Shown in pieces: positions 1 through 64,000 of a stretch of 64,000 nt of DNA. The notes beneath the pieces were generated by a model. It had not been told where the DNA came from. It saw only the letters and a program-made list of their open reading frames with translations, and searched no databases. Source of the stretch: Micromonospora pattaloongensis (lineage in GTDB: Bacteria > Actinomycetota > Actinomycetes > Mycobacteriales > Micromonosporaceae); the NCBI RefSeq assembly GCF_900107255.1, contig NZ_FNPH01000003.1, positions 310,001-374,000 of the forward strand, read 5' to 3'. Numbering within the stretch: the stretch's first letter is position 1; each line of letters opens with the position of its first letter. A program made the position numbers and the translations under genes.

Positions 1-384
1 GACGAAGTTGGCGCGGGGGAAGTAGGTGCCGCAGAAGAACGGGGTGCCGTCCGGGGTGGCGAAGACGGTCATCGGCCAGCCGCCCTGCCCGGTCATGGCC
101 TGCGTCGCGGTCATGTAGACGGCGTCGACGTCCGGCCGCTCCTCGCGGTCGACCTTGATTGACACGAAGTCGTCGTTCATCAGCTGGCCGACGGCCTCGT
201 TCTCGAACGATTCGTGCGCCATCACATGGCACCAGTGGCAGGCGGCGTAGCCGATCGAGATCAGCACCGGCACGTCGCGCCGGCGCGCCTCGGAGAAGGC
301 CTCCGCACACCACGGCCACCAGTCGACGGGGTTGTCGGCGTGCTGCTGCAGGTACGGGCTGGTCGCGTCGGCGAGCCGGTTCAT
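1..384 (-). CDS. DUF255 thioredoxin-fold protein (YyaL-like), N-terminal part only
   Basis: The first 128 codons of a protein cut by the left edge. It starts at an ATG (382-384 on the complement) with [15 protein letters not shown], and the fold carries a CHWC motif in the stretch AACHWCHVM, followed by [11 protein letters not shown] and GGWPMTVF. These are the hallmarks of the DUF255 / YyaL / SPATA20 family, in which a thioredoxin-like N-domain is followed by a long six-hairpin glycosidase-like domain; that part lies outside the window. The biochemical role of the family is poorly defined. The next gene is on the same strand 165 bp upstream, so it is probably transcribed separately. Identification of the family is firm; function is not. 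Confidence 0.9.
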
Positions 385-549
385 GTGCGTGCGCTCCTCG
401 GTGCGGGACTCCCCTAGCCTCTCAGCTCCGCCGGTGCCCCGCACGGCCGACCGCTACTCCAACGTCGGCGGCGTCGTCGCCCCGGGCGGCGGTACCGGCC
501 GTCCACGGTAGAGGGTCGCCGGCGAGGCCGAGCGCCGCGGCGGCACCGC

Positions 550-3135
550 TCAGGAGGCGCCGTCTGCGCGCAGCGGCAGGATCTGGGCCTGGGCGGAGTC
601 CAGCAGCGACCGCAGCACCGCCACGATCTTGTCGGCGGGCATCGGCTTGAAGAAGTGGTAGCCCTGGGCGGCCGCGCAGCCCAGTTGGGCGAGCGCGGCA
701 CGCTGGTCCGCCGTCTCGACCCCCTCCGCGACGACCCGCAGCCCGAGCTGCCGTCCGAGGTCGATCGTGGTCCGGACGATCGCCGCGGCCTGCGGCGAGT
801 CGGCCATCCGCACCACGAAGGAGCGATCGACCTTGAGCTCGTCGACGGAGATCCGGGTCAGGAACGTGAGCGAGGAGAAGCCGGTGCCGAAGTCATCGAC
901 GGCCAGCCGCACCCCCAGCTCCCGCAGCGCGCCGAGCACCTCGTCGATGACCTCGAGCTCGCTCATCACCACGGTCTCGGTGATCTCCAGCACGAGCCGG
1001 TCGGCCGGCACCTGGTGGCGGCGGAGCAGCTCGCCGATCTGTGCGGGAAGCCGCGCGTCGAGCAGGCTCCGCGCGGAGACGTTGACCGAGATCGGCACGT
1101 CGAGGCCGTGCCGGGCCCACTCGGCGGCGATGTCGAGCGCCCGGTCCACGACGTACCGGGTGAACGGCGCGAGCAGCTCGCTGTGCTCGACGGCGCGGAT
1201 GAAGTCCGCCGGGTTGAGCCACCCGCGGCGCGGATGCTGCCACCGGATCAACGCCTCCACCCCGGTGGGCGCCCCGGTGGTCAGGTCGACCGAGGGCTGC
1301 AGGGCGAGCACCAGCTGGTCGTCGGCGTCGAGCGCCTCGCGCAGCTCGGCGAGGAGCGCGAGCTGATCGGTGCTGGCCGCGTCGGTGGCGCTGTCGTACG
1401 CGGCGACGCCGCTGCCGCCCGTCTTCGCCTGGTACATCGCGATGTCGGCCCGCCGCAGCAGCTCGGTCATGTCGGCGGCCCCCGCGCCGGCCACCACCAC
1501 GCCCGCCGAGGCCTCGACGGACATCTTCACCCCGGCGACCTCCGTCGGCGCCGCCAGCCCGTCGACGATCTTTCGGGCCCGGCGCACCGCCGCCGGTAGC
1601 GAACCCACCACCTCGGCCGGGCCGGCGGGCCCGCCGCCCGGTGGCACCGCGGCCGGCTCCCCGCGTACGGGCAGCGCGGTCACCAGCAGCGCGAACTCGT
1701 CGCCGCCGAGACGGCCGAGCAGCTCGTCCGGCCGGGTCAGCGCCCCGAGCCGGGCGCCGGTCACCCGGAGCAGCTCGTCGCCGGCGACGTGCCCGAGGGT
1801 GTCGTTGACCTCCTTGAAGTGGTTGAGGTCGAGCAGCACCAGCGCGACGGGGTGATCGTGCGGCAACTGGTGCAGCGCGGCGTCGCCGCGGCTCAGCATC
1901 GCGGCCCGGTTGAGCAGGTTGGTCAGAGAATCGTGCACCGCCTCGTACGACGAACGCGCCGTGATCAGCCGCAGCTCGCGGTGCGTGGCGGCGTCGTGCA
2001 GCGCCGCGCCGAGCGCGTCGCCGAACGCCGACAGGGCGTTCTGCTCGCGGGCGCCGGGCAGCGCGGACCGGGGCAGCCACACCCGCAGCTCGCCCACCGG
2101 CAGGCCGCCCACGAGCAGCGACCGGACCAGGACGTTGTCACCGGTCTCCCGCGACGACCCGGCCGGCGCGGCCGCGTCGGTGATCACGCCGTCGGGTCGG
2201 CCGGTGTAGCGGTGCGGCACCCCGTCGGCGCGCACCACGTCGACCTCGACCTGCTCCGCCCCGAACAGCGTCAGCGCCCCGGAGATCCCGGCCGCCGCCA
2301 CGCTCCGCTCGTCGAGCTGGTTGAGCGCCCCGGTCGCCCGCGCGAACTCGTGCCAGGCCCGCCGCTCGTCGTCGGCGCGCAGCCGGTGCCCGTACGTCTG
2401 CTGCAGCAGCCACAGCACCGGCGGGAGCAGCAGCAGCCACCGCGGGTCGTGGTGCACCATGGCGACGACCACCATGCCGACGACCAGGTTGCCGACGAAC
2501 ATCAACAGCTTGCTCTGCACCGCGCGGCGCAGGATCGGCCAGATCGGCAGCGCGTGCCGCAATGACAGGGTGAGCGCGGCGAGCACCGCGCTGACCACCA
2601 GGTATGTGAGCGCGCCGGCGATCAGCGCGACGGCCAGCACGGGGTCCGGCGGTACGCGGTACGGATGGGCGAAAGCGCTGGTGACGGCCGTGGCCAGCGC
2701 GACCGCGACGGTGAGCGACGCGGCGGTGTGCACCACCTCGACGGCGGCGCGCCGCTCCCCGAAGATCGACAGCAGTGTCCAGGCCAGCGCGGCGCCGACG
2801 AGGGTGGCCGCCGGCAGCCAGCCGCCCGGGGCGAGATAGAGCCCCACGATGAACGCGGCCTCGTTCCACGTCACGCTGACGCTGCCGGAGGCGATCTTGA
2901 GCCGCAGCGCGGCGAACTGGGCGAGCACGATCAGGCCCGCGACCGCGCCGAACTGAGCGACGGGCGGCAGCACGCCGTTCGAGGGCAGCGCGGTGACCGC
3001 GGCGCCGAGACCGGCGGCGCAGACGGCGACGGTCAGCAGGACCGCGGTGAGCAGCTTCGGATGACCCGGGCCGGTGGCATCGGGCGGGGCGCCGGGACGG
3101 GCGGGAACGGGTGGGGCGGCGCCGACCGGATCCAT
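550..3135 (-). CDS. Membrane-anchored GGDEF-EAL protein (c-di-GMP synthesis/degradation)
   Basis: An 861-residue protein. Residues 1 to about 240 form a hydrophobic region with roughly seven to eight membrane segments, then a linker that looks GAF-like, then a diguanylate cyclase domain with GGDEF at 477-481 (RLGGDEFALL) and an EAL phosphodiesterase domain with EAL at 627-629. The EAL half keeps the usual catalytic motifs: NVSARSL, EITET, DDFGTGFSS, KVDRSF, VAEGVET and the final GYHFFKPMP. Both halves therefore look active, and the protein may make or break c-di-GMP in response to a membrane signal. The start is the ATG at 3135, with a purine-rich GGAAGGGGG about 6 nt before it. It is a lone gene, as many actinobacterial GGDEF-EAL genes are. 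Which activity dominates cannot be read from sequence. Confidence 0.93.
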   Translation of the reverse strand: MDPVGAAPPVPARPGAPPDATGPGHPKLLTAVLLTVAVCAAGLGAAVTALPSNGVLPPVAQFGAVAGLIVLAQFAALRLKIASGSVSVTWNEAAFIVGLYLAPGGWLPAATLVGAALAWTLLSIFGERRAAVEVVHTAASLTVAVALATAVTSAFAHPYRVPPDPVLAVALIAGALTYLVVSAVLAALTLSLRHALPIWPILRRAVQSKLLMFVGNLVVGMVVVAMVHHDPRWLLLLPPVLWLLQQTYGHRLRADDERRAWHEFARATGALNQLDERSVAAAGISGALTLFGAEQVEVDVVRADGVPHRYTGRPDGVITDAAAPAGSSRETGDNVLVRSLLVGGLPVGELRVWLPRSALPGAREQNALSAFGDALGAALHDAATHRELRLITARSSYEAVHDSLTNLLNRAAMLSRGDAALHQLPHDHPVALVLLDLNHFKEVNDTLGHVAGDELLRVTGARLGALTRPDELLGRLGGDEFALLVTALPVRGEPAAVPPGGGPAGPAEVVGSLPAAVRRARKIVDGLAAPTEVAGVKMSVEASAGVVVAGAGAADMTELLRRADIAMYQAKTGGSGVAAYDSATDAASTDQLALLAELREALDADDQLVLALQPSVDLTTGAPTGVEALIRWQHPRRGWLNPADFIRAVEHSELLAPFTRYVVDRALDIAAEWARHGLDVPISVNVSARSLLDARLPAQIGELLRRHQVPADRLVLEITETVVMSELEVIDEVLGALRELGVRLAVDDFGTGFSSLTFLTRISVDELKVDRSFVVRMADSPQAAAIVRTTIDLGRQLGLRVVAEGVETADQRAALAQLGCAAAQGYHFFKPMPADKIVAVLRSLLDSAQAQILPLRADGAS

Positions 3136-3292
3136 CGTCGCCCCCTTCCGCGCGCGGTCGCGGGAACTTTTGGTCCCCCCGGCGGAAGGCTAAGCCAAAC
3201 CCGGTTGCCGCAACAGTGGCCACCGGGGTCGATTAGCCAGATCACGGCCCTTCGTGCCCCTAGCGCCGCAGGTCAACGCGGGTTGCGGCCGA

Positions 3293-3526
3293 TCAGCCCC
3301 GCACGTCGTCGGCGGCACGCGGCTGTGCGCCGTCCGCCTGCTCCTCCGGGGCCTGCCCCGGAAAACGGTCGGGGAGCCGGCGCAGCCGTCCGTTCATGTT
3401 GCGGATCAGGAACACCGTCGCGGCGGCGAGCAGCAGGATGAGGAAGAGCCCCATCGGGCCGGCCAGCCCGCCCGAGCGGGTGTCACCGAAATTGTTTACC
3501 GCTAGCACCTGCGCGGCGGTCAGCAT
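3293..3526 (-). CDS. Small single-pass membrane protein
   Basis: A 77-residue protein with one clear membrane helix (LAGPMGLFLILLLAAATVFL, about residues 21-40) followed by a basic stretch RNMNGRLRRLPDRF and a hydrophilic, disordered-looking C-terminus. The ATG at 3526 has a good ribosome site, GGAGGA, 6 nt upstream, which argues that this short frame is real. It lies just downstream of mca on the same strand, separated by the 29 bp tandem repeats, and could be cotranscribed with it. No function can be assigned; a topology with the tail in the cytoplasm is suggested by the positive charges after the helix. Confidence 0.72.
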   Translation of the reverse strand: MLTAAQVLAVNNFGDTRSGGLAGPMGLFLILLLAAATVFLIRNMNGRLRRLPDRFPGQAPEEQADGAQPRAADDVRG

Positions 3527-3568
3527 GGGAATCCTCCGATGTGCGCGTCCTCTCCACGGTACGCCCCT

Positions 3569-3655
3569 GGTGGCTCAGACCGCGCGAGCGGTCCCGCGGT
3601 GGCTCAGACCGCGCGAGCGGTCCCGCGGTGGCTCAGACCGCGCGAGCGGTCCCGC
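3569..3655. repeat. Three tandem 29 bp repeats spanning the mca stop codon
   Basis: Three copies with a 29 bp period start at 3569, 3598 and 3627. Each holds the inverted repeat GACCGC-GCGA-GCGGTC and, on the complement, the codons for the last residues of Mca and its TGA stop. The functional stop is in the copy farthest upstream in the gene (3633-3635); the other two copies follow it and can fold into stem-loops after the gene. See the findings for similar arrays at other gene ends. Confidence 0.95.
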
Positions 3656-4514
3656 GCACCCCCGCGAACAGGTCCGACTCCGGCAGCTCGGTCTCGACCA
3701 GCGAGCGCGCCAGCTGGAAATCCTCCGTCGGCCACGCCCGCTGCTGCACCTCCATCGGCACGTGGAACCAGAACCCGTCGGGGTCCACCTGGGTGGCGTG
3801 GGCGCGCAGCGCGTCGTCGCGGACCGGGAAGTACTCGGCGCAGGGCACCCGGGTGGTGATCCGGGGGCTCTTGTCCGGGCGGTCCTCCCACCGCTTCAGC
3901 CACTCCTCGTACGGCGACTCGAGACCGGCGCCGAGAATCTCGGCGTGCAGCGCCATCACCTTGGCCTTGGAGAAGCCGACGTCGTAGTAGAGCTTCAGCG
4001 GCTGCCACACCGGGCCCAGCTCCGGGAAGCGCGTCGGGTCGCCGGCCGCCTCGAAGGCCTCCACAGTGACCTTGTGGCACATGATGTGGTCGGGGTGGGG
4101 GTAGCCGCCGTCCTCGTCGTACGTGGTGACGACGTGCGGACGGAACTCGCGCATCAGCCGCACGAGCGGGCCGGCGGCGACCTTCGGGTCCTGCAGACCG
4201 AAGCAGCCCTCCGGCAGCGGCGGCAGCGGGTCGCCCTCGGGCAGCCCGGAGTCGACGAAGCCGAGCCACGCCTGCTCGATCCCGAGGATGGCGCGGGCCG
4301 CGTCCATCTCCGCCCGCCGGATCTCGGCGATGTTCTCCCAGACGTCGGGGCGATCGAGCTTGGGGTTGAGCACGCTGCCGCGCTCGCCCCCGGTGCACGT
4401 CGCCACCAGCACCTGGACGCCCTCCGCGACGTACTTCGCGGTCGTCGCGGCGCCCTTGCTCGACTCGTCGTCGGGGTGCGCGTGAACGGCCATGAGGCGC
4501 AGTTGCTCTGCCAA
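3633..4514 (-). CDS. mca: Mycothiol S-conjugate amidase Mca
   Basis: Cleaves S-conjugates of mycothiol to a mercapturic acid, which is exported, and GlcN-inositol, which is recycled; a zinc hydrolase of the MshB/PIG-L family found in mycothiol-making Actinobacteria. With the chosen start the zinc motif is H13-P-D15-D16-E17, and the second histidine motif is HPDHIMCH, with GEAATT-type substitutions absent. The protein is 293 residues, close to known Mca proteins. I chose the TTG at 4514 (MAEQLRLMAVHAHPDDE) because GAGGGAG lies 6 nt upstream; an ATG at 4529 would add five residues but has a poor ribosome site. DUF4307 is divergent on the other side, a usual neighbour. The last codons and the stop lie inside a 29 bp tandem repeat, so the C-terminal RGTARAV has probably been remodelled. 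Confidence 0.95.
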   Translation of the reverse strand: MAEQLRLMAVHAHPDDESSKGAATTAKYVAEGVQVLVATCTGGERGSVLNPKLDRPDVWENIAEIRRAEMDAARAILGIEQAWLGFVDSGLPEGDPLPPLPEGCFGLQDPKVAAGPLVRLMREFRPHVVTTYDEDGGYPHPDHIMCHKVTVEAFEAAGDPTRFPELGPVWQPLKLYYDVGFSKAKVMALHAEILGAGLESPYEEWLKRWEDRPDKSPRITTRVPCAEYFPVRDDALRAHATQVDPDGFWFHVPMEVQQRAWPTEDFQLARSLVETELPESDLFAGVRGTARAV

Positions 4515-4709
4515 CGGTTGCTCCCTCATCCGTGCCGCGGCCGCCGATCGACGACCGGCGGCTGACCTGCCGGGTCCGGTCCCGGCGTGTGCCGGACCCG
4601 TGCCCCACCAACCTGGTGGCTGCCGAACCGTGCCCCGGGACCGGCTGCGAAGATGGTCCCCGCCATTCTCACCGATGGAGCCGACAAGAAACGCAGGAGG
4701 CCGGAGCCG

Positions 4710-5144
4710 GTGACAGAGACGCACGCCACAACCCCGCCGCGGGGGCCGGTGTTCCCGCCGGGACGGTACGGGCGCCGGCGCGAGCCGCGGCGACGCCGCC
4801 CGTGGCTGCTGGCGCTGCTGCTGGTGCCCGCGTTCGCGGTCGCCGCCACGGTCAGCGTCCGGCTCTACCGGCAGTACGGGGACCCGACCTACCAGGCCAA
4901 GGTGATCACGTACACGCAGATCACCGATTCGCAGATCGTGGTCGATTTCCGGGTCACCGTGCCCTCCGGCGGCGCGGCCGACTGCGTGCTGCGGGCGCGC
5001 TCACGCGACGGCGCCGAGGTCGGGCGGGAACAGGTGCGGGTGACCGCGGCCCCCGGCGAGAAGCACCCGGTGGTCTCACACCGCCTCGCCACCACCGCCC
5101 GTCCGCTGATCGGCGAGGTGGTTCGGTGCGGACCGGTGCGTTGA
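4710..5144 (+). CDS. DUF4307 single-pass membrane protein
   Basis: A 144-residue protein with a proline- and arginine-rich cytoplasmic N-terminus, one membrane helix (WLLALLLVPAFAVAATVSV, about residues 31-49) and an extracellular beta-rich domain (TYTQITDSQIVVDFRV, CVLRARS, VSHRLATTARP). This layout is DUF4307, commonly encoded back-to-back with mca in Actinobacteria as it is here. The GTG at 4710 has AGGAGG at 4695-4700, nine bases upstream, which fixes the start; longer in-frame extensions lack a ribosome site and would run into the mca promoter region. Function is unknown. Confidence 0.85.
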   Translation: MTETHATTPPRGPVFPPGRYGRRREPRRRRPWLLALLLVPAFAVAATVSVRLYRQYGDPTYQAKVITYTQITDSQIVVDFRVTVPSGGAADCVLRARSRDGAEVGREQVRVTAAPGEKHPVVSHRLATTARPLIGEVVRCGPVR

Positions 5145-5254
5145 TCAACCGAACGGCCAGTGCGGGAGAAATCATCGCCGCTGGGTGGTGTAGGTCACTG
5201 GTACGTTGGTAATTCGCTTTGTTCACCGCGTAACCCGCAATGAGGAGATCGTCT

Positions 5255-5755
5255 GTGTCCACGACTGACAACGGTGCCCCCACCACGTGGCTGTCCCAGG
5301 ACGCGTACGACCGGCTGCAGGCCGAGCTCAACGAGCTGATCGCCAACCGTCCGGCGATCGCCGCCGAAATCAACGCCCGCCGCGAGGAGGGCGACCTGCG
5401 GGAAAACGGTGGCTACCACGCCGCGCGCGAGGAGCAGGGCAAGCAGGAGGGGCGCATCCGCTACCTGCAGGAGTTCCTGCGCACCGCGCACGTGGGCGAG
5501 GCGCCCAAGGCGGACAAGGTCGTCCCCGGCACCGTCGTCACCATCTACTTCGACGACGACCCCGACGACACCGAGACCTTCCTGCTCGGGTCCCGCGAGA
5601 TCGCCGCGACGACCGACGTCACCGTCTACAGCCCCGAGTCGGCGCTGGGCAAGGCGATCCTCGGCGCGCGCACCGGCCAGACCGTCACCTACACCGCCCC
5701 CAGCGGCGCCGACATCAAGGTGACCGTGGTCAAGTTCGAGCCCTTCGGCGGCTGA
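5255..5755 (+). CDS. greA: Transcription elongation factor GreA
   Basis: Inserts into the secondary channel of RNA polymerase and stimulates cleavage of backtracked RNA. The 166-residue protein has the N-terminal coiled coil with the acidic tip EEGDLRENGGYHAARE, which carries the D and E residues that reach the active site, and a C-terminal FKBP-like domain (TVVTIYF, VYSPESALGKAILGA, GQTVTYTAPSG). The GTG at 5255 follows GAGGAGA by about 7 nt; an ATG slightly upstream (5240) overlaps that site and is not used. It is convergent with ilvA across four tandem 30 bp repeats. Length and motifs fit the family well. Confidence 0.96.
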   Translation: MSTTDNGAPTTWLSQDAYDRLQAELNELIANRPAIAAEINARREEGDLRENGGYHAAREEQGKQEGRIRYLQEFLRTAHVGEAPKADKVVPGTVVTIYFDDDPDDTETFLLGSREIAATTDVTVYSPESALGKAILGARTGQTVTYTAPSGADIKVTVVKFEPFGG

Positions 5756-5768
5756 GCCGTCGCATCGC

Positions 5769-5882
5769 GGTCCGGGCGGCCCGCGCTGTGCCCAGCTCGG
5801 TCCGGGCGGCCCGCGCTGTGCCCAGCTCGGTCCGGGCGGCCCGCGCTGTGCCCAGCTCGGTCCGGGCGGCCCGCGCTGTGCC
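5769..5882. repeat. Four tandem 30 bp repeats between greA and ilvA
   Basis: Copies begin at 5769, 5799, 5829 and 5859 with the unit GGTCCGGGCGGCCCGCGCTG plus ten more bases ending in CAGCTC; the last is truncated at 5882. Each copy contains the near-palindrome GGGCGGCCCGC. The array fills the convergent gap between the greA and ilvA stop codons and does not contain either stop. There are no variable spacers, so it is not a CRISPR array. Confidence 0.95.
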
Positions 5883-5909
5883 ATCGCGGCGCGGCGCGGC
5901 CGCGCGGCG

Positions 5910-7133
5910 TCACCGGGACTGTTCGGCGAAGGTCACCGCGTAGCCGCTGCCCCGCAGCGAGCTGATCAGCCGCTCGGAGTGCTCCGCGCCGCGCGTCTCC
6001 ACCGACAGCGCCACCTCCACCTCGCCGAGCCGCAGGTGCGGGTTCTGCCGCTGGTGCTCCACGTCCACGACGTTCGCCCGGTGCTCCGCGATCTGACCGA
6101 GCAGCGAGGCCAGTTGCCCCGGCCGGTCGACGCAGCGCACCGTGAACCGCAGGTAGCGGCCGGCGGCCGCGAGGCCGTGCTCGATCACCCTCAGCAGCAG
6201 CAGCGGATCGATGTTGCCACCGGAGAGCACGGCCACGGCGGGCGTCTCCACCGGCACCGCGCCGGCGAGCAGCGCCGCGACGCCGACCGCGCCGGCCGGC
6301 TCGACCACCTGCTTGCCGCGCTCCAGCAGCATCAGCAGCGCCCGGGAGATGTCCTCCTCGGAGACCGTCACCACGTCGTCGACCAGCTTGCTCACGTGCG
6401 CGAACGTCAGCTCGCCGGGGCAGCCGACCGCGATGCCGTCGGCGACCGTCGCGTACGACGCCAGCCGCACCGGCCGCCCCGCGAGCAACGAGGGCGGATA
6501 CGCCGCCGCATCGGCGGCCTGCACCCCGATCACCCGTACGTCGGGACGCAACGCCTTCGCCGCGACGGCGATGCCGGAGATCAACCCGCCCCCGCCGACC
6601 CCCGCGACGATCGTCCGCACGTCCGGGCACTGTTCGAGGAGCTCCAACGCCACCGTGCCCTGGCCGGCGATCACGTCGGCGTGGTCGAAGGGGTGGATGA
6701 AGACCGCGCCGGTCCGCTCGGCGAACTCCTGCGCCGCGACCAGCGACTCGTCGACCGTCGCGCCGACGAGTTCGATCCGGGCGCCGTACCCCTTCGTCGC
6801 CGCGACCTTCGGCAGCGGCGCGCCCACCGGCATGAAGACGGTCGCGGCCGCGCCGAGCAGCCCGGCGGCGAGCGCCACGCCCTGCGCGTGGTTGCCGGCG
6901 CTGGCCGCCACCACCCCGCGGGCCCGCTCCTGGGTGGAGAGCCGGGCGATCCGCACGTACGCGCCGCGCACCTTGTACGACCCGGCCCGCTGCATGTTCT
7001 CGCACTTCAGCCACGTGGGACCGCCGAGCGCGGCGGTCAGCGGCCGCGACGGCTCCAGCGGGGTGCTGCGCACCACGCCGGCGAGCAGCTCGCGGGCGGC
7101 CCGGACATCAGCGAGACCCACCAGGTCAGTCAT
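5910..7133 (-). CDS. ilvA: Threonine ammonia-lyase (threonine dehydratase)
   Basis: PLP enzyme that deaminates threonine to 2-oxobutanoate, the first step to isoleucine, or acts in threonine catabolism. The 407-residue protein has the PLP lysine in SYKVRG (K54), the phosphate-binding glycine loop VAGVGGGGLISG and the serine region VVEPAGAVG. A single short ACT-type domain closes the protein (RFTVRCVDRPGQLASLLGQI and following). One ACT domain and this length match the short form of the enzyme rather than the long E. coli IlvA. It is convergent with greA and followed upstream by an amidase gene on the same strand after a 61 bp gap. Confidence 0.94.
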   Translation of the reverse strand: MTDLVGLADVRAARELLAGVVRSTPLEPSRPLTAALGGPTWLKCENMQRAGSYKVRGAYVRIARLSTQERARGVVAASAGNHAQGVALAAGLLGAAATVFMPVGAPLPKVAATKGYGARIELVGATVDESLVAAQEFAERTGAVFIHPFDHADVIAGQGTVALELLEQCPDVRTIVAGVGGGGLISGIAVAAKALRPDVRVIGVQAADAAAYPPSLLAGRPVRLASYATVADGIAVGCPGELTFAHVSKLVDDVVTVSEEDISRALLMLLERGKQVVEPAGAVGVAALLAGAVPVETPAVAVLSGGNIDPLLLLRVIEHGLAAAGRYLRFTVRCVDRPGQLASLLGQIAEHRANVVDVEHQRQNPHLRLGEVEVALSVETRGAEHSERLISSLRGSGYAVTFAEQSR

Positions 7134-7194
7134 GCCCCGATCGTCGCATCACCGCCGGTCGACGCCCCAACCGGTGCGGCGATCGTCATGCCGG

Positions 7195-8589
7195 TCAGCC
7201 GGTCGGCGTCGACACCCGCGGCCAGCCGGGCGCGTGCCGCGGCCACGGCGCGGCCATCTCGAACTGTCCCGCGACGGCCAGCAGCAGCAGCTCGGAGCCG
7301 GGCGGGCCGATCAGCTGCACGGCGAGCGGCAGCCCGTCCGGTCGGAGCCCCATCGGCACTACGATCCCGGGCAATCCGGCGATGTTCCACGGCGCGGCGT
7401 ACGGCGCGTACCGGATGTTGCTGACCATGTTCGCCAGCCAGGAGCGGCGGGACCAGTGCAGCGCGGGCGGCGGCGCGGCGGCCAGCGCCGGGGTGAGCAG
7501 CAGGTCGACGCCGTGGTCGGTGAAGAACCCCACGGCCCGGTCCCGCCAGGCGGCCCGGTCGGCCTCGCGGACGAAGCCCCGCCGCTCCGCCCACTCCCCC
7601 AGCGCGATGTGCCACCGGGTACGCGACTGCAGCGCACGCCGGTCCAGCCGGGCGGCCTGCGCGTCGTGCGCCACCCCCGCGAGCCAGGTGGCGACGCCGC
7701 GCGGACCGAGCGAGGGCGGGTAGGCGGGGTCGGCGGTGACCGCGCCGTGGCCGGCGGCGGCGAGCAGCCGCGCCGCCGCGGCGACGGCGTCCCGGTTGGG
7801 TCCGTCGGGGCGGACGCCCGGCACCGCGCTGCGCAGCGACACGGCGACCCGCAGCCGCGGCGGTTCGACCAGCTTGTCGGGGCGGCGGCCGGCGAGCACC
7901 GAGAAGCCGAGCGCCGCGTCGGCGACCGTGGTGGCGAGGATGCCGTTCTCGAACATGCCCAGCCAGCTGTCCGCGCCGATCTCCGCCGGCACCACGCCGC
8001 GCCCCGGCTTGAGCCCGACGAGGCCGCAGCAGGCCGCCGGGATGCGCACGGAGCCGAACCCGTCGTTGCCGTGCGCGATCGGCACCATGCCGGCGGCCAC
8101 CGCGGCGGCCGCGCCGCCGGAGGAACCGCCGGGGGTACGGTCGGTGCGCCACGGGTTGCGGGTCACCGCCGTCTCGTCGTCGGTGAGCGCCCAGGCCCCG
8201 AGCTCGGGCATCCGGGTGACGCCGAGCACCACCGCGCCGGCCCCGCGCAGCCGCCGCACGATCTCGTGGTCGGATCCGGCGACCGGCGTGCGGGCCGCGG
8301 CCGACCCGTTCCAGGTGGGCAGCCCGGCGACCGCGATGTTCTCCTTGACCGCGACCGGCACCCCGGCGAGCGGCAGGTTGGCCAGGTCCTCCTGCTCGTC
8401 GACCTTCTCGGCCTCGACGATCGCCTCGCCGGCACGGACCGCGCGGAACGCCGAGAGCGCGGGGTCGGCGACCGCGACGTGATCGAGGTGGTCGGCGACG
8501 ACCCGGGTCGCCGACGTGTCGCCACGACGAACCGCCCGGGCCATCTGCTTCGCGGTCGCGCCCACCCAGCTCGGCACGATCTCCTGCAC
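7195..8589 (-). CDS. Amidase of the amidase-signature family
   Basis: A serine amidase using a Ser-cisSer-Lys triad. The lysine is in AVKENIAVAG, and the signature GGSSGGAAAAVAAGMVPIA holds the two serines, with the glycine-rich segment RIPAACCGLVGLKP after it. Length is 464 residues from the GTG at 8589, chosen because GGGGAGG lies about 5 nt upstream; a GTG two codons earlier overlaps that site. The family covers substrates from simple amides to aryl-acyl amides, and GatA itself belongs to it, but there are no gatB or gatC genes beside it and the C-terminal part differs, so I do not call it GatA. Substrate is unknown. Confidence 0.88.
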   Translation of the reverse strand: MQEIVPSWVGATAKQMARAVRRGDTSATRVVADHLDHVAVADPALSAFRAVRAGEAIVEAEKVDEQEDLANLPLAGVPVAVKENIAVAGLPTWNGSAAARTPVAGSDHEIVRRLRGAGAVVLGVTRMPELGAWALTDDETAVTRNPWRTDRTPGGSSGGAAAAVAAGMVPIAHGNDGFGSVRIPAACCGLVGLKPGRGVVPAEIGADSWLGMFENGILATTVADAALGFSVLAGRRPDKLVEPPRLRVAVSLRSAVPGVRPDGPNRDAVAAAARLLAAAGHGAVTADPAYPPSLGPRGVATWLAGVAHDAQAARLDRRALQSRTRWHIALGEWAERRGFVREADRAAWRDRAVGFFTDHGVDLLLTPALAAAPPPALHWSRRSWLANMVSNIRYAPYAAPWNIAGLPGIVVPMGLRPDGLPLAVQLIGPPGSELLLLAVAGQFEMAAPWPRHAPGWPRVSTPTG

Positions 8590-8630
8590 GGCCACCTCCC
8601 CATTGGGCCTATGCCTGTGTAGCTACGTGT

Positions 8631-8652
8631 GGGCGGGGCTCGCGCCCCGCCC
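8631..8652 (-). terminator. Hairpin after metB
   Basis: GGGCGGGGC and GCCCCGCCC form a perfect 9 bp stem around TCGC, 19 nt past the metB stop in the direction of that gene. There is no T-run, which is usual for terminators in such GC-rich genomes. Confidence 0.6.
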
Positions 8653-8671
8653 GGACCAATGATCCATCAGC

Positions 8672-9814
8672 TCAGCCGAGCGCCTGCTCCAGGTCGGCGA
8701 GGAGATCGTCCACAGTCTCGATGCCGACCGACAGTCGCACGAGATCGGCCGGCACCTCAAGGGGCGACCCGGCAGCGCTGGCGTGCGTCATCTGCCCCGG
8801 GTGCTCGATCAGCGACTCCACCCCGCCGAGCGACTCGGCGAGCACGAAGACCTTCGCGCGGTTGCAGATCTCCACGGCCCGCTGCTCGCCGCCGGCCGCG
8901 CGGAACGAGATCATCCCGCCGAACCGCCGCATCTGCTTGGCCGCGGTCTCGTGCCCCGGGTGGTCGGGCAGCCCCGGATAGATCACCTGCGCCACCGCGC
9001 TGTGCCGGCTCAGGTAGTCCGCGATCCGCTCCGCGTTGTCGCAGTGCCGGTCCATCCGTACGCCGAGGGTCTTCACGCCCCGCAGCGTCAGCCACGCGTC
9101 GAACGGCCCGTTGATCGCGCCCATGGCGTTCTGGTGGTACGCCAGCTCGTCGCCGAGCCCGGCGTCCGCCACGATCAGCGCCCCACCCACCACGTCGGAG
9201 TGCCCGCCGATGTACTTCGTGGTGGAGTGCACCACGACGTCGGCGCCGTGCGCGATCGGCTGCTGCAGGTACGGCGAGGCGAAGGTGTTGTCGACCACCA
9301 GCAGGGCGCCGGCGTCGTGCGCCAGCGACGACAGCGCGGCGATGTCGGCGATGCCGAGCAGCGGGTTCGTCGGCGTCTCTGTCCAGATGATCTTCGTACG
9401 ACCGGGCTCGACCGCGGCCCGCACCGCCTCGACGTCCGAGACCTTCGCGGCGGTCCAGCTCACGCCCCAGCGCTCGGCGACCCGGGCGAAGAGCCGGTAG
9501 GTGCCGCCGTACGCGTCGTCCGGGATCACCACGTGGTCGCCGGGACGGCAGACGGTGCGCAGCAGCGTGTCCTCGGCGGCGAGGCCACTGGCGAACGCGA
9601 GCGCCCGCCGCCCGCCCTCGAGCGCCGCCAGGCACTCCTGGAGCGCGTCCCGGGTCGGGTTCCCCGACCGGCTGTACTCGTAGCCCTCCCGCGGCGAGCC
9701 GACGGCGTCCTGCGCGTACGTGCTCGTCTGGTAGATCGGCGGCACCACCGCGCCGGTCCGGGCCTCCGGCGCCTGCCCGGCGTGGATGGCGAGCGTGTCG
9801 AAGCCGTATGTCAT
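8672..9814 (-). CDS. metB: Cystathionine gamma-synthase
   Basis: PLP enzyme of the Cys/Met metabolism family, joining O-acyl-homoserine and cysteine to give cystathionine in methionine synthesis. The 380-residue protein has [15 protein letters not shown], the PLP-lysine motif [12 protein letters not shown] (K200), and the C-terminal [19 protein letters not shown] typical of gamma-synthases. Close relatives such as MetC and gamma-lyase share these motifs, so the exact reaction is inferred. The ATG at 9814 has no clear ribosome site and could be leaderless, with TAGCCT just upstream. The cbs gene 3.4 kb away would work in the reverse direction, so both transsulfuration directions may be available. 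Confidence 0.88.
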
Positions 9815-9875
9815 GGGTCCGAGGCTAGGGCATCGCCGATGGGGAGCGCCGGGGCTCGCCGCATAGGCTTTCCCG

Positions 9876-10349
9876 GTGAAGGCGTGCGTGTTCTGTGGCG
9901 TGGTGTCCGGGCAGCTCCCGGCGTTTCTGGTCGCCGACGAGCCCGCGGGGATGGCGTTCCTCGACATCCGGCCGGTGTTCCGCGGGCACGTGCTGGTTGT
10001 GCCCCGGTCGCACGTGCCGACCCTGACCGACCTGCCGGCGGAGTCGGTCGGGAGGGCCGAGTCGGTCGGGAGGGCCGAGTCGGTCGGGAGGGCCGAGTCG
10101 GTCGGGAGCTACTTCGGGCTGGTCCGGCGGTTGGCGGCCGCGGTCGAGACCGGTCTCGGGGCGGGCGGCACCTTCGTCGCGATGAACAACAAGGTGTCGC
10201 AGTCGGTGCCGCACCTGCACACCCACGTGGTGCCGCGGACCAAGGGCGACGGCCTGCGCGGCTTCTTCTGGCCGCGCCACCGGTACGAGTCCGACGACGA
10301 GGCCCGCTGCTACGCCGAGCGCATCGCCGCCGCCCTCGCCGCCCGGTAA
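9876..10349 (+). CDS. HIT family hydrolase with an internal ESVGRA repeat
   Basis: A histidine-triad nucleotide-binding protein; such enzymes hydrolyse nucleotide phosphoramidates or act on AppppA-type dinucleotides. The 157-residue protein has the zinc-type CVFC at 4-7, the segment [20 protein letters not shown], and the triad HLHTHVVPR. Between residues about 56 and 78 it contains four in-frame copies of ESVGR(A), encoded by an 18 bp tandem repeat, where HIT proteins normally have one short loop before the next helix. The GTG at 9876 follows TAGGCT by 6 nt with no ribosome site, so the message is probably leaderless. Catalytic residues are intact, so the expansion may be tolerated. Confidence 0.9.
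10041..10108. repeat. In-frame 18 bp tandem repeat in the HIT gene
   Basis: The unit GAGTCGGTCGGGAGGGCC occurs at 10041, 10059 and 10077, with a fourth partial copy at 10095. Each unit adds exactly six codons (ESVGRA), so the reading frame is kept. Copies are identical, which points to recent slippage. Confidence 0.95.
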
Positions 10350-10417
10350 GGATCGCCCCCGGCCCGGCGTTGCACACCGGCAGAGGTGCATCCTGGAAAG
10401 GTACGAGAGGAGACACC

Positions 10418-11074
10418 GTGTTCCTGCGGCGCATCACGCCAACCATGCCCTCCCACGAGCAGATTCTGCCCGGACGCCAGACCCCGATCCCGGTCACGGA
10501 CCGGCACGCCGTGCTCGGCACCACGCTGAAGGGACCGTGGCCCTCCGGGGCGCGGATCGCCGTCTTCGGCATGGGCTGCTTCTGGGGCGCGGAACGGCTG
10601 TTCTGGACGCTGCCGGGAGTGTTCTCCACCTCGGCCGGCTACGCCGGTGGGCAGACGCCAAACCCGACGTACGAGGAGACCTGCACCGGCCTCACCGGCC
10701 ACGCCGAGGTGGTGCAGGTGGTCTACGACCCGAACGAGATCAGCTACGAGGACCTGCTCAAGGTCTTCTGGGAGAACCACGACCCGACGCAGGGCATGCG
10801 CCAGGGCAACGACATCGGCACGCAGTACCGGTCGGCGATCTACACCACCACACCGGAGCAGCTCGCGACCGCGCAGGCGTCGCGGGAGGCGTTCGCCCCG
10901 GTGGTGGCGGCGACCGGACGGGGCGAGATCACGACCGAGATCGCGCCGCTGGGCGACTACTACTACGCCGAGGACTACCACCAGCAGTACCTGCACAAGA
11001 ACCCCGGCGGCTACTGCAACCACGGCCCGAACGGGATGAGCTGCCCCATCGGCGTGGCCCGGACCGGCGACTGA
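10418..11074 (+). CDS. msrA: Peptide-methionine (S)-S-oxide reductase MsrA
   Basis: Reduces methionine-S-sulfoxide in proteins and free methionine. The 218-residue protein has the catalytic GCFWG (C54) and the resolving-cysteine tail [15 protein letters not shown], with [11 protein letters not shown] and GTQYRSAIY as further family motifs. The N-terminal extension of about 50 residues before the core is usual for the actinobacterial and E. coli type. The GTG at 10418 follows GAGAGGAGA with good spacing. The HIT gene is 68 bp upstream on the same strand. Recycling by thioredoxin, or possibly mycoredoxin, is known for the family and not shown here. Confidence 0.95.
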
Positions 11075-11124
11075 TCTTCCCGATACGGCGGGGTGAAAAG
11101 TCACATAGATCCTGGAAAAAACCG

Positions 11125-11154
11125 TTGCCGCCGCCTCCCGCAGCTGGATAGTTT
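11125..11154 (+). promoter_or_regulatory. Candidate promoter of the rnz leader
   Basis: TTGCCG (11125-11130) and TAGTTT (11149-11154) are separated by 18 bp and lie just before the leader described next. The match to sigma-A boxes is moderate. Confidence 0.45.
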
Positions 11155-11186
11155 GGCCGTACACGGGAAGGGAGGTGGTCCAAGCT

Positions 11187-11225
11187 TTGTATAGCAATCG
11201 GACTCGTGAGGTGGCTGTCCGCTAG
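11187..11225 (+). CDS. 12-residue leader peptide (uORF)
   Basis: A TTG start at 11187 gives [12 protein letters not shown] and a TAG at 11223-11225. The ribosome site GGAGGTGG at 11171-11178, inside a longer match to the anti-Shine-Dalgarno, is eight bases from the start and is better than that of most full genes in the window. Its stop is followed at once by the inner stem of the leader. The short length and placement suggest that translation itself, not the peptide, is what matters. Confidence 0.5.
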
Positions 11226-11295
11226 CCGCTGTCCTTGACAGTTCCGTTCGTCGAGACCGTGTGGCAGCGGTGCGGCGAATCCACGACAGCCACCC

Positions 11296-11363
11296 GACCC
11301 CCGGGGTGCCGGCCCAGTCCAGCCGGCCCGCGTTCGCGCGGAAGCCCCGGGGGTCGCTTTTTC
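11296..11363 (+). terminator. Intrinsic terminator inside the rnz leader
   Basis: GACCCCCGGGG (11296-11306) pairs perfectly over 11 bp with CCCCGGGGGTC (11345-11355), followed by GCTTTTTC. The loop holds a further hairpin, GCCGGC-type, at about 11308-11328. A T-run after a GC stem is rare in this window, which makes this the clearest intrinsic terminator here. It ends 23 nt before the rnz start. Confidence 0.75.
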
Positions 11364-11386
11364 ATCCCCATGGGGAACGATCAACC

Positions 11387-12349
11387 GTGTCTCTCCGCGA
11401 ACTCGTCGTGCTCGGCACGGCCAGCCAGGTACCGACCCGCCGCCGCAGCCACAACGGTTACCTCCTGCGCTGGGACAGTCAGGGCTCGGGCACCACGGCC
11501 GTCGAGGGGATCCTCTTCGACCCCGGCGAGGGCGCCCAGCGGCAGATGCTGCACGCCGGGCTCGCCGCCAGCGATCTGACCCGGATCTGCGTCACCCACT
11601 TCCACGGCGACCACTGCCTCGGCCTGCCCGGTGTGGTCCAGCGCCTGTCGCTCGACCGAGTCGGCCATCCGGTGACGGCGCACTACCCCGGCGGCGACGC
11701 CCGGTTCTTCGCCCGGCTGCGCCACGCCAGCCTGTTCCACGAGGCCGCCGAGCTGCGCGAGGAGCCCGTCGAACGCGACGGGCAACGGTTCGACCTCCCG
11801 GTCGGCACGCTGGAGGCGCGCCGGCTGCGCCACCCCGTCGAGACGTACGGCTATCGGCTCGTCGAACCGGACGGCCGCCGGATGATGCCCGAGGCGCTGG
11901 CCCGGCACGGTGTCCGGGGCCCCACCGTCGGCGAGCTGCTGCGCGCCGGCGAGGTGACCGTGGACGGGCGCCGGGTGCCGCTGGACGCGGTGAGCGAACC
12001 CCGCCCCGGACAGCGCTTCGCGTTCGTCATGGACACCGGGCTCTGCGACAACGTCTTCGCACTCGCCGAGGGAGCGGACCTGCTGGTGATCGAGGCGACG
12101 TTCCTGAACACCGAGGCCGCGCTCGCCGCCGAGGTCGGGCACCTGACCGCGGCCCAGGCCGCGCGGGTCGCGGCCGAGTCCGGGGTACGCCGGCTCGTGC
12201 TCACGCACTTCTCCCAGCGGTACGACGACCCGGCCCGGATCGCGGCGGAGGCGCGGGAACATTTCACCGGTGATCTCGTGGTGGCCGAGGACCTGACGCG
12301 CGTCCCGGTGCCGGCCCGCCGCACCGCCTCCAGCCCGGCACCGCACTAG
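11387..12349 (+). CDS. rnz: Ribonuclease Z (tRNA 3' endonuclease), MBL fold
   Basis: Zinc phosphodiesterase that trims the 3' trailer of tRNA precursors; needed for tRNAs whose CCA is not encoded, such as the tRNA-Leu in this window. The metallo-beta-lactamase motif [10 protein letters not shown] gives H71, H73, D75 and H76; later metal ligands are in [10 protein letters not shown] and LTHFSQRY. Length is 320 residues, in the family range. The GTG at 11387 is taken as the start because the region upstream is the structured leader with a terminator; the same frame stays open to 11261 but would have to be read through that terminator. The last codon overlaps the -10 box of the next gene. Confidence 0.9.
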
Positions 12350-12359
12350 GCTCGCCCGC

Positions 12360-12869
12360 GTGAGCGTCTTCCTGCGTCGCGCGACGGCGGACGATCTCGC
12401 CGCGGTCGGAGCCCTGCACCACCGGTCCCGGGTCGACGCCTACCGGGACATCGTGCCCGCGGACGCGCTTGCCGCCGTCCCGCCGGGGGCGATGGGCGCC
12501 TGGTGGATCGAGCGGTGGAGCTGGGAACGGCACTCGCACGTGCTGACGGTCGCCGAGCGGGACGGCGCGCTGGCCGGCTTCACCTACGTCGGCCCGTACG
12601 AGCAGGACGAGCCGGGGTTGGGCGAGCTCTACGCGATCCACCTCGACCCCGACGAGGTGGGACGCGGGGTCGGGCGGCTACTGATGATCGACGCGCTGGC
12701 GACGCTGCGCGAACGTGGCTGGTCGCGGGCGGCGCTGTGGGTGCTGGCCGGGAACACCCGCGCGCGGCGCTTCTACGAGCGGGGTGGCTGGGTGGCCGAC
12801 GGCGTCGAACGCGACGACCGGATCGGCGCCGCGGTGACCCGGATGGTGCGGTACAGCCGGCCGCTGTGA
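12360..12869 (+). CDS. GNAT family N-acetyltransferase
   Basis: A 169-residue acetyl-CoA-dependent acyltransferase. The acetyl-CoA loop is in LDPDEVGRGVGRLLMIDAL (V-G-R-G-V-G-R pattern) and the C-terminal core has VLAGNTRARRFYERGGW, the usual asparagine and tyrosine region. The substrate is unknown. The start is GTG 12360; TAGGCT at 12347-12352 overlaps the rnz stop codon and lies 7 nt before the start, so this gene probably has its own leaderless promoter in addition to any read-through from rnz. The gene ends before a 371 bp gap that holds two large inverted repeats. Confidence 0.87.
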   Translation: MSVFLRRATADDLAAVGALHHRSRVDAYRDIVPADALAAVPPGAMGAWWIERWSWERHSHVLTVAERDGALAGFTYVGPYEQDEPGLGELYAIHLDPDEVGRGVGRLLMIDALATLRERGWSRAALWVLAGNTRARRFYERGGWVADGVERDDRIGAAVTRMVRYSRPL

Positions 12870-12891
12870 CGCCGCCGCTGCCGGCGGCGAC

Positions 12892-12949
12892 GGCGAGGGT
12901 GCGTGACCGTGATCTGCCGGGGGAAACCGTCTGGCCACGCACCCTCGCC
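12892..12949. terminator. 14 bp inverted repeat after the GNAT gene
   Basis: GGCGAGGGTGCGTG (12892-12905) and CACGCACCCTCGCC (12936-12949) are perfect complements with a 30 nt loop. It lies 23 bp past the GNAT stop, in the convergent gap with cbs. It could be a bidirectional terminator or a member of a dispersed palindrome class. The rest of the 12870-13240 gap shows no gene. Confidence 0.5.
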
Positions 12950-13078
12950 CGCCGACCCATCCAGACCGGGGGAAACGCCTGGCCGGAGGCGTCGGACCGG
13001 TGGAGGCCATCCGGTCACCGGGGTCGGATGGGTGCGGTGCGGCGGGCCGTGGCGCTGGCGGGGCACCGGTGGCTCACC

Positions 13079-13157
13079 GCTGTGCGACGTCTGTAGTTGT
13101 CCGGTGCGCCGGAGCGTCCACCTCGGCCCGACGCCATTCGGGTGGACGCTACGCACA
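13079..13157. terminator. Nested inverted repeat upstream of the cbs 3' end
   Basis: An inner pair AGCGTCCACC (13113-13122) and GGTGGACGCT (13141-13150) is enclosed by CTGTGCG near 13080 and CGCACACAG near 13152-13160. It lies about 85-160 bp beyond the cbs stop on that gene's side of the convergent gap. A terminator is the simplest reading. Confidence 0.35.
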
Positions 13158-13240
13158 CAGAGTCAAACGCCGCGTGGCGGCCGCCGATCGGACAGGCTGT
13201 GCGACCGCGGGGAACAAAAAATCGGTGATCCGCCCCGCGA

Positions 13241-14611
13241 TCAGCGCGAGCCGAGGTGGGCGAGGAGATCCTGGCGGGTGAGCACGCCCTTCGGTTTGCC
13301 GTCCACCAGCACCAGCGCCGCGTCCGAGCGCTCCAGCAGCGCGACGGCCTCGCTGACCGGCTGGCCGCCACCGATCACCGGCAGCGGATCGGCCATGTGC
13401 CGCTCGATGGTGTCGTGCAGCTGGGCCTGACCGCTGAAGAGCGCGTCGAGCAGCGCCTTCTCCGAGATCGAACCGGCCACCTCGCCGGTCACCACCGGCG
13501 GCTCGGCCTTCAGCACCGGCAACTGCGAGACGCCGTACTCCCGCATGTAGTCCACCGCGTCGCGGACCGTCTCCGTCGGATGCACGTGCACGAGCTCGGG
13601 CATCCCACCGGGCTTGCCGGCGAGCGCGTCGGCCACGGTCGGCTCCGCGCCGCTGGAGTCGAGGAAGCCGTAGCGGGCCATCCAGTTGTCGTTGAAGATC
13701 TTCGACAGGTAGCCGCGGCCGCCGTCCGGCAGCAGCACCACGATCACGTCGTCGGGTTGCGCCCGACGGGCGACCTCGAGCGCCGCGGCCACGGCCATCC
13801 CGCAGGATCCGCCGACGAGCAGCCCTTCCTCGCGGGCCAGCCGGCGGGTCAGCTCGAACGACGTCTTGTCCGAGACCTCGATGATCTCGTCGCAGACCGT
13901 GCGGTCGTAGTTCTCCGGCCAGAAGTCCTCGCCGACCCCCTCGACCAGGTAGGGGCGTCCGCTGCCGCCGGAGTAGACGGAGCCCTCCGGGTCCGCGCCG
14001 ATCACCCGGACCGCGCCGCCGGAGACCTCCTTGAGGTAGCGGCCGGTGCCGGAGATCGTCCCGCCGGTGCCGACGCCGGCCACGAAGTGCGTGATCCGTC
14101 CGCCGGTCTGCTCCCACAGCTCGGGCCCGGTGGCCTCGTAGTGGGAACGGGTGTTCGCCGGGTTCGAGTACTGGTCGGGCTTCCACGCGCCCGGGATCTC
14201 GCGGGCGAGCCGGTCGGAGACGTTGTAGTACGAGCGCGGGTCCTCCGGCGCGACCGCCGTCGGACAGACCACCACCTCGGCGCCGTACGCCCGCAGCACG
14301 TTCTGCTTGTCCTCGCTGACCTTGTCCGGGCAGACGAAGACGCAGCGGTATCCCTTCAGCTGCGCGACCAGGGCCAGCCCGACGCCGGTGTTGCCGCTGG
14401 TGGGCTCAACGATCGTGCCGCCCGCCTGCAGTAGGCCGGCCTTCTCGGCCTCCTCCACCATCCGCAGCGCGATCCGATCCTTCACCGACCCGCCGGGGTT
14501 GAAGTACTCGACCTTCGCCAGCACCGTGGCGGAGATGCCCTCGGTGACGTTGCGCAGCCGCACCAGGGGGGTGTTGCCGATCAACTCGACGACGTTGTCG
14601 TAGTAGCGCAC
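13241..14611 (-). CDS. cbs: Cystathionine beta-synthase
   Basis: PLP enzyme condensing serine (or O-acetylserine) with homocysteine to cystathionine, first step of reverse transsulfuration. The 456-residue protein has the PLP lysine in GGSVKDR (K44), the substrate loop EPTSGNTG, the phosphate loop GVGTGGTISG and the C-terminal PDGGRGYLSK. It ends with a pair of CBS domains (about residues 335-456; VHPTETVRDAVDYM and MADPLPVIGGGQPVSEAV), which bind adenosyl ligands in relatives. The GTG at 14611 begins MRYYDNVVELIGNTPL, the usual N-terminus of actinobacterial CBS, with AAGGG upstream. No haem domain is present, as in bacterial forms. Confidence 0.95.
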   Translation of the reverse strand: MRYYDNVVELIGNTPLVRLRNVTEGISATVLAKVEYFNPGGSVKDRIALRMVEEAEKAGLLQAGGTIVEPTSGNTGVGLALVAQLKGYRCVFVCPDKVSEDKQNVLRAYGAEVVVCPTAVAPEDPRSYYNVSDRLAREIPGAWKPDQYSNPANTRSHYEATGPELWEQTGGRITHFVAGVGTGGTISGTGRYLKEVSGGAVRVIGADPEGSVYSGGSGRPYLVEGVGEDFWPENYDRTVCDEIIEVSDKTSFELTRRLAREEGLLVGGSCGMAVAAALEVARRAQPDDVIVVLLPDGGRGYLSKIFNDNWMARYGFLDSSGAEPTVADALAGKPGGMPELVHVHPTETVRDAVDYMREYGVSQLPVLKAEPPVVTGEVAGSISEKALLDALFSGQAQLHDTIERHMADPLPVIGGGQPVSEAVALLERSDAALVLVDGKPKGVLTRQDLLAHLGSR

Positions 14612-14726
14612 CTCGTTGTGCCCTTCTCAAGGCGCCGGCCGCCGCTACCGCCGTCCGCGACACCGCGGCCGGCGCAGGGCGGACCGGCGGTGGTGTCCCA
14701 TGCTCCGTCGGCAAGCCTACGTGCCG

Positions 14727-15083
14727 TCACCGCACCACGTGGCCGGGGACCACCGTCGGGCGCGCCGCCTCCCAGGCCAGGAAGCGCTCGGTCTCCGACA
14801 GCACGCTGCCGGCCAGCCAGGTCACCATCAGGGCGTCGTCGGCGAGGCCGAAGAGCAGCAGGAATGCCTCGGGCACGACGTCGATCGGCGAGACGACGTA
14901 CGCCGTCGCGGCCGCCATCAGCGCCAACCGCAGCCCGCCGTCGTACTCTCCGCGCGCGGTCGCCCTGATCATCCGTGGCAGCGCGCCGAGCCGCTTGCCG
15001 AGCGACGGTCCGCCGCGCGCCCCGGCCGTCAACGCCCGTCCCAGCGCCGCGAAGGCGGCGGTCCGCTTCAATGTCCTGGCCAT
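14727..15083 (-). CDS. DUF1232 (YkvA-type) small membrane protein
   Basis: A 118-residue protein with the DUF1232 core LMAAATAYVVSPIDVVPEAFLLLFGLADDALMVTWL, recognisable from SPIDVVPE followed by G-x-x-DD. Members are small membrane-associated proteins of unknown role. The ATG at 15083 follows GGGAGG by 8 nt. Frames extending to 15206 are possible but lack a ribosome site and cross a low-complexity stretch with CGCCATGGT repeated three times (15101-15143). It is divergent from the SGNH pair. Confidence 0.82.
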   Translation of the reverse strand: MARTLKRTAAFAALGRALTAGARGGPSLGKRLGALPRMIRATARGEYDGGLRLALMAAATAYVVSPIDVVPEAFLLLFGLADDALMVTWLAGSVLSETERFLAWEAARPTVVPGHVVR

Positions 15084-15311
15084 CTCCGGCACCTCCCGAT
15101 CGCCATGGTGGCGCGCGCCGCCATGGTCCCCTCTCGCCATGGTGCAGTCGGCCGCCAACGGCGCCGTGGCATTCACCCTCTCCAACGTACCCATCGGCGA
15201 CGACATTCAGACCACGCGCCCGCGCGCCCGGCGGCGCGTAGCGCTCGGTTGTCACCCGGCCGCGATAACCTCGCGACAGGGTGACCGCGTGGCAGGCCGG
15301 GGGGGCGCTTG

Positions 15312-16472
15312 ATGGGTGAGACCGGTTCCTTGACGGGTAAGGCCGGTTCGTTCGTGGGTGACGCCGGTTCGTTCGTGGCCGCTTCGGTGACCCGGCGGAC
15401 ACGCTGGCAGATCGCGCTCGGCGCCGCGAAGGTCCTCGCGTTCGGCGCCGGCGCGGCCGCGGGGGCCGCGGTCGCCGGGTCCGCCGTGCTCTTCGCCCAG
15501 GCGCAGCGGGCCCGCCGGATCATCCCGATGGCGGAGGCGCCGCCACCGCGCGGCGACGGCGTCTACGGCGCGAAGTTCCCCGGCCGTCCCATCACGATGG
15601 TCGTGCTCGGCGACTCGTCGGCGGCCGGCTACGGCGTGCACCGGCCGCGGGAGACCCCGGGCGCGCTGCTCGCCACCGGCATCTCCCGCCGGCTGCACCG
15701 TCCGGTGCGACTGCACCGGCTCGCCGTGGTGGGCGCGATCTCGGCCGGGCTGCCGTTCCAGGTCGAGGCGGCGCTCGAACGCGAACCGGACCTGGCGGTG
15801 ATTCTGATCGGCGGCAACGACGTCACCCACCGCACCCCGATGAGCACGGCGGTGCGCCACCTGGTCGACGCCGTGCGCGAGCTGCGCGCGGCGGGCGCCC
15901 AGGTGGTCGTCGGCACCTGCCCCGACCTCGGCGCGATCCAGCCGATCAAGCCGCCGCTGCGGTGGCTGGCCCGGCGTTGGAGCCGACAGCTCGCGGCCGC
16001 GCAGACGGTGGCGGTGGTCGAGGCGGGCGGCTGGACGGTGTCGCTCGGCGACATGCTGGGGCCCCGGTTCGCCGCCGAGCCCGCCCGGATGTTCGCCTGG
16101 GACCGGTTCCACCCCTCCGCCGAGGGCTACGCCGTCGCCGCCGCCGCGCTGCTGCCGACCGCGCTGTCCGCGTTGGCCGCGGCGGAGCGGGCGCCGGCCG
16201 CGCCGCCCCGCGTCGGCGAGGTGCGGTCGCTGCCGCAGGCCGCGCACGAGGCGGCGCGCAACGCGGGCACCGAGGTCAGCCGTGCCCAGGTGGGCGGCCG
16301 CGACCGCGGCCCCGCCGGGCGTTGGGCACAGCTGCGGCGACACCGGATCGCGCTGCAGGCGGGCGCGGTCGGGTGGCTCTTCGGTCCGCCGCGCGCCGAG
16401 GCGCCGCAGCCCGACACCGACCCGTCGGCCCCCGAGGGCGGACGGCCATCCATCGTGGAGGAGAAAGCATGA
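15312..16472 (+). CDS. SGNH/GDSL hydrolase with N-terminal membrane anchor (first of two)
   Basis: A 386-residue lipase/esterase-type protein of the SGNH superfamily. An N-terminal helix (about residues 35-60, alanine- and glycine-rich) probably anchors it to the membrane. The catalytic blocks are block I GDSSAAGYG (Ser), block III IGGNDVTH (Asn) and block V WDRFHPSAEGY (Asp, His); the oxyanion glycine block II is near AVVGAISAG. The C-terminus after about residue 295 is basic and low in complexity. N-terminal codons contain imperfect repeats (GSLTGKAGSFVGDAGSFV). It overlaps the next gene by 4 bp (ATGA), so the two paralogues form a coupled unit. The substrate, perhaps a cell-envelope ester, is unknown. 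Confidence 0.88.
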   Translation: MGETGSLTGKAGSFVGDAGSFVAASVTRRTRWQIALGAAKVLAFGAGAAAGAAVAGSAVLFAQAQRARRIIPMAEAPPPRGDGVYGAKFPGRPITMVVLGDSSAAGYGVHRPRETPGALLATGISRRLHRPVRLHRLAVVGAISAGLPFQVEAALEREPDLAVILIGGNDVTHRTPMSTAVRHLVDAVRELRAAGAQVVVGTCPDLGAIQPIKPPLRWLARRWSRQLAAAQTVAVVEAGGWTVSLGDMLGPRFAAEPARMFAWDRFHPSAEGYAVAAAALLPTALSALAAAERAPAAPPRVGEVRSLPQAAHEAARNAGTEVSRAQVGGRDRGPAGRWAQLRRHRIALQAGAVGWLFGPPRAEAPQPDTDPSAPEGGRPSIVEEKA

Positions 16473-17257
16473 GCAGCCTCGCCGGGCGGATCGGGCGCGC
16501 CGCCGCGATAGCCCTGATCGCCGGCACCGTCGGCGGCACCGCCCTGCTGGCCGGTGAGGCCGTGCTGGCCCGCAACCGGCGGTACGCCCAGCCGCAGCTC
16601 GGGCTCGGGCTGCGCGCCACCGTGGGCCGGACCGGCGCGCCGCCGCTGCGGCTGGTGCTGCTCGGCGACTCCTCCGCACTCGGCGTCGGCGTCGACCGGT
16701 TCGCCGACACGGTCGGTGGCCAGCTCGCCGAGCTGTTGTCCGAGGAGACCGCCGGGGAGTTCGAGGTGCACCTCTCCAGCGTCGGAGTGGCCAGCTCCCG
16801 CTCGACCGATCTCGCCACCCAGGTGGCACGGGCACTGCTCGGCGGGCGCCCCGACGTCGCGGTGATCCTGATCGGCGCGAACGACGCCACCGCGCTGCGG
16901 CGGCCGGCCGAGTCGGCGGCGTGCCTCGGCGCGGCGGTGCGCCGGCTGCGCGAGGCGCAGGTGCAGGTCGTCGTGGGAACGTGCCCCGACCTGGGGGCCG
17001 TCCGGGCCATCGCCCAGCCGCTGCGGGGGGTCGCCGGATGGCTCGGCCGTCGTACGGCGCGGGCACAGGCGCGGGCCGCGGTCGCGGCCGGCGGCACGGT
17101 GGTCGATCTGGCGGCCCGGACCGGGGCGGTCTTCCGGGCCGACGCGGGCACGCTCTGCTACGACGGTTACCACCCCTCCGCGGACGGCTACCGCGTGTGG
17201 GCGCACGCGCTGCTGCCCGCCGTCGCCAACGCCGCGGCGGTGGCCACCCGGCGGTGA
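16469..17257 (+). CDS. SGNH/GDSL hydrolase (second of two)
   Basis: A 262-residue paralogue of the preceding gene, starting in its stop codon (ATGA) with GGAGGAG 6 nt upstream. A single N-terminal hydrophobic helix (AAAIALIAGTVGGTALLAGE) suggests a signal or anchor. Blocks are GDSSALGVG, IGANDATA and DGYHPSADGY, with GTCPDLGAV matching the first copy almost exactly. It lacks the basic C-terminal tail of its partner. Tandem SGNH pairs of this sort recur in Actinobacteria (family-level impression), and the arrangement suggests they act on the same or sequential envelope substrates. Confidence 0.88.
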   Translation: MSSLAGRIGRAAAIALIAGTVGGTALLAGEAVLARNRRYAQPQLGLGLRATVGRTGAPPLRLVLLGDSSALGVGVDRFADTVGGQLAELLSEETAGEFEVHLSSVGVASSRSTDLATQVARALLGGRPDVAVILIGANDATALRRPAESAACLGAAVRRLREAQVQVVVGTCPDLGAVRAIAQPLRGVAGWLGRRTARAQARAAVAAGGTVVDLAARTGAVFRADAGTLCYDGYHPSADGYRVWAHALLPAVANAAAVATRR

Positions 17258-17312
17258 ATTCGGCGGGCGCACCCGCTTCCGCCGTAAGTTACTGGCGAGT
17301 TAACGTTGGTTC

Positions 17313-18575
17313 ATGCCGACTGAGTCGTCCCGCAACGCCGTCATCGTCGCCACCGCCCGCTCCCCCATCGGCCGCGCCGGCAAGGGATCCCTCCGCGAGC
17401 TCCGCCCCGATGATCTGGCCGCCACCATCGTCCGGGCCGCCCTGGACAAGGTCCCGCAGCTCGACCCGACCGAGATCGACGATCTCTACCTGGGCTGCGG
17501 CCTCCCCGGCGGCGAGCAGGGCTTCAACATGGCCCGCGTGGTCGCCACGCTGATGGGGCTCGACAACCTGCCCGGAGCGACGCTGACCCGCTACTGCGCC
17601 TCATCGCTGCAGACCACCCGGATGGCGTTCCACGCGATCAAGGCGGGCGAGGGCGACGTGTTCATCTCGGCGGGCGTGGAGTGCGTGTCGCGCTACGCCC
17701 GCGGCAACTCCGACGCCCTGCCCCCGCAGGCCCAGGAGCACGTCGGCGGCCCGTGGACCAACCCGCGCTTCGCCGCCGCGCAGGCCCGTTCGACCGCCCG
17801 CGCCGAGGGCGGCGCCGAGGTGTGGCGCGACCCGCGGCTCGACGGCGAGCTGCCCGACATCTACCTGACCATGGGGCAGACCGCGGAAAATCTGGCCCAG
17901 GCGTACGACGTCAGCCGCGCGGAGATGGACGAGTTCGGCGTACGCAGCCAGAACCTGGCGGAGAAGGCGATCGCCGACGGATTCTGGGCGCGTGAGATCA
18001 CGCCCGTGACGCTCCCGTCCGGCGAGGTGGTCAGCGCGGACGACGGTCCGCGGGCGGGCGTGACGCTGGAGGCGGTGGCCGGGCTCAAGCCGGTGTTCCG
18101 TCCCGACGGCCGGGTCACCGCGGGCAACTGCTGCCCGCTCAACGACGGCGCCGCCGCCGTTGTGATCATGAGCGAGGAACGCGCCCGGGACCTCGGCATC
18201 ACGCCGTTGGCCCGGATCATCTCCACCGGCGTGAGCGCCCTCTCCCCCGAGATCATGGGGCTCGGACCGGTCGAGGCGTCCCGGCAGGCGCTCAAGCGGG
18301 CCGGCATGACGATCGACGACGTCGACCTCGTCGAGATCAACGAGGCGTTCGCGGCGCAGGTGATCCCGTCGTACCAGCAGCTCGGCATCCCGCTGGAGAA
18401 GCTCAACGTGATGGGCGGCGCGATCGCCGTCGGGCACCCGTTCGGCATGACCGGCGCCCGGATCACCGGCACGCTGATCAACTCGCTCGACTGGCACGAC
18501 AAGACCATCGGTCTGGAGACCATGTGCGTCGGCGGCGGCCAGGGCATGGCGATGGTCCTCGAGCGCCTCTCCTGA
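17313..18575 (+). CDS. Acetyl-CoA C-acyltransferase (thiolase)
   Basis: Catalyses thiolytic cleavage of 3-ketoacyl-CoA or the reverse condensation. The 420-residue protein has the nucleophile cysteine in LTRYCASSLQ, the histidine motif GGAIAVGHPFGMTGAR and the C-terminal CVGGGQGMAMVLE with the second cysteine; NEAFAAQV is also typical. Length is normal for a degradative-type thiolase (FadA-like), though a biosynthetic acetoacetyl-CoA role cannot be excluded. No beta-oxidation genes are beside it. The ATG at 17313 has no good ribosome site. An ~80 bp inverted repeat follows the stop by 16 bp. Confidence 0.93.
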   Translation: MPTESSRNAVIVATARSPIGRAGKGSLRELRPDDLAATIVRAALDKVPQLDPTEIDDLYLGCGLPGGEQGFNMARVVATLMGLDNLPGATLTRYCASSLQTTRMAFHAIKAGEGDVFISAGVECVSRYARGNSDALPPQAQEHVGGPWTNPRFAAAQARSTARAEGGAEVWRDPRLDGELPDIYLTMGQTAENLAQAYDVSRAEMDEFGVRSQNLAEKAIADGFWAREITPVTLPSGEVVSADDGPRAGVTLEAVAGLKPVFRPDGRVTAGNCCPLNDGAAAVVIMSEERARDLGITPLARIISTGVSALSPEIMGLGPVEASRQALKRAGMTIDDVDLVEINEAFAAQVIPSYQQLGIPLEKLNVMGGAIAVGHPFGMTGARITGTLINSLDWHDKTIGLETMCVGGGQGMAMVLERLS

Positions 18576-18590
18576 CCGACGCCACCTTCA

Positions 18591-18669
18591 CAAGATCCGC
18601 GTGATCAGGGACCCACACCGCGGCGCGCCGGCGACACGCGCGAGCCGGTCCCTGATCACGCGGATCTTG
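18591..18669. repeat. Dispersed inverted repeat element, copy A
   Basis: Two perfectly complementary 21 bp arms (18591-18611 and 18649-18669), core GATCCGCGTGATCAGGGA, flank a 37 bp centre with CGCCGGCGACACGCG. It is 79 bp long and fills the convergent gap between the thiolase and the next gene. The centre, read on the complement, matches copies B, C and D. Confidence 0.93.
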
Positions 18670-18672
18670 GGG

Positions 18673-18993
18673 TTAGAGGGCGCGGCGGGTTTCTACTACG
18701 TCGGCGGCCGACGTTGCCAGGACGGGGGGTGGGGGGTGGGCGGCTACTAGGTCGGCGGTGAGTACGCGCAGTTGGTCGGGGAGGACCAGGTCGTTGTCGA
18801 GGCGCGGGACGCGGCGGTGCGGTTCGCCCTCGGCACCGGCCGCCCGGTCCGCCAGCCGCTGCACGAGCGCGTGCATCAGCTCCGCCCGGGACACGTCCCC
18901 GGTCCCGGCCCGCGCCGCCCAGCGCGGCGCCTCCCAGTGGGCGACCTGGCGGATCAACAGCTCGACCTGGCGCTGCAACTCCTCGGCGGTCAT
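18673..18993 (-). CDS. Hypothetical protein, 106 residues
   Basis: A soluble, charged protein of 106 residues, helical in appearance (MTAEELQRQVELLIRQVAHW, AELMHALVQRLADRAA) with a proline run PPPPVL near the C-terminus. I recognise no domain. The ATG at 18993 is preceded by TACACT at 8 nt and no ribosome site, consistent with a leaderless message. The stop is only 4 bp from inverted-repeat copy A, which could serve as its terminator. Confidence 0.68.
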   Translation of the reverse strand: MTAEELQRQVELLIRQVAHWEAPRWAARAGTGDVSRAELMHALVQRLADRAAGAEGEPHRRVPRLDNDLVLPDQLRVLTADLVAAHPPPPVLATSAADVVETRRAL

Positions 18994-19020
18994 GGGCAGT
19001 CAGTGTAGGGCCGCAACGAG

Positions 19021-19057
19021 CGACGCCCGCCCCCGCACGCGGCGGGGACGGGCGTCG
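19021..19057 (-). terminator. Hairpin after the BI-1 gene
   Basis: CGACGCCCG (19021-19029) pairs with CGGGCGTCG (19049-19057), and inside it CCCCGC pairs with GCGGGG around ACGC, with one mismatch between the two stems. It sits 43 bp past the BI-1 stop on its strand. A smaller 8 bp hairpin (19070-19087) lies between them. Confidence 0.55.
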
Positions 19058-19100
19058 GAAAACGCCGGCGCGACGACGGGTCGTCGCCCTGGGATCAGAC

Positions 19101-19943
19101 TCAGTCGTCGCCCTGGAAATAGCTCAGCAGGCGCAGGATCTCCAGGTAGAGCCAGATCAGGCTCACCAGGATGCCGAACGCCGCGGTCCAGGCGTACCGC
19201 TGCGGCAGCCCCATCCGGACGCCCTCTTCCACCTCGTGGAAGCTCAGCACGAAGCTGAGCGACGCGATCACGATGCAGACCAGGCTGAAGATGATGCCGA
19301 GCCCGCCGTTGCTGCGCAGGCCGGTCTCGACGCCGAAGAGCGAGAGCACCAGGTTGATCATCATGACGGCGAACACGCCGACCATCGCCGCGACCATGCC
19401 GCGCACAAACTTCGGCGTCGCCCGGATGACCCGCGCCTTGTAGAGCGCCGCCATCAGGAAGAAGACGCCGAACGTCGCGATCACGGCCTGCAGCACGATG
19501 CCCTGGTAGCCGGCGATGTTGGTGAAGAACTTGCTCACCATGCCGACGAAAACGCCCTCGACCACGGCGTACGCGATCACGAGCGCCGGGTTGGCCATCC
19601 GGGAGAACGAGATCACCAGGCCGAGTACGAGCCCGACGATCGCGGCGCCGATCCAGGCCGCGCCGAGCAGCGCGTCGGGCACCACGTTCCAGGCCGCTAC
19701 GGCCGAGAGGCCGGTGATGCCGAGCAGCATCACCGTCTTGACGACGACGTCGTCGATGGTCATCGGCTGTACGGTCGGCGGCGCCGCCGGGTACATGTCC
19801 GCCGACGGGTAACCGGGCTGGCCGTACGGGCCGGGCTGTGCGTATCCGGGCTGGCCGTACGGCCCCGCCGGTGCGTACCCGGCGGCCCGCTCGCGCTCGG
19901 CCGCCTGGCCGAGCCGGGCCAGCACCGGGTTTGAAGTCTTCAC
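19101..19943 (-). CDS. Bax inhibitor-1 / YccA family membrane protein
   Basis: A 280-residue protein with about seven membrane helices from residue 68 on, ending in the conserved aspartate pair region (YLEILRLLSYFQGDD). The N-terminal 60 residues are a cytoplasmic Gly/Pro/Tyr-rich stretch with repeats PYGQPGYAQPGPYGQPGY, common in actinobacterial versions. Members act as pH-sensitive calcium leak channels in some bacteria, but the role here is unknown. The GTG at 19943 follows GGGAGG by about 9 nt. A separate hairpin ends the gene. Confidence 0.9.
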   Translation of the reverse strand: MKTSNPVLARLGQAAERERAAGYAPAGPYGQPGYAQPGPYGQPGYPSADMYPAAPPTVQPMTIDDVVVKTVMLLGITGLSAVAAWNVVPDALLGAAWIGAAIVGLVLGLVISFSRMANPALVIAYAVVEGVFVGMVSKFFTNIAGYQGIVLQAVIATFGVFFLMAALYKARVIRATPKFVRGMVAAMVGVFAVMMINLVLSLFGVETGLRSNGGLGIIFSLVCIVIASLSFVLSFHEVEEGVRMGLPQRYAWTAAFGILVSLIWLYLEILRLLSYFQGDD

Positions 19944-20059
19944 TGTCTCTAGCCTCCCTCAGGGGGTTAGTGCACGATGGGCGTGCCCGTCAAGGGTAAA
20001 CCGCCCCATCGACATTGTGGAGATTCCCCGCAACCGCATGGACCTGAGAATCAGCTGTG

Positions 20060-20140
20060 TGCCCGGGGCGGGGCTCGAACCCGCACGCCTTGCGGCAGCC
20101 GCTTTTAAGGCGGCCGTGTCTGCCGTTCCACCACCCGGGC
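20060..20140 (-). tRNA. tRNA-Leu, anticodon UAA (bldA type)
   Basis: On the complement it begins GCCCGGGTGGTGGAA at 20140 and ends with CCCGGGC plus discriminator A at 20060. The 7 bp acceptor stem, TTCGAGC T-loop, a long variable arm (GCC-GCAA-GGC) and the 5 bp anticodon stem GCCGC/GCGGC are all present. The loop is C-TTAA-AA with anticodon TAA, so it reads the rare leucine codon UUA. No CCA is encoded (the next bases are CAC), so 3' processing by RNase Z and CCA addition is needed. In Streptomyces this tRNA is bldA, a developmental regulator. Confidence 0.95.
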
Positions 20141-20273
20141 CCGCGGCCGGCGCGCCCACGCGCCGGGAACGGGCGTGACGGAGCATCGGGTACGCGACCG
20201 CAGACTGCCACGGTAGCGGGTCGGGGCCCACCGGGGCGCACCCGGCGGCGCTTCGGCACTAGGGTCGTAAGCC

Positions 20274-22115
20274 GTGAGCAGCACCGCCCCCGCCGCGCAG
20301 GACGCCGAGCCCGATATGGCAACGACGAACAGCGACCCGGACGCCGTGCCGTCCCGTGCCGGCCGCGCCCTGGCCGCACTCCGCCCCTACGCCCCCGACC
20401 TCGGGATCTGCCTGCTTTTCGTGTTGTTGGCCGGTTGGGTCACGCACGGTCTGTGGCCGGATCCGAACACCCGGGTCCTTGCGCTCAACCCCGAGGACCA
20501 GACGCTGTACGAGTGGTTCCTCGCCGCCGACAGCCGGGTCCTCTTCGGCGATTTCGCGCTGTTGACCGACCGGCTCAACGCCCCCGACGGCGTGAACATG
20601 ATGGCCAACACGACGGTCATCGCGCTCGGCGCGCTCTTCTCGCCGGTGAGCGTCCTGCTCGGAGCGCCGGTGACGTTCGCGGTGATCGCCGGCGGCAATC
20701 TCGCGCTCAGCGCGATCGCCTGGTACCTGCTCTACTCGCGCACCCTGGGCGCGCACCGGCTGGCCGCGGCGCTCGGCGGCGGCTTCTGCGGCTTCGCGCC
20801 CGGCATGGTCTCGCAGTCCAACAGCCACCTGCACATGACCGCGCTGTGGCTGGTGCCGGTGATGGTGTGGCTGATCGTCCGGATGTTGCGCGCCGCCGAC
20901 CCGCTCCGGCGGCCCGACGCCCCCGGCCGGGACCGGCGTCGGCTGGTCACCTCCGGGGTCGGGCTGGCCCTGACCGTCTCGGCGCAGGTCTTCATCGGCG
21001 AGGAGGTGCTGTTCCTCACCGCGCTCACCCTCGTCGTGATGACGATCGGGTACGCGGTCGCCCGCCCGTCGTACGCGCGACGGGTGCTGCCGGGCTTCGT
21101 GGCCGGCATGCTGATCGCCGTGGCGGTGGCGGTGGCGGTGCTCGCGTACCCGCTGTGGTTCCAGTTCGCCGGCCCACAGAGCGTGCCGAACGGCGTCTTC
21201 AGCCCGCACTACTTCTCCGCCGACCTCGCGAGCTGGGGAACCGTCTCCCCGCTGTCGGTGGCCGGCGCACCGGAATCCGCCCGGCTCAGCACCGGGCCGG
21301 CGGAGTACAACACGTTCCTCGGTTGGCCGCTGTTGCTGGTCGCGATCGCCGCGGTGGCCTGGCTGGGCCGCCGGCCGCTGGTGGTGGCGTGCACCCTGGC
21401 GGCGGTGGCGATGGCGGCCCTGTCGGCCGGGCCACGGATGGTGATCGACGGCCACCGCACCGACATCCCCGGCCCGTACGCGCTGCTGGTGGGGCTGCCG
21501 GTGGTGGACGGCGCGCTGCCGATGCGGTTCGCGCTCGCGTTGATCCCGATCGTCGCGACGATCCTGGTGCTCGCCGTCGACGAGGCGCGGCGGGCGAGCT
21601 GGCAGCCGGCCCGGCTGCTGGTGCCGGCGGCGGTGCTCGCGGCGCTGGCGCCGATCGTCCCCGCTCCGCTGCCCACCGCCGACCGGCCGCCGCTGCCGGA
21701 GTTCATCTCGGCCGGGCACTGGCGCTCCTGCGTGCGCCCCGGCGGCGTGCTGGTGCCCGTGCCGCTACCGACGCCGAAGGACCCGTGGCCGATGCGCTGG
21801 GCGGCGGCGGCCGACGCCGAGTTCCGCCTTCCCGAGGGCTTCTTCATCGGCCCGTACGCCCCGCAGGGGAAGGCGTCGATGGGGACGTACAAGCAGCCGA
21901 CGTCGCTGCTGCTCAACGACGTCGGCACCGGCGGCACCCGGACGGTCGGGGACTTCGAGCGTCAGCAGGCGCAGCAGGACATCGCCTTCTGGGACGCGTC
22001 GTGCTTCGTGCTCGCCGACGGCACCCCGTACGGCGACAACCTGCGCGCCACCCTCGACTCCCTCTTCGGTCCAGGCGTCCGCGTCGCGGACGCCTGGACC
22101 TGGAAGGTGCGCTAG
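20274..22115 (+). CDS. Large integral membrane protein, GT-C glycosyltransferase-like
   Basis: A 613-residue protein with about ten to eleven hydrophobic helices in residues 40-470, and a soluble C-terminal part of about 140 residues. Loop features near the N-terminus (LNPEDQTLYEWFLA, DRLNAPDGVNMMANTT) resemble the extracellular loop of GT-C type enzymes that use polyprenyl-phosphate sugars, but no diagnostic D-x-D pair stands out, so the transferase label is tentative. The GTG at 20274 follows TAGGGT by 8 nt, which suggests a leaderless message. Its stop TAG shares the bases CTAG with the stop of the convergent gene on the other strand. Confidence 0.7.
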   Translation: MSSTAPAAQDAEPDMATTNSDPDAVPSRAGRALAALRPYAPDLGICLLFVLLAGWVTHGLWPDPNTRVLALNPEDQTLYEWFLAADSRVLFGDFALLTDRLNAPDGVNMMANTTVIALGALFSPVSVLLGAPVTFAVIAGGNLALSAIAWYLLYSRTLGAHRLAAALGGGFCGFAPGMVSQSNSHLHMTALWLVPVMVWLIVRMLRAADPLRRPDAPGRDRRRLVTSGVGLALTVSAQVFIGEEVLFLTALTLVVMTIGYAVARPSYARRVLPGFVAGMLIAVAVAVAVLAYPLWFQFAGPQSVPNGVFSPHYFSADLASWGTVSPLSVAGAPESARLSTGPAEYNTFLGWPLLLVAIAAVAWLGRRPLVVACTLAAVAMAALSAGPRMVIDGHRTDIPGPYALLVGLPVVDGALPMRFALALIPIVATILVLAVDEARRASWQPARLLVPAAVLAALAPIVPAPLPTADRPPLPEFISAGHWRSCVRPGGVLVPVPLPTPKDPWPMRWAAAADAEFRLPEGFFIGPYAPQGKASMGTYKQPTSLLLNDVGTGGTRTVGDFERQQAQQDIAFWDASCFVLADGTPYGDNLRATLDSLFGPGVRVADAWTWKVR

Positions 22116-23461
22116 CGGCCCGCCCCGGCCTTGGGCTTGAGCTCCGGGGTCGCCTCGAGGAACTCCTCGCGCGGATCGTGCAGCTGGCCGAGCGAGACCG
22201 CCTCGCGCTTGAGCAGGAAGGCGAGCGACCAGTCGACGACCACCCGGACCTTGCGGTTGAACGACGGGATCCGGCTCATGTGGTAGGTCCGGTGCATGAA
22301 CCAGGCGGGCAGGCCGGTCATCTTGACGCCGTACACCTGGGCCACGCCCTTGTGCAGGCCGAGGCTGGCCACGCTGCCGGCGTGCTTGTGCTTGTACGGC
22401 AGCGGCGCCTTGCCGCGGATCACCCGGCGGATGTTGTCGGCCAGCTGCGCCGCCTGGCGGACCGCGTGCTGCGCGCTCGGCGAGCAGTAGGCGCCCGGCG
22501 CCTTCGTCAGGTCGGGCACCGCGGCGCAGTCACCGGCGCTCCACGCCCCATCCACGACGCGGTCGCCGTCGACGACCTGCAGCGTGGGCAGGCAGGTGAC
22601 CCGGCGCCGCTCGTCGCGGGGCAGATCGGTGGCGTCGAGCATCGGCGACGGCTTGACGCCGGCCGTCCAGACGATCGTGTCGGCCGGGAAGGAGTCGCCG
22701 TCGGAGAGCGTGACGATTCCGTCGACGCACGACTCCAGCCGGGTGTCGAGCCGGATGTCCATGCGCCGCTTGAGCAGCTCCTGCACCGTGTACGCGCCCA
22801 TGTCCCGGTCGACCTCGGGCAGCACCCGCTGGGTCGCCTCGACCAGCACCCAGCGCATGTCCTCGGGGGCCAGCTCCGGGTAGTAGCGCAGCGCGTCCCG
22901 GGCCATGTCCTCCATCTCGGCCAGCGCCTCGATGCCGGCGTACCCGCCGCCGACGAAGACGAAGGTCAGCGCCCGCCGCCGGGTGGCCGCGTCCCGCGTC
23001 GCGGCGGCGACGTCGAGCCGGTCCAGCACGTGGTTGCGCAGATAGATGGCCTCACCGATGGTCTTGAAGCCGATGCCGTGCTCGCGCAGGCCGGGGATCG
23101 GCAGGGTCCGCGACACCGAGCCGGGCGCCACGATCACGTGGTCGTACTCGATCTCCCGCGCCGGGCCGACGATCGGCTGCACGGTCGCGACCTTGCGCGC
23201 GTGCTCGATCCGGGTGACCGTGCCCGACACGATCTGGCACTTGCGCAGCACGCGACGCAGCGGCACGACCGAGTGCCGGGGGGAGATGTTCCCGGCCGAG
23301 GCCTCGGGCAGGAACGGCTGGTAGGTCATGTGCGGCTGCGGGTCGACGACGATGACCTGCGCCTCCCGTGACCGCAGCTTCTGGGACAGACGCAGGGCGG
23401 CGTAGAGCCCGACATGCCCGGCACCGACGACAAGGATCCGCTGAGGAGTCACGTGAAGCAT
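22112..23461 (-). CDS. FAD-dependent NAD(P)H dehydrogenase, type II (NDH-2-like)
   Basis: A 449-residue flavoprotein of the NDH-2 family, passing electrons from NADH to quinone without pumping protons. The FAD loop is VVGAGHVGLYAA, the NAD loop is FVFVGGGYAGIE, and the conserved redox motif AGDCAAVP is present near residue 320, as is the quinone-end motif SAQHAVRQA. A C-terminal amphipathic region (WFMHRTYHMSRIPSFNRK) matches the membrane-binding part of NDH-2. ATG 23461 is used, with AGGGGAAA close by; a GTG three codons later is possible. It is convergent with the preceding gene, with stop codons overlapping. Confidence 0.88.
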   Translation of the reverse strand: MLHVTPQRILVVGAGHVGLYAALRLSQKLRSREAQVIVVDPQPHMTYQPFLPEASAGNISPRHSVVPLRRVLRKCQIVSGTVTRIEHARKVATVQPIVGPAREIEYDHVIVAPGSVSRTLPIPGLREHGIGFKTIGEAIYLRNHVLDRLDVAAATRDAATRRRALTFVFVGGGYAGIEALAEMEDMARDALRYYPELAPEDMRWVLVEATQRVLPEVDRDMGAYTVQELLKRRMDIRLDTRLESCVDGIVTLSDGDSFPADTIVWTAGVKPSPMLDATDLPRDERRRVTCLPTLQVVDGDRVVDGAWSAGDCAAVPDLTKAPGAYCSPSAQHAVRQAAQLADNIRRVIRGKAPLPYKHKHAGSVASLGLHKGVAQVYGVKMTGLPAWFMHRTYHMSRIPSFNRKVRVVVDWSLAFLLKREAVSLGQLHDPREEFLEATPELKPKAGAGR

Positions 23462-23544
23462 CTTTCCCCTGGGGGCCGTCGCCTACCCCATCCAGAGGGG
23501 CTTCTGTGACCGAGGACGCCGGTGTGAGCTGCGCGACTGGCCCG

Positions 23545-24096
23545 CTATCCGCGACGCAGCAACCGGGCCAGCAGCGCCGCGACGGCGACCGCCACGGCCA
23601 GGCCGGCCAGCGCCGCGGCGAGGAACGGACGGTCGCCGCCCCGACCGGCGACGAAGAGCAGCAGCACCGCCAGCACCGCCGAACCGAGCAGCACGCCGAG
23701 CGCCCGGGCGACCCAGCGGCCGACCATCTCGGGGGCGACGACCGCGTCGTAGGGCAGCGCCGCGGCGAGCGCCGCGAGGGTGTGCGTGAGGTAGAGGAAC
23801 CCGGCCAGGCCGAGCAGGCGCCACAGCACCACCGGCTCGCCGTACCCGGTGGTCGCGAGCAGCCACCCGCCGACCGCGACCAGCACGACCACCGTCGGCG
23901 CCGCGCGGCGCGGCGCGAGCGCCGGCAGCGCGGCCACCGCCAGCAGGAGCAGCAGCGACCGGCCGGTGAGCAGCGGCACCGGGTACGCGAACGCGAAGCT
24001 CAGCAGCGCGCTGAGGAAGACCGCGACCCGTACCAGCACCGGCGCGAGGGTGGCGCGGTTCGCCGCGGTACGGAGCAGGCGCACCCGGTCGATCAC
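23545..24096 (-). CDS. Integral membrane protein, last gene of the DUF58 operon
   Basis: A 183-residue protein with five hydrophobic helices and basic ends (VIDRVRLLRTAANRATLAP, ARLLRRG). The GTG start at 24096 overlaps the stop of the DUF58 gene (GTGA), with GGTGGGG close upstream, so translation is coupled. I recognise no domain. Being last of five coupled genes with MoxR and DUF58, it may assist their membrane or protein-assembly role. A long open frame continuing upstream over the DUF58 gene is a shadow and not used. Confidence 0.8.
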   Translation of the reverse strand: MIDRVRLLRTAANRATLAPVLVRVAVFLSALLSFAFAYPVPLLTGRSLLLLLAVAALPALAPRRAAPTVVVLVAVGGWLLATTGYGEPVVLWRLLGLAGFLYLTHTLAALAAALPYDAVVAPEMVGRWVARALGVLLGSAVLAVLLLFVAGRGGDRPFLAAALAGLAVAVAVAALLARLLRRG

Positions 24097-25495
24097 CGCC
24101 CCACCGCCTTCGGCGCGGACGCCAGCCGCGCCACGTCGCGCAGCACCAGGTCGAGGCTCCCCGCGCCGGCCCAGGCGACGACCGGCACCCCGTGCTCGCG
24201 GAGTTGCCCGATCGTGTTCTCCCGGTCCAGTCGCCACATCCGGTGGGCGACCTCCGTCCACTGTCCGCGACGCGGCGGCGCGCTCTGCTCGGGCAGCGTG
24301 TCGACCGCGACGACGAACCGGCCGGAGCGGGCCAGCCGGGCCAGCATCGCCGCCGAACGCGGGTCGACCAGCGGCGTCAACACCACCACCAGGGCGTTGG
24401 AGGAGAGCAGATGCGGCCCGAACACCTCGTCGTACGGCTCGTACGGCGACGACTCGACCCGCACGTCGAGCAGCCACTCCAGCACCGTCAGGTACTGCCG
24501 TCGGCCGGTCGCGGGACGCAGCCGGCGCGCGGCCGGCCCGTACTCGAGCATCGAGACCCGGTCGCCGCGGTGCAGGTAGTGCTCGGCGATCGCCGCGGCC
24601 GCCCTCACGGTGGTGTCCAGCACGGACGCGCGGCCGTGCACGCCGCCGGAGCGCCCCGCCTCGGCGAGCACGTCGAGCAGGAGCACCACCTCGGCGTCCC
24701 GGTCGGAGAGCGTGGCGGCCACGTGCAGCTGCCGGGTCCGCAGCGAGACCCGCCAGTCCACACGGCGCAGCCGGTCGCCGGGGCCGAAGATCCGCACCCC
24801 GGCCAGCTCGCCGCCCTCTCCCGGCCGGCGCGAGCGGTGCCCGCCGACCAGCCCGGCGGCCCGCGGCATCGCCTCGTCCGCGTCGAACGGCTCGGTCACC
24901 GGGTAGACGCGGACCCCCCGGGCGCCGGTCAGCATCGACCGGCCGGCGAGCAGGCCGTCGCAGGCGGCCACCCGGGCGGCGGCCGGGCCGATCGGCTGTC
25001 TCCCCCAGCGCAGCGCGGTACCGCGCAACTCCAGCCCCACCTCGTCGTCCCGCTCCACCCGCACCGCGAACGGCCGGTCCGGCACACCCCGGGCCGGGCG
25101 CGCGTGGCCGGCGGGACCGGCGGCGTCGACCCGCAGCCACGGGGAGACCAGGGTGCGGACCACCACCAGGTCGTAGTGGACGCGATCCGGGTTGCCCACC
25201 GTCACCGTCGCGGTGACGACTCCCCCTTCGACCAGCTGCGCGTCGTCGGCGTCGAGCCGCACCAGCGGCGCGGCCGACGGGCGGCGCCGCATCGCGTACG
25301 CGGTGCCGAGCGCGAACGGGGTGGCGAGCACGACCAGGTCGACCCGGCCGAGCAGCACCCCGGCGATCAGGAGCAGCCCGGTCAGCAGCACCGCCCGGCC
25401 GAGTGCGCGGGTCGGCGCCCACTCCGGCGCCAACGCCTCCGGCTCGCCCGCGTCGGGGCCCGGCACCGCGGCCCGCAGCCGCGTCGCGGCGTCGG

Positions 25496-25499
<4 letters not shown>
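24093..25499 (-). CDS. DUF58 domain-containing protein
   Basis: A 468-residue protein with two N-terminal membrane helices (about residues 35-65), a beta-rich region and the DUF58 core: R-x-FGPGDRLRRVDWRVSLRTRQLHVA followed by the von Willebrand A-like VLLLDVLAEAG. Such proteins pair with MoxR ATPases and DUF4129 proteins and are thought to take part in assembly or activation of other proteins. It overlaps the MoxR gene by 4 bp (ATGA) and the following gene by 4 bp. Family identification is strong; the client is unknown. Confidence 0.92.
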
Positions 25500-26553
<1,054 letters not shown>

Positions 26554-26557
<4 letters not shown>

Positions 26558-27138
26558 AGTTCCTCCAATCGCGCGGCGATCGCCGCGCAGTCGCGGGGCG
26601 TCGGTTTGCGCGGTCTCGCGGCGGTCAGGAACTTCCACAACAGATCACCGAGCAGCGTACGGGCGCGAACCGGGTCGCTGGACCGGGTGCACCCGTGCCG
26701 CTGCCGCAGCCGCTCGTCCGCGAGCTCGCCGATCAGCGCCTGCACGGTCCGGGACAGGTCCCTGGTCTCCCCACCGACGCCGCCGAGCCGCCGCTCCCAG
26801 CCGGCCACCGCCGTCCGCAACCCGTCCTCCGGGCCCCAGTCGTAGCCCGCCGGATCGCCGCCGGAGCGGCGATAGCCGCCCGCGCGTCCGGGCGGCGGCG
26901 CCGCCACCTGTGCGGTGAACCGCCGCAACGTCAGCAGGGCCAGGAACCCGGCGAACACCACCACGACCGGGAGCCCCACCCCGACGATCCGCAGCCCGAC
27001 CACGGTGACCGCGGTGAGGCCCAGCGCGATGAGGACCGTCCACACCCACGGGCCCAGTCCCCGGCGCGGCGCGTGCCGCGCGGGCGGCGGCTCCTCCTCG
27101 TGGTGCAGCAGGTCGTCGATGCTCGCGATCTCGCTCAT
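26554..27138 (-). CDS. Two-helix membrane protein of the MoxR-DUF58 operon
   Basis: A 194-residue protein: short cytoplasmic N-terminus, two adjacent membrane helices (WVWTVLIALGLTAVTVVG and GLPVVVVFAGFLALLTL, about residues 31-67) and a basic, helical C-terminal domain of about 125 residues (GLRTAVAGWERRLGGV, ALIGELADERLRQRHG). I know of no named family for it; a gene of this type commonly sits between DUF4129 and MoxR in Actinobacteria. It ends in the MoxR start codon (ATGA), showing tight coupling. Confidence 0.8.
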
Positions 27139-27160
27139 GCCACCGCCCCGCCGCGCCCCG

Positions 27161-27871
27161 TCACGACGCGGCTCCCGCGGTCAGCTCCGTGCGGAGCCGC
27201 TGCAGCGCGGTACGGGCCTGCGCCCGCATCCGCTCGTCGACGGCGTGGGTGGCGTACCGCGCCTCCCGGTAGACGTGCGCGAAGGCGGCGAGGACCTCGG
27301 CGCTGACCACGGCCGGCCCGCCGTCCGGTCCGTGCCCGGAGAGCAGCCGGGTGACGAGGTCGGTCGGGGTGTCCCCGATCTTGCGGGGCGTGCCGGCGGC
27401 GGCCGCCGCCTGCTCGAGCCGCACCCAGCAGGCGATCACCGCCCGGCGCGGATCGGCGTCGGAGTCCGACAGGTCCACCAGGCCGGCGTCGAGCGCCGCG
27501 ACCACGTCCGCGGCGGTACGGGTCGCCGAGCTCCGGGCGGAGCGTGCCCGGTCGCGCCGCCGGAGCAGGTCGCGGAGGGTCGCGCGGAGCACCAGCGCCA
27601 TGACCACGATCACCGCCGCGACGCAGAGCGCGATCGCGGCGGTTGCGATCCAGTCCGGCAGCTCCGTCTGCTCGGCCGCGGCCACGGCCTGCGGCGACGC
27701 GGTGGGCGCGGTGGGCGGCTCCGCGTAGTCCGGCAGCGCGGGCACCTCCTCGATCGGCCGCTCGACGCGGGTGAAGCGCAGCGACGAGTGCGCGGCCGCG
27801 ACGGCGGCGAGGCCGAGCAGCAGCGCGACCGCGGTCAACGGCCAGAGGCGACGGAGAGCGGCGAAATCCAT
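27161..27871 (-). CDS. DUF4129 domain membrane protein, first gene of the operon
   Basis: A 236-residue protein with an N-terminal helix (LWPLTAVALLLGLAAVAAAH), an extracytoplasmic loop rich in Pro and Ala, a second helix (WIATAAIALCVAAVIVVMALVL) and a cytoplasmic DUF4129 domain with VIACWVRLEQAAAAAGTPR and FAHVYREARYATHAVDERM, the hallmark of the family. The domain is found in membrane proteins alongside MoxR and DUF58, and in some transglutaminase fusions. ATG 27871 is taken as the start; the gene is followed after 22 bp by the next member. Confidence 0.88.
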   Translation of the reverse strand: MDFAALRRLWPLTAVALLLGLAAVAAAHSSLRFTRVERPIEEVPALPDYAEPPTAPTASPQAVAAAEQTELPDWIATAAIALCVAAVIVVMALVLRATLRDLLRRRDRARSARSSATRTAADVVAALDAGLVDLSDSDADPRRAVIACWVRLEQAAAAAGTPRKIGDTPTDLVTRLLSGHGPDGGPAVVSAEVLAAFAHVYREARYATHAVDERMRAQARTALQRLRTELTAGAAS

Positions 27872-27915
27872 CGTGGACTACGACCCGGACGCCGGCGGAC
27901 GGGGAGGCGGCGCCA

Positions 27916-28671
27916 TCACGGCACCCCGGCGAGCGTCTTCGCCCGGGCGAACACCTCGTCCAGCATCGCCGGGGTCAGCCGGCCGGTGAACGTGTTCTGC
28001 TGGCTCACGTGGTAACTGCCCAGCAGCACGGGCAGCCCCGGCTCCGACCAGTGCGTCCCGTGCCCGAAGACCGGGCGTGGCGTCGGCGGCCGTACGCCGT
28101 ACGCGGCGGCCATCGCGGGCCACCACGCCGCCCAGGCGAACGCGCCGAGCGCGACCACGACGCGCAGCGTCGGGCGGATCAATTCGAGCTCGCGGTGGAA
28201 CCAGGGCGCGCAGGTGTCGCGCTCGACCGGCGTCGGCTTGTTGGCCGGTGGGGCGCACCGGACGGCCGCGAAGATCCGGGTGTCCCGGAGCGCGAGCCCG
28301 TCGTCGAGCGCGACGCTGGTCGGCTGGTTGGCGAGCCCGGCGCGGTGCAGTGCGGCGAAGAGCACGTCGCCGGAGCGGTCGCCGGTGAAGATCCGGCCGG
28401 TGCGGTTGCCGCCGTGCGCGGCCGGCGCGAGCCCGAGGATCGCGATCCGCGCGTCGGCCGTGCCGAATCCGGGCAGCGGCCGGCCCCAGTACTCCTGGTC
28501 GCGGAACGCCGCCCGCCGCGTCGCGGCCACCTCCTCCCGCCACGCGACCAGGCGCGGGCAGGCGTAACAGCCGGAGATGGCACCGTCGAGCTCCGTGAGA
28601 TCGCTCGCGAGCCGCGCCCGGGCGGCGACGTCGGCCGCGGTACGGCTCACCGGATTTCTCACCTCGCTCAC
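27916..28671 (-). CDS. Uracil-DNA glycosylase, family 5 (UDGb)
   Basis: Base-excision repair enzyme acting on uracil and other deaminated bases. The 251-residue protein has the iron-sulfur cysteine region [13 protein letters not shown] near residue 35, motif [15 protein letters not shown], and motif [19 protein letters not shown], with CAP and further cysteines between. Family 5 lacks the usual catalytic Asp or Asn of motif I, and here the position after GLAP is alanine, as expected. The GTG at 28671 starts the frame. The gene is next to the DUF4129 operon on the same strand with a 44 bp gap; cotranscription is possible. Confidence 0.9.
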
Positions 28672-28726
28672 GCGTCGGCGCGCCCCCGGGCGGGTAGCGC
28701 GTGTGCCGATCCGACCGGCGGCGCGG

Positions 28727-29419
28727 TCAGCCGAGCCGCGTCCGCAGCAACTCCAGCGTCCGCGCCCACGCGCTGGAGGACGCCGACCGATCGTAGACCT
28801 CCGGCCGATCGTCGTTGAAGAACGCGTGCCGGGTGCCCGGGTAGTCGTAGAGCGTGCACTCGCCGCCGGCCTTCTCGATGCACTCCTTCGCGGTCCGGAT
28901 GCCCTCGGCGGCGGACGTGCCGTCCTCCTCGGAGCAGTGGATCAGCGCGGCCTTGCCGGCGTAGTCGGACCACTCCGGCCGCATCCGCTCCCACGGCAGG
29001 GCCGGATAGAACCCGACGGTGGCGACGATCCGATCGGAGAGCGTCGCCGACCAGAGCGCGAGGCTGCCCCCGGCGCAGAACCCGACCGCGCCGACGTTGC
29101 CACTCACCTCCGGCCGCTGTACGAGGTAGTCGGCCGCGCCCGCGATGTCCCGCGCGGCCTGATCCATGGCCAGTCCCATCAGCAGCCGGCGCGCGTCGTC
29201 GGGCTCGCCGGTTCGCGCCCCGCGGTACAGGTCGGGGGCGAGCGCGACGAAGCCCTCGGCGGCGAAGCGGTCCGCCACCGCGGTGATGTGCGGGACGAGC
29301 CCCCACCACTCCTGGATCACGATGACCGCCGGGCTCCCCGCGCCACTGTCGACGGCCGGCAGCGCGAGATATCCCTGGCTGGTGCCCCCGTTGCTGCGAT
29401 AGGTCACCATTTCGCCCAT
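28727..29419 (-). CDS. Dienelactone hydrolase family protein
   Basis: An alpha/beta hydrolase with a cysteine nucleophile. The 230-residue protein has the early IQEWWGL motif, the nucleophile GFCAGGS (Cys), the acid region [10 protein letters not shown] and the histidine motif GTRHAFFND. Dienelactone hydrolases open lactone rings in chlorocatechol degradation, but most genomic members, including this one, have no degradation genes beside them, so the substrate is unknown. ATG 29419 follows AGGAGG with 7 nt spacing. It is preceded on its strand by a strong hairpin at 29525-29560. Confidence 0.92.
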
Positions 29420-29524
29420 CGGCCGTCCTCCTGTCGGTCAGTCATCGTTGGCTGGTCGCACAGTGGCGCTCGTGTGTGCGGGTAGCCTGCCACGGCCGAG
29501 CGGGACGGGGAAGGCGACGGCGAC

Positions 29525-29560
29525 GTGGCGTACGCCTCCTTCTGATCTGGCATACGCCAC
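29525..29560 (-). terminator. Hairpin downstream of the LppU-like gene
   Basis: GTGGCGTACGCC and GGCATACGCCAC pair over 12 positions with one G-U, leaving a 12 nt loop. It lies 25-60 bp past the stop of the gene at 29585 on its strand and upstream of the dienelactone hydrolase gene. Confidence 0.6.
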
Positions 29561-29584
29561 GCCGCCGTTTTAGGGGGGAACCGG

Positions 29585-30139
29585 TTACTTCTTGATCGGC
29601 TCCAGGCACAGCACGTAGCCCTTCTTGCCCTCCTTGCCGCTCCACACGGCGGACTCGGCGGTCGGGTAGGCCGTGCAGGGGTTGTCGCTGAGGTCGAACT
29701 GGGCCTGCGTCATGCCGTCCACCTTGCCCAGCAGCTTGTTGTTCGCCGCGGCGTCGCCGCACTCGACCAGCTCGGTGTCGTCTTCGGACTTCACCGCCAG
29801 GCAGTCGCCCGCCTTCGCGTCCTCGAACTTGTCGCCGAAGAAGACGGCCCCGATCGCGCTGGCGAGCCCGAACTTCAGCGCGGCGACGACCACGAAGGCC
29901 ACGACCGCGGTCAGGATGCCGGCCAGCTTTTTGCCGGCGCCCGACTTGTGCGGCGGCTCGACCGGCGCCCCCGCGGTGTACGGCGGGACCGGAGCGCCCG
30001 GCGGCACCGGCGCGCCCGGCGGCGGGAAAGCGCCGGGCTGCGGCGGGACCGGGCCCCCGGCCTGCGGCGGGACCGGCGCGCCGGGCGGCGGCACCGGAGC
30101 CGCGGGCGTGGACGGGGGCGGGGTGACCTGCTCAGACAC
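29585..30139 (-). CDS. LppU/SCO3897-like single-pass membrane protein
   Basis: A 184-residue protein: about 60 residues of Pro/Gly/Ala repeats (PPPGAPVPPQAGGPVPP), a membrane helix (AGILTAVVAFVVVAALKFG) and an extracytoplasmic domain with four cysteines (DCLAVKS, VECGDA, NPCTAYPT, VLCLEP), probably forming two disulfides. This layout is that of the LppU/SCO3897 family, whose function is unknown. The GTG at 30139 has GAGAGGA upstream. Unlike mycobacterial LppU there is no lipobox; the protein is anchored by the helix. Confidence 0.78.
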   Translation of the reverse strand: MSEQVTPPPSTPAAPVPPPGAPVPPQAGGPVPPQPGAFPPPGAPVPPGAPVPPYTAGAPVEPPHKSGAGKKLAGILTAVVAFVVVAALKFGLASAIGAVFFGDKFEDAKAGDCLAVKSEDDTELVECGDAAANNKLLGKVDGMTQAQFDLSDNPCTAYPTAESAVWSGKEGKKGYVLCLEPIKK

Positions 30140-30216
30140 GAATAATCCTCTCAGGAAACTTTCAGCGCAGGCCACCGTAGCGATCGGACTTCCGCCCCGC
30201 TACCCCGTGTCGGGTT

Positions 30217-31215
30217 TCAGCCAGTGGCCGACGGCGTCGGCGTGGCGGCCGGTGTCGGGCTCCCGGACGGCGCCGGGGTCGCGGATGGAGCGACCGGGAC
30301 CGACGGCGGTCCCGGGGCGGCCGGCGGGACCGCGGGAGCCGTGGCGGTGGGAGCGGCGCCGCCGACCCGGAACGGCGCCTGCGCCGGGCAGTACGGATAA
30401 CCCGGATGCCGCATCTTGTCGAAGGCCCCCATGTCCGCCTCGGGACACCACGGGTATCCGAGCCGGATGGGCTCACCGTTCTGGTCGAAGAGCCGCGCAT
30501 TCTCCACCAACCGGCCCTCGCCGTCGTAGACGTAGACGTCCTGGACGTGCGAGTACGGGTTGTCGTTGAAGGACGGCGTGTAGTAGCCGCCGGAGCGGGC
30601 CCGACCGTCCACCTGCGCCAGCGCGACGAGGGCGAAGAAGGCCAGGAACACGGTGCCGACGGTGAGCGCGTACCGCGGCCAGCGGGTCAGCCGGCCGGTG
30701 CGCCGGCCCAACCAGATCGAGCCGAGCACACACGCGACGAGCAGCAGCAGCCCCGCGAGCCCGCTGTCGCCCAGCCGGGGCAGCAGACCCGAGTGGCCGC
30801 CACTGATCTCCGACACGAACAGCGCCACGAGGTAGCCGCGCAGTACCCACCAGGCCGGCCGGAGCAGGCGCAGGTACTCGCTGGCCGTGGCGTACCCGAT
30901 GAGGGGGCCGGCCTTGACGTCCACCGCCCGCGCCCGGCGGCGCAGCCGCGCCACGAGCGCGGCGATCCGGGCGTCCAGGTCGCGGGCCGGCGCGTCCGGC
31001 GGCGCGATGCCGGCGGCGGCGCGCAGCTCCGCGGCGTACGCCTCCGGCGGCCCGAGCCGGTCGGCCAGCGGGCCGTCGGTCTCCGCCGCCACCTCGGCGA
31101 GGTGTTCGGGCAGCTCCTCCAACAGCTCGTCGCGGGCCGCCGGCGGCAGGTCGGCGAGGGCCGCGCGGACGGCCTCGACGTAGCGCGCGATCTCTGACTG
31201 CTCCGTGACGGTCAC
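30217..31215 (-). CDS. HAAS-type membrane protein coupled to a PadR regulator
   Basis: A 332-residue protein. Residues 1-70 form the helical HAAS (DUF1700-like) domain (RYVEAVRAALADLPPAARDELLEELPEHLAEVAAET), a partner of PadR regulators in many bacteria. Then come about four membrane helices (residues 120-215), an extracytoplasmic domain with the motifs NDNPYSHVQDVYVYDGEGR and GYPWCPEADM, and a Pro/Ala/Ser/Thr tail. The GTG at 31215 overlaps the PadR stop (GTGA), and GGGGGTGG lies upstream. The pair is presumably a regulator with its membrane effector, though no signal is known. Confidence 0.8.
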   Translation of the reverse strand: MTVTEQSEIARYVEAVRAALADLPPAARDELLEELPEHLAEVAAETDGPLADRLGPPEAYAAELRAAAGIAPPDAPARDLDARIAALVARLRRRARAVDVKAGPLIGYATASEYLRLLRPAWWVLRGYLVALFVSEISGGHSGLLPRLGDSGLAGLLLLVACVLGSIWLGRRTGRLTRWPRYALTVGTVFLAFFALVALAQVDGRARSGGYYTPSFNDNPYSHVQDVYVYDGEGRLVENARLFDQNGEPIRLGYPWCPEADMGAFDKMRHPGYPYCPAQAPFRVGGAAPTATAPAVPPAAPGPPSVPVAPSATPAPSGSPTPAATPTPSATG

Positions 31216-31544
31216 GCCGCCACCCCCCGATCGTCGAGCAGACTGTCCATGGTGGATGCGAAGGCCCGCCACACCTTGCCGGAGCGGTCGAGCTGGTCCC
31301 GGCCGGCGGCGTTGAGGGCGTAGTACTTGCGGTGCGGCCCCTCCTCGCTCGGGACCACGTAGGTCGTCAGCAGCCCGGCGTTGAAGAGCCGGCGCAGCGT
31401 CCCGTACACGGAGGCGTCGCCGATCTCTTCGAGACCGGCGGCGCGCAGGCGGCGCATGATGTCGTATCCGTAGCCGTCCTCGGCACGCAGGACGGCGAGG
31501 ACCGCGAGATCCAGCACCCCTTTGAGCAACTGGGTGGTGTCCAC
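31212..31544 (-). CDS. PadR family transcriptional regulator
   Basis: A 110-residue winged helix repressor (MDTTQLLKGVLDLAVLAVL, GYGYDIMRRL, GDASVYGTLRRLFNAGLLT, with the wing GPHRKYYALNAAG). PadR proteins bind a palindrome in their own promoter, and one lies exactly between the -35 and -10 boxes here. I chose the GTG at 31544 because TAGCGT ends 7 nt before it, giving a leaderless start at MDTTQLLKG, the conserved N-terminus. The stop overlaps the next gene by 4 bp. Short PadR (s-type) proteins lack the long C-terminal helix, as here. Confidence 0.9.
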   Translation of the reverse strand: MDTTQLLKGVLDLAVLAVLRAEDGYGYDIMRRLRAAGLEEIGDASVYGTLRRLFNAGLLTTYVVPSEEGPHRKYYALNAAGRDQLDRSGKVWRAFASTMDSLLDDRGVAA

Positions 31545-31551
31545 GTCGGAC

Positions 31552-31581
31552 ACGCTACTTCGCAATGCGAGGTAGCGTCAA
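31552..31581 (-). promoter_or_regulatory. PadR promoter with operator in the spacer
   Basis: Reading the complement, TTGACG (31576-31581) and TAGCGT (31552-31557) are 18 bp apart. The 18 bp spacer and both boxes hold the palindrome ACGCTACTTCGCA-A-TGCGAGGTAGCGT (plus strand 31552-31578; 12 of 13 pairs match). A repressor bound here would block RNA polymerase directly, so autoregulation is the likely function. Confidence 0.72.
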
Positions 31582-31690
31582 GAGCACAGTACTTGCGATA
31601 CGCGGGGATCAGCGTCGATCTTCGATCGCGTGAACGAGCCGTGATCGACGGGGAATCCCTTGATCGAAAGGCGCGCGGGAGAGAGAACAG

Positions 31691-31740
31691 TCAGGCGAGC
31701 GACCAGGCGATGCCGTCCGGCATCTGCGACAGGATCTGTG
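31691..31740 (-). pseudogene. Scrap resembling the 3' end of ppx
   Basis: On the complement the short open stretch reads QILSQMPDGIAWSLA and a stop. The Ppx protein encoded at 32363-33310 ends DILDGIAWSLAETAG. The shared DGIAWSLA is identical, and 15 consecutive bases coding for DGIAW (GACGGCATCGCCTGG) are the same in both. It lies just beyond the toxin gene, with no start or longer domain, so it is a remnant. See findings. Confidence 0.55.
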
Positions 31741-31748
31741 CGGATGGA

Positions 31749-32126
31749 TCAGACATAAAGCTTGCGGAGCTCCCGGGCGATGTCGGGCACCTCGGTGAGC
31801 GTTCCGCTGGCCACCGACATCACGAGAGCCTCGGCTTGGTCAACATCAACGTCCTGAACCGGCACCTCGTTGAGAGCCAGGAAAACGCGCGCCGCCGCCC
31901 AGGCGAGACGCTTGTTTCCGTCGATCAGCGCGTGGTTCATGCAAACCGAGTGGAGCAGCGCGGCGGCCTTGCTCCAGAGGTCGGCGTACGCCTCCTGGCC
32001 GAACGCCACGGTGGCCGGGCGGACCACCGCCGAGGAGAGCAAACCGAAGTCACGGACCTGCGGTGCTTCACCCAACACAATCGAGGCGATCTCCACGAGG
32101 TCGTCGACCTCGAGGTAACTGATCAC
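31749..32126 (-). CDS. Doc-type Fic toxin
   Basis: A 125-residue Fic-fold protein. The motif HALIDGNKR starts at H65 with N71, K72 and R73, matching the HxFx(D/N)xNKR pattern of Doc, which phosphorylates EF-Tu in the P1 system; other Doc relatives differ in target. It overlaps the antitoxin gene by 4 bp (GTGA) and is translated after it. GC over 31741-32100 is 65% by my count (235 of 360) against about 78-82% in two ppx lines, so the module looks acquired. The last residues RELRKLYV are followed at once by the ppx-like scrap. It lies between ppx and padR, away from any phage gene. Confidence 0.85.
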   Translation of the reverse strand: MISYLEVDDLVEIASIVLGEAPQVRDFGLLSSAVVRPATVAFGQEAYADLWSKAAALLHSVCMNHALIDGNKRLAWAAARVFLALNEVPVQDVDVDQAEALVMSVASGTLTEVPDIARELRKLYV

Positions 32127-32326
32127 TCCGCCAACCGCCGCAACAGTTCGGCGTCGCGCAGCGCAACCTCCCGCGCAAGATCCCGCACCTTCGCGCGACG
32201 GCTGTGCGCCGAGACGTACTCCTCAAGCGCCACGACGATGGTGGCGTTCATCGACCGGTGCTCCCGCTCGGCGAGCTGCTTGAGCCGCTCGTGCAGCCCT
32301 TCAGGCAGATTGACCGTGGTGACCAT
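32123..32326 (-). CDS. RHH (Arc-type) antitoxin
   Basis: A 67-residue protein with the ribbon-helix-helix start MVTTVNLPEGLHERLKQLAEREHRSMNATIVVALEEYV, followed by a basic helix that probably masks the toxin. Antitoxins of this sort neutralise their partner and repress the operon. The gene precedes and overlaps the Doc gene. TATGAT, a perfect -10 box, is 6 nt before the ATG at 32326, and the start is embedded in CCATATGG, so the mRNA is probably leaderless and the palindrome may be part of the autoregulatory operator. Confidence 0.85.
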   Translation of the reverse strand: MVTTVNLPEGLHERLKQLAEREHRSMNATIVVALEEYVSAHSRRAKVRDLAREVALRDAELLRRLAE

Positions 32327-32338
32327 ATGGAAATCATA
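32323..32338 (-). promoter_or_regulatory. Promoter and palindrome at the antitoxin start
   Basis: TATGAT on the complement (32333-32338) lies 6 nt upstream of the antitoxin ATG; the palindrome CCATATGG (32323-32330) covers the start codon. A clear -35 box is not seen. Confidence 0.55.
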
Positions 32339-32362
32339 CCGGCCACACGCTGGGAAAACTAC

Positions 32363-33310
32363 CTATCCTGCGGTCTCCGCGAGGCTCCAGGCGATGCCGT
32401 CGAGGATGTCGTGCTCGCTGGCGACCATCGACGTCATGCCGGCGCGCTCCATGATGATCCGCAAGACCAGCGCCCCCGCGCCGATCACGTCGGCCCGCCC
32501 CGGATGCATCACCGGGATCTCCATCCGCTGCGCCACCGACCGCCCGAGCAAATCCGCGGTCACCTTCGCCACCTCGTCGTACGAGACGCGCGCCCGGTGG
32601 ATCCGCTCCGAGTCGTACGCCGGCAGCCCGAGCGCGATCGCCGCGACCGTGGTGACCGACCCGGCGACGCCGACCAGGGTCGCCGCGTCGCGCCCCGGCA
32701 CGGCGGCGAGCGCCCGGTCGACGACCGCGGTGACGTCCGCCTCGGCAGCGGCGATCTCCTCGGCGGTGGGCGGGTCGCTGCGCAGGTGCCGCTCGGTCAT
32801 CCGGACGCACCCGATGTCGACGGAGATCGCCCCGTGCACGGTCGTGTCGCCGAGGACGAACTCGGTGGAGCCGCCCCCGATGTCGACCACCAGGTAGGGC
32901 GGGCGGGCGTCGGCCGCCAGCCCGCGCACCGCACCCGTGAAGGAGAGCCGCGCCTCCTCGTCGCCGGTGACCACCTCGGGCGGCACGCCGAGCGTCGCCG
33001 ACACCATCGCCCGGAACTCCTCGGCGTTCTCCGCGTCGCGCGAGGCGGAGGTGGCGCACATCCGCACCCGCCGTGCCCCGAGCGACTCGATCTCCGCCGC
33101 GTACGCGGCCAGCGCGACCCGGGTGCGCTCGATCGCGGCCGCGGAGAGCCGGCCGGTCCGGTCCACCCCCTCGCCGAGCCGCACGATCGTCATGCGCCGG
33201 ACGACGTCGACGAGCGGCGCGTCCGGACCGGCCCCGGCCGGGGGCAGGTCGGCCACGAGGAGCCGGATGGAGTTCGTTCCGCAGTCGATCGCCGCCACTC
33301 TGGTCGTCAC
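32363..33310 (-). CDS. ppx: Exopolyphosphatase / pppGpp phosphatase family (Ppx/GppA)
   Basis: Hydrolyses polyphosphate or pppGpp; in Actinobacteria such enzymes often prefer short-chain polyphosphate. The 315-residue protein has the ASKHA phosphate loops AAIDCGTNSIRLLVAD and LVVDIGGGSTEFVLG, with GSVTTVAAI and the basic ARRVRMCATSASRDAEN motif. Only the N-terminal ASKHA domain is present, as in short actinobacterial forms. The GTG at 33310 is leaderless by pattern (TAGGGT 7 nt upstream). It ends DGIAWSLAETAG and lies downstream of eno, ftsB and DUF501, the usual order. Confidence 0.9.
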   Translation of the reverse strand: MTTRVAAIDCGTNSIRLLVADLPPAGAGPDAPLVDVVRRMTIVRLGEGVDRTGRLSAAAIERTRVALAAYAAEIESLGARRVRMCATSASRDAENAEEFRAMVSATLGVPPEVVTGDEEARLSFTGAVRGLAADARPPYLVVDIGGGSTEFVLGDTTVHGAISVDIGCVRMTERHLRSDPPTAEEIAAAEADVTAVVDRALAAVPGRDAATLVGVAGSVTTVAAIALGLPAYDSERIHRARVSYDEVAKVTADLLGRSVAQRMEIPVMHPGRADVIGAGALVLRIIMERAGMTSMVASEHDILDGIAWSLAETAG

Positions 33311-33336
33311 GCCGCCAACCCTACGAGAGATCGCGG

Positions 33337-33849
33337 CTACAGGTGGAGGAGCATGCGGGTGTTGCCGAGGGTGTTGGGCTTGACCCGCTCCAGCTCCAGG
33401 AACTCCGCGACCCCCTCGTCGTACGAGCGCAGCAGCTGCTCGTAAACCGGCTGCGGCACCGGGGCGCCGTCGATCTCGACGAACCCGAACGAGCCGAAGA
33501 ACCCGGTCTCGAAGGTGAGCACGAAGACCCGCGCCACCCCGAGGTCGCGGGCCACCGCGAGCAGCTCGGCGACGATCTGGTGCCCGATCTTCATGCCCCG
33601 GCACTCCGGGTCGACCGCGACCGTGCGGATCTCGGCCAGGTCCTCCCACATCACGTGCAGCGCCCCGCAGCCGACGATCGCGCCATCGGACTCCCGGACC
33701 GCCACCCAGAACTCCTGGATGTCCTCGTAGAGCGTGACGGTGGCCTTGTCGAGCAGCTTGGGTCCGGGACCGCGGTAGGTGTCGACCAGCCGGCGGATGC
33801 CGCGCACGTCGGCGGTGCGGGCCCGCCGCAGCGCCACTGCGGACCCCAC
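33337..33849 (-). CDS. GNAT amino-acid N-acetyltransferase
   Basis: A 170-residue acetyltransferase of the single-domain amino-acid acetylase type (compare the mycobacterial ArgA-like Rv2747). The first-strand motif is IRRLVDTYRGPGPKLLDK, and the acetyl-CoA loop is AVDPECRGMKIGHQIV; FELTFETGFFGSFGFVEID-type residues occur after it. N-acetylglutamate synthase activity, the first step of arginine synthesis, is plausible but not shown. The GTG start at 33849 overlaps the stop of the DUF501 gene by one base (TAGTG), so it is inserted in the conserved cluster eno-ftsB-DUF501-ppx. Confidence 0.83.
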   Translation of the reverse strand: MGSAVALRRARTADVRGIRRLVDTYRGPGPKLLDKATVTLYEDIQEFWVAVRESDGAIVGCGALHVMWEDLAEIRTVAVDPECRGMKIGHQIVAELLAVARDLGVARVFVLTFETGFFGSFGFVEIDGAPVPQPVYEQLLRSYDEGVAEFLELERVKPNTLGNTRMLLHL

Positions 33850-34397
33850 TAGCCCGGCTCCACGCACGGGCCGGCCAGCCACCACGGCTCGATCAGCGCG
33901 AGCGTCTCGTCGCCGAACGGGTTGACGCCGGGGCCCGCGGCCAGCGCGTGCCCGAGGTGCACGTGCAGGCACTTCACCCGGCCGGGCATCCCGCCCGCCG
34001 AGATGCCGGCGATCTCCGGGACCTCGCCGATCGCCTCGCGCCGCGCCAGGTAGTCCTCGTGCGCGGCGCGGTACCGGGCGGCGAGCTCGGGGTCGGCGGC
34101 GAGCCGGTCGGCCATCTCCTTCATCACCCCCGCCGACTCCAGTCGGCTGCACGCGCTGGTCGCGCGGGGGCAGGTGAGGTAGTAGAGCGTCGGGAACGGG
34201 GTGCCGTCGGCCAGCCGCGGCGTGGTCTCGACGACGTCGGGGTTGCCGCAGGGGCAGCGGTGCGCGACGGCCCGGGTGCCGCGCGGCGGGCGTCCGAGCT
34301 GCTCGGCCACCGCGGCGAGGTCCCGCTCCGTGGCCGGTTGCCGCTCCGGCGGAGGTACGACCTCAGCGGCCGGCTGCTCCGGCGGTACGACGGTCAT
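33849..34397 (-). CDS. DUF501 protein
   Basis: A 182-residue protein of the DUF501 family, seen in Actinobacteria between ftsB and ppx as here. Conserved motifs include RCPCGNPDVVETTPRL, FPTLYYLTCPRATSACSRLES and the cysteine pair. The C-terminal part GISAGGMPGRVKCLHVHLGH with the following PVNPFGDETL-like segment (GVNPFGDETLALIEPWW) is the strongest match. Function is unknown. The ATG at 34397 has no strong ribosome site; a short N-terminal variable region is normal. The end overlaps the GNAT start. Confidence 0.87.
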   Translation of the reverse strand: MTVVPPEQPAAEVVPPPERQPATERDLAAVAEQLGRPPRGTRAVAHRCPCGNPDVVETTPRLADGTPFPTLYYLTCPRATSACSRLESAGVMKEMADRLAADPELAARYRAAHEDYLARREAIGEVPEIAGISAGGMPGRVKCLHVHLGHALAAGPGVNPFGDETLALIEPWWLAGPCVEPG

Positions 34398-34455
34398 ACG
34401 GTTGATCTCCGTTCGCGACTGCGGGGCCCGCTCCGCGCACGCCTCGCGTTCACGA

Positions 34456-35079
34456 TCACCCGTTGGGCCTTTCGGTGTTGGCGGCCTGGATGCTCGACCA
34501 CAGCGTGTCCCGCCAGGGCTCCGGGGGCTGCGTCCTGGCCGCGGCGGGGTCGATGCCAGCGTCCCGCGCCGCCCCCTCCGGGTCGGAGAGGACCACCATC
34601 GGCATCTCACCCGGGTAGACCATGTAGAAGCGCTTGCGGGCCTGGATGCGGACGTACTCGTCGTCCTTCCACTTCGCCGCCTCCTCGGTCAGCTCCCCGA
34701 TCTTCTGGCGCTGCGCCTCCTGGGCGGCCTCCATCCGGGCGATCTCGGACTGCTGGCTCAGGTAGAGCCGCACCGGGTAGGTGTAGCCGAGGGCCAGCGT
34801 GACGAGGACGGCGATCAGGACGGTGGCCCGGCCCGTGAAGCGGCGTGGCTGGGGGGCGGAGGTGCGCTTGGCTGCGCCACCGGCCGCCGCCCGGCGGGCC
34901 GCCGCGGGGCGGCTCGCCGAGCGCACGGCGTCGGCGGAGCGGCCGGACGCGGGGGTGCGACCAGCGGCGGCGCGCGGCTCGACCCGCGAGCCGCGGACGG
35001 CGCCGCGGGTCCCGCCGCGGCCGGGCTGTCCCGGCCGGCGGGCCGGACCCTGCCCGCTCGGCGTACGGCGTTGCGTCAT
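34456..35079 (-). CDS. ftsB: Septum formation protein FtsB/DivIC-like
   Basis: A divisome protein linking FtsL and FtsQ. The 207-residue protein has a long basic, disordered N-terminus (about 80 residues rich in R, G, A and P), a membrane helix (ATVLIAVLVTLALGYTYPV) and a coiled coil (LYLSQQSEIARMEAAQEAQRQKIGELTEEAAKWKDDEYVRIQARKRFYMVYPGE), after which the conserved YPGE motif ends the family domain. It follows eno directly, the usual actinobacterial arrangement. The long N-terminal region is typical of high-GC members. Confidence 0.92.
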   Translation of the reverse strand: MTQRRTPSGQGPARRPGQPGRGGTRGAVRGSRVEPRAAAGRTPASGRSADAVRSASRPAAARRAAAGGAAKRTSAPQPRRFTGRATVLIAVLVTLALGYTYPVRLYLSQQSEIARMEAAQEAQRQKIGELTEEAAKWKDDEYVRIQARKRFYMVYPGEMPMVVLSDPEGAARDAGIDPAAARTQPPEPWRDTLWSSIQAANTERPNG

Positions 35080-35110
35080 CGCCGTGGCACCCCCTCCCCC
35101 GTCGCCAGGT

Positions 35111-37321
<2,211 letters not shown>

Positions 37322-37324
37322 CGC

Positions 37325-38941
37325 CTAGGTGTTGAGCAGCGTCCACAGGTGGCGCGGCGGCGGCGAGCCGTGCGCCAGCATCGCGTCGTGCCACTGCCGC
37401 TGCGTGGTGCCCGCGGGGCGGGCGGCGGCGATCTCGGCGACCTCGGAGTAGCCGACGAAGTACGTGGAGAGCTGCGTCGAGGTGAGCAGCGCCCGGCGCC
37501 ACTTGCCGGCCGCCTCCCCCTCCTCCTGGAAGCCGCGCCCGGTCATCAACGCCATCGCCTCCGCCTCCGGCAGCTCCTCGCAGTGCACGAGCTGGTCGAG
37601 GATCGCGTTGATGCTCATCCGCAGCTGCATCTTCAGCTGCTGCAACCGCACCGGCAGCCCGCCGAACCCGTGCCGGGTCATCAGCTCCTCGGCATAGACG
37701 GCCCAGCCCTCGACGAACGGGCCGGAGTAGCCGATCGCCCGCACCCGGGTGGTGCCCGCGAACCGCCGGGCGTGCGCGAGCTGCAGGAAGTGTCCCGGCA
37801 TCGCCTCGTGCACGGTCAGGTTGCGGATCATGTGGTCGTTGTACTCGCGGTAGAACGACTCGACGCGCTGCGCCGGCCAGTCGGCCGGGGTGGGCGCGAT
37901 GCAGTAGAAGGTCGGCACGGCCGCGGTCTCCAACGGGCCGGGCGGGTCGCAGTAGGCGACCACGACCCCACGCGCGAACTCCGGCATCTCCTGGATCACG
38001 CACGGATCGTCGACCAGCGACACCAGCTGGTGTTCGTCGACGAACCCCGTCGTCTCCTCCATCGTGTGCCGGGCCAGCTCCACGATCGAGGCGTCGTCGG
38101 GGTGCTCGGCGGCGAGCAGGTCGAGCGCGCGGCGGACCGATTCGTCGCTCGCCGGGCCGTCGGCCAGTTCGGCGGCCGCCTCCCGGAGTTCGCCGGTCAC
38201 CCGCTCCAGGTTGATCTCGGCGCGGGACAGCACCTGCGCGGCGGAGAGCTCGGTGTCCAGGGTGTGCCAGAGCCGCGCCTCCCAGAGCCGCCGTCCGAGC
38301 CGCGGGTCGCGCCCCGGCTTCCCGGCGGCCAACCCCGCGCGCAGCCACGCCACGAAACCGTCCAGCGCGGCGACCGCGTCGGCGGCCACCGGCTCGACGG
38401 TGGCCCGCAGCCCGGGGGCCGCGGCGAGCAGCCCGGGCAGCTCGTCCCGGATCAACGCCGCGGTGCCCGCGAACTGGCCGAGCGCGGTCTCGGCGTGGAT
38501 CCGCGGCACGTCGCGCAGCGTGGCCCGGGCGGTGGCCAGCGCGTCGGGCACCGCGGCGAGCCGACCGGCGAGGCTGGCCAGACGGACGTCGACCGGCGCG
38601 AACGGCCGCGCGATCAGGGCGTGCAGCAGCGGCCCCGGGTTGTGCGCCAGCGGGTTCCACTCGTGCTCGCGCACCTCGGTCCGCTCGAAGAGCCGCCGCT
38701 CCACCATGGCGGTCAGCACCGCGTGGTCGACGCGCTCCTGCGGGTCGAGCGCGTCGTCGTCCACCCCGGAGAGCGCGCCGGCGGCGTCGCGCAGCATCGC
38801 CACCTCCTCGGCGACCGCGCCGGCGGACAGGTCCGGCAGCCGGTCGTCGCCGCGGTGGTCGCCGGCGTCGGCGGCGAGCGCCGGGCTGCTGTCCAGGAGG
38901 GCGTCGACGATCCGCTCGGCGAGCGGCACGAACTGCGGCAT
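37325..38941 (-). CDS. DUF885 zinc-peptidase-like protein
   Basis: A 538-residue protein of the DUF885 family, helical enzymes related to M-type metallopeptidases. The zinc-type motif HEAMPGH places histidines at 378 and 384, and ARRFAGTTRVRAIGYSGPFVEGWAVYAEELM is the other conserved block. The family is found widely in Actinobacteria; substrates are largely unknown. The ATG at 38941 starts a normal N-terminus (PQFVPLAERIVDALLDSSP). It begins 10 bp past the end of the MocR-like gene and may be cotranscribed with it. Confidence 0.88.
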   Translation of the reverse strand: MPQFVPLAERIVDALLDSSPALAADAGDHRGDDRLPDLSAGAVAEEVAMLRDAAGALSGVDDDALDPQERVDHAVLTAMVERRLFERTEVREHEWNPLAHNPGPLLHALIARPFAPVDVRLASLAGRLAAVPDALATARATLRDVPRIHAETALGQFAGTAALIRDELPGLLAAAPGLRATVEPVAADAVAALDGFVAWLRAGLAAGKPGRDPRLGRRLWEARLWHTLDTELSAAQVLSRAEINLERVTGELREAAAELADGPASDESVRRALDLLAAEHPDDASIVELARHTMEETTGFVDEHQLVSLVDDPCVIQEMPEFARGVVVAYCDPPGPLETAAVPTFYCIAPTPADWPAQRVESFYREYNDHMIRNLTVHEAMPGHFLQLAHARRFAGTTRVRAIGYSGPFVEGWAVYAEELMTRHGFGGLPVRLQQLKMQLRMSINAILDQLVHCEELPEAEAMALMTGRGFQEEGEAAGKWRRALLTSTQLSTYFVGYSEVAEIAAARPAGTTQRQWHDAMLAHGSPPPRHLWTLLNT

Positions 38942-38950
38942 GAGGAGAAT

Positions 38951-40348
38951 CTAGGGGACGAGCGCGGCGAGCGCGCGCACCGCGCGGGACAGCTCGTCCG
39001 GGGTGTGCGCGGCGTACCCGAGGACCAGACCGGGCGGGCCGCCGGGCACGATCCGGAGTCGGCGCAGCGGCAGCGGCCCGAGCCCGACCGCGTACGCCGC
39101 CCGGGCGAGCGCCTCGTCGTCGACCCCGTCCGGCAGCTCGACGACGAGGTGCAGCCCGGCGGCGACCCCGGAGACCCGGGCGGCGGGCAGGTGCCGGCGC
39201 AGCTGGTCGACCAGCGCGTCGCGACGCGCCCGGTACACCCGGCGCACCCGCCGCAGGTGCCGGTCGTAGCCGCCGGCGGCCAGCAGTTCCGCGAAGGCGA
39301 GCTGCTCCAGGACCGGACCGCCCAGGTCGGCGATCTCCTTGCCGGCGAGCACCGCCGCGCGCAGTCGGGGCGGCACGGCCAGCCACCCCAACCGCAGCCC
39401 GGGGGCGAGCCCCTTGCTGGCCGATCCCACGTACGCCACGTGCTCGGGCGCGAGCCCCTGCAGGCAGCCGACCGGGTCGCGGTCGTACCGGAACTCGGCG
39501 TCGTAGTCGTCCTCGACGATCAGGCCGCCGGTGCGCCGCGCCCAGGCCAGCAGCGCCGAGCGGCGCGCCGGGGAGAGCACCACCCCGGTCGGGAACTGGT
39601 GCGCCGGGGTGACCAGCACCGCGGGCAGGCCGGCACGGTCGAGCGCGGCCGGGTCCAGACCGTCGGCGTCGACCGGCAGCGGCACCGTACGCAACCCGTG
39701 CCCGTGCAGCTCGTCGCGCACCCCGACGCTGCCCGGTTCCTCCACGCCGACCGCGTCGTGCCCGTCCGCGCGCAACGCCGCGGCGAGCAGCCCGAACGCC
39801 TGCGCCGCCCCGGTCGTCACGACCAGGTGATCCGGCGCGATCCGCGCTCCCCGCACCCGCCCGAGATAGCCCGCCAACTCCCCGCGCAGCCGCGGCGCCC
39901 CCGCCGGATCCCCGTACCCGAGCTCGTCGTCCCGCACTCCCCGCACCGCCCGCTCGTACGCCCGCACCCACCAGCCCCGCGGAAACCGCGACAGGTCCGG
40001 CACCCCCGGCCGCAACACCCGCCGATCCCGATGATCAGGGACCAGCTCCGGCGTGTCGTCGGCGTGGCGCGTGCTGTCGCCCCTGATCACGGGGATCTCG
40101 GGGACCCCGGCGACGGTCGTGCCGGCCCCGCGACGGGCAACCACCCGCCCCTCCGCGACGAGCTGCTCGTACGCCTCGACCACCACGCCGCGCGACACCC
40201 GCAGGTCGGCGGCGAGATCGCGGCTGGAGGGCAGCCGGGTCCCCGGCGCCAGACGGCCGGTGGCGATCGCCTCGCGGAGCTCCGCGGTGAGCTGCGCGGC
40301 CAGCGGCCGGGTACGGTCCAGCGCGACCAGCGCCTCCAGCACCGACAT
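38951..40348 (-). CDS. MocR/PdxR-type PLP-dependent transcription factor with an inserted repeat element
   Basis: A 465-residue regulator with a GntR-type winged helix-turn-helix (residues about 5-75; RLPSSRDLAADLRVSRGVVVEAYEQLV) and an aminotransferase-like domain with the PLP-lysine in GSASKGLAPG (K312) and VEDDYDAEFRYD. MocR proteins usually control the adjacent divergent gene, here an EamA exporter. The ATG at 40348 has GGAGG 5 nt upstream. The linker (residues about 84-109) is encoded by an ~75-80 bp inverted-repeat element that adds a 25-codon stretch, EIPVIRGDSTRHADDTPELV and on; frame and both domains are intact. Ligand and targets are unknown. Confidence 0.9.
   Translation of the reverse strand: MSVLEALVALDRTRPLAAQLTAELREAIATGRLAPGTRLPSSRDLAADLRVSRGVVVEAYEQLVAEGRVVARRGAGTTVAGVPEIPVIRGDSTRHADDTPELVPDHRDRRVLRPGVPDLSRFPRGWWVRAYERAVRGVRDDELGYGDPAGAPRLRGELAGYLGRVRGARIAPDHLVVTTGAAQAFGLLAAALRADGHDAVGVEEPGSVGVRDELHGHGLRTVPLPVDADGLDPAALDRAGLPAVLVTPAHQFPTGVVLSPARRSALLAWARRTGGLIVEDDYDAEFRYDRDPVGCLQGLAPEHVAYVGSASKGLAPGLRLGWLAVPPRLRAAVLAGKEIADLGGPVLEQLAFAELLAAGGYDRHLRRVRRVYRARRDALVDQLRRHLPAARVSGVAAGLHLVVELPDGVDDEALARAAYAVGLGPLPLRRLRIVPGGPPGLVLGYAAHTPDELSRAVRALAALVP
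40022..40100. repeat. Dispersed inverted repeat element, copy D, inside the MocR-like CDS
   Basis: Arms GATCCCGATGATCAGGG (40024-40040) and CCCTGATCACGGGGATC (40081-40097) pair with two mismatched positions, and the centre holds TCCGGCGTGTCGTCGGCGTG, almost the same as the centre of copy B. The copy is more diverged than A to C and is read in frame as protein linker. It lies in the same orientation as copy C and opposite to A and B. Confidence 0.9.
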
Positions 40349-40394
40349 TTGGTCCTCCAAAAGGCGCCGCGGATGGCCCTGCCCTGCGGACCAA
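40349..40394. promoter_or_regulatory. Inverted repeat between MocR and EamA genes
   Basis: TTGGTCC (40349-40355) and GGACCAA (40388-40394) are complements in the 67 bp divergent gap, next to both starts. The second arm precedes a TAGCGT box (40404-40409), 6 nt before the EamA GTG, so a protein bound at the two arms could control both genes. Confidence 0.45.
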
Positions 40395-40415
40395 TGTCGA
40401 CCCTAGCGTCGACCC

Positions 40416-41411
40416 GTGACCTCGGAGAATCTTCGCGCCACCCTGCTCTGCGTCTTCGGCATGGTGATCGTCGGCAGCTCGGTCTCGCTCAGCCAACTGA
40501 TCCTGGACTATCCGCCGCTGACCGGGCAGGCGGCCCGGTACGCGCTGGCCGCGCTGGCGCTCTTCGGCATCGCCCGGGTATTCCCCCGGCTGGGCGCGGC
40601 CGCGCCGGCCGCCCACCCGACCCCGCCGCCGGGGCCGCGCGCCGGCCGCCGGGCGCCGCTGCGGCCGCGCCCGTCCGGCACCCGCCCGACGCCGCGCGAG
40701 CGGGGCATCCTCGCCCTGCTCGCGGCGACCGGGCTGGCCGCCTTCAACGCCTGCATTCTGGTCGCGCTACCGCACGCGGACGCGGCCGCCGTGGGGACCG
40801 TCATCGGCGCCGCGCCGCTGGGCCTCGCGCTGCTCGGGCCGCTGCTGCGCGGTCAGCGCCCGACGCTCCGGCTGGTCGCCGCGGCCGGCATCGTGGTCGC
40901 CGGCACCGCCGCCGTGCAGGGCGCCGGCCGGACCGACGCCGTCGGCCTGCTCGCCGCGCTCGGGGCGCTCGGCGGCGAAATCGCGTTCTCGCTGCTCGCC
41001 GCGGCCGTGCTCCCGCGCCTCGGTCCGGTGCGGGTGGCCGCGCACAGCTGCGCGCTCGCCGTACCCCTGCTGCTGGTGGCGGCGGTCCCGGCCGGTGAGC
41101 CGGGTCGGTGGCGACTGCCCACCCCGGTGGAGGCGGCGACGCTCGGCTACCTCGCCGCGTTCATGACGGTGCTCGCGTTCCTGGCCTGGTTCACCGGGCT
41201 GCGCCGGCTCGGCGTGGAGCGGGCCGGCATGATCGTCGGGGTGATGCCGCTGGCCACGCTGGCCACCGCCGCCGTGCAGGCGGGCCGGCTGCCGGACCCC
41301 GGTCAGACCCTCGGCGTCCTGGTGGTGGCGCTCGGGCTGGCGCTCGGCCTCACCACCCGCGGCGGCGGTCAGTCGGTGGAGCGCTCGGCGGCGCGCACGG
41401 CGTCGGCGTAG
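40416..41411 (+). CDS. EamA (DMT) family transporter
   Basis: A 331-residue membrane protein with ten predicted helices in two EamA halves, the usual drug/metabolite exporter form. Halves begin near LRATLLCVFGMVIVGSSVSLSQ and GLLAALGALGGEIAFSLLAA, and ALPHADAAAVGTVIGAAPLGLAL is the conserved fourth-helix region. A basic low-complexity loop of about 35 residues (PPPGPRAGRRAPLRPRP) separates helices 2 and 3. It is leaderless by pattern (TAGCGT, 6 nt, GTG) and divergent from the MocR-like gene, its probable regulator. The end overlaps mazG by 43 bp, tail to tail. Confidence 0.87.
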   Translation: MTSENLRATLLCVFGMVIVGSSVSLSQLILDYPPLTGQAARYALAALALFGIARVFPRLGAAAPAAHPTPPPGPRAGRRAPLRPRPSGTRPTPRERGILALLAATGLAAFNACILVALPHADAAAVGTVIGAAPLGLALLGPLLRGQRPTLRLVAAAGIVVAGTAAVQGAGRTDAVGLLAALGALGGEIAFSLLAAAVLPRLGPVRVAAHSCALAVPLLLVAAVPAGEPGRWRLPTPVEAATLGYLAAFMTVLAFLAWFTGLRRLGVERAGMIVGVMPLATLATAAVQAGRLPDPGQTLGVLVVALGLALGLTTRGGGQSVERSAARTASA

Positions 41412-42361
41412 GAGAGGGCGGCGCGACGCAGCGCCGCCTCCGCGTCGATCCCGGCCGCCTGGGCACGGGCGACGATGGACAGCAGGGCGGCGCTGAGGGT
41501 CTCCTCGGTCTCCAGGCGGACCTCCGGCAGGCCGGGCGGGGGCGCCGGCCGCGGCGGCTCGACCCCGGCCCGGGACGCGCGCTGCAGGATCTTCGCCGCC
41601 AGCGCCAACGCCGGCTGGGTCAGCGCGATCCCGTCCATCGCCGAGCCGCGCGCCTTCTCCGCGCGCTTGATCTGATCCCAGTTCTCGGTGATCTCCTCGA
41701 CCGTGCCCGCCGGCGCCCCCGCGAAGACGTGCGGGTTGCGCCGGATCATCTTCTCGACCAGCCCGCCGGCGACGTCGTCGACGCTCCAGCGCTCATCCTC
41801 CGGAAGCTCCTCGGCGAGGCGGGCGTGCAGCACCACCTGCAGCAGCACGTCCCCCAGCTCCTCGCGCAGCGCCGCGAGGTCGCCGGCCGCGATCGCGTCG
41901 TACGCCTCGTACGCCTCCTCGAGCAGGAACTGCGCCAACGTCGAGTGCGTCTGCGCCCGCTTCCACGGGTCGCCACCCGGCGAGACGAGCCGGTCCATCA
42001 CGGCGACCGCGTCGAGCAGCCGCGCCCCCGCCGGATCCCACGAGCCGTACATCAACTCCAGCTCGGCCAGGCCCGGCTCGCGCGCCAGCCGCAGCCCGAG
42101 CCGGCGCGCCAGCTCCTCGTCGCCCGCCGGGCCGGCGAGCCAGACGACGGTGCCGTGCGCGGCGACCGCGTCCAGCAGCTCATCGACGGGCCCGGGCCCG
42201 ACCACGGTGACGGCGGCGCCCGCGGTCCGCAGCGCCGCGGTCAGCTCGCTCTCCGCGGCGGTCAGCACGGGATGCCGGCGTACGGCGTCCCAGGCGGCCG
42301 CGCTCAGCAGGCCGGCCGGCAGCCGGGGCGAGGTGACCAGCAGGACGACTCGTCCGGTCAT
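41369..42361 (-). CDS. mazG: Nucleoside triphosphate pyrophosphohydrolase MazG
   Basis: Hydrolyses NTPs to NMP and pyrophosphate; in Actinobacteria it also removes oxidised nucleotides. The 330-residue protein has an N-terminal region of about 115 residues found in actinobacterial MazG, then the catalytic MazG domain with LLEEAYEAYDAI, EELGDVLLQVVLHARLAEE (EExxE and ExxD metal residues) and EKARGSAMDGI, the last being the family signature. The 3' end overlaps the convergent EamA gene by 43 bp, an unusually long tail-to-tail overlap. Upstream is the SurA-like lipoprotein gene, 15 bp away. Confidence 0.9.
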   Translation of the reverse strand: MTGRVVLLVTSPRLPAGLLSAAAWDAVRRHPVLTAAESELTAALRTAGAAVTVVGPGPVDELLDAVAAHGTVVWLAGPAGDEELARRLGLRLAREPGLAELELMYGSWDPAGARLLDAVAVMDRLVSPGGDPWKRAQTHSTLAQFLLEEAYEAYDAIAAGDLAALREELGDVLLQVVLHARLAEELPEDERWSVDDVAGGLVEKMIRRNPHVFAGAPAGTVEEITENWDQIKRAEKARGSAMDGIALTQPALALAAKILQRASRAGVEPPRPAPPPGLPEVRLETEETLSAALLSIVARAQAAGIDAEAALRRAALSYADAVRAAERSTD

Positions 42362-42375
42362 GGGCGGAGGCCCGC

Positions 42376-43059
42376 TCAGCGGCGGTCGATCACCGAGTCG
42401 GCGCCGGGCTCACCCAGCGGCACACCGACCGCCGCGGCGTTGTCCTGGAAGCGCAGCAACGGGAACTCCAGCGGACGGTACCGCGGGTTCACCGTGACGT
42501 CGTGGTCCGCCACCGCCTCGTTGAGCGCGTTACGCCGGGCCAGCTCGCCGCGGAGCGTCTCGCCGTCGAGGCGCTGCACCGCCTGCTCGTCGGTGACCTC
42601 GGCCGGGATCGCCCCGGCCTCCCGGCCCCGGCGCACCAGCTCGGCCAGCTCCTCGGCCGTCGGCGTGACCGGCGCACCGGCCCGAACGCGCATCAGGCAG
42701 GTCTGCAGCCGCGCCGACTCCTCCGCGAAGGTCGTGGTCGGCGGCACCTGCAGCGCCTGCGCCATCTGCTCGGGCGTGATCGCCGGCTGCCCCGGCTGCG
42801 CGGGCTGCGGATTCAGCCGCTTGCACACCTCGCCGAGCACCAGCGTGCTCACGACCACGCCGCGCGAGGGCGGCTTGATCTCCGCGTTGTCGCCGAGCTG
42901 CTCGGCCACGTCGTCGACGATCGCGGTCACCCGGTCCTCGGTGATCTTCGTATCGCCGACGTACGCGGCGACGCCGGGCTCGGAACGGCAACCGGTCAGG
43001 GCGAGGACGCCGACCGCCGTGATGACGGGGATCGACGCCAGACGACGGGCACGCTGCAT
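42376..43059 (-). CDS. SurA-N-like lipoprotein (chaperone/foldase type)
   Basis: A 227-residue secreted protein with lipobox LALTGC near residue 24 and a SurA_N-like domain (VAAYVGDTKITEDRVTAIVDDVAEQL). The peptidyl-prolyl isomerase domain usual in SurA and PrsA is absent, so it is a chaperone-like relative. This family commonly lies between mfd and mazG in Actinobacteria, as here. ATG 43059 is used because GAGAG lies 8 nt upstream; a GTG three codons earlier overlaps that site. Confidence 0.83.
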   Translation of the reverse strand: MQRARRLASIPVITAVGVLALTGCRSEPGVAAYVGDTKITEDRVTAIVDDVAEQLGDNAEIKPPSRGVVVSTLVLGEVCKRLNPQPAQPGQPAITPEQMAQALQVPPTTTFAEESARLQTCLMRVRAGAPVTPTAEELAELVRRGREAGAIPAEVTDEQAVQRLDGETLRGELARRNALNEAVADHDVTVNPRYRPLEFPLLRFQDNAAAVGVPLGEPGADSVIDRR

Positions 43060-43155
43060 GGTCGACACTCTCTCATGGGCCGTTGACCGGTTCCGGGTCG
43101 GGTGTCCCCCTCCCGCGCTCCATCATGCGCGACGCGGAACCGGCCCGGCGGCAAC

Positions 43156-46794
<3,639 letters not shown>

Positions 46795-46920
46795 GCGGGT
46801 TCACTTCCTTGCACAGGCGCGCGACGAGGACCCCGCGCCCAGCTCGGACGGGGGGTTTGTCCCCAGCCTAGTCCGCCGGCGACCCACCGCCCACCGGACC
46901 ACCGGCCCGGCCGCCCAGGG

Positions 46921-46968
46921 GTGTGGGTGCAGCTGTTGTCGCCCTGGCAGCAACAGCTGCACCCACAC
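46921..46968. terminator. 18 bp perfect hairpin upstream of mfd
   Basis: GTGTGGGTGCAGCTGTTG (46921-46938) and CAACAGCTGCACCCACAC (46951-46968) are perfect complements with a 12 nt loop. It starts 15 bp past the LD-carboxypeptidase stop on that strand, so it probably terminates that message. The arms contain CAGCTG and differ in sequence from the other repeats. Confidence 0.65.
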
Positions 46969-46982
46969 CGCCGGCTCAGCGG

Positions 46983-48023
46983 TCAGTAGCGGACCGTGAT
47001 CCGCTGTTGGATGGCGTCGACGCGGGCGGTGCCGCCGATCGGGAGGATCAGCTGCGGGTCGGTGTGGCCGATGTCGAGGTCGAAAACGACCACCGCGTCC
47101 GGGGCGTACTCGGCCAGCGCGCGGGTGACGGCGGCGCGCTGCGCGGCCGCGTACTCGCGCTTCTGCTCGGGTGCGAGCGGCGTGTCGAACTCCCAGGCCT
47201 TCGGCCGCCCGACCAGCACCGCCGGGAAGCCCGCGAGCAGCCCCCGCTCCCCCATGTTGCGCAGGATCCGGTAGACCTCGACCGCCGTCGGCAGCGCCTC
47301 CGACGTCTCCAGCACGAAGACACAACCGGCGTACGCCGAACTCGGCCCGATCCGGCCGGCCTGCAGGATCCAGGAGAGCACCTCCAGGCTGCCGCCCCAG
47401 AGCGGGCCCTCGACGACGCGTTCGGGACCGAGCCAGCTCCACGGCGTCGCCGGGAACATGACCGGCGGGCGGTCGAGCGACGCCGGGTCCCGCCAGTCGT
47501 TCGGCTCGTCGCCGTACTCGGTGGCGGCGGTCAGCTCGTGCCAGTCGTGGGTGAAGAGCGCCGCGCGCAGCGACTGCATCGACAACGGGTGCGGCGAGCC
47601 GGGCCGGCCGAGGTGCACCAGCACCGACCCGCCGTGGTACGCGACCACGCCGAGATCGAACAGGCGCGTCAGCAGGTTGGTGTTGTCGGAGTAGCCGAAG
47701 AACGGCTTCGGGTTGGCGCGCAGCACCGTCTCGTCGAGGTGGGGCACCACCCTCACCTGGTCCTCGCCGCCGACGGTCGCGAGCACGGCGGTGATCGACG
47801 GGTCGGCGAACGCGGCGTTGAGGTCGCGGGCGCGATCACGCGGATCGGCGTTCATGACCCGGGTGGTGGGGTACTCGACCGGCTCCAGCTCGAAGAGGTC
47901 GCGCAGCCGGCGCAGCCCGAGCTCGTACACGTGCGGGAAGATCGCCGGCAGCCCGGCGGAGGGCGACAGGACCGCGACCCGGTCCCCCGGTCTCGGCTTC
48001 GGCGGATAGGCATGCGGGGGCAT
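46983..48023 (-). CDS. LD-carboxypeptidase (peptidase family S66)
   Basis: A 346-residue serine carboxypeptidase related to LdcA and to MccF. The catalytic serine is in FFGYSDNTNLL, the glutamate in LWGGSLEVLSWIL, and the histidine in DIGHTDPQLILPIGG. LD-carboxypeptidases trim murein tetrapeptides in recycling; MccF-type members cleave microcin C or other peptidyl-nucleotides, and sequence alone cannot decide. ATG 48023 is chosen (MPPHAYPPKPRPGDRVAVLSPSAG) because the residues before it are basic and unlike the family. It is divergent from ppc. Confidence 0.88.
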   Translation of the reverse strand: MPPHAYPPKPRPGDRVAVLSPSAGLPAIFPHVYELGLRRLRDLFELEPVEYPTTRVMNADPRDRARDLNAAFADPSITAVLATVGGEDQVRVVPHLDETVLRANPKPFFGYSDNTNLLTRLFDLGVVAYHGGSVLVHLGRPGSPHPLSMQSLRAALFTHDWHELTAATEYGDEPNDWRDPASLDRPPVMFPATPWSWLGPERVVEGPLWGGSLEVLSWILQAGRIGPSSAYAGCVFVLETSEALPTAVEVYRILRNMGERGLLAGFPAVLVGRPKAWEFDTPLAPEQKREYAAAQRAAVTRALAEYAPDAVVVFDLDIGHTDPQLILPIGGTARVDAIQQRITVRY

Positions 48024-48194
48024 GGTGCGGACGCTACCGGCCGGCCGATCGCCCCCGCGACGTGTTTCCGGCGGGTGTCGGTACATCCACCACGTGAGAC
48101 GTAGGTCACCACCCTGACCTGCGCCCGAGGGCCGCCGATAGCATCAATCCCGTCGGACAGCGCCGTCCTCCGTACTCAAGGTAAGGAGCGTCAG

Positions 48195-50981
48195 GTGACT
48201 GACCTGTCCGACCACGAAGGCCCGGACGCCGCGCTGCGCGCCGACATCCGCCGGCTCGGCACTCTGCTCGGGCAGACCCTCGCCCGCCAGGAGGGCCGCC
48301 CGCTGCTCGACCTGGTCGAGGAGGTACGCGCGCTGGTCCGCTCGGACGCCGAGACCGCCGCCGCCCGACTCGGCGCGCTGGACGTCACCACCGGCACCAA
48401 GCTCGCCCGCGCCTTCTCCACCTACTTCCACCTGGCGAACATCACCGAGCAGGTGCACCGCGCCCGTGACCTGCGCCGGCAGCGGGCCACCCAGGGTGGC
48501 TGGCTGGACCAGGCGGCGAAGCTGATCGCCGAGCGGGGGGTGCCGGCCGACGAGATCGCCGCGGCGGCCCGGCGGCTCGCCGTACGCCCGGTCTTCACCG
48601 CGCACCCCACCGAGGCCGCGCGGCGGTCGATCCTGTCGAAGCTGCGGGCCGTGGCCGACGAGCTCGACCTGGAGATGGCGAACTCGACGCTGTACGGCGC
48701 GACCGACACCGGCCCGACGGACCGGCGCCTGGCCGAGCTGCTGGACCTGCTCTGGCAGACCGACGAGCTGCGGCTGGACCGGCCCGACCCGACGGACGAG
48801 GCGCGCAACGCGGTCTACTACCTGCGCGACCTGTACGCCGACGCGGCGCCGCAGGTGATGGACGACCTCGCGGAGACGCTGCGCTCGCTCGGGGTGGAGA
48901 CCTCCCCGACCGCCCGGCCGCTGACCTTCGGCAGCTGGATCGGCGGCGACCGGGACGGCAACCCGTTCGTCACCCCGGCGGTGACCCGCGACGTGCTGCT
49001 GATCCAGCACGAGCACGGCATCCAGGCCACCGAGGCGGCGATGGACGCGCTGATCCAGGAGGTCTCGGTGTCGCGCCGGCTGCGCGGGGTGTCTCTGGAC
49101 CTGTCCGCCAGCCTGGCCAAGGACCTCGACGCGCTGCCCGAGGTGGCGCCGCGGTTCCGCCGGGTCAACGCGGAGGAGCCGTACCGGCTCAAGGCGCGGT
49201 GCGTGAAGGCGAAGCTCGCCAACACCCGCAAGCGGCTGGCCGACGGCACCGCGCACGTACCGGGCCGCGACTACCGGGGCTCCGCGGAGCTCCTCGCCGA
49301 CCTGGAGCTGATGCGCGCGTCGCTGGCCCGCAACTCCGGGCAGCTCACCGCGGTCGGCAAGCTCGCCTCCGCGATCCGCACGGTCTCCGCGTTCGGGCTG
49401 CACCTGGCGACGCTGGACGTCCGCGAGCACGCCGAGGCGCACCACGCGGTGCTGGCGCAGCTCTACGAGCGGATCGGCGAGGTCGAGGAGTACGCGTCGC
49501 TGTCCCGGCCGGACCGGGTCAAGCTGCTCTCCCAGGAGCTGTCCGGGCGTCGGCCGCTCGCCCGCCTCGACACCCCGCTGACCGACACGGCCCGTAAGAC
49601 GTTCGACGTGTTCGGCACGATCCGGGAGGCGCAGGAGCGCTTCGGACCCGAGGTGATCGAGTCGTACATCATCTCGATGACGCTCGGCGTCGACGACGTG
49701 CTGGCCGCCGCGGTGCTGGCCCGCGAGGCCGGGCTGATCGACGTGCAGAGCGGTCGCGCCCGGATCGGCTTCGTGCCGCTGCTGGAGACCCCGGCCGAAC
49801 TCAACGCCGGCGGCGAACTCCTCGACGAGCTGCTGTCGCTGCCCGCGTACCGGGCGATCGTGGCGGCCCGCGGGGACGTGCAGGAGGTGATGCTGGGCTA
49901 CTCCGACTCCAACAAGGAGGCGGGCATCACGACCTCGCAGTGGTCGATCCACCGGGCGCAGCGTTCGCTGCGGGACGTGGCGGCGCGGCACGGCGTACGG
50001 CTGCGGCTCTTCCACGGCCGCGGCGGCACGGTGGGCCGGGGCGGCGGGCCGACGCACGAGGCGATCCTGGCCCAGCCGTACGGCACCCTGGACGGCGCGA
50101 TCAAGGTGACCGAGCAGGGCGAGGTCATCTCCGACAAGTACACGATCCCCGCCCTGGCCCGGGAGAACCTGGAGCTGACCGTGGCCGCGGTGCTGCAGTC
50201 GACGCTGCTGCACACCGCCCCGCGCCAGCCCGAGGAGATGTTGGAGCGCTGGGACTCGGCGATGGACGTCGTCTCCGACGCCGCGTTCCGGTCCTACCGC
50301 TCGCTGGTCGAGGACCCGGATCTGCCCGAGTACTTCTGGGCCTCCACCCCCACGGAGCTGCTCGGCGCGCTCAACATCGGGTCCCGGCCCGCGAAGCGCC
50401 CGAACACCGGCGCGGGGCTGGGCGGGCTGCGGGCGATCCCGTGGGTGTTCGGCTGGACGCAGTCGCGGCAGATCGTGCCGGGTTGGTTCGGGGTCGGCTC
50501 CGGGCTGGCGGCCGCGCGCGAGGCGGGGCTGTCGGACGTGCTGGCCGAGATGCACGGCCGCTGGCACTTCTTCCGGACGTTCCTGTCGAACGTCGAGATG
50601 ATGCTGACCAAGACCGATCTGAGCATCGCGCGGCGCTACGTCGAGACGCTGGTCCCCGAGCCGCTCCAGCCGATCTTCACGACGATCGAGGAGGAGTACG
50701 TGCGCACGGTGCGGGAGATGCTGGCGATCACGGGTGAGACCGGCCTGCTGGAGAACAACGCGGTCCTGCAGCGCACCCTCGCCGTCCGGGACACCTACCT
50801 GGAGCCCCTGCACCACCTCCAGGTCGCCCTGCTGCGCCAGTACCGCGACCTGGGCCTGGCCGGCCGGGCGGTCGCCACGGCGCCGGGCGGGCGCCGCGCC
50901 CCCAGCGACGGCACCGCCCTGGAGCGGGCCCTCCTCACCACCGTCAACGGCATCGCCGCCGGCATGCGCAACACCGGCTGA
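48195..50981 (+). CDS. ppc: Phosphoenolpyruvate carboxylase
   Basis: Adds bicarbonate to PEP to give oxaloacetate and refills the TCA cycle. The 928-residue protein has the catalytic histidine in [12 protein letters not shown] (H137), the second motif [25 protein letters not shown], and the C-terminal NTG typical end. The GTG at 48195 is preceded by AAGGAGCG about 5 nt upstream, a good ribosome site. Length is normal. It is divergent from LD-carboxypeptidase and followed by repeat copy B. Confidence 0.96.
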
Positions 50982-50988
50982 CCCCCAT

Positions 50989-51097
50989 GATCCGCGTGAT
51001 CAGGGAGTAGCCGGATTGCAAGATCCGCGTGATCAGGACGGTTTCGCGCGGCACGCCGGCGACACGCCGGACGTACTCCCTGATCACGCGGATCTTG
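50989..51097. repeat. Dispersed inverted repeat element, copy B with an extra arm
   Basis: A full copy runs 51019-51097 (arms 51019-51038 and 51077-51097) with centre CGCCGGCGACACGCCGG. Just before it, 50989-51009 is an additional left arm, GATCCGCGTGATCAGGGAGT plus A, which is a better partner (21 of 21) for the right arm than the inner left arm is. Two alternative stems can therefore form. It lies in the convergent gap between ppc and the last ABC permease. Confidence 0.92.
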
Positions 51098-51098
51098 G

Positions 51099-51808
51099 TC
51101 AGCTGGTTTCGCCGGCCATGCTGAAGGTGCGGAGGCGGGTGATGGCCAGGGCGGTGAAGCCTGCCGCGATGAGCACGGTCATCACGATCGAGACCGGGAC
51201 CGAGACCTCGGCGCTGAGCATGGACGTCGGGGCGATCCTGTCGGCGATCGTCACCACGTACTGCTGGACCGAGAGGACCTTGGTCCCCGACACGTAGTTG
51301 CCGAGCAGGCCCTCCCAGATCAGCACGTAGACCAGGCCGAGCAGCACCGGCCGCCGGGTCACCAGGCTGAGCGCCAGGAAGAGCGCCGAGTACGCGACCG
51401 CGCCCACCGCGCTGGCCGCGGCGAGCGCCAGCCCGAGCCGTACGGAGTGCGCGAGCACCCCGGCGACGTAGAGCGGGATCGCGACGGTGACCGCGGTGAC
51501 CCCGATCGCGACCGCGAGCTTCGGCAGCACGATCTGCCAGCGGGGCAGCGGCTTCGTGAGGATGTGCACGATCGTGCCGTCGTCGATCTCGGAGCCGAGC
51601 ACGCCGGTCCCGACGATCAGGGCGACCACCGGCAACACGACGGCGAGGCCGAGGCCGACGAGCACCGGCCCGCCCCAGTGCGTCGGCGACACGCCGGCCC
51701 AGCGGGCGAGCACGGCCAGCCCGACGACGAGCAGCGGCAGCGGGAGCAGCAACAGGAACCGGCGGCGGCCGAAGAGCCCGCGGGCGGTCAGCCAGGAAAT
51801 CGTCGACA

Positions 51809-51809
<1 letters not shown>
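51099..51809 (-). CDS. ABC transporter permease (fourth gene of operon)
   Basis: A 236-residue ABC-2 type membrane protein with six hydrophobic helices (for example FLLLLPLPLLVVGLAVLA, VVLPVVALIVGTGVLG, YVLIWEGLLGNYV). A conserved cytoplasmic motif SEIDDGTIVHILTKPLPRWQIVLPK lies after helix 2. The ATG at 51809 follows GGAGG by 4 nt and overlaps the preceding stop; a GTG one codon upstream is too near that site. The permease pairs with the ATPase encoded just before it. Substrate is unknown. Confidence 0.88.
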
Positions 51810-52716
<907 letters not shown>

Positions 52717-52720
<4 letters not shown>

Positions 52721-53616
52721 GCGGAGGCGACCTTCCGGTAGCGGGCCAGCAGCAGCCCGACGCAGGCGGCGATCAACAGCAGCGCGGCGGCGCCGTACAC
52801 GGGGCCGAACCGGCCGATGCCGATCCCGGCCGCGGTGTCGGTGACCAGCCATTCCTCGAAGAGCCACACGCCGACGCCCTGCACGAGGCTGGACGGGGAG
52901 GCCAGGCCGGCGAGCCGGTTGACGGTCGTCGACGGCATCACCATCAGCACCCCGACGATCGGCGTGGTCATCAGGAAGACCGCGACGATCCCGCCGGCCG
53001 CGAACGCCCGCTTGCCGGTCAGCGACGCCACCAGCAGCGCGACCGAGGCGAAGACCAGCGCCCAGATCGCGGCGTACGCCAGGCCGGGCAGCAGGTCCAG
53101 CAGCTCGTCCCAGACCCCGCCCATCCCCTTGTCGGTGGTGAACGCCGCACCCGCGAACATCAGCAGCTGCGGGGCCCCGAGCAGCAGCCAGGCCGCGGTG
53201 ACCAACGCGGCCAGCTTGGCCAGCGCGTAGTCGGCGCGGCGCAGCGGCCGGGAGAAGTAGAGCGGGAGCACGCCGCTGCGCAGGTCGCGCGAGACCAGCT
53301 CGGGGGCGACCACGGCAACAAAGAAGATCACCAGCCAGCTCATCGCGTCGGCGAACTGCGCGTAGGTGAGCACCACCTGGCCGATCTGGGACCGGACCGC
53401 GGCGAGCCCGGCGGCGACCACGGCGACGATCGCGACGATCAGCCACGGGAAGATCTTCGCCTTGGCGCTGCGCCCGAACCCGAACGCGGTGCGCAGCCCG
53501 TGCACGTAGAGGGAGCCGGCGACGTAGCGCCGGCCGAGCCGCGCGCCGGCGTACCGCTGGTACCCGATGTCGTGGATGACCCCGGCGGGCGCCGGGGTCG
53601 TCGTCTCAGTGGACAC
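52717..53616 (-). CDS. ABC transporter permease (second gene of operon)
   Basis: A 299-residue ABC-2 membrane protein with about six helices and a long amphipathic N-terminus (GVIHDIGYQRYAGARLGRRYVAGSLYVHGLRTAFG). The conserved cytoplasmic motif APELVSRDLRSGVLPLYFSRPLRRADYALAK precedes helix 3. It starts at GTG 53616, 11 bp inside the end of the first ATPase gene, and ends in the next ATPase start. It and the permease at 51099 may form a heterodimer. Confidence 0.88.
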
Positions 53617-54523
53617 TGGCGGTCTCCCTCGGGGCGAAGAGCTCGGCCACGCGGTGCCGCCGCTGGTCGAGCCGGTGCAGCGGCAGGTCCAGTTCGGCCA
53701 CCGCGCGCAGGATCGAGTCGTACGTCTGGTCGTCGGCGAGCGGCACGAGCAGCAGCCGGCCGTCGCGCCGCACCGGCAGCGCCAGCTCGGTCAGCCGGGC
53801 GGCGAGCTGGTCGATTCCCTCGCTCACCTCGACCGCGAGCACATCGGTCGCGCTGGTCATCGCGGAGATGTGGTCGGAGCGGAGCAGCCGGCCGCCATCG
53901 ATCGCGACCAGCGCGTCACAGATCCGCTCCACCTCGCCGAGCAGGTGCGAGCAGACCACCACGGAGATGCCGAACTCGGCGCCGATCCGCTGGATCAGCG
54001 CGAGCATGGCGTCCCGGCCCGCCGGGTCGAGCCCGTTGGTCGGCTCGTCGAGCAGCAGCAGGTCGGGGTCGTGCACGAGCGCCTGGGCGAGCTTCACCCG
54101 CTGCTTCATGCCGGTCGAGTAGCCGCCGATCTGCCGGTAGCGCTCCTCGTAGAGCCCGACGTGCCGCAGCGCCTCGGAGGCGCGCTCCCGGGCCACGGTC
54201 TTCGGCAGACCGCTCATCCGGCCGAGGTGGGTGACGAACTCGGCGGCGGAGAGATCCGGCGGCAGGCAGTCGTGCTCCGGCATGTAGCCGACCCGGGCCC
54301 GCACCGCGGCGGCGTCGGTGGTCGGGTCGAGACCGAGCACGCTTGCCCGGCCGCGGGTCGGGGCGAGCAGCCCGAGCAGAATCTTGATGAACGTGGACTT
54401 GCCGGCCCCGTTCGCGCCGACCAGCCCGACGACGCCCGGCTCGACGGTGACGGTGAGGTCCGACAGCGCGGTCACCCGACCGCCGTACGTCTTTGTCAGC
54501 GATTGGGTCGCGATGAGTGTCAC
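53606..54523 (-). CDS. ABC transporter ATP-binding protein (first gene of operon)
   Basis: A 305-residue ATPase with Walker A GANGAGKST, signature GYSTGMKQRVKLAQAL, Walker B LLLLDEPTNGLDPAGR and switch histidine in CSHLLGEVERI. A C-terminal region of about 90 residues ends ELFAPRETASVH. The GTG at 54523 follows TACGCT by 7 nt without a ribosome site, so the operon message appears leaderless. Upstream of that box is a 12 bp inverted repeat. The operon resembles multi-gene exporters of antibiotics or lipids, but its substrate is unknown. Confidence 0.92.
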   Translation of the reverse strand: MTLIATQSLTKTYGGRVTALSDLTVTVEPGVVGLVGANGAGKSTFIKILLGLLAPTRGRASVLGLDPTTDAAAVRARVGYMPEHDCLPPDLSAAEFVTHLGRMSGLPKTVARERASEALRHVGLYEERYRQIGGYSTGMKQRVKLAQALVHDPDLLLLDEPTNGLDPAGRDAMLALIQRIGAEFGISVVVCSHLLGEVERICDALVAIDGGRLLRSDHISAMTSATDVLAVEVSEGIDQLAARLTELALPVRRDGRLLLVPLADDQTYDSILRAVAELDLPLHRLDQRRHRVAELFAPRETASVH

Positions 54524-54530
54524 GCGCCTC

Positions 54531-54593
54531 AGCGTAGGGAACCGGGGCTCGCGGCGGGATCAGGCGCGACCCTGACCCTCCCCTGATCCCGCC
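54531..54593. promoter_or_regulatory. Promoter and inverted repeat between ABC operon and cysC-like gene
   Basis: TACGCT (complement, 54531-54536) is the likely -10 of the ABC operon. GGCGGGATCAGG (54553-54564) and CCTGATCCCGCC (54582-54593) are perfect complements separated by 17 bp and cover the region where the -35 should be. CCCTGA also occurs three times as direct repeats at 54570, 54581 and about 54604. The arrangement suggests a repressor site serving the divergent pair. Confidence 0.5.
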
Positions 54594-54723
54594 GAATGGC
54601 CGACCCTGAGTCGATCGGTCAGACGCGTCATACTTCACGCCGGAAAACCCGATCCTCGTGCCACTCTCGACCGATGGACTCCTCGGCTGCGAAACTGTGT
54701 GCCGGTCCGCTGTTGGGGGTGTG

Positions 54724-56253
54724 ATGAGCAACGGGTGGGTGCTGCCCGACGAAGTGCTGCGTGACGCGCCGGCGTACACGCCGCGACCGTACGAGCTGGC
54801 CGACCTGGAGTTACTCCTGACCGGTGCGTACGCGCCGCTCACCGGTTTTCTCACGCGCGACGACCTGGCCGCGCTGAACCGGCGCGGACGCCTCGCCGAC
54901 GGCACGCCCTGGCCGGCCCCGGTGACCCTGGAGGTCCCGACCGAACTGGTGGCGGACTTCGACCTCGGAAACCCGCTGCAGCGGGCGCTGATCCTCGCCG
55001 ACCCGGAGGGCGCGCCGATCGCGGCGCTGGACGTCGCCGACGTCTGGCCGACCCGGGAGGGCTTCTCCGGGGTGGGCGGCAGTGTCCGGCGGGTCGGCGA
55101 CGGCGGTCACGGCCCGTTCCAGCGGCTGCGCCGCACACCGGAGGAGATCCGCGCGCTGCTGCCGCCCGGCCGGGTGCTCGGGATCGTCGCCGACCGGCCG
55201 CTGCACCGCCCGCAGTTGGCGCAGCTCGCCCACGCGGCCCGCACGCTCGCCGCGCACCTGCTCGTGTTGATCCCGGTCACCGACCTCGGCCCGGACGGGC
55301 TGCCGCCGGAGGTGCTGGTGCGCGCCGTGTTCGCGGCGCGCGATCGGATGCCGCCGGCCACCCTGGTCGCGGTGCCGCTGACCCGGCGGGGCGACGAGAT
55401 CCGCGACGCGCTGCTGCGCGCCCGGGTCGCCGCGGCGTACGGCGTGACGCACCTGCTCTCCACCGGCGAGATGCTCTCCGGCGGCGGGCCCCGGGTGCTG
55501 GTGCCGCGCGAGCTCGCCTACGACAACCGCGACGGCCAGTGGCGCTGGCGCGACGACATCCCGCCGCGCAACCGCCGGCTCGCGCTGCGCGCGGACGAGA
55601 TCGACGATCTACTCGACCGCGGCTTCCCGCTGCCGGAGTGGCACACCCCGCCGGCCGTGGCCAAGGAGCTGGTGCGGGCGCGACCGCCGCGGCGGCACCG
55701 CGGTCTGGTCGTCTTCTTCACCGGGCTCAGCGGTTCGGGCAAGTCGACGGTCGCGCGCGGGGTCGCCGACGCGCTGCGGGAGAGCACCGACCGGACCGTG
55801 ACGCTTCTCGACGGCGACGTGGTGCGCCGGGAGCTGACCGCCGGGCTCGGGTTCAGCAAGACCGACCGCGACCTGAACGTACGCCGGATCGGCTGGGTCG
55901 CCGCCGAGGTCGCCCGGCACCGCGGGGTCGCGATCGCCTGCCCGATCGCGCCGTACGCGAAGGCGCGCGGCGCGGCCCGGGCGATGGCACACGCCGCCGG
56001 CGGCGGGTTCGTGCTGGTGCACGTGGCGACGCCCCTGGAGGTCTGCGAGCTGCGCGACCGCAAGGGCCTGTACGCGAAGGCCCGGGCGGGCCAACTGCGC
56101 GGCATGACCGGCATCGACGATCCGTACGAGGAGCCGACCGACGCGGACATCGTGCTGGACACGAGCGAGATCAGCGTGGAGGACGGCGTGGAGATCGTCC
56201 TGCAGCACCTGATCGACAGCGGTTGGGTGGAGCCACGCCTGCAGCCCGCCTAG
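54724..56253 (+). CDS. APS kinase with degenerate N-terminal ATP-sulfurylase domain
   Basis: A 509-residue fusion. The N-terminal half has the PUA-like part of ATP sulfurylase (TGAYAPLTGFLTRDDL, LADGTPWPAPVTLEVP), but the catalytic motif QxRNPxHxxH is replaced by VADRPLHRPQLAQL and no GRDHAG-like motif appears, so it is probably not a sulfurylase. The C-terminal half is APS kinase (CysC), making PAPS, with the P-loop GLSGSGKST (G334, K340) and KGLYAKARAGQLRGMTGIDDPYEEP. ATG 54724 is preceded by a purine-rich GGGGGTGTG. Codon 30 is TTA (54811-54813), the only in-frame TTA I found in the window. Sulfurylase CysD/CysN may be elsewhere. Confidence 0.85.
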   Translation: MSNGWVLPDEVLRDAPAYTPRPYELADLELLLTGAYAPLTGFLTRDDLAALNRRGRLADGTPWPAPVTLEVPTELVADFDLGNPLQRALILADPEGAPIAALDVADVWPTREGFSGVGGSVRRVGDGGHGPFQRLRRTPEEIRALLPPGRVLGIVADRPLHRPQLAQLAHAARTLAAHLLVLIPVTDLGPDGLPPEVLVRAVFAARDRMPPATLVAVPLTRRGDEIRDALLRARVAAAYGVTHLLSTGEMLSGGGPRVLVPRELAYDNRDGQWRWRDDIPPRNRRLALRADEIDDLLDRGFPLPEWHTPPAVAKELVRARPPRRHRGLVVFFTGLSGSGKSTVARGVADALRESTDRTVTLLDGDVVRRELTAGLGFSKTDRDLNVRRIGWVAAEVARHRGVAIACPIAPYAKARGAARAMAHAAGGGFVLVHVATPLEVCELRDRKGLYAKARAGQLRGMTGIDDPYEEPTDADIVLDTSEISVEDGVEIVLQHLIDSGWVEPRLQPA

Positions 56254-56273
56254 GGCGGGTACGTGCCCGGGGC

Positions 56274-56301
56274 GCGGGGGGCCCGGGACAGGGCCCCCCG
56301 C
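56274..56301 (+). terminator. Hairpin after the cysC-like gene
   Basis: GCGGGGGGCCC (56274-56284) and GGGCCCCCCGC (56291-56301) form a perfect 11 bp stem with loop GGGACA, 20 bp past the stop. Confidence 0.65.
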
Positions 56302-56498
56302 AGGGAAGGGACGGCAGGCTGCTGCCGCAGCCGAAGACCGGCCGGTCGGCGCCGAGGTCTCGGGGGCAACCGCGACCGGCGTCAGTCTCCAGCGAACGCG
56401 ATTGACACCACGTCCACCTGGGTCAACGACGACCTCGGATACCGGTGACGGTCAGAAGTTGTCGACCGCGCCGCGGGCGCCGAAGGTCGGCGCCACCG
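56302..56498. other. Intergenic sequence without a recognised gene
   Basis: Part of the 355 bp gap between the convergent cysC-like gene and icd. It contains no convincing start with a ribosome site and no conserved domain; open frames in it are arginine-, proline- and glycine-rich, as random frames in this genome are. Confidence 0.6.
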
Positions 56499-56560
56499 GG
56501 CTCCCGTCCGGGCTGCGGAAACGGCTCCGGAAACGGCTCCCGTCCGGGCTGCGGAAACGG
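56499..56560. repeat. Two tandem 36 bp repeats beside the icd terminator
   Basis: GGCTCCCGTCCGGGCTGCGG followed by AAACGG occurs at 56499-56524 and again at 56535-56560, a 36 bp period. A shorter partial copy (GGCTCCGGAAACGG) lies between them. The pair ends 2 bp before the icd terminator stem. Confidence 0.9.
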
Positions 56561-56561
56561 C

Positions 56562-56593
56562 GAGGCCCGCCGGCGATCACGCCGGCGGGCCTC
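56562..56593 (-). terminator. icd terminator
   Basis: GAGGCCCGCCGGCG (56562-56575) and CGCCGGCGGGCCTC (56580-56593) form a perfect 14 bp stem with loop ATCA, 15 bp past the icd stop on its strand. Confidence 0.85.
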
Positions 56594-56608
56594 ATCGGAT
56601 GTGGACGG

Positions 56609-57826
56609 TCAGGCCGCGAGCTTGCGGGCCAGGTTCTCGTCCAGCGCGTTCATGAACTCGTCGGTGCTCAGCCACGGAGCGTCGCGCGAGATCAGCAGCG
56701 CGAGGTCCTTGGTCATCTGGCCGCCCTCGACGGTCTCGACGATGACCTGCTCGAGCGTGTTGGCGAACTCGGTGACCGCGGGGGTGCCGTCGAGCTTGCC
56801 GCGGTGGGCCAGGCCACGGGTCCAGGCGTAGATCGAGGCGATCGGGTTGGTCGAGGTCTTCTCGCCCTTCTGCCACTGCCGGTAGTGCCGCGTGACGGTG
56901 CCGTGCGCCGCCTCGGCCTCGACGGTCCGGCCGTCCGGCGTCATCAGCACGGAGGTCATCAGACCCAGCGAGCCGAAGCCCTGCGCGACCGTGTCGGACT
57001 GCACGTCACCGTCGTAGTTCTTGCAGGCCCAGACGAAGCCGCCCTCCCACTTGAGCGCCGCGGCGACCATGTCGTCGATGAGCCGGTGCTCGTAGGTGAT
57101 GCCGGCGGCCTTGAACTCCTCGGCGAACTCCGCCTCGAAGACCTCGGCGAAGATGTCCTTGAAGCGGCCGTCGTACGCCTTGAGGATCGTGTTCTTGGTC
57201 GACAGGTAGACCGGGTAGCCGCGGTCGAGGCCGTAGCGCATCGAGGCGCGGGCGAAGTCGCGGATCGACTCGTCGAAGTTGTACATGCCCATCGAGACGC
57301 CGCCGCCCGGGAAGTTGGCGACCTCCATCTCGATCGGCGCGCCGCCGTCGGCCGGGGTGTAGGTGATGGTCACGGTGCCGGGGCCGGGGACCACGAAGTC
57401 GGTGGCCTTGTACTGGTCGCCGTGGGCGTGCCGGCCAATGATGATCGGCTTGGTCCAGCCGGGCACCAGCCGTGGGACGTTGGACATGATGATCGGCTCG
57501 CGGAAGACGACGCCGCCGAGGATGTTGCGGATCGTGCCGTTCGGCGACCGCCACATCTTCTTGAGGCCGAACTCCTCCACCCGGGCCTCGTCCGGGGTGA
57601 TGGTCGCGCACTTCACGCCGACGCCGTGCCGCTTGATGGCGTTCGCCGCGTCCACCGTGACCTGGTCGTCGGTCTCGTCGCGGTACTGGATCGACAGGTC
57701 GTAGTACTCGAGCTCGACGTCGAGGTAGGGCAGAATCAGCTGCTCGCGGATCTGCTTCCAGATGATCCGCGTCATCTCGTCGCCGTCGAGTTCGACGACG
57801 GGGTTGTTTACCTTGATCTTCGCCAT
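56609..57826 (-). CDS. icd: Isocitrate dehydrogenase, NADP type
   Basis: TCA enzyme converting isocitrate to 2-oxoglutarate. The 405-residue protein begins [26 protein letters not shown] and has [32 protein letters not shown], the metal aspartates in HRLIDDMVA and [22 protein letters not shown], and [11 protein letters not shown]. This is the homodimeric eukaryotic-like type common in Actinobacteria. The ATG at 57826 follows GAGGAG with 10 nt spacing. A strong hairpin ends the gene. A perfect 8-2-8 inverted repeat (57860-57877) lies 34-51 nt before the start. Confidence 0.97.
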
Positions 57827-57859
57827 CCGCCGGCGCTCCTCTCGGGAACAGGTGCTTAA

Positions 57860-57877
57860 GCAGTACGAGCGTACTGC
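57860..57877. promoter_or_regulatory. Palindrome in the icd promoter region
   Basis: GCAGTACG-AG-CGTACTGC is a perfect inverted repeat, 34 bp upstream of the icd ATG. On the complement it contains TACGCT, a possible -10 box, so a bound repressor would cover the promoter. Confidence 0.55.
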
Positions 57878-58025
57878 AGGCAGCTGGGGGGCACGCAGCC
57901 CGCATGCCAAGATCTCTGGATGCGGCACCGCCGCCGCGTCCGTGCCGCCATCCTGATCGCCCTGCGGCGCGCCGAACTGGACGCCCACGCCGCAGTTGAG
58001 CGACCCGTTCACCCTGCCGAAAGCG

Positions 58026-58059
58026 TGATCGCCGCTCCCCCGACGGGGAGCGGCGATCA
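58026..58059 (-). terminator. mdh terminator
   Basis: TGATCGCCGCTCCCC (58026-58040) and GGGGAGCGGCGATCA (58045-58059) form a perfect 15 bp stem with loop CGAC, 21 bp past the mdh stop on its strand. Confidence 0.85.
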
Positions 58060-58079
58060 GGCGTGTGGAACGGTAGCCG

Positions 58080-59030
58080 TCAGAGGCCGGCGACGTCCGC
58101 CTGCTTGGCGCGGACCGCCTCGGCGGCCTCCTTCAGCGCGGCCAGCTCCGACTCGGTCAGGTCGGTCTCGACGACGCGCTTGACGCCCTCGGCGCCGATC
58201 TCCGCCTCGACGCCCAGGTAGACGCCGGAGATGCCGTACTCGCCGTCGACCCACGCGCAGACCGGCATGACCGCGCCGCTGTCCTCGGCGACGGCCTTCG
58301 CCATCCGGGCGGCGGCCGCGGACGGGGCGTAGTACGCCGAGCCGGTCTTCAGCAGCGCCACGACCTCGGCGCCACCGTTGCGGGTCCGGACGACCAGCTC
58401 CTCGATCTTGTCGGCCGGCAGCACCTCGGCCAGCGGCTTGCCGTCGACGCTCGAGCGCGACGGAACGGGCACCATGGTGTCGCCGTGCGAGCCCAGGGTC
58501 AGCGTCTTCACCGAGGCGACCGGAACGGCCAGGGTCTCGGCGACGAAGTTGGTGAAACGGGCGGTGTCGAGCATGCCGGCCTGGCCGAGCACCCGGTTCT
58601 TCGGGAACTGCGTGGCGAGCTGGGCGAGGGCGGTCATCTCGTCGAGCGGGTTCGACACCACGATCACGACGGCGTTCGGGGCGTACTTGGCGACGTTCTC
58701 GGAGACCCCACGCACGATCTTCGCGTTGACCTCGAGCAGGTCCATCCGGCTCATCCCCGGCTTGCGCGGCAGGCCGGCGGTGATGACCACGATGTCCGAG
58801 CCCTCGATGGCCTCGTAGCCCTCGCCGTTCGGGCCGGTCGTGACGCCCACGACCTTGGTCTCGAAGCCCTCGACCGCCCGCGACTGGTTCATGTCCAGCG
58901 CGAGGCCCTCGGGCTTGCCCTCGACAATGTCGGTAAGCACGACCGTGTCGAAGATGTCGTATTCGGCCAGGCGCTGCGCGGTCGTCGAGCCGTAGAAGCC
59001 GGCGCCTACGACAGTGACCTTCTTGCCCAT
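58080..59030 (-). CDS. mdh: Malate dehydrogenase (LDH-like type)
   Basis: NAD-dependent oxidation of malate to oxaloacetate. The 316-residue protein has the dinucleotide loop [36 protein letters not shown] with the substrate-binding arginines, [12 protein letters not shown], and the catalytic histidine in [14 protein letters not shown]. The residues R-K-P-G-M-x-R mark malate rather than lactate specificity, and the sequence groups with LDH-like MDH. ATG 59030 follows GGGAGTGAGA. It lies upstream of icd on the same strand but a terminator separates them. Confidence 0.95.
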
Positions 59031-59164
59031 GATCGTCTCACTCCCTGTTACCGGGCGGGGTTCCGTCCCGGACGGTATCAGCCGGATGACGGCGGGCCCG
59101 GTCAGGGCCGCCGCACGTTTGACGGTGATCACCGTCGCTCCGTCGACCGTTCCGCGCGCTCCGC

Positions 59165-59248
59165 GCCGTCAGCCGCGCTCCGCGCGGTCCACGCCGTCAG
59201 CCGCGCTCCGCGCGGTCCACGCCGTCAGCCGCGTTCCGCGCGCTCCAC
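59165..59248. repeat. Three tandem 28 bp repeats over the folD 3' end
   Basis: Copies start at 59165, 59193 and 59221. The first two are identical (GCCGTCAGCCGCGCTCCGCG then CGGTCCAC); the third, which codes for the last residues and stop of FolD, differs at two positions. On the complement each copy carries VxRAERG and a TGA, so the true stop is at 59225-59227 and two extra stop-containing copies follow it. Confidence 0.93.
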
Positions 59249-60085
59249 GACATTTGTCAGCAGCATCGCCCGCGTCATCGGGCCGACCCCGCCCGGCATC
59301 GGCGCGATCGCGCCCGCGACCTCCGCGACCTCCGCCGACACGTCGCCGGTGTAGCGCCCCTTGCCGTCCTCCCCGACGACGCGGGTGATGCCGACGTCGA
59401 CGACCGCGGCACCGGGCTTGACCATGTCGGCGGTGAGCAGCCCCGGCACGCCGGCGGCGACGATCACGATGTCGGCGGCCCGGGTGTGCGTTCCCAGGTC
59501 GAGCGTGCCGGTGTGGCAGAGGGTGACGGTGGCGTTCTCGGTGCGCCGGGTGAGCAGCAGCCCCAGCGGACGCCCGACCGTGTTGCCGCGCCCGACGACC
59601 GCGACCTCGGCGCCGCGCAGCGGAACGTCGTAGCGGCGCAGCAGGTCGACGATGCCGCGCGGGGTGCAGGGCAGCGGGCCGTCGTAGCCCAGGACCAGCC
59701 GCCCCAGGTTGATCGGGTGCAGCCCGTCCGCGTCCTTGTCCGGGTCGATCAGCTCCAGGATCCGCTGCGTGTCGATCTGCGGGGGCAGCGGCAGCTGCAC
59801 GATGTAGCCGTGGCAGGCGGGATCGGCGTTCAGCTCGGCGACGACCGCCTCGACCTGCTCCTGCGTCGCGTCGCCGGGCAGCTCCCGCCGGATCGAGGCG
59901 ATCCCCACCTCGGCGCAGTCCCGGTGCTTGCCGTTGACGTACGCCTGCGAGCCCGGATCCTCGCCGACCAGCACCGTGCCGAGCCCCGGCACGATGCCCC
60001 GCTCGGCGAGCGCCTTCACCCGCGCGCGCAGGTCGTCCTTGATCGCCGCCGCGGCGGCCTTACCGTCCAGGAGAGTCGCCGTCAC
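59225..60085 (-). CDS. folD: Bifunctional methylene-THF dehydrogenase / cyclohydrolase
   Basis: Interconverts methylene-, methenyl- and formyl-tetrahydrofolate; the formyl product feeds PurN and PurH encoded next door. The 286-residue protein has the catalytic Y-x-x-x-K as [27 protein letters not shown], the NADP loop [16 protein letters not shown] and the C-terminal [14 protein letters not shown]. The GTG at 60085 begins [12 protein letters not shown]. The C-terminal VVERAERG and the stop lie in a 28 bp tandem repeat. The gene is on the same strand as purH and purN, with repeat copy C between folD and purH. Confidence 0.95.
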
Positions 60086-60144
60086 GGACTCGATCGTCTC
60101 ACGCCCCCCACCCCCACCCCCACCCGGTAGCCCGCCCCCCACCT

Positions 60145-60224
60145 CAAGATCCGCGTGATCAGGGAGCAACTCCCGCGAGTCGCGGGCGCGTCGCGTGCGG
60201 AGCATCCTGATCACGCGGATCTTG
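60145..60224. repeat. Dispersed inverted repeat element, copy C
   Basis: Arms at 60145-60165 and 60205-60224 (AAGATCCGCGTGATCAGG and its complement) flank a 39 bp centre that aligns with copies A, B and D as TCnnGCGaGTCGCgGGCG. It lies between the purH stop and the folD start, on a tandem rather than convergent junction. Confidence 0.93.
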
Positions 60225-60236
60225 CGAGCGGTGGGG

Positions 60237-61805
60237 TCAGTGGAAGAAGTGGCGGGTGGCGGTGAGGTACATGGTGATGCCGGCCGCTGCGGCGGCGGCG
60301 ATGACCTCGTCGTCGCGGACCGAGCCGCCGGGCTGGACCACGGCGCGGACGCCGGCGTCGATCAGCACCTGCAGCCCGTCCGGGAACGGGAAGAACGCGT
60401 CGGAGGCGGCCACCGCGCCGCGGGCCCGGTCGGCGCCGGCGCGCGAGACCGCCAGGTGCGCGGCGTCCACCCGGTTCACCTGCCCCATCCCCACCCCGAC
60501 GGTCGCGGAGTCGGTCGCGAGCAGGATGGCGTTGCTCTTCACCGAGCGGATCGCGCGCCACGCGAAGGCCAAGTCGCGCAGCGTCTCCGCCGAGGCGGGC
60601 TCGCCGGCGGCCAGCCGCCAGCTCGCCGGATCGTCGCCGGGCGCGTCGACCCGGTCCGCCATCTGCACGAGGACGCCGCCGCTCACCTGCTTGAACTCGG
60701 CCGGCCAGGGACCCCAGGCCGGGGCGACCAGCAGCCGGAGGTTCTTCTTCGCCGCGAGCACCTCGACCGCCCCGTCGGCGTAGCCGGGGGCGACCACCAC
60801 CTCGGTGAAGATCTCGGCGATCTGCTTGGCCAGCTCGACCGAGACCTCCCGGTTGAGGGCGATCACGCCGCCGAACGCGGAGACCGGGTCGCAGGCATGC
60901 GCCTTGCGGTGCGCCTCGGCCACGTCGGCGCCGACCGCGATGCCGCACGGGTTGGCGTGCTTGATGATCGCCACCGCCGGCTCGGCGAAGTCGTTCGCGG
61001 CCCGCCAGGCCGCGTCCGCGTCGACGTAGTTGTTGTAGGACATCTCCTTGCCGTGCAGCTGCTCGGCCTGGGCGAGCCCGGGCGGGGCCGCGGGGTCGAC
61101 GTAGAGCGCGGCGTCCTGGTGCGGGTTCTCGCCGTAGCGCAGCACCGCCAAGCGGCGCAGCGCCATCCCGGTGAACTCGGGCCACTCGGGCGCGGACGCG
61201 TCCAGCACCGTCGCGCACCAGTTCGCCACCGCCACGTCGTACTCGGCGATGTCCGCGAAGGCGCGCGCCGCGAGCGCGCGGCGCTGCGCGAGGGTGAAGC
61301 CGCCACCGTCGAGCGCCTCCCGGATCAAGGGGTACGCCGACACCGACGTCACCACCGCGACCGAGGCGTGGTTCTTCGCGGCGGCGCGCACCATCGCCGG
61401 CCCACCGATGTCGATCTGCTCCACGCACTCGTCCAGGTCGGCGCCGGACGCGACGGTCTGCTGGAACGGGTAGAGGTTGGAGACGAGCAGGTCGAAGGGG
61501 GCGACGCCGAGTTGGTCGAGCTGATCGGCGTGGGACGGCTGACGCAGGTCGGCGAGCAACCCGGCGTGCACCTTCGGGTGCAGCGTCTTGACCCGGCCGT
61601 CCAGACACTCCGGGAAGCCGGTCACGTCCTCGACGCGCGTCACCGGCACCCCGGCCGCCTCGATCGTCGCGGCCGTGGACCCCGTGGAGACGATCTCCAC
61701 GCCCGCACCGTGCAACGCCTGCGCCAGCTCGGTCAGCCCGGTCTTGTCGTAGACGCTGACCAGCGCGCGCCGCAGCGGACGCCGGTCGGACAGCGGGGAG
61801 CTCAT
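60237..61805 (-). CDS. purH: Bifunctional AICAR transformylase / IMP cyclohydrolase
   Basis: Last two steps of purine synthesis to IMP. The 522-residue protein has the N-terminal MGS-like IMPCH domain ([55 protein letters not shown]) and the C-terminal AICAR transformylase with [24 protein letters not shown], the catalytic lysine-histidine pair, and [10 protein letters not shown]. The ATG at 61805 lies in the purN stop (ATGA), so purN and purH are coupled. The usual length and motif set are intact. Confidence 0.97.
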
Positions 61806-62422
61806 GGAATGGAGACCTTTCTTCCCGTAATGGTCCAGCCCTCGCGCACCAGACGGCCCACGTACTCGACGAGCTGCGCGCGCTCGGCTTCCTTGATCCG
61901 CTCGGTCAGGGTTTCCTCGGTGTCGTCGGTGAGCACCGGCACCGCGACCTGCGCGACGATCGGCCCGGTGTCCACACCGGCGTCGACGAAGAACAGCGTG
62001 GCCCCGGCGAGCTTCACCCCGTAGGCGAGGGCGTCGCGGGGGCCGTGGATGCCCGGGAACGCGGGCAGCAGCGCGTTGTGGGTGTTGATGTAACGGTCGC
62101 CGAAGGCGGCCAGGAAGTGCGCGCCCACCAACTTCAGGAATCCGGCGGAGACCACCAGGTCGGGTTCGTGCTCGGCGACGTGCGCGGTGAGCGCCGCGTC
62201 CCAGTCGTCACGCGTCGGATAGTCGGACACCCGGTCCACGAACGTCGGCACCCCGGCGGCGCGCGCCCGGTCCAGCCCCGCGATGCCGTCGCGGTCGGCG
62301 CCGACGGCGACCACGCGGGCCCCGTACGCCGGGTCGGCGGCCGCGTCGAGCAGCGCCTGGAGGTTGGACCCGGAGCCGGAGACGAGGACGACGATGCGGG
62401 CGGCCGGCGGGGGCACAGTCAC
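61802..62422 (-). CDS. purN: Phosphoribosylglycinamide formyltransferase
   Basis: Transfers a formyl group from 10-formyl-THF to GAR in purine synthesis. The 206-residue protein has the N-terminal [30 protein letters not shown], and the formyltransferase motif [21 protein letters not shown] with the catalytic N-x-H-x-LLP; the conserved D is in [11 protein letters not shown]. The GTG at 62422 follows TAGGGT by 6 nt without a ribosome site, so the message appears leaderless. It ends in the purH start. Confidence 0.96.
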
Positions 62423-62612
62423 GCCAGAACCCTACCGGGCGGCCGGACGCGGTCGTTCGCCGCCCGCGTCCGGCCCACGACCGGCCAGCCGGGACATGTC
62501 GACTGTTCGATGGAGCCGGGCATTGGCGCGGAGCAGCTACGCTGCCGGCGCTCGGGCGTTACTGCCCGTTCGATCGAAACTCGGCAGATATCTCCACAGG
62601 AGCGCGACTTTC

Positions 62613-63089
62613 ATGCAGCCCGGCTATCCCGGACAGGATCCCTACGGCCAGCAGCCGTCGGACCCGACCGCGCCGCCCTACCAGGACCCGTACGCCCAGG
62701 CGCAGCCGCCGTACGGGCAGCCGGCCCACGGCCAGCCGATGTACGGCCACCCGGGGCACGACCCGTACGCCCCGCCGGCACCCGGCTATCCGATGCCGGG
62801 GTACGGCGCCCCGGTCCCGCAGCAGAACAACAACCTCGGACTGATCGGCATGATCGTCGGCATCACCTCGATCGTGCTGGGGCTCTGCTGCGGTTTCTTC
62901 GCGTTGCCGCTCGGCATCGCCGGCATCGTGCTCGGCGTGATGGGGCGCACCAAGGCCGATCAGGGGCTGGCCGGCAACCGCGGCCAGGCGCAGGCGGGTC
63001 TGATCTGCGGCGTGATCGGCGCGGTGATCGGCGTCGGCACCGGCATCCTCGGCATCGTGGTCAACCTCGGTGGGGTTTACCAGTTTTAA
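62613..63089 (+). CDS. DUF4190 membrane protein
   Basis: A 158-residue protein with an N-terminal stretch of about 70 residues of Pro/Gly/Tyr repeats (PYGQ, PYAQ, YGHPGH), then two membrane helices: LIGMIVGITSIVLGLCCGFFALPLGIAGIVLGVM and AQAGLICGVIGAVIGVGTGILGIVV. That helix pair is DUF4190, found in many actinobacterial envelope proteins of unknown role. The ATG at 62613 has AGGAG about 10 nt upstream. Longer frames upstream would overlap the purN region and lack a ribosome site. It shares its design with the small gene that follows. Confidence 0.85.
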   Translation: MQPGYPGQDPYGQQPSDPTAPPYQDPYAQAQPPYGQPAHGQPMYGHPGHDPYAPPAPGYPMPGYGAPVPQQNNNLGLIGMIVGITSIVLGLCCGFFALPLGIAGIVLGVMGRTKADQGLAGNRGQAQAGLICGVIGAVIGVGTGILGIVVNLGGVYQF

Positions 63090-63167
63090 GAACGGCCTCG
63101 ATGGGTCATGATCAGCATGGCAACCATGCTGCACGTCAGATAACGGTATGAAACTGGAGGAATATCC

Positions 63168-63434
63168 GTGACCGCCTACCCGCCGCCCCCGCCGCCCGCC
63201 GCCGCCGGCAACGACAAGACGACGCTCTGGGGCGTCCTCGGCATCGTCTTCGCCTTCTGCTGCCTGCCGCTGGGCGTGGTGTTCGCCGTGCTGTCGCTGA
63301 ACGAGGCGAAGAAGTCCGGCAAGCAGCCGACGCTGGCCTACGTCGCGTTCGGCCTGTCTGCCCTGCTCCTCGTGCTCAACATCATCCTGGCGGTCAGCGG
63401 CAACCTGCCGGGCTTCAGCAGCACCGCCCCCTGA
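63168..63434 (+). CDS. Small DUF4190-like membrane protein
   Basis: An 88-residue protein with a short proline-rich N-terminus and two hydrophobic helices (WGVLGIVFAFCCLPLGVVFAVLSL and LAYVAFGLSALLLVLNIILAV). The first helix matches that of the preceding gene (FCCLPLGVVFAVLSLNEAKK versus FFALPLGIAGIVLGVMGRTKA), so the two look like relatives. The GTG at 63168 follows GGAGGAATATCC, a good ribosome site. It is probably cotranscribed with the gene 78 bp upstream. Confidence 0.75.
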   Translation: MTAYPPPPPPAAAGNDKTTLWGVLGIVFAFCCLPLGVVFAVLSLNEAKKSGKQPTLAYVAFGLSALLLVLNIILAVSGNLPGFSSTAP

Positions 63435-63447
63435 TCGACCGGCACAA

Positions 63448-63484
63448 CGGTGGGGCGCTTCCCGATCCGGGAAGCGCCCCACCG
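63448..63484. terminator. 17 bp bidirectional terminator
   Basis: CGGTGGGGCGCTTCCCG (63448-63464) and CGGGAAGCGCCCCACCG (63468-63484) are perfect complements with loop ATC, in the convergent gap between the DUF4190-like gene and the next. T residues follow (CTGTTT). Confidence 0.88.
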
Positions 63485-63516
63485 GCTGTTTCGGGCCGTC
63501 GGACGAACCGGCCGTG

Positions 63517-64000
63517 TCACGAGCCCGCGAAGACGCGACTCGCGGCGGCGCCGACCAGCGCGCCCACCGTGACGAGCACGGCCGCGGCCGCGGCCACCTG
63601 CCACGGAACGGGACCGATCTCGGCCATCCGGCCACCGCCGAGGGGCCCGCCGGAGGCCATCGCGGCGAGCCCGAGCACGCCACCGGCGACCGGACCGGCG
63701 ATCACGGCCGACGACAGCAGCCCGCCCCACTCCACCGGCGTCCCGTCGCGCTGGGCCGCCCGCCGCCAGCGCCGGCCGAGCAGCAGGCCCGCCCCTATTC
63801 CGGCGACCACCGGCACCGCGAGCAGCACCGCGCCGACGCCACCGGTCGGCCCGTTCGGCAGGCCGGCCAGCAGCGGTACGGCCGGCAGCGGCCCGAGGGT
63901 GACGTCGGTGGTCCTGACCACGGTCCCGGCGCCCACGGCGAACCCCGGACCGAGCAGATAGGACGCGGCCCAGATCGCGGCGTTCGGCGCGTAACCGACG
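63517..64000 (-). CDS. DUF6350 / PerM-like membrane protein, C-terminal part only
   Basis: The end of a protein running off the right edge; 161 codons are visible. The strand reads through GYAPNAAIWAASYLLGPGFAVGAGTVV with hydrophobic helices after it (AVLLAVPVVAGIGAGLL, VAGGVLGLAAMAS, AAAAAVLVTVGALVG). This matches DUF6350 proteins, including the cell-division-associated PerM of mycobacteria, which sit upstream of purN in Actinobacteria, as here. The ATG at 63936 is internal, since the coding frame continues to the edge. Confidence 0.82.
   Translation of the reverse strand, partial: VGYAPNAAIWAASYLLGPGFAVGAGTVVRTTDVTLGPLPAVPLLAGLPNGPTGGVGAVLLAVPVVAGIGAGLLLGRRWRRAAQRDGTPVEWGGLLSSAVIAGPVAGGVLGLAAMASGGPLGGGRMAEIGPVPWQVAAAAAVLVTVGALVGAAASRVFAGS

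Follow-up and report, generated by a model that had tools for sequence, protein, structure and literature searches.

The whiB7 leader is an attenuator composed of a uORF and a terminator, and SgrS/SgrT and SR1 are dual-function sRNAs. The RNA studied here, Ms_IGR-5, has a short ORF, stems and a terminator in common with attenuators of the whiB7 type but differs from them in that it has no fixed downstream gene, that no antiterminator was found and that, according to a passage of PMC8780764, it forms its own transcription unit in S. avermitilis. With SgrS/SgrT and SR1 it shares a small ORF within a stand-alone regulatory RNA; unlike in those RNAs, the ORF lies inside the structural core, the peptide is mostly unconserved and the complementarity of the ribosome site extends over the whole 16S rRNA tail. 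Extended pairing with the 16S tail, in some cases combined with non-canonical starts, is described for S. aureus Shine-Dalgarno sites in a passage of PMC13009471, where it is a feature of many mRNAs, whereas the 15-base form of Ms_IGR-5 occurred once in the genome from which our window (the whole stretch of 64,000 nucleotides analysed) was taken, and GGTCC-type matches at most once per relative. Ms1 RNA is, like Ms_IGR-5, widespread in actinobacteria and is set apart by its binding to the RNA polymerase core (PMC9130861).

The Ms_IGR-5 family itself (RF02471) is already known and is catalogued as an sRNA in Rfam. According to passages on it, the RNA is backed by RNA-seq data in S. lividans (PMC8079986), forms a separate sRNA transcription unit in S. 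avermitilis (PMC8780764) and attracts ribosome-profiling reads in M. abscessus and M. smegmatis (PMC4974804). It must be noted that the last passage reports footprints on most characterised ncRNAs, so the profiling support for translation of Ms_IGR-5 is weak. The passages of these three publications that deal with Ms_IGR-5 mention neither an ORF, a complement to the 16S tail, a pseudoknot nor members in Spirochaetota. In a literature search lying mostly outside subscription journals, and likewise outside the original M. smegmatis paper, we found no published function and no description of an ORF, 16S complement or pseudoknot. Judging by position, we would guess that it may be identical to scr4389 of S. 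coelicolor, which a passage of PMC8388888 mentions.

In the present work we describe the conserved mini-ORF, the 16S-tail complement, a predicted pseudoknot and the Spirochaetota members, which, on comparative evidence, are new for this family. Sequence comparison points to an RNA with its own promoter box and terminator, a 12-codon ORF (10-15 codons elsewhere), pairing with the 16S tail, a pseudoknot and an outer stem, P2. A plausible reading, if somewhat short of probable, is that Ms_IGR-5 is a free-standing RNA whose fold would be set by the ribosome translating its mini-ORF, with an output that would act in trans.

Identity and distribution of the RNA

In a cmscan search against Rfam, positions 11161-11362 of the window matched RF02471 ("Actinobacteria sRNA") over its full length (model 1-184 of 184) and scored 101.3 bits, where the gathering score is 45. 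They are therefore the named RNA, and the statement of the earlier note that no named RNA family fitted was wrong. The features of the locus, all on the forward strand, are the following, with their basis in brackets.

11149-11154, +, TAGTTT, predicted −10 box of a promoter belonging to the RNA itself (TANNNT in 208/231 loci)
11161-11362, +, RNA of Ms_IGR-5 (RF02471) with predicted 5' end ACAC (cmscan; A1 and C2 each in 78/80 aligned sequences)
11166-11181, +, 16-base complement, with G-U, of the 16S rRNA 3' tail, including the Shine-Dalgarno (duplex energy; column conservation; genome uniqueness)
11187-11225, +, 12-codon ORF with TTG start and TAG stop at 11223-11225 (start, stop and length conserved across loci)
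11200-11204, +, predicted pseudoknot strand 1, GGACU, codons 5-6 (covariation with 11316-11320)
11210-11219, +, outer stem P2, left strand, codons 8-11 (fold; covariation count)
11285-11294, +, outer stem P2, right strand, containing CCACC, which is anti-Shine-Dalgarno-like (fold; covariation count)
11295-11356, +, terminator stem, 11295-11306 with 11345-11356 (fold; sequence)
11308-11327, +, side hairpin of the terminator domain, loop 11314-11321 (fold; loop conservation)
11316-11320, +, predicted pseudoknot strand 2, AGUCC, in the side-hairpin loop (covariation with 11200-11204)
11358-11362, +, T-run TTTTT (sequence)
11387-12349, +, rnz-like gene (metallo-beta-lactamase fold), a neighbour only in this lineage (Pfam PF12706, PF00753)

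The ORF from TTG 11187 to TAG 11223-11225, the strong Shine-Dalgarno just 5' of it (GGGAGGTGGTCC), the outer and inner stems and the terminator with its T-run before rnz had already been noticed from the letters of this DNA, and all of them are present, the stems and the terminator in both sequence and fold. A lack of conservation of the ORF or the stems in relatives had been named as a finding that would count against the proposed switch; both were conserved, the ORF in two phyla.

The family model found RF02471 at E ≤0.001 in 57/296 genomes of a phylum sample, 26 of them above the cut-off, and in 192/296 genomes of a class sample, 191 above the cut-off, while 14 control genomes gave no match. 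Ms_IGR-5 is nearly always single-copy, with one copy in each of the listed genomes except G366, which has two. At E 0.001, the other 104 of the 296 class-sample genomes gave none. In 19 of the genomes lacking the family, searching with a looser pattern (demanding a TAG stop and blind to other stops or changed motifs) found nothing either, which suggests loss in some lineages.

A Spirochaetia MAG (L101) was among the named matches, with neighbours that, read by eye, we take to be metH-like and ahcY-like. In its phylum, 6 of 198 genomes matched RF02471, the MAG included, with 26.8-39.5 bits and none above the cut-off. The site AAGGAGGTG is common to all six, as is a 14- or 15-codon ORF that ends in EV[A/T]xx with its stop five codons past GAG; their G+C ranges from 0.28 to 0.50. 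By eye, the ACAC start was seen in 5/6, the pseudoknot strands were complementary in altered letters (e.g., UGACU/AGUCA), and a terminator-like stem came next, with a clear T-run in 4/6. As judged from these members, Ms_IGR-5 occurs in two phyla, at least Actinomycetota and Spirochaetota.

A phage origin was rejected: the exact pattern had no match in viral contigs and the window RNA had no blastn match in phages, as a query blind to distant forms. In a plasmid collection the single match, covering 32% of the query, was to a 2.66 Mb record of Nocardia farcinica.

For comparison across loci we collected 174, of which 54 came through the family model and at least 120 through a DNA pattern that required neither a start nor a stop codon; at least two duplicate pairs are among them (L022/L131 and L035/L165). 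Of 60 further loci, 57 were parsed and three unparsable ones (L188, L190, L199) were dropped. The alignment, A1, holds 80 sequences, with six of the 85 non-redundant ones omitted (L044, L185, L195, L198, L200, L203) and L101 added. Two of the omitted loci, L195 and L198, are short forms in which, by eye, a 10-codon TTG...TAG ORF lies in another frame and the terminator hairpin is simpler. Relative to the anchor at the ribosome site, a TANNNT box stood at −20, −19 or −18 in 208/231 loci (23 were without it), compared with 1-2/231 for control windows of seven positions; Ms_IGR-5 therefore has its own promoter, as predicted from this box.

The mini-ORF and its ribosome site

The consensus GARRGGAGGUGRUYC can pair, G-U included, up to almost the final base of the 16S tail, and in columns 7-21 of the 80 sequences this pairing was broken in 2 of 1200 cells. 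The predicted duplex with the 16S tail reaches −29.6 kcal/mol, compared with −8.7 for GGAGG alone. In the genome of the window, the 15-base pattern occurs nowhere but in Ms_IGR-5 itself; the pattern was present in 18/21 genomes searched, and GGTCC-type matches numbered no more than one in each. In relatives, the 27 matches of other type read GAAAGGAGGTGATCC, and the nine that were fetched were all 3' ends of 16S genes. Such a site may simply aid initiation at weak starts, by analogy with the extended S. aureus sites in the passage of PMC13009471. It could also make the RNA a decoy that mainly sequesters 30S subunits or 16S tails, the mini-ORF just supplying a start and a stop. The uniqueness of the complement in its own genome, the duplex energy and the profiling reads in two mycobacteria (PMC4974804, in part) are in line with a decoy, but it would not need a conserved start, stop, frame and pseudoknot, and we consider it unlikely.

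In all 174 listed loci the frame of a conserved GAG codon ended exactly five codons after GAG (TAG in 157, TGA in 11, TAA in 6), despite a distance from the ribosome site to GAG that varied between 26 and 38 bases, and in 167 of them a canonical start (ATG, GTG or TTG) stood in frame with no intervening stop. Among the 57 parsed further loci, the stop was at +5 in 55, and the start was canonical in 44 and near-cognate (CTG, ATT or ATC, at codon −9 or −10) in 11; the remaining two are L195 and L198, with their ORF in another frame. The 80-sequence alignment gave ORFs of 12-15 codons, with a canonical start in 69, a near-cognate one (CTG/ATC/ATT, a class for which there was no control) in 10 and none in one; the same test for canonical starts in the two other frames was positive in 11/160, against the 69/80 of the ORF frame. 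L022 and L131, apparently the same contig of 30041 bases, have an open frame and the stop at +5, and no canonical or near-cognate start was found in them. On these comparisons the mini-ORF is conserved as an ORF, and this holds in two phyla; the comparative evidence for a putative translated ORF in this stand-alone RNA is strong.

At peptide level, E8 and V9 were present in 53/53 of the 12-mers, a conservation explicable by RNA pairing because both residues sit where P2 begins. Codons 2-4 were not fixed, with serine as the commonest residue (18, 20 and 12 of 53, respectively) and with both codon types in use for serine at codon 3 (AGC 6, AGT 6, TCT 6); the 14-codon forms showed a recurring M-S-D/E-S start. 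The serine preference hints weakly at a role at peptide or codon level. A dual-function sRNA with the peptide as its active product would agree with the conserved ORF, the invariant E8 and V9, the serines in both codon types and the recurring start of the 14-codon forms. Nevertheless, E8 and V9 may be fixed by pairing at the start of the P2 strand, codons 2-4 are variable, and in L195 and L198, by eye, the motif falls in a different frame although a TTG...TAG ORF is retained. We regard an active peptide as improbable.

Fold, pseudoknot and proposed mechanism

The RNA folds with a predicted energy of −106 kcal/mol (z −4.2), and 0/200 shuffles were as good. In the 80 sequences, P2 was paired in 87.7% of the cells over the eight pairs counted, and four pairs were changed on both sides, in a count made jointly with the pseudoknot; three of its pairs had 22-24/80 cells unpaired, perhaps partly by misalignment. 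GGUG is invariant and CACC nearly so, which places a competition between the ribosome site and P2 beyond the reach of covariation. The terminator at 11295-11362 was not listed by a simple scan, which gave no terminator at all on this strand, probably because the side hairpin at 11308-11327 interrupts its stem. In the loop of this side hairpin, GUCC has an invariant U, and its G and both C were each present in at least 90% of the 80 rows.

This loop is the predicted partner of codons 5-6. In the 80-sequence alignment, GGACN of the ORF pairs with NGUCC of the terminator-domain loop, and the first four pairs were counted as GC 75, CG 3 and other 2; GC 73, GU 1 and other 6; AU 74 and other 6; and CG 76, UA 2 and UG 2. 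The last pair was the most varied (GC 23, CG 13, UA 11, UG 8, AU 5, GU 1, other 19). Six rows shifted by one base (GGACC) were scored as unpaired in this count. Pairing reached 91.8%, compared with 82.1% in shuffles, and covariation 0.226, compared with 0.067 in shuffles and at most 0.034 when slid; 0/500 shuffles reached either value. Weaker measures were matched by some shuffles (both-side-changed pairs by 13/500, further pair types by 8/500). A total of 42 cells were changed on both sides; kinship inflates these counts, yet rows that are only distantly related show changes repeatedly (CGAC/GUCG, GGAU/AUCC). The comparison argues for a covarying long-range pseudoknot that is absent from the Rfam structure. 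That structure has instead a 5' helix, whose GUCC/GGAC part showed 0 both-side-changed cells in the 80 sequences, against 42 for the pseudoknot, and we rejected this helix as the functional pairing. The inner pairs of the Rfam 5' hairpin, outside this count, appear by eye to be paired in many loci.

The mini-ORF thus overlaps two structures, the predicted pseudoknot at codons 5-6 and P2 at codons 8-11. In the 12-codon form the pseudoknot occupies ORF bases +14 to +18, which an initiating ribosome would reach approximately with its leading edge. We propose that the RNA would capture a 30S subunit through its 16S tail and that initiation would then bring the leading edge of the ribosome onto the pseudoknot. 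On terminating at the stop codon, the ribosome would cover the left strand of P2 and keep P2 open, and the ribosome-free RNA would stay closed; the presence of a ribosome would thus set the fold. Opening of P2 would free the right strand CAGYCACC, which is anti-Shine-Dalgarno-like, and we hold with moderate confidence that release of this strand would be the output. The freed strand and a conserved AAUCC motif might act on other RNAs, and the same strand could also re-close the RNA's own ribosome site. The fold would then report free, tail-intact and initiation-competent ribosomes.

Another account is an ordinary base-pairing sRNA for which translation of the ORF would control only stability. 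The free-standing transcript and its designation as an sRNA in Rfam accord with it, but in the 80-sequence alignment conservation is highest in the columns of the ribosome site, of the ORF end and of the pseudoknot loop, and we see little likelihood in this account. Returning to the fold set by the translating ribosome, it is possible, albeit somewhat less likely than that reading itself, that Ms_IGR-5 represents a functional class of its own that is new: a free-standing RNA of ancient origin, shared by at least Actinomycetota and Spirochaetota, that would serve as a ribosome test strip. It would dock on the complete 16S 3' tail, be read by way of its mini-ORF (mostly 12-15 codons) with often weak starts (UUG, CUG, AUU, AUC) and turn the presence of a ribosome into an RNA conformation by means of the pseudoknot and a translation-opened stem. 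If so, cells of two phyla would sense ribosomes directly by RNA. A catalogued sRNA carries a very strictly kept mini-ORF, a complete 16S-tail complement and an unrecorded, predicted pseudoknot; the start codon, the stop codon and the pseudoknot pairs are exact and cheap targets for mutation in laboratory actinobacteria.

Genomic neighbourhood and rnz

With the rnz protein of the window as query (E 1e-20), rnz was found downstream in 9/174 listed loci, 13 of the 174 having fewer than 1200 downstream bases. The nine are the window, one genome of its family, Catenuloplanes, four Micromonospora and two Salinispora, these three genera being, as we assume, Micromonosporaceae; the linkage is not universal even there, as no rnz match was obtained at Ms_IGR-5 in Catellatospora (L057, L125), Dactylosporangium (L113) or a Micromonosporaceae MAG (L063). 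Ten proteins, window rnz and MsrA among them, were annotated with Pfam, and between these and the rnz search of the 174 listed loci no conserved neighbour gene was seen. Upstream of Ms_IGR-5 there is an aminotransferase in Mycobacterium colombiense (with a convergent heme-binding THAP4-like gene downstream), an NhaA-type antiporter in Blastococcus and an Fpg/Nei-type glycosylase in Amycolatopsis (with DHODH further downstream). A histidine phosphatase lies downstream in Frankia and an M24 peptidase in Cellulomonas, and a Pseudonocardiales MAG has a divergent FUR regulator beside the RNA.

The earlier note had read the locus as an attenuator of rnz. The idea of a ribosome-coupled switch was a fair reading, because the end of the conserved ORF forms a stem strand in a terminator-bearing RNA, but its role as rnz control was not supported. 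P2 and the terminator are structurally compatible in the fold, and no terminator-excluding alternative was seen in folds with or without the 5' 66 bases blocked, by a method that cannot fold pseudoknots. In 8/9 rnz loci the 55-140 bases between the end of the terminator and rnz have no TANNNT box (L099 has one), and rnz may therefore need read-through or a promoter internal to the RNA; a secondary read-through into rnz in Micromonosporaceae is possible. Attenuation of rnz as the general function, in which a ribosome stalled in the ORF would allow read-through of the terminator, is very unlikely and was rejected: its ORF, stems and terminator are real and a separate rnz box is mostly missing, but rnz linkage is rare and neighbours differ elsewhere, P2 and the terminator are not mutually exclusive, codons 2-4 vary (with serine the commonest residue) and the fixed codons lie in paired strands, and in S. 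avermitilis, according to the passage of PMC8780764, the homologue forms an sRNA transcription unit of its own.

Two tandem repeats were also observed in the window, next to or within genes named by eye. At 5768-5882, right after a greA-like ORF (5240-5755), there is a perfect 30-base repeat in 3.8 copies. At 10037-10108, an 18-base repeat in four copies lies in frame within a HIT-like ORF (9876-10349) and encodes an AESVGR-type protein repeat.
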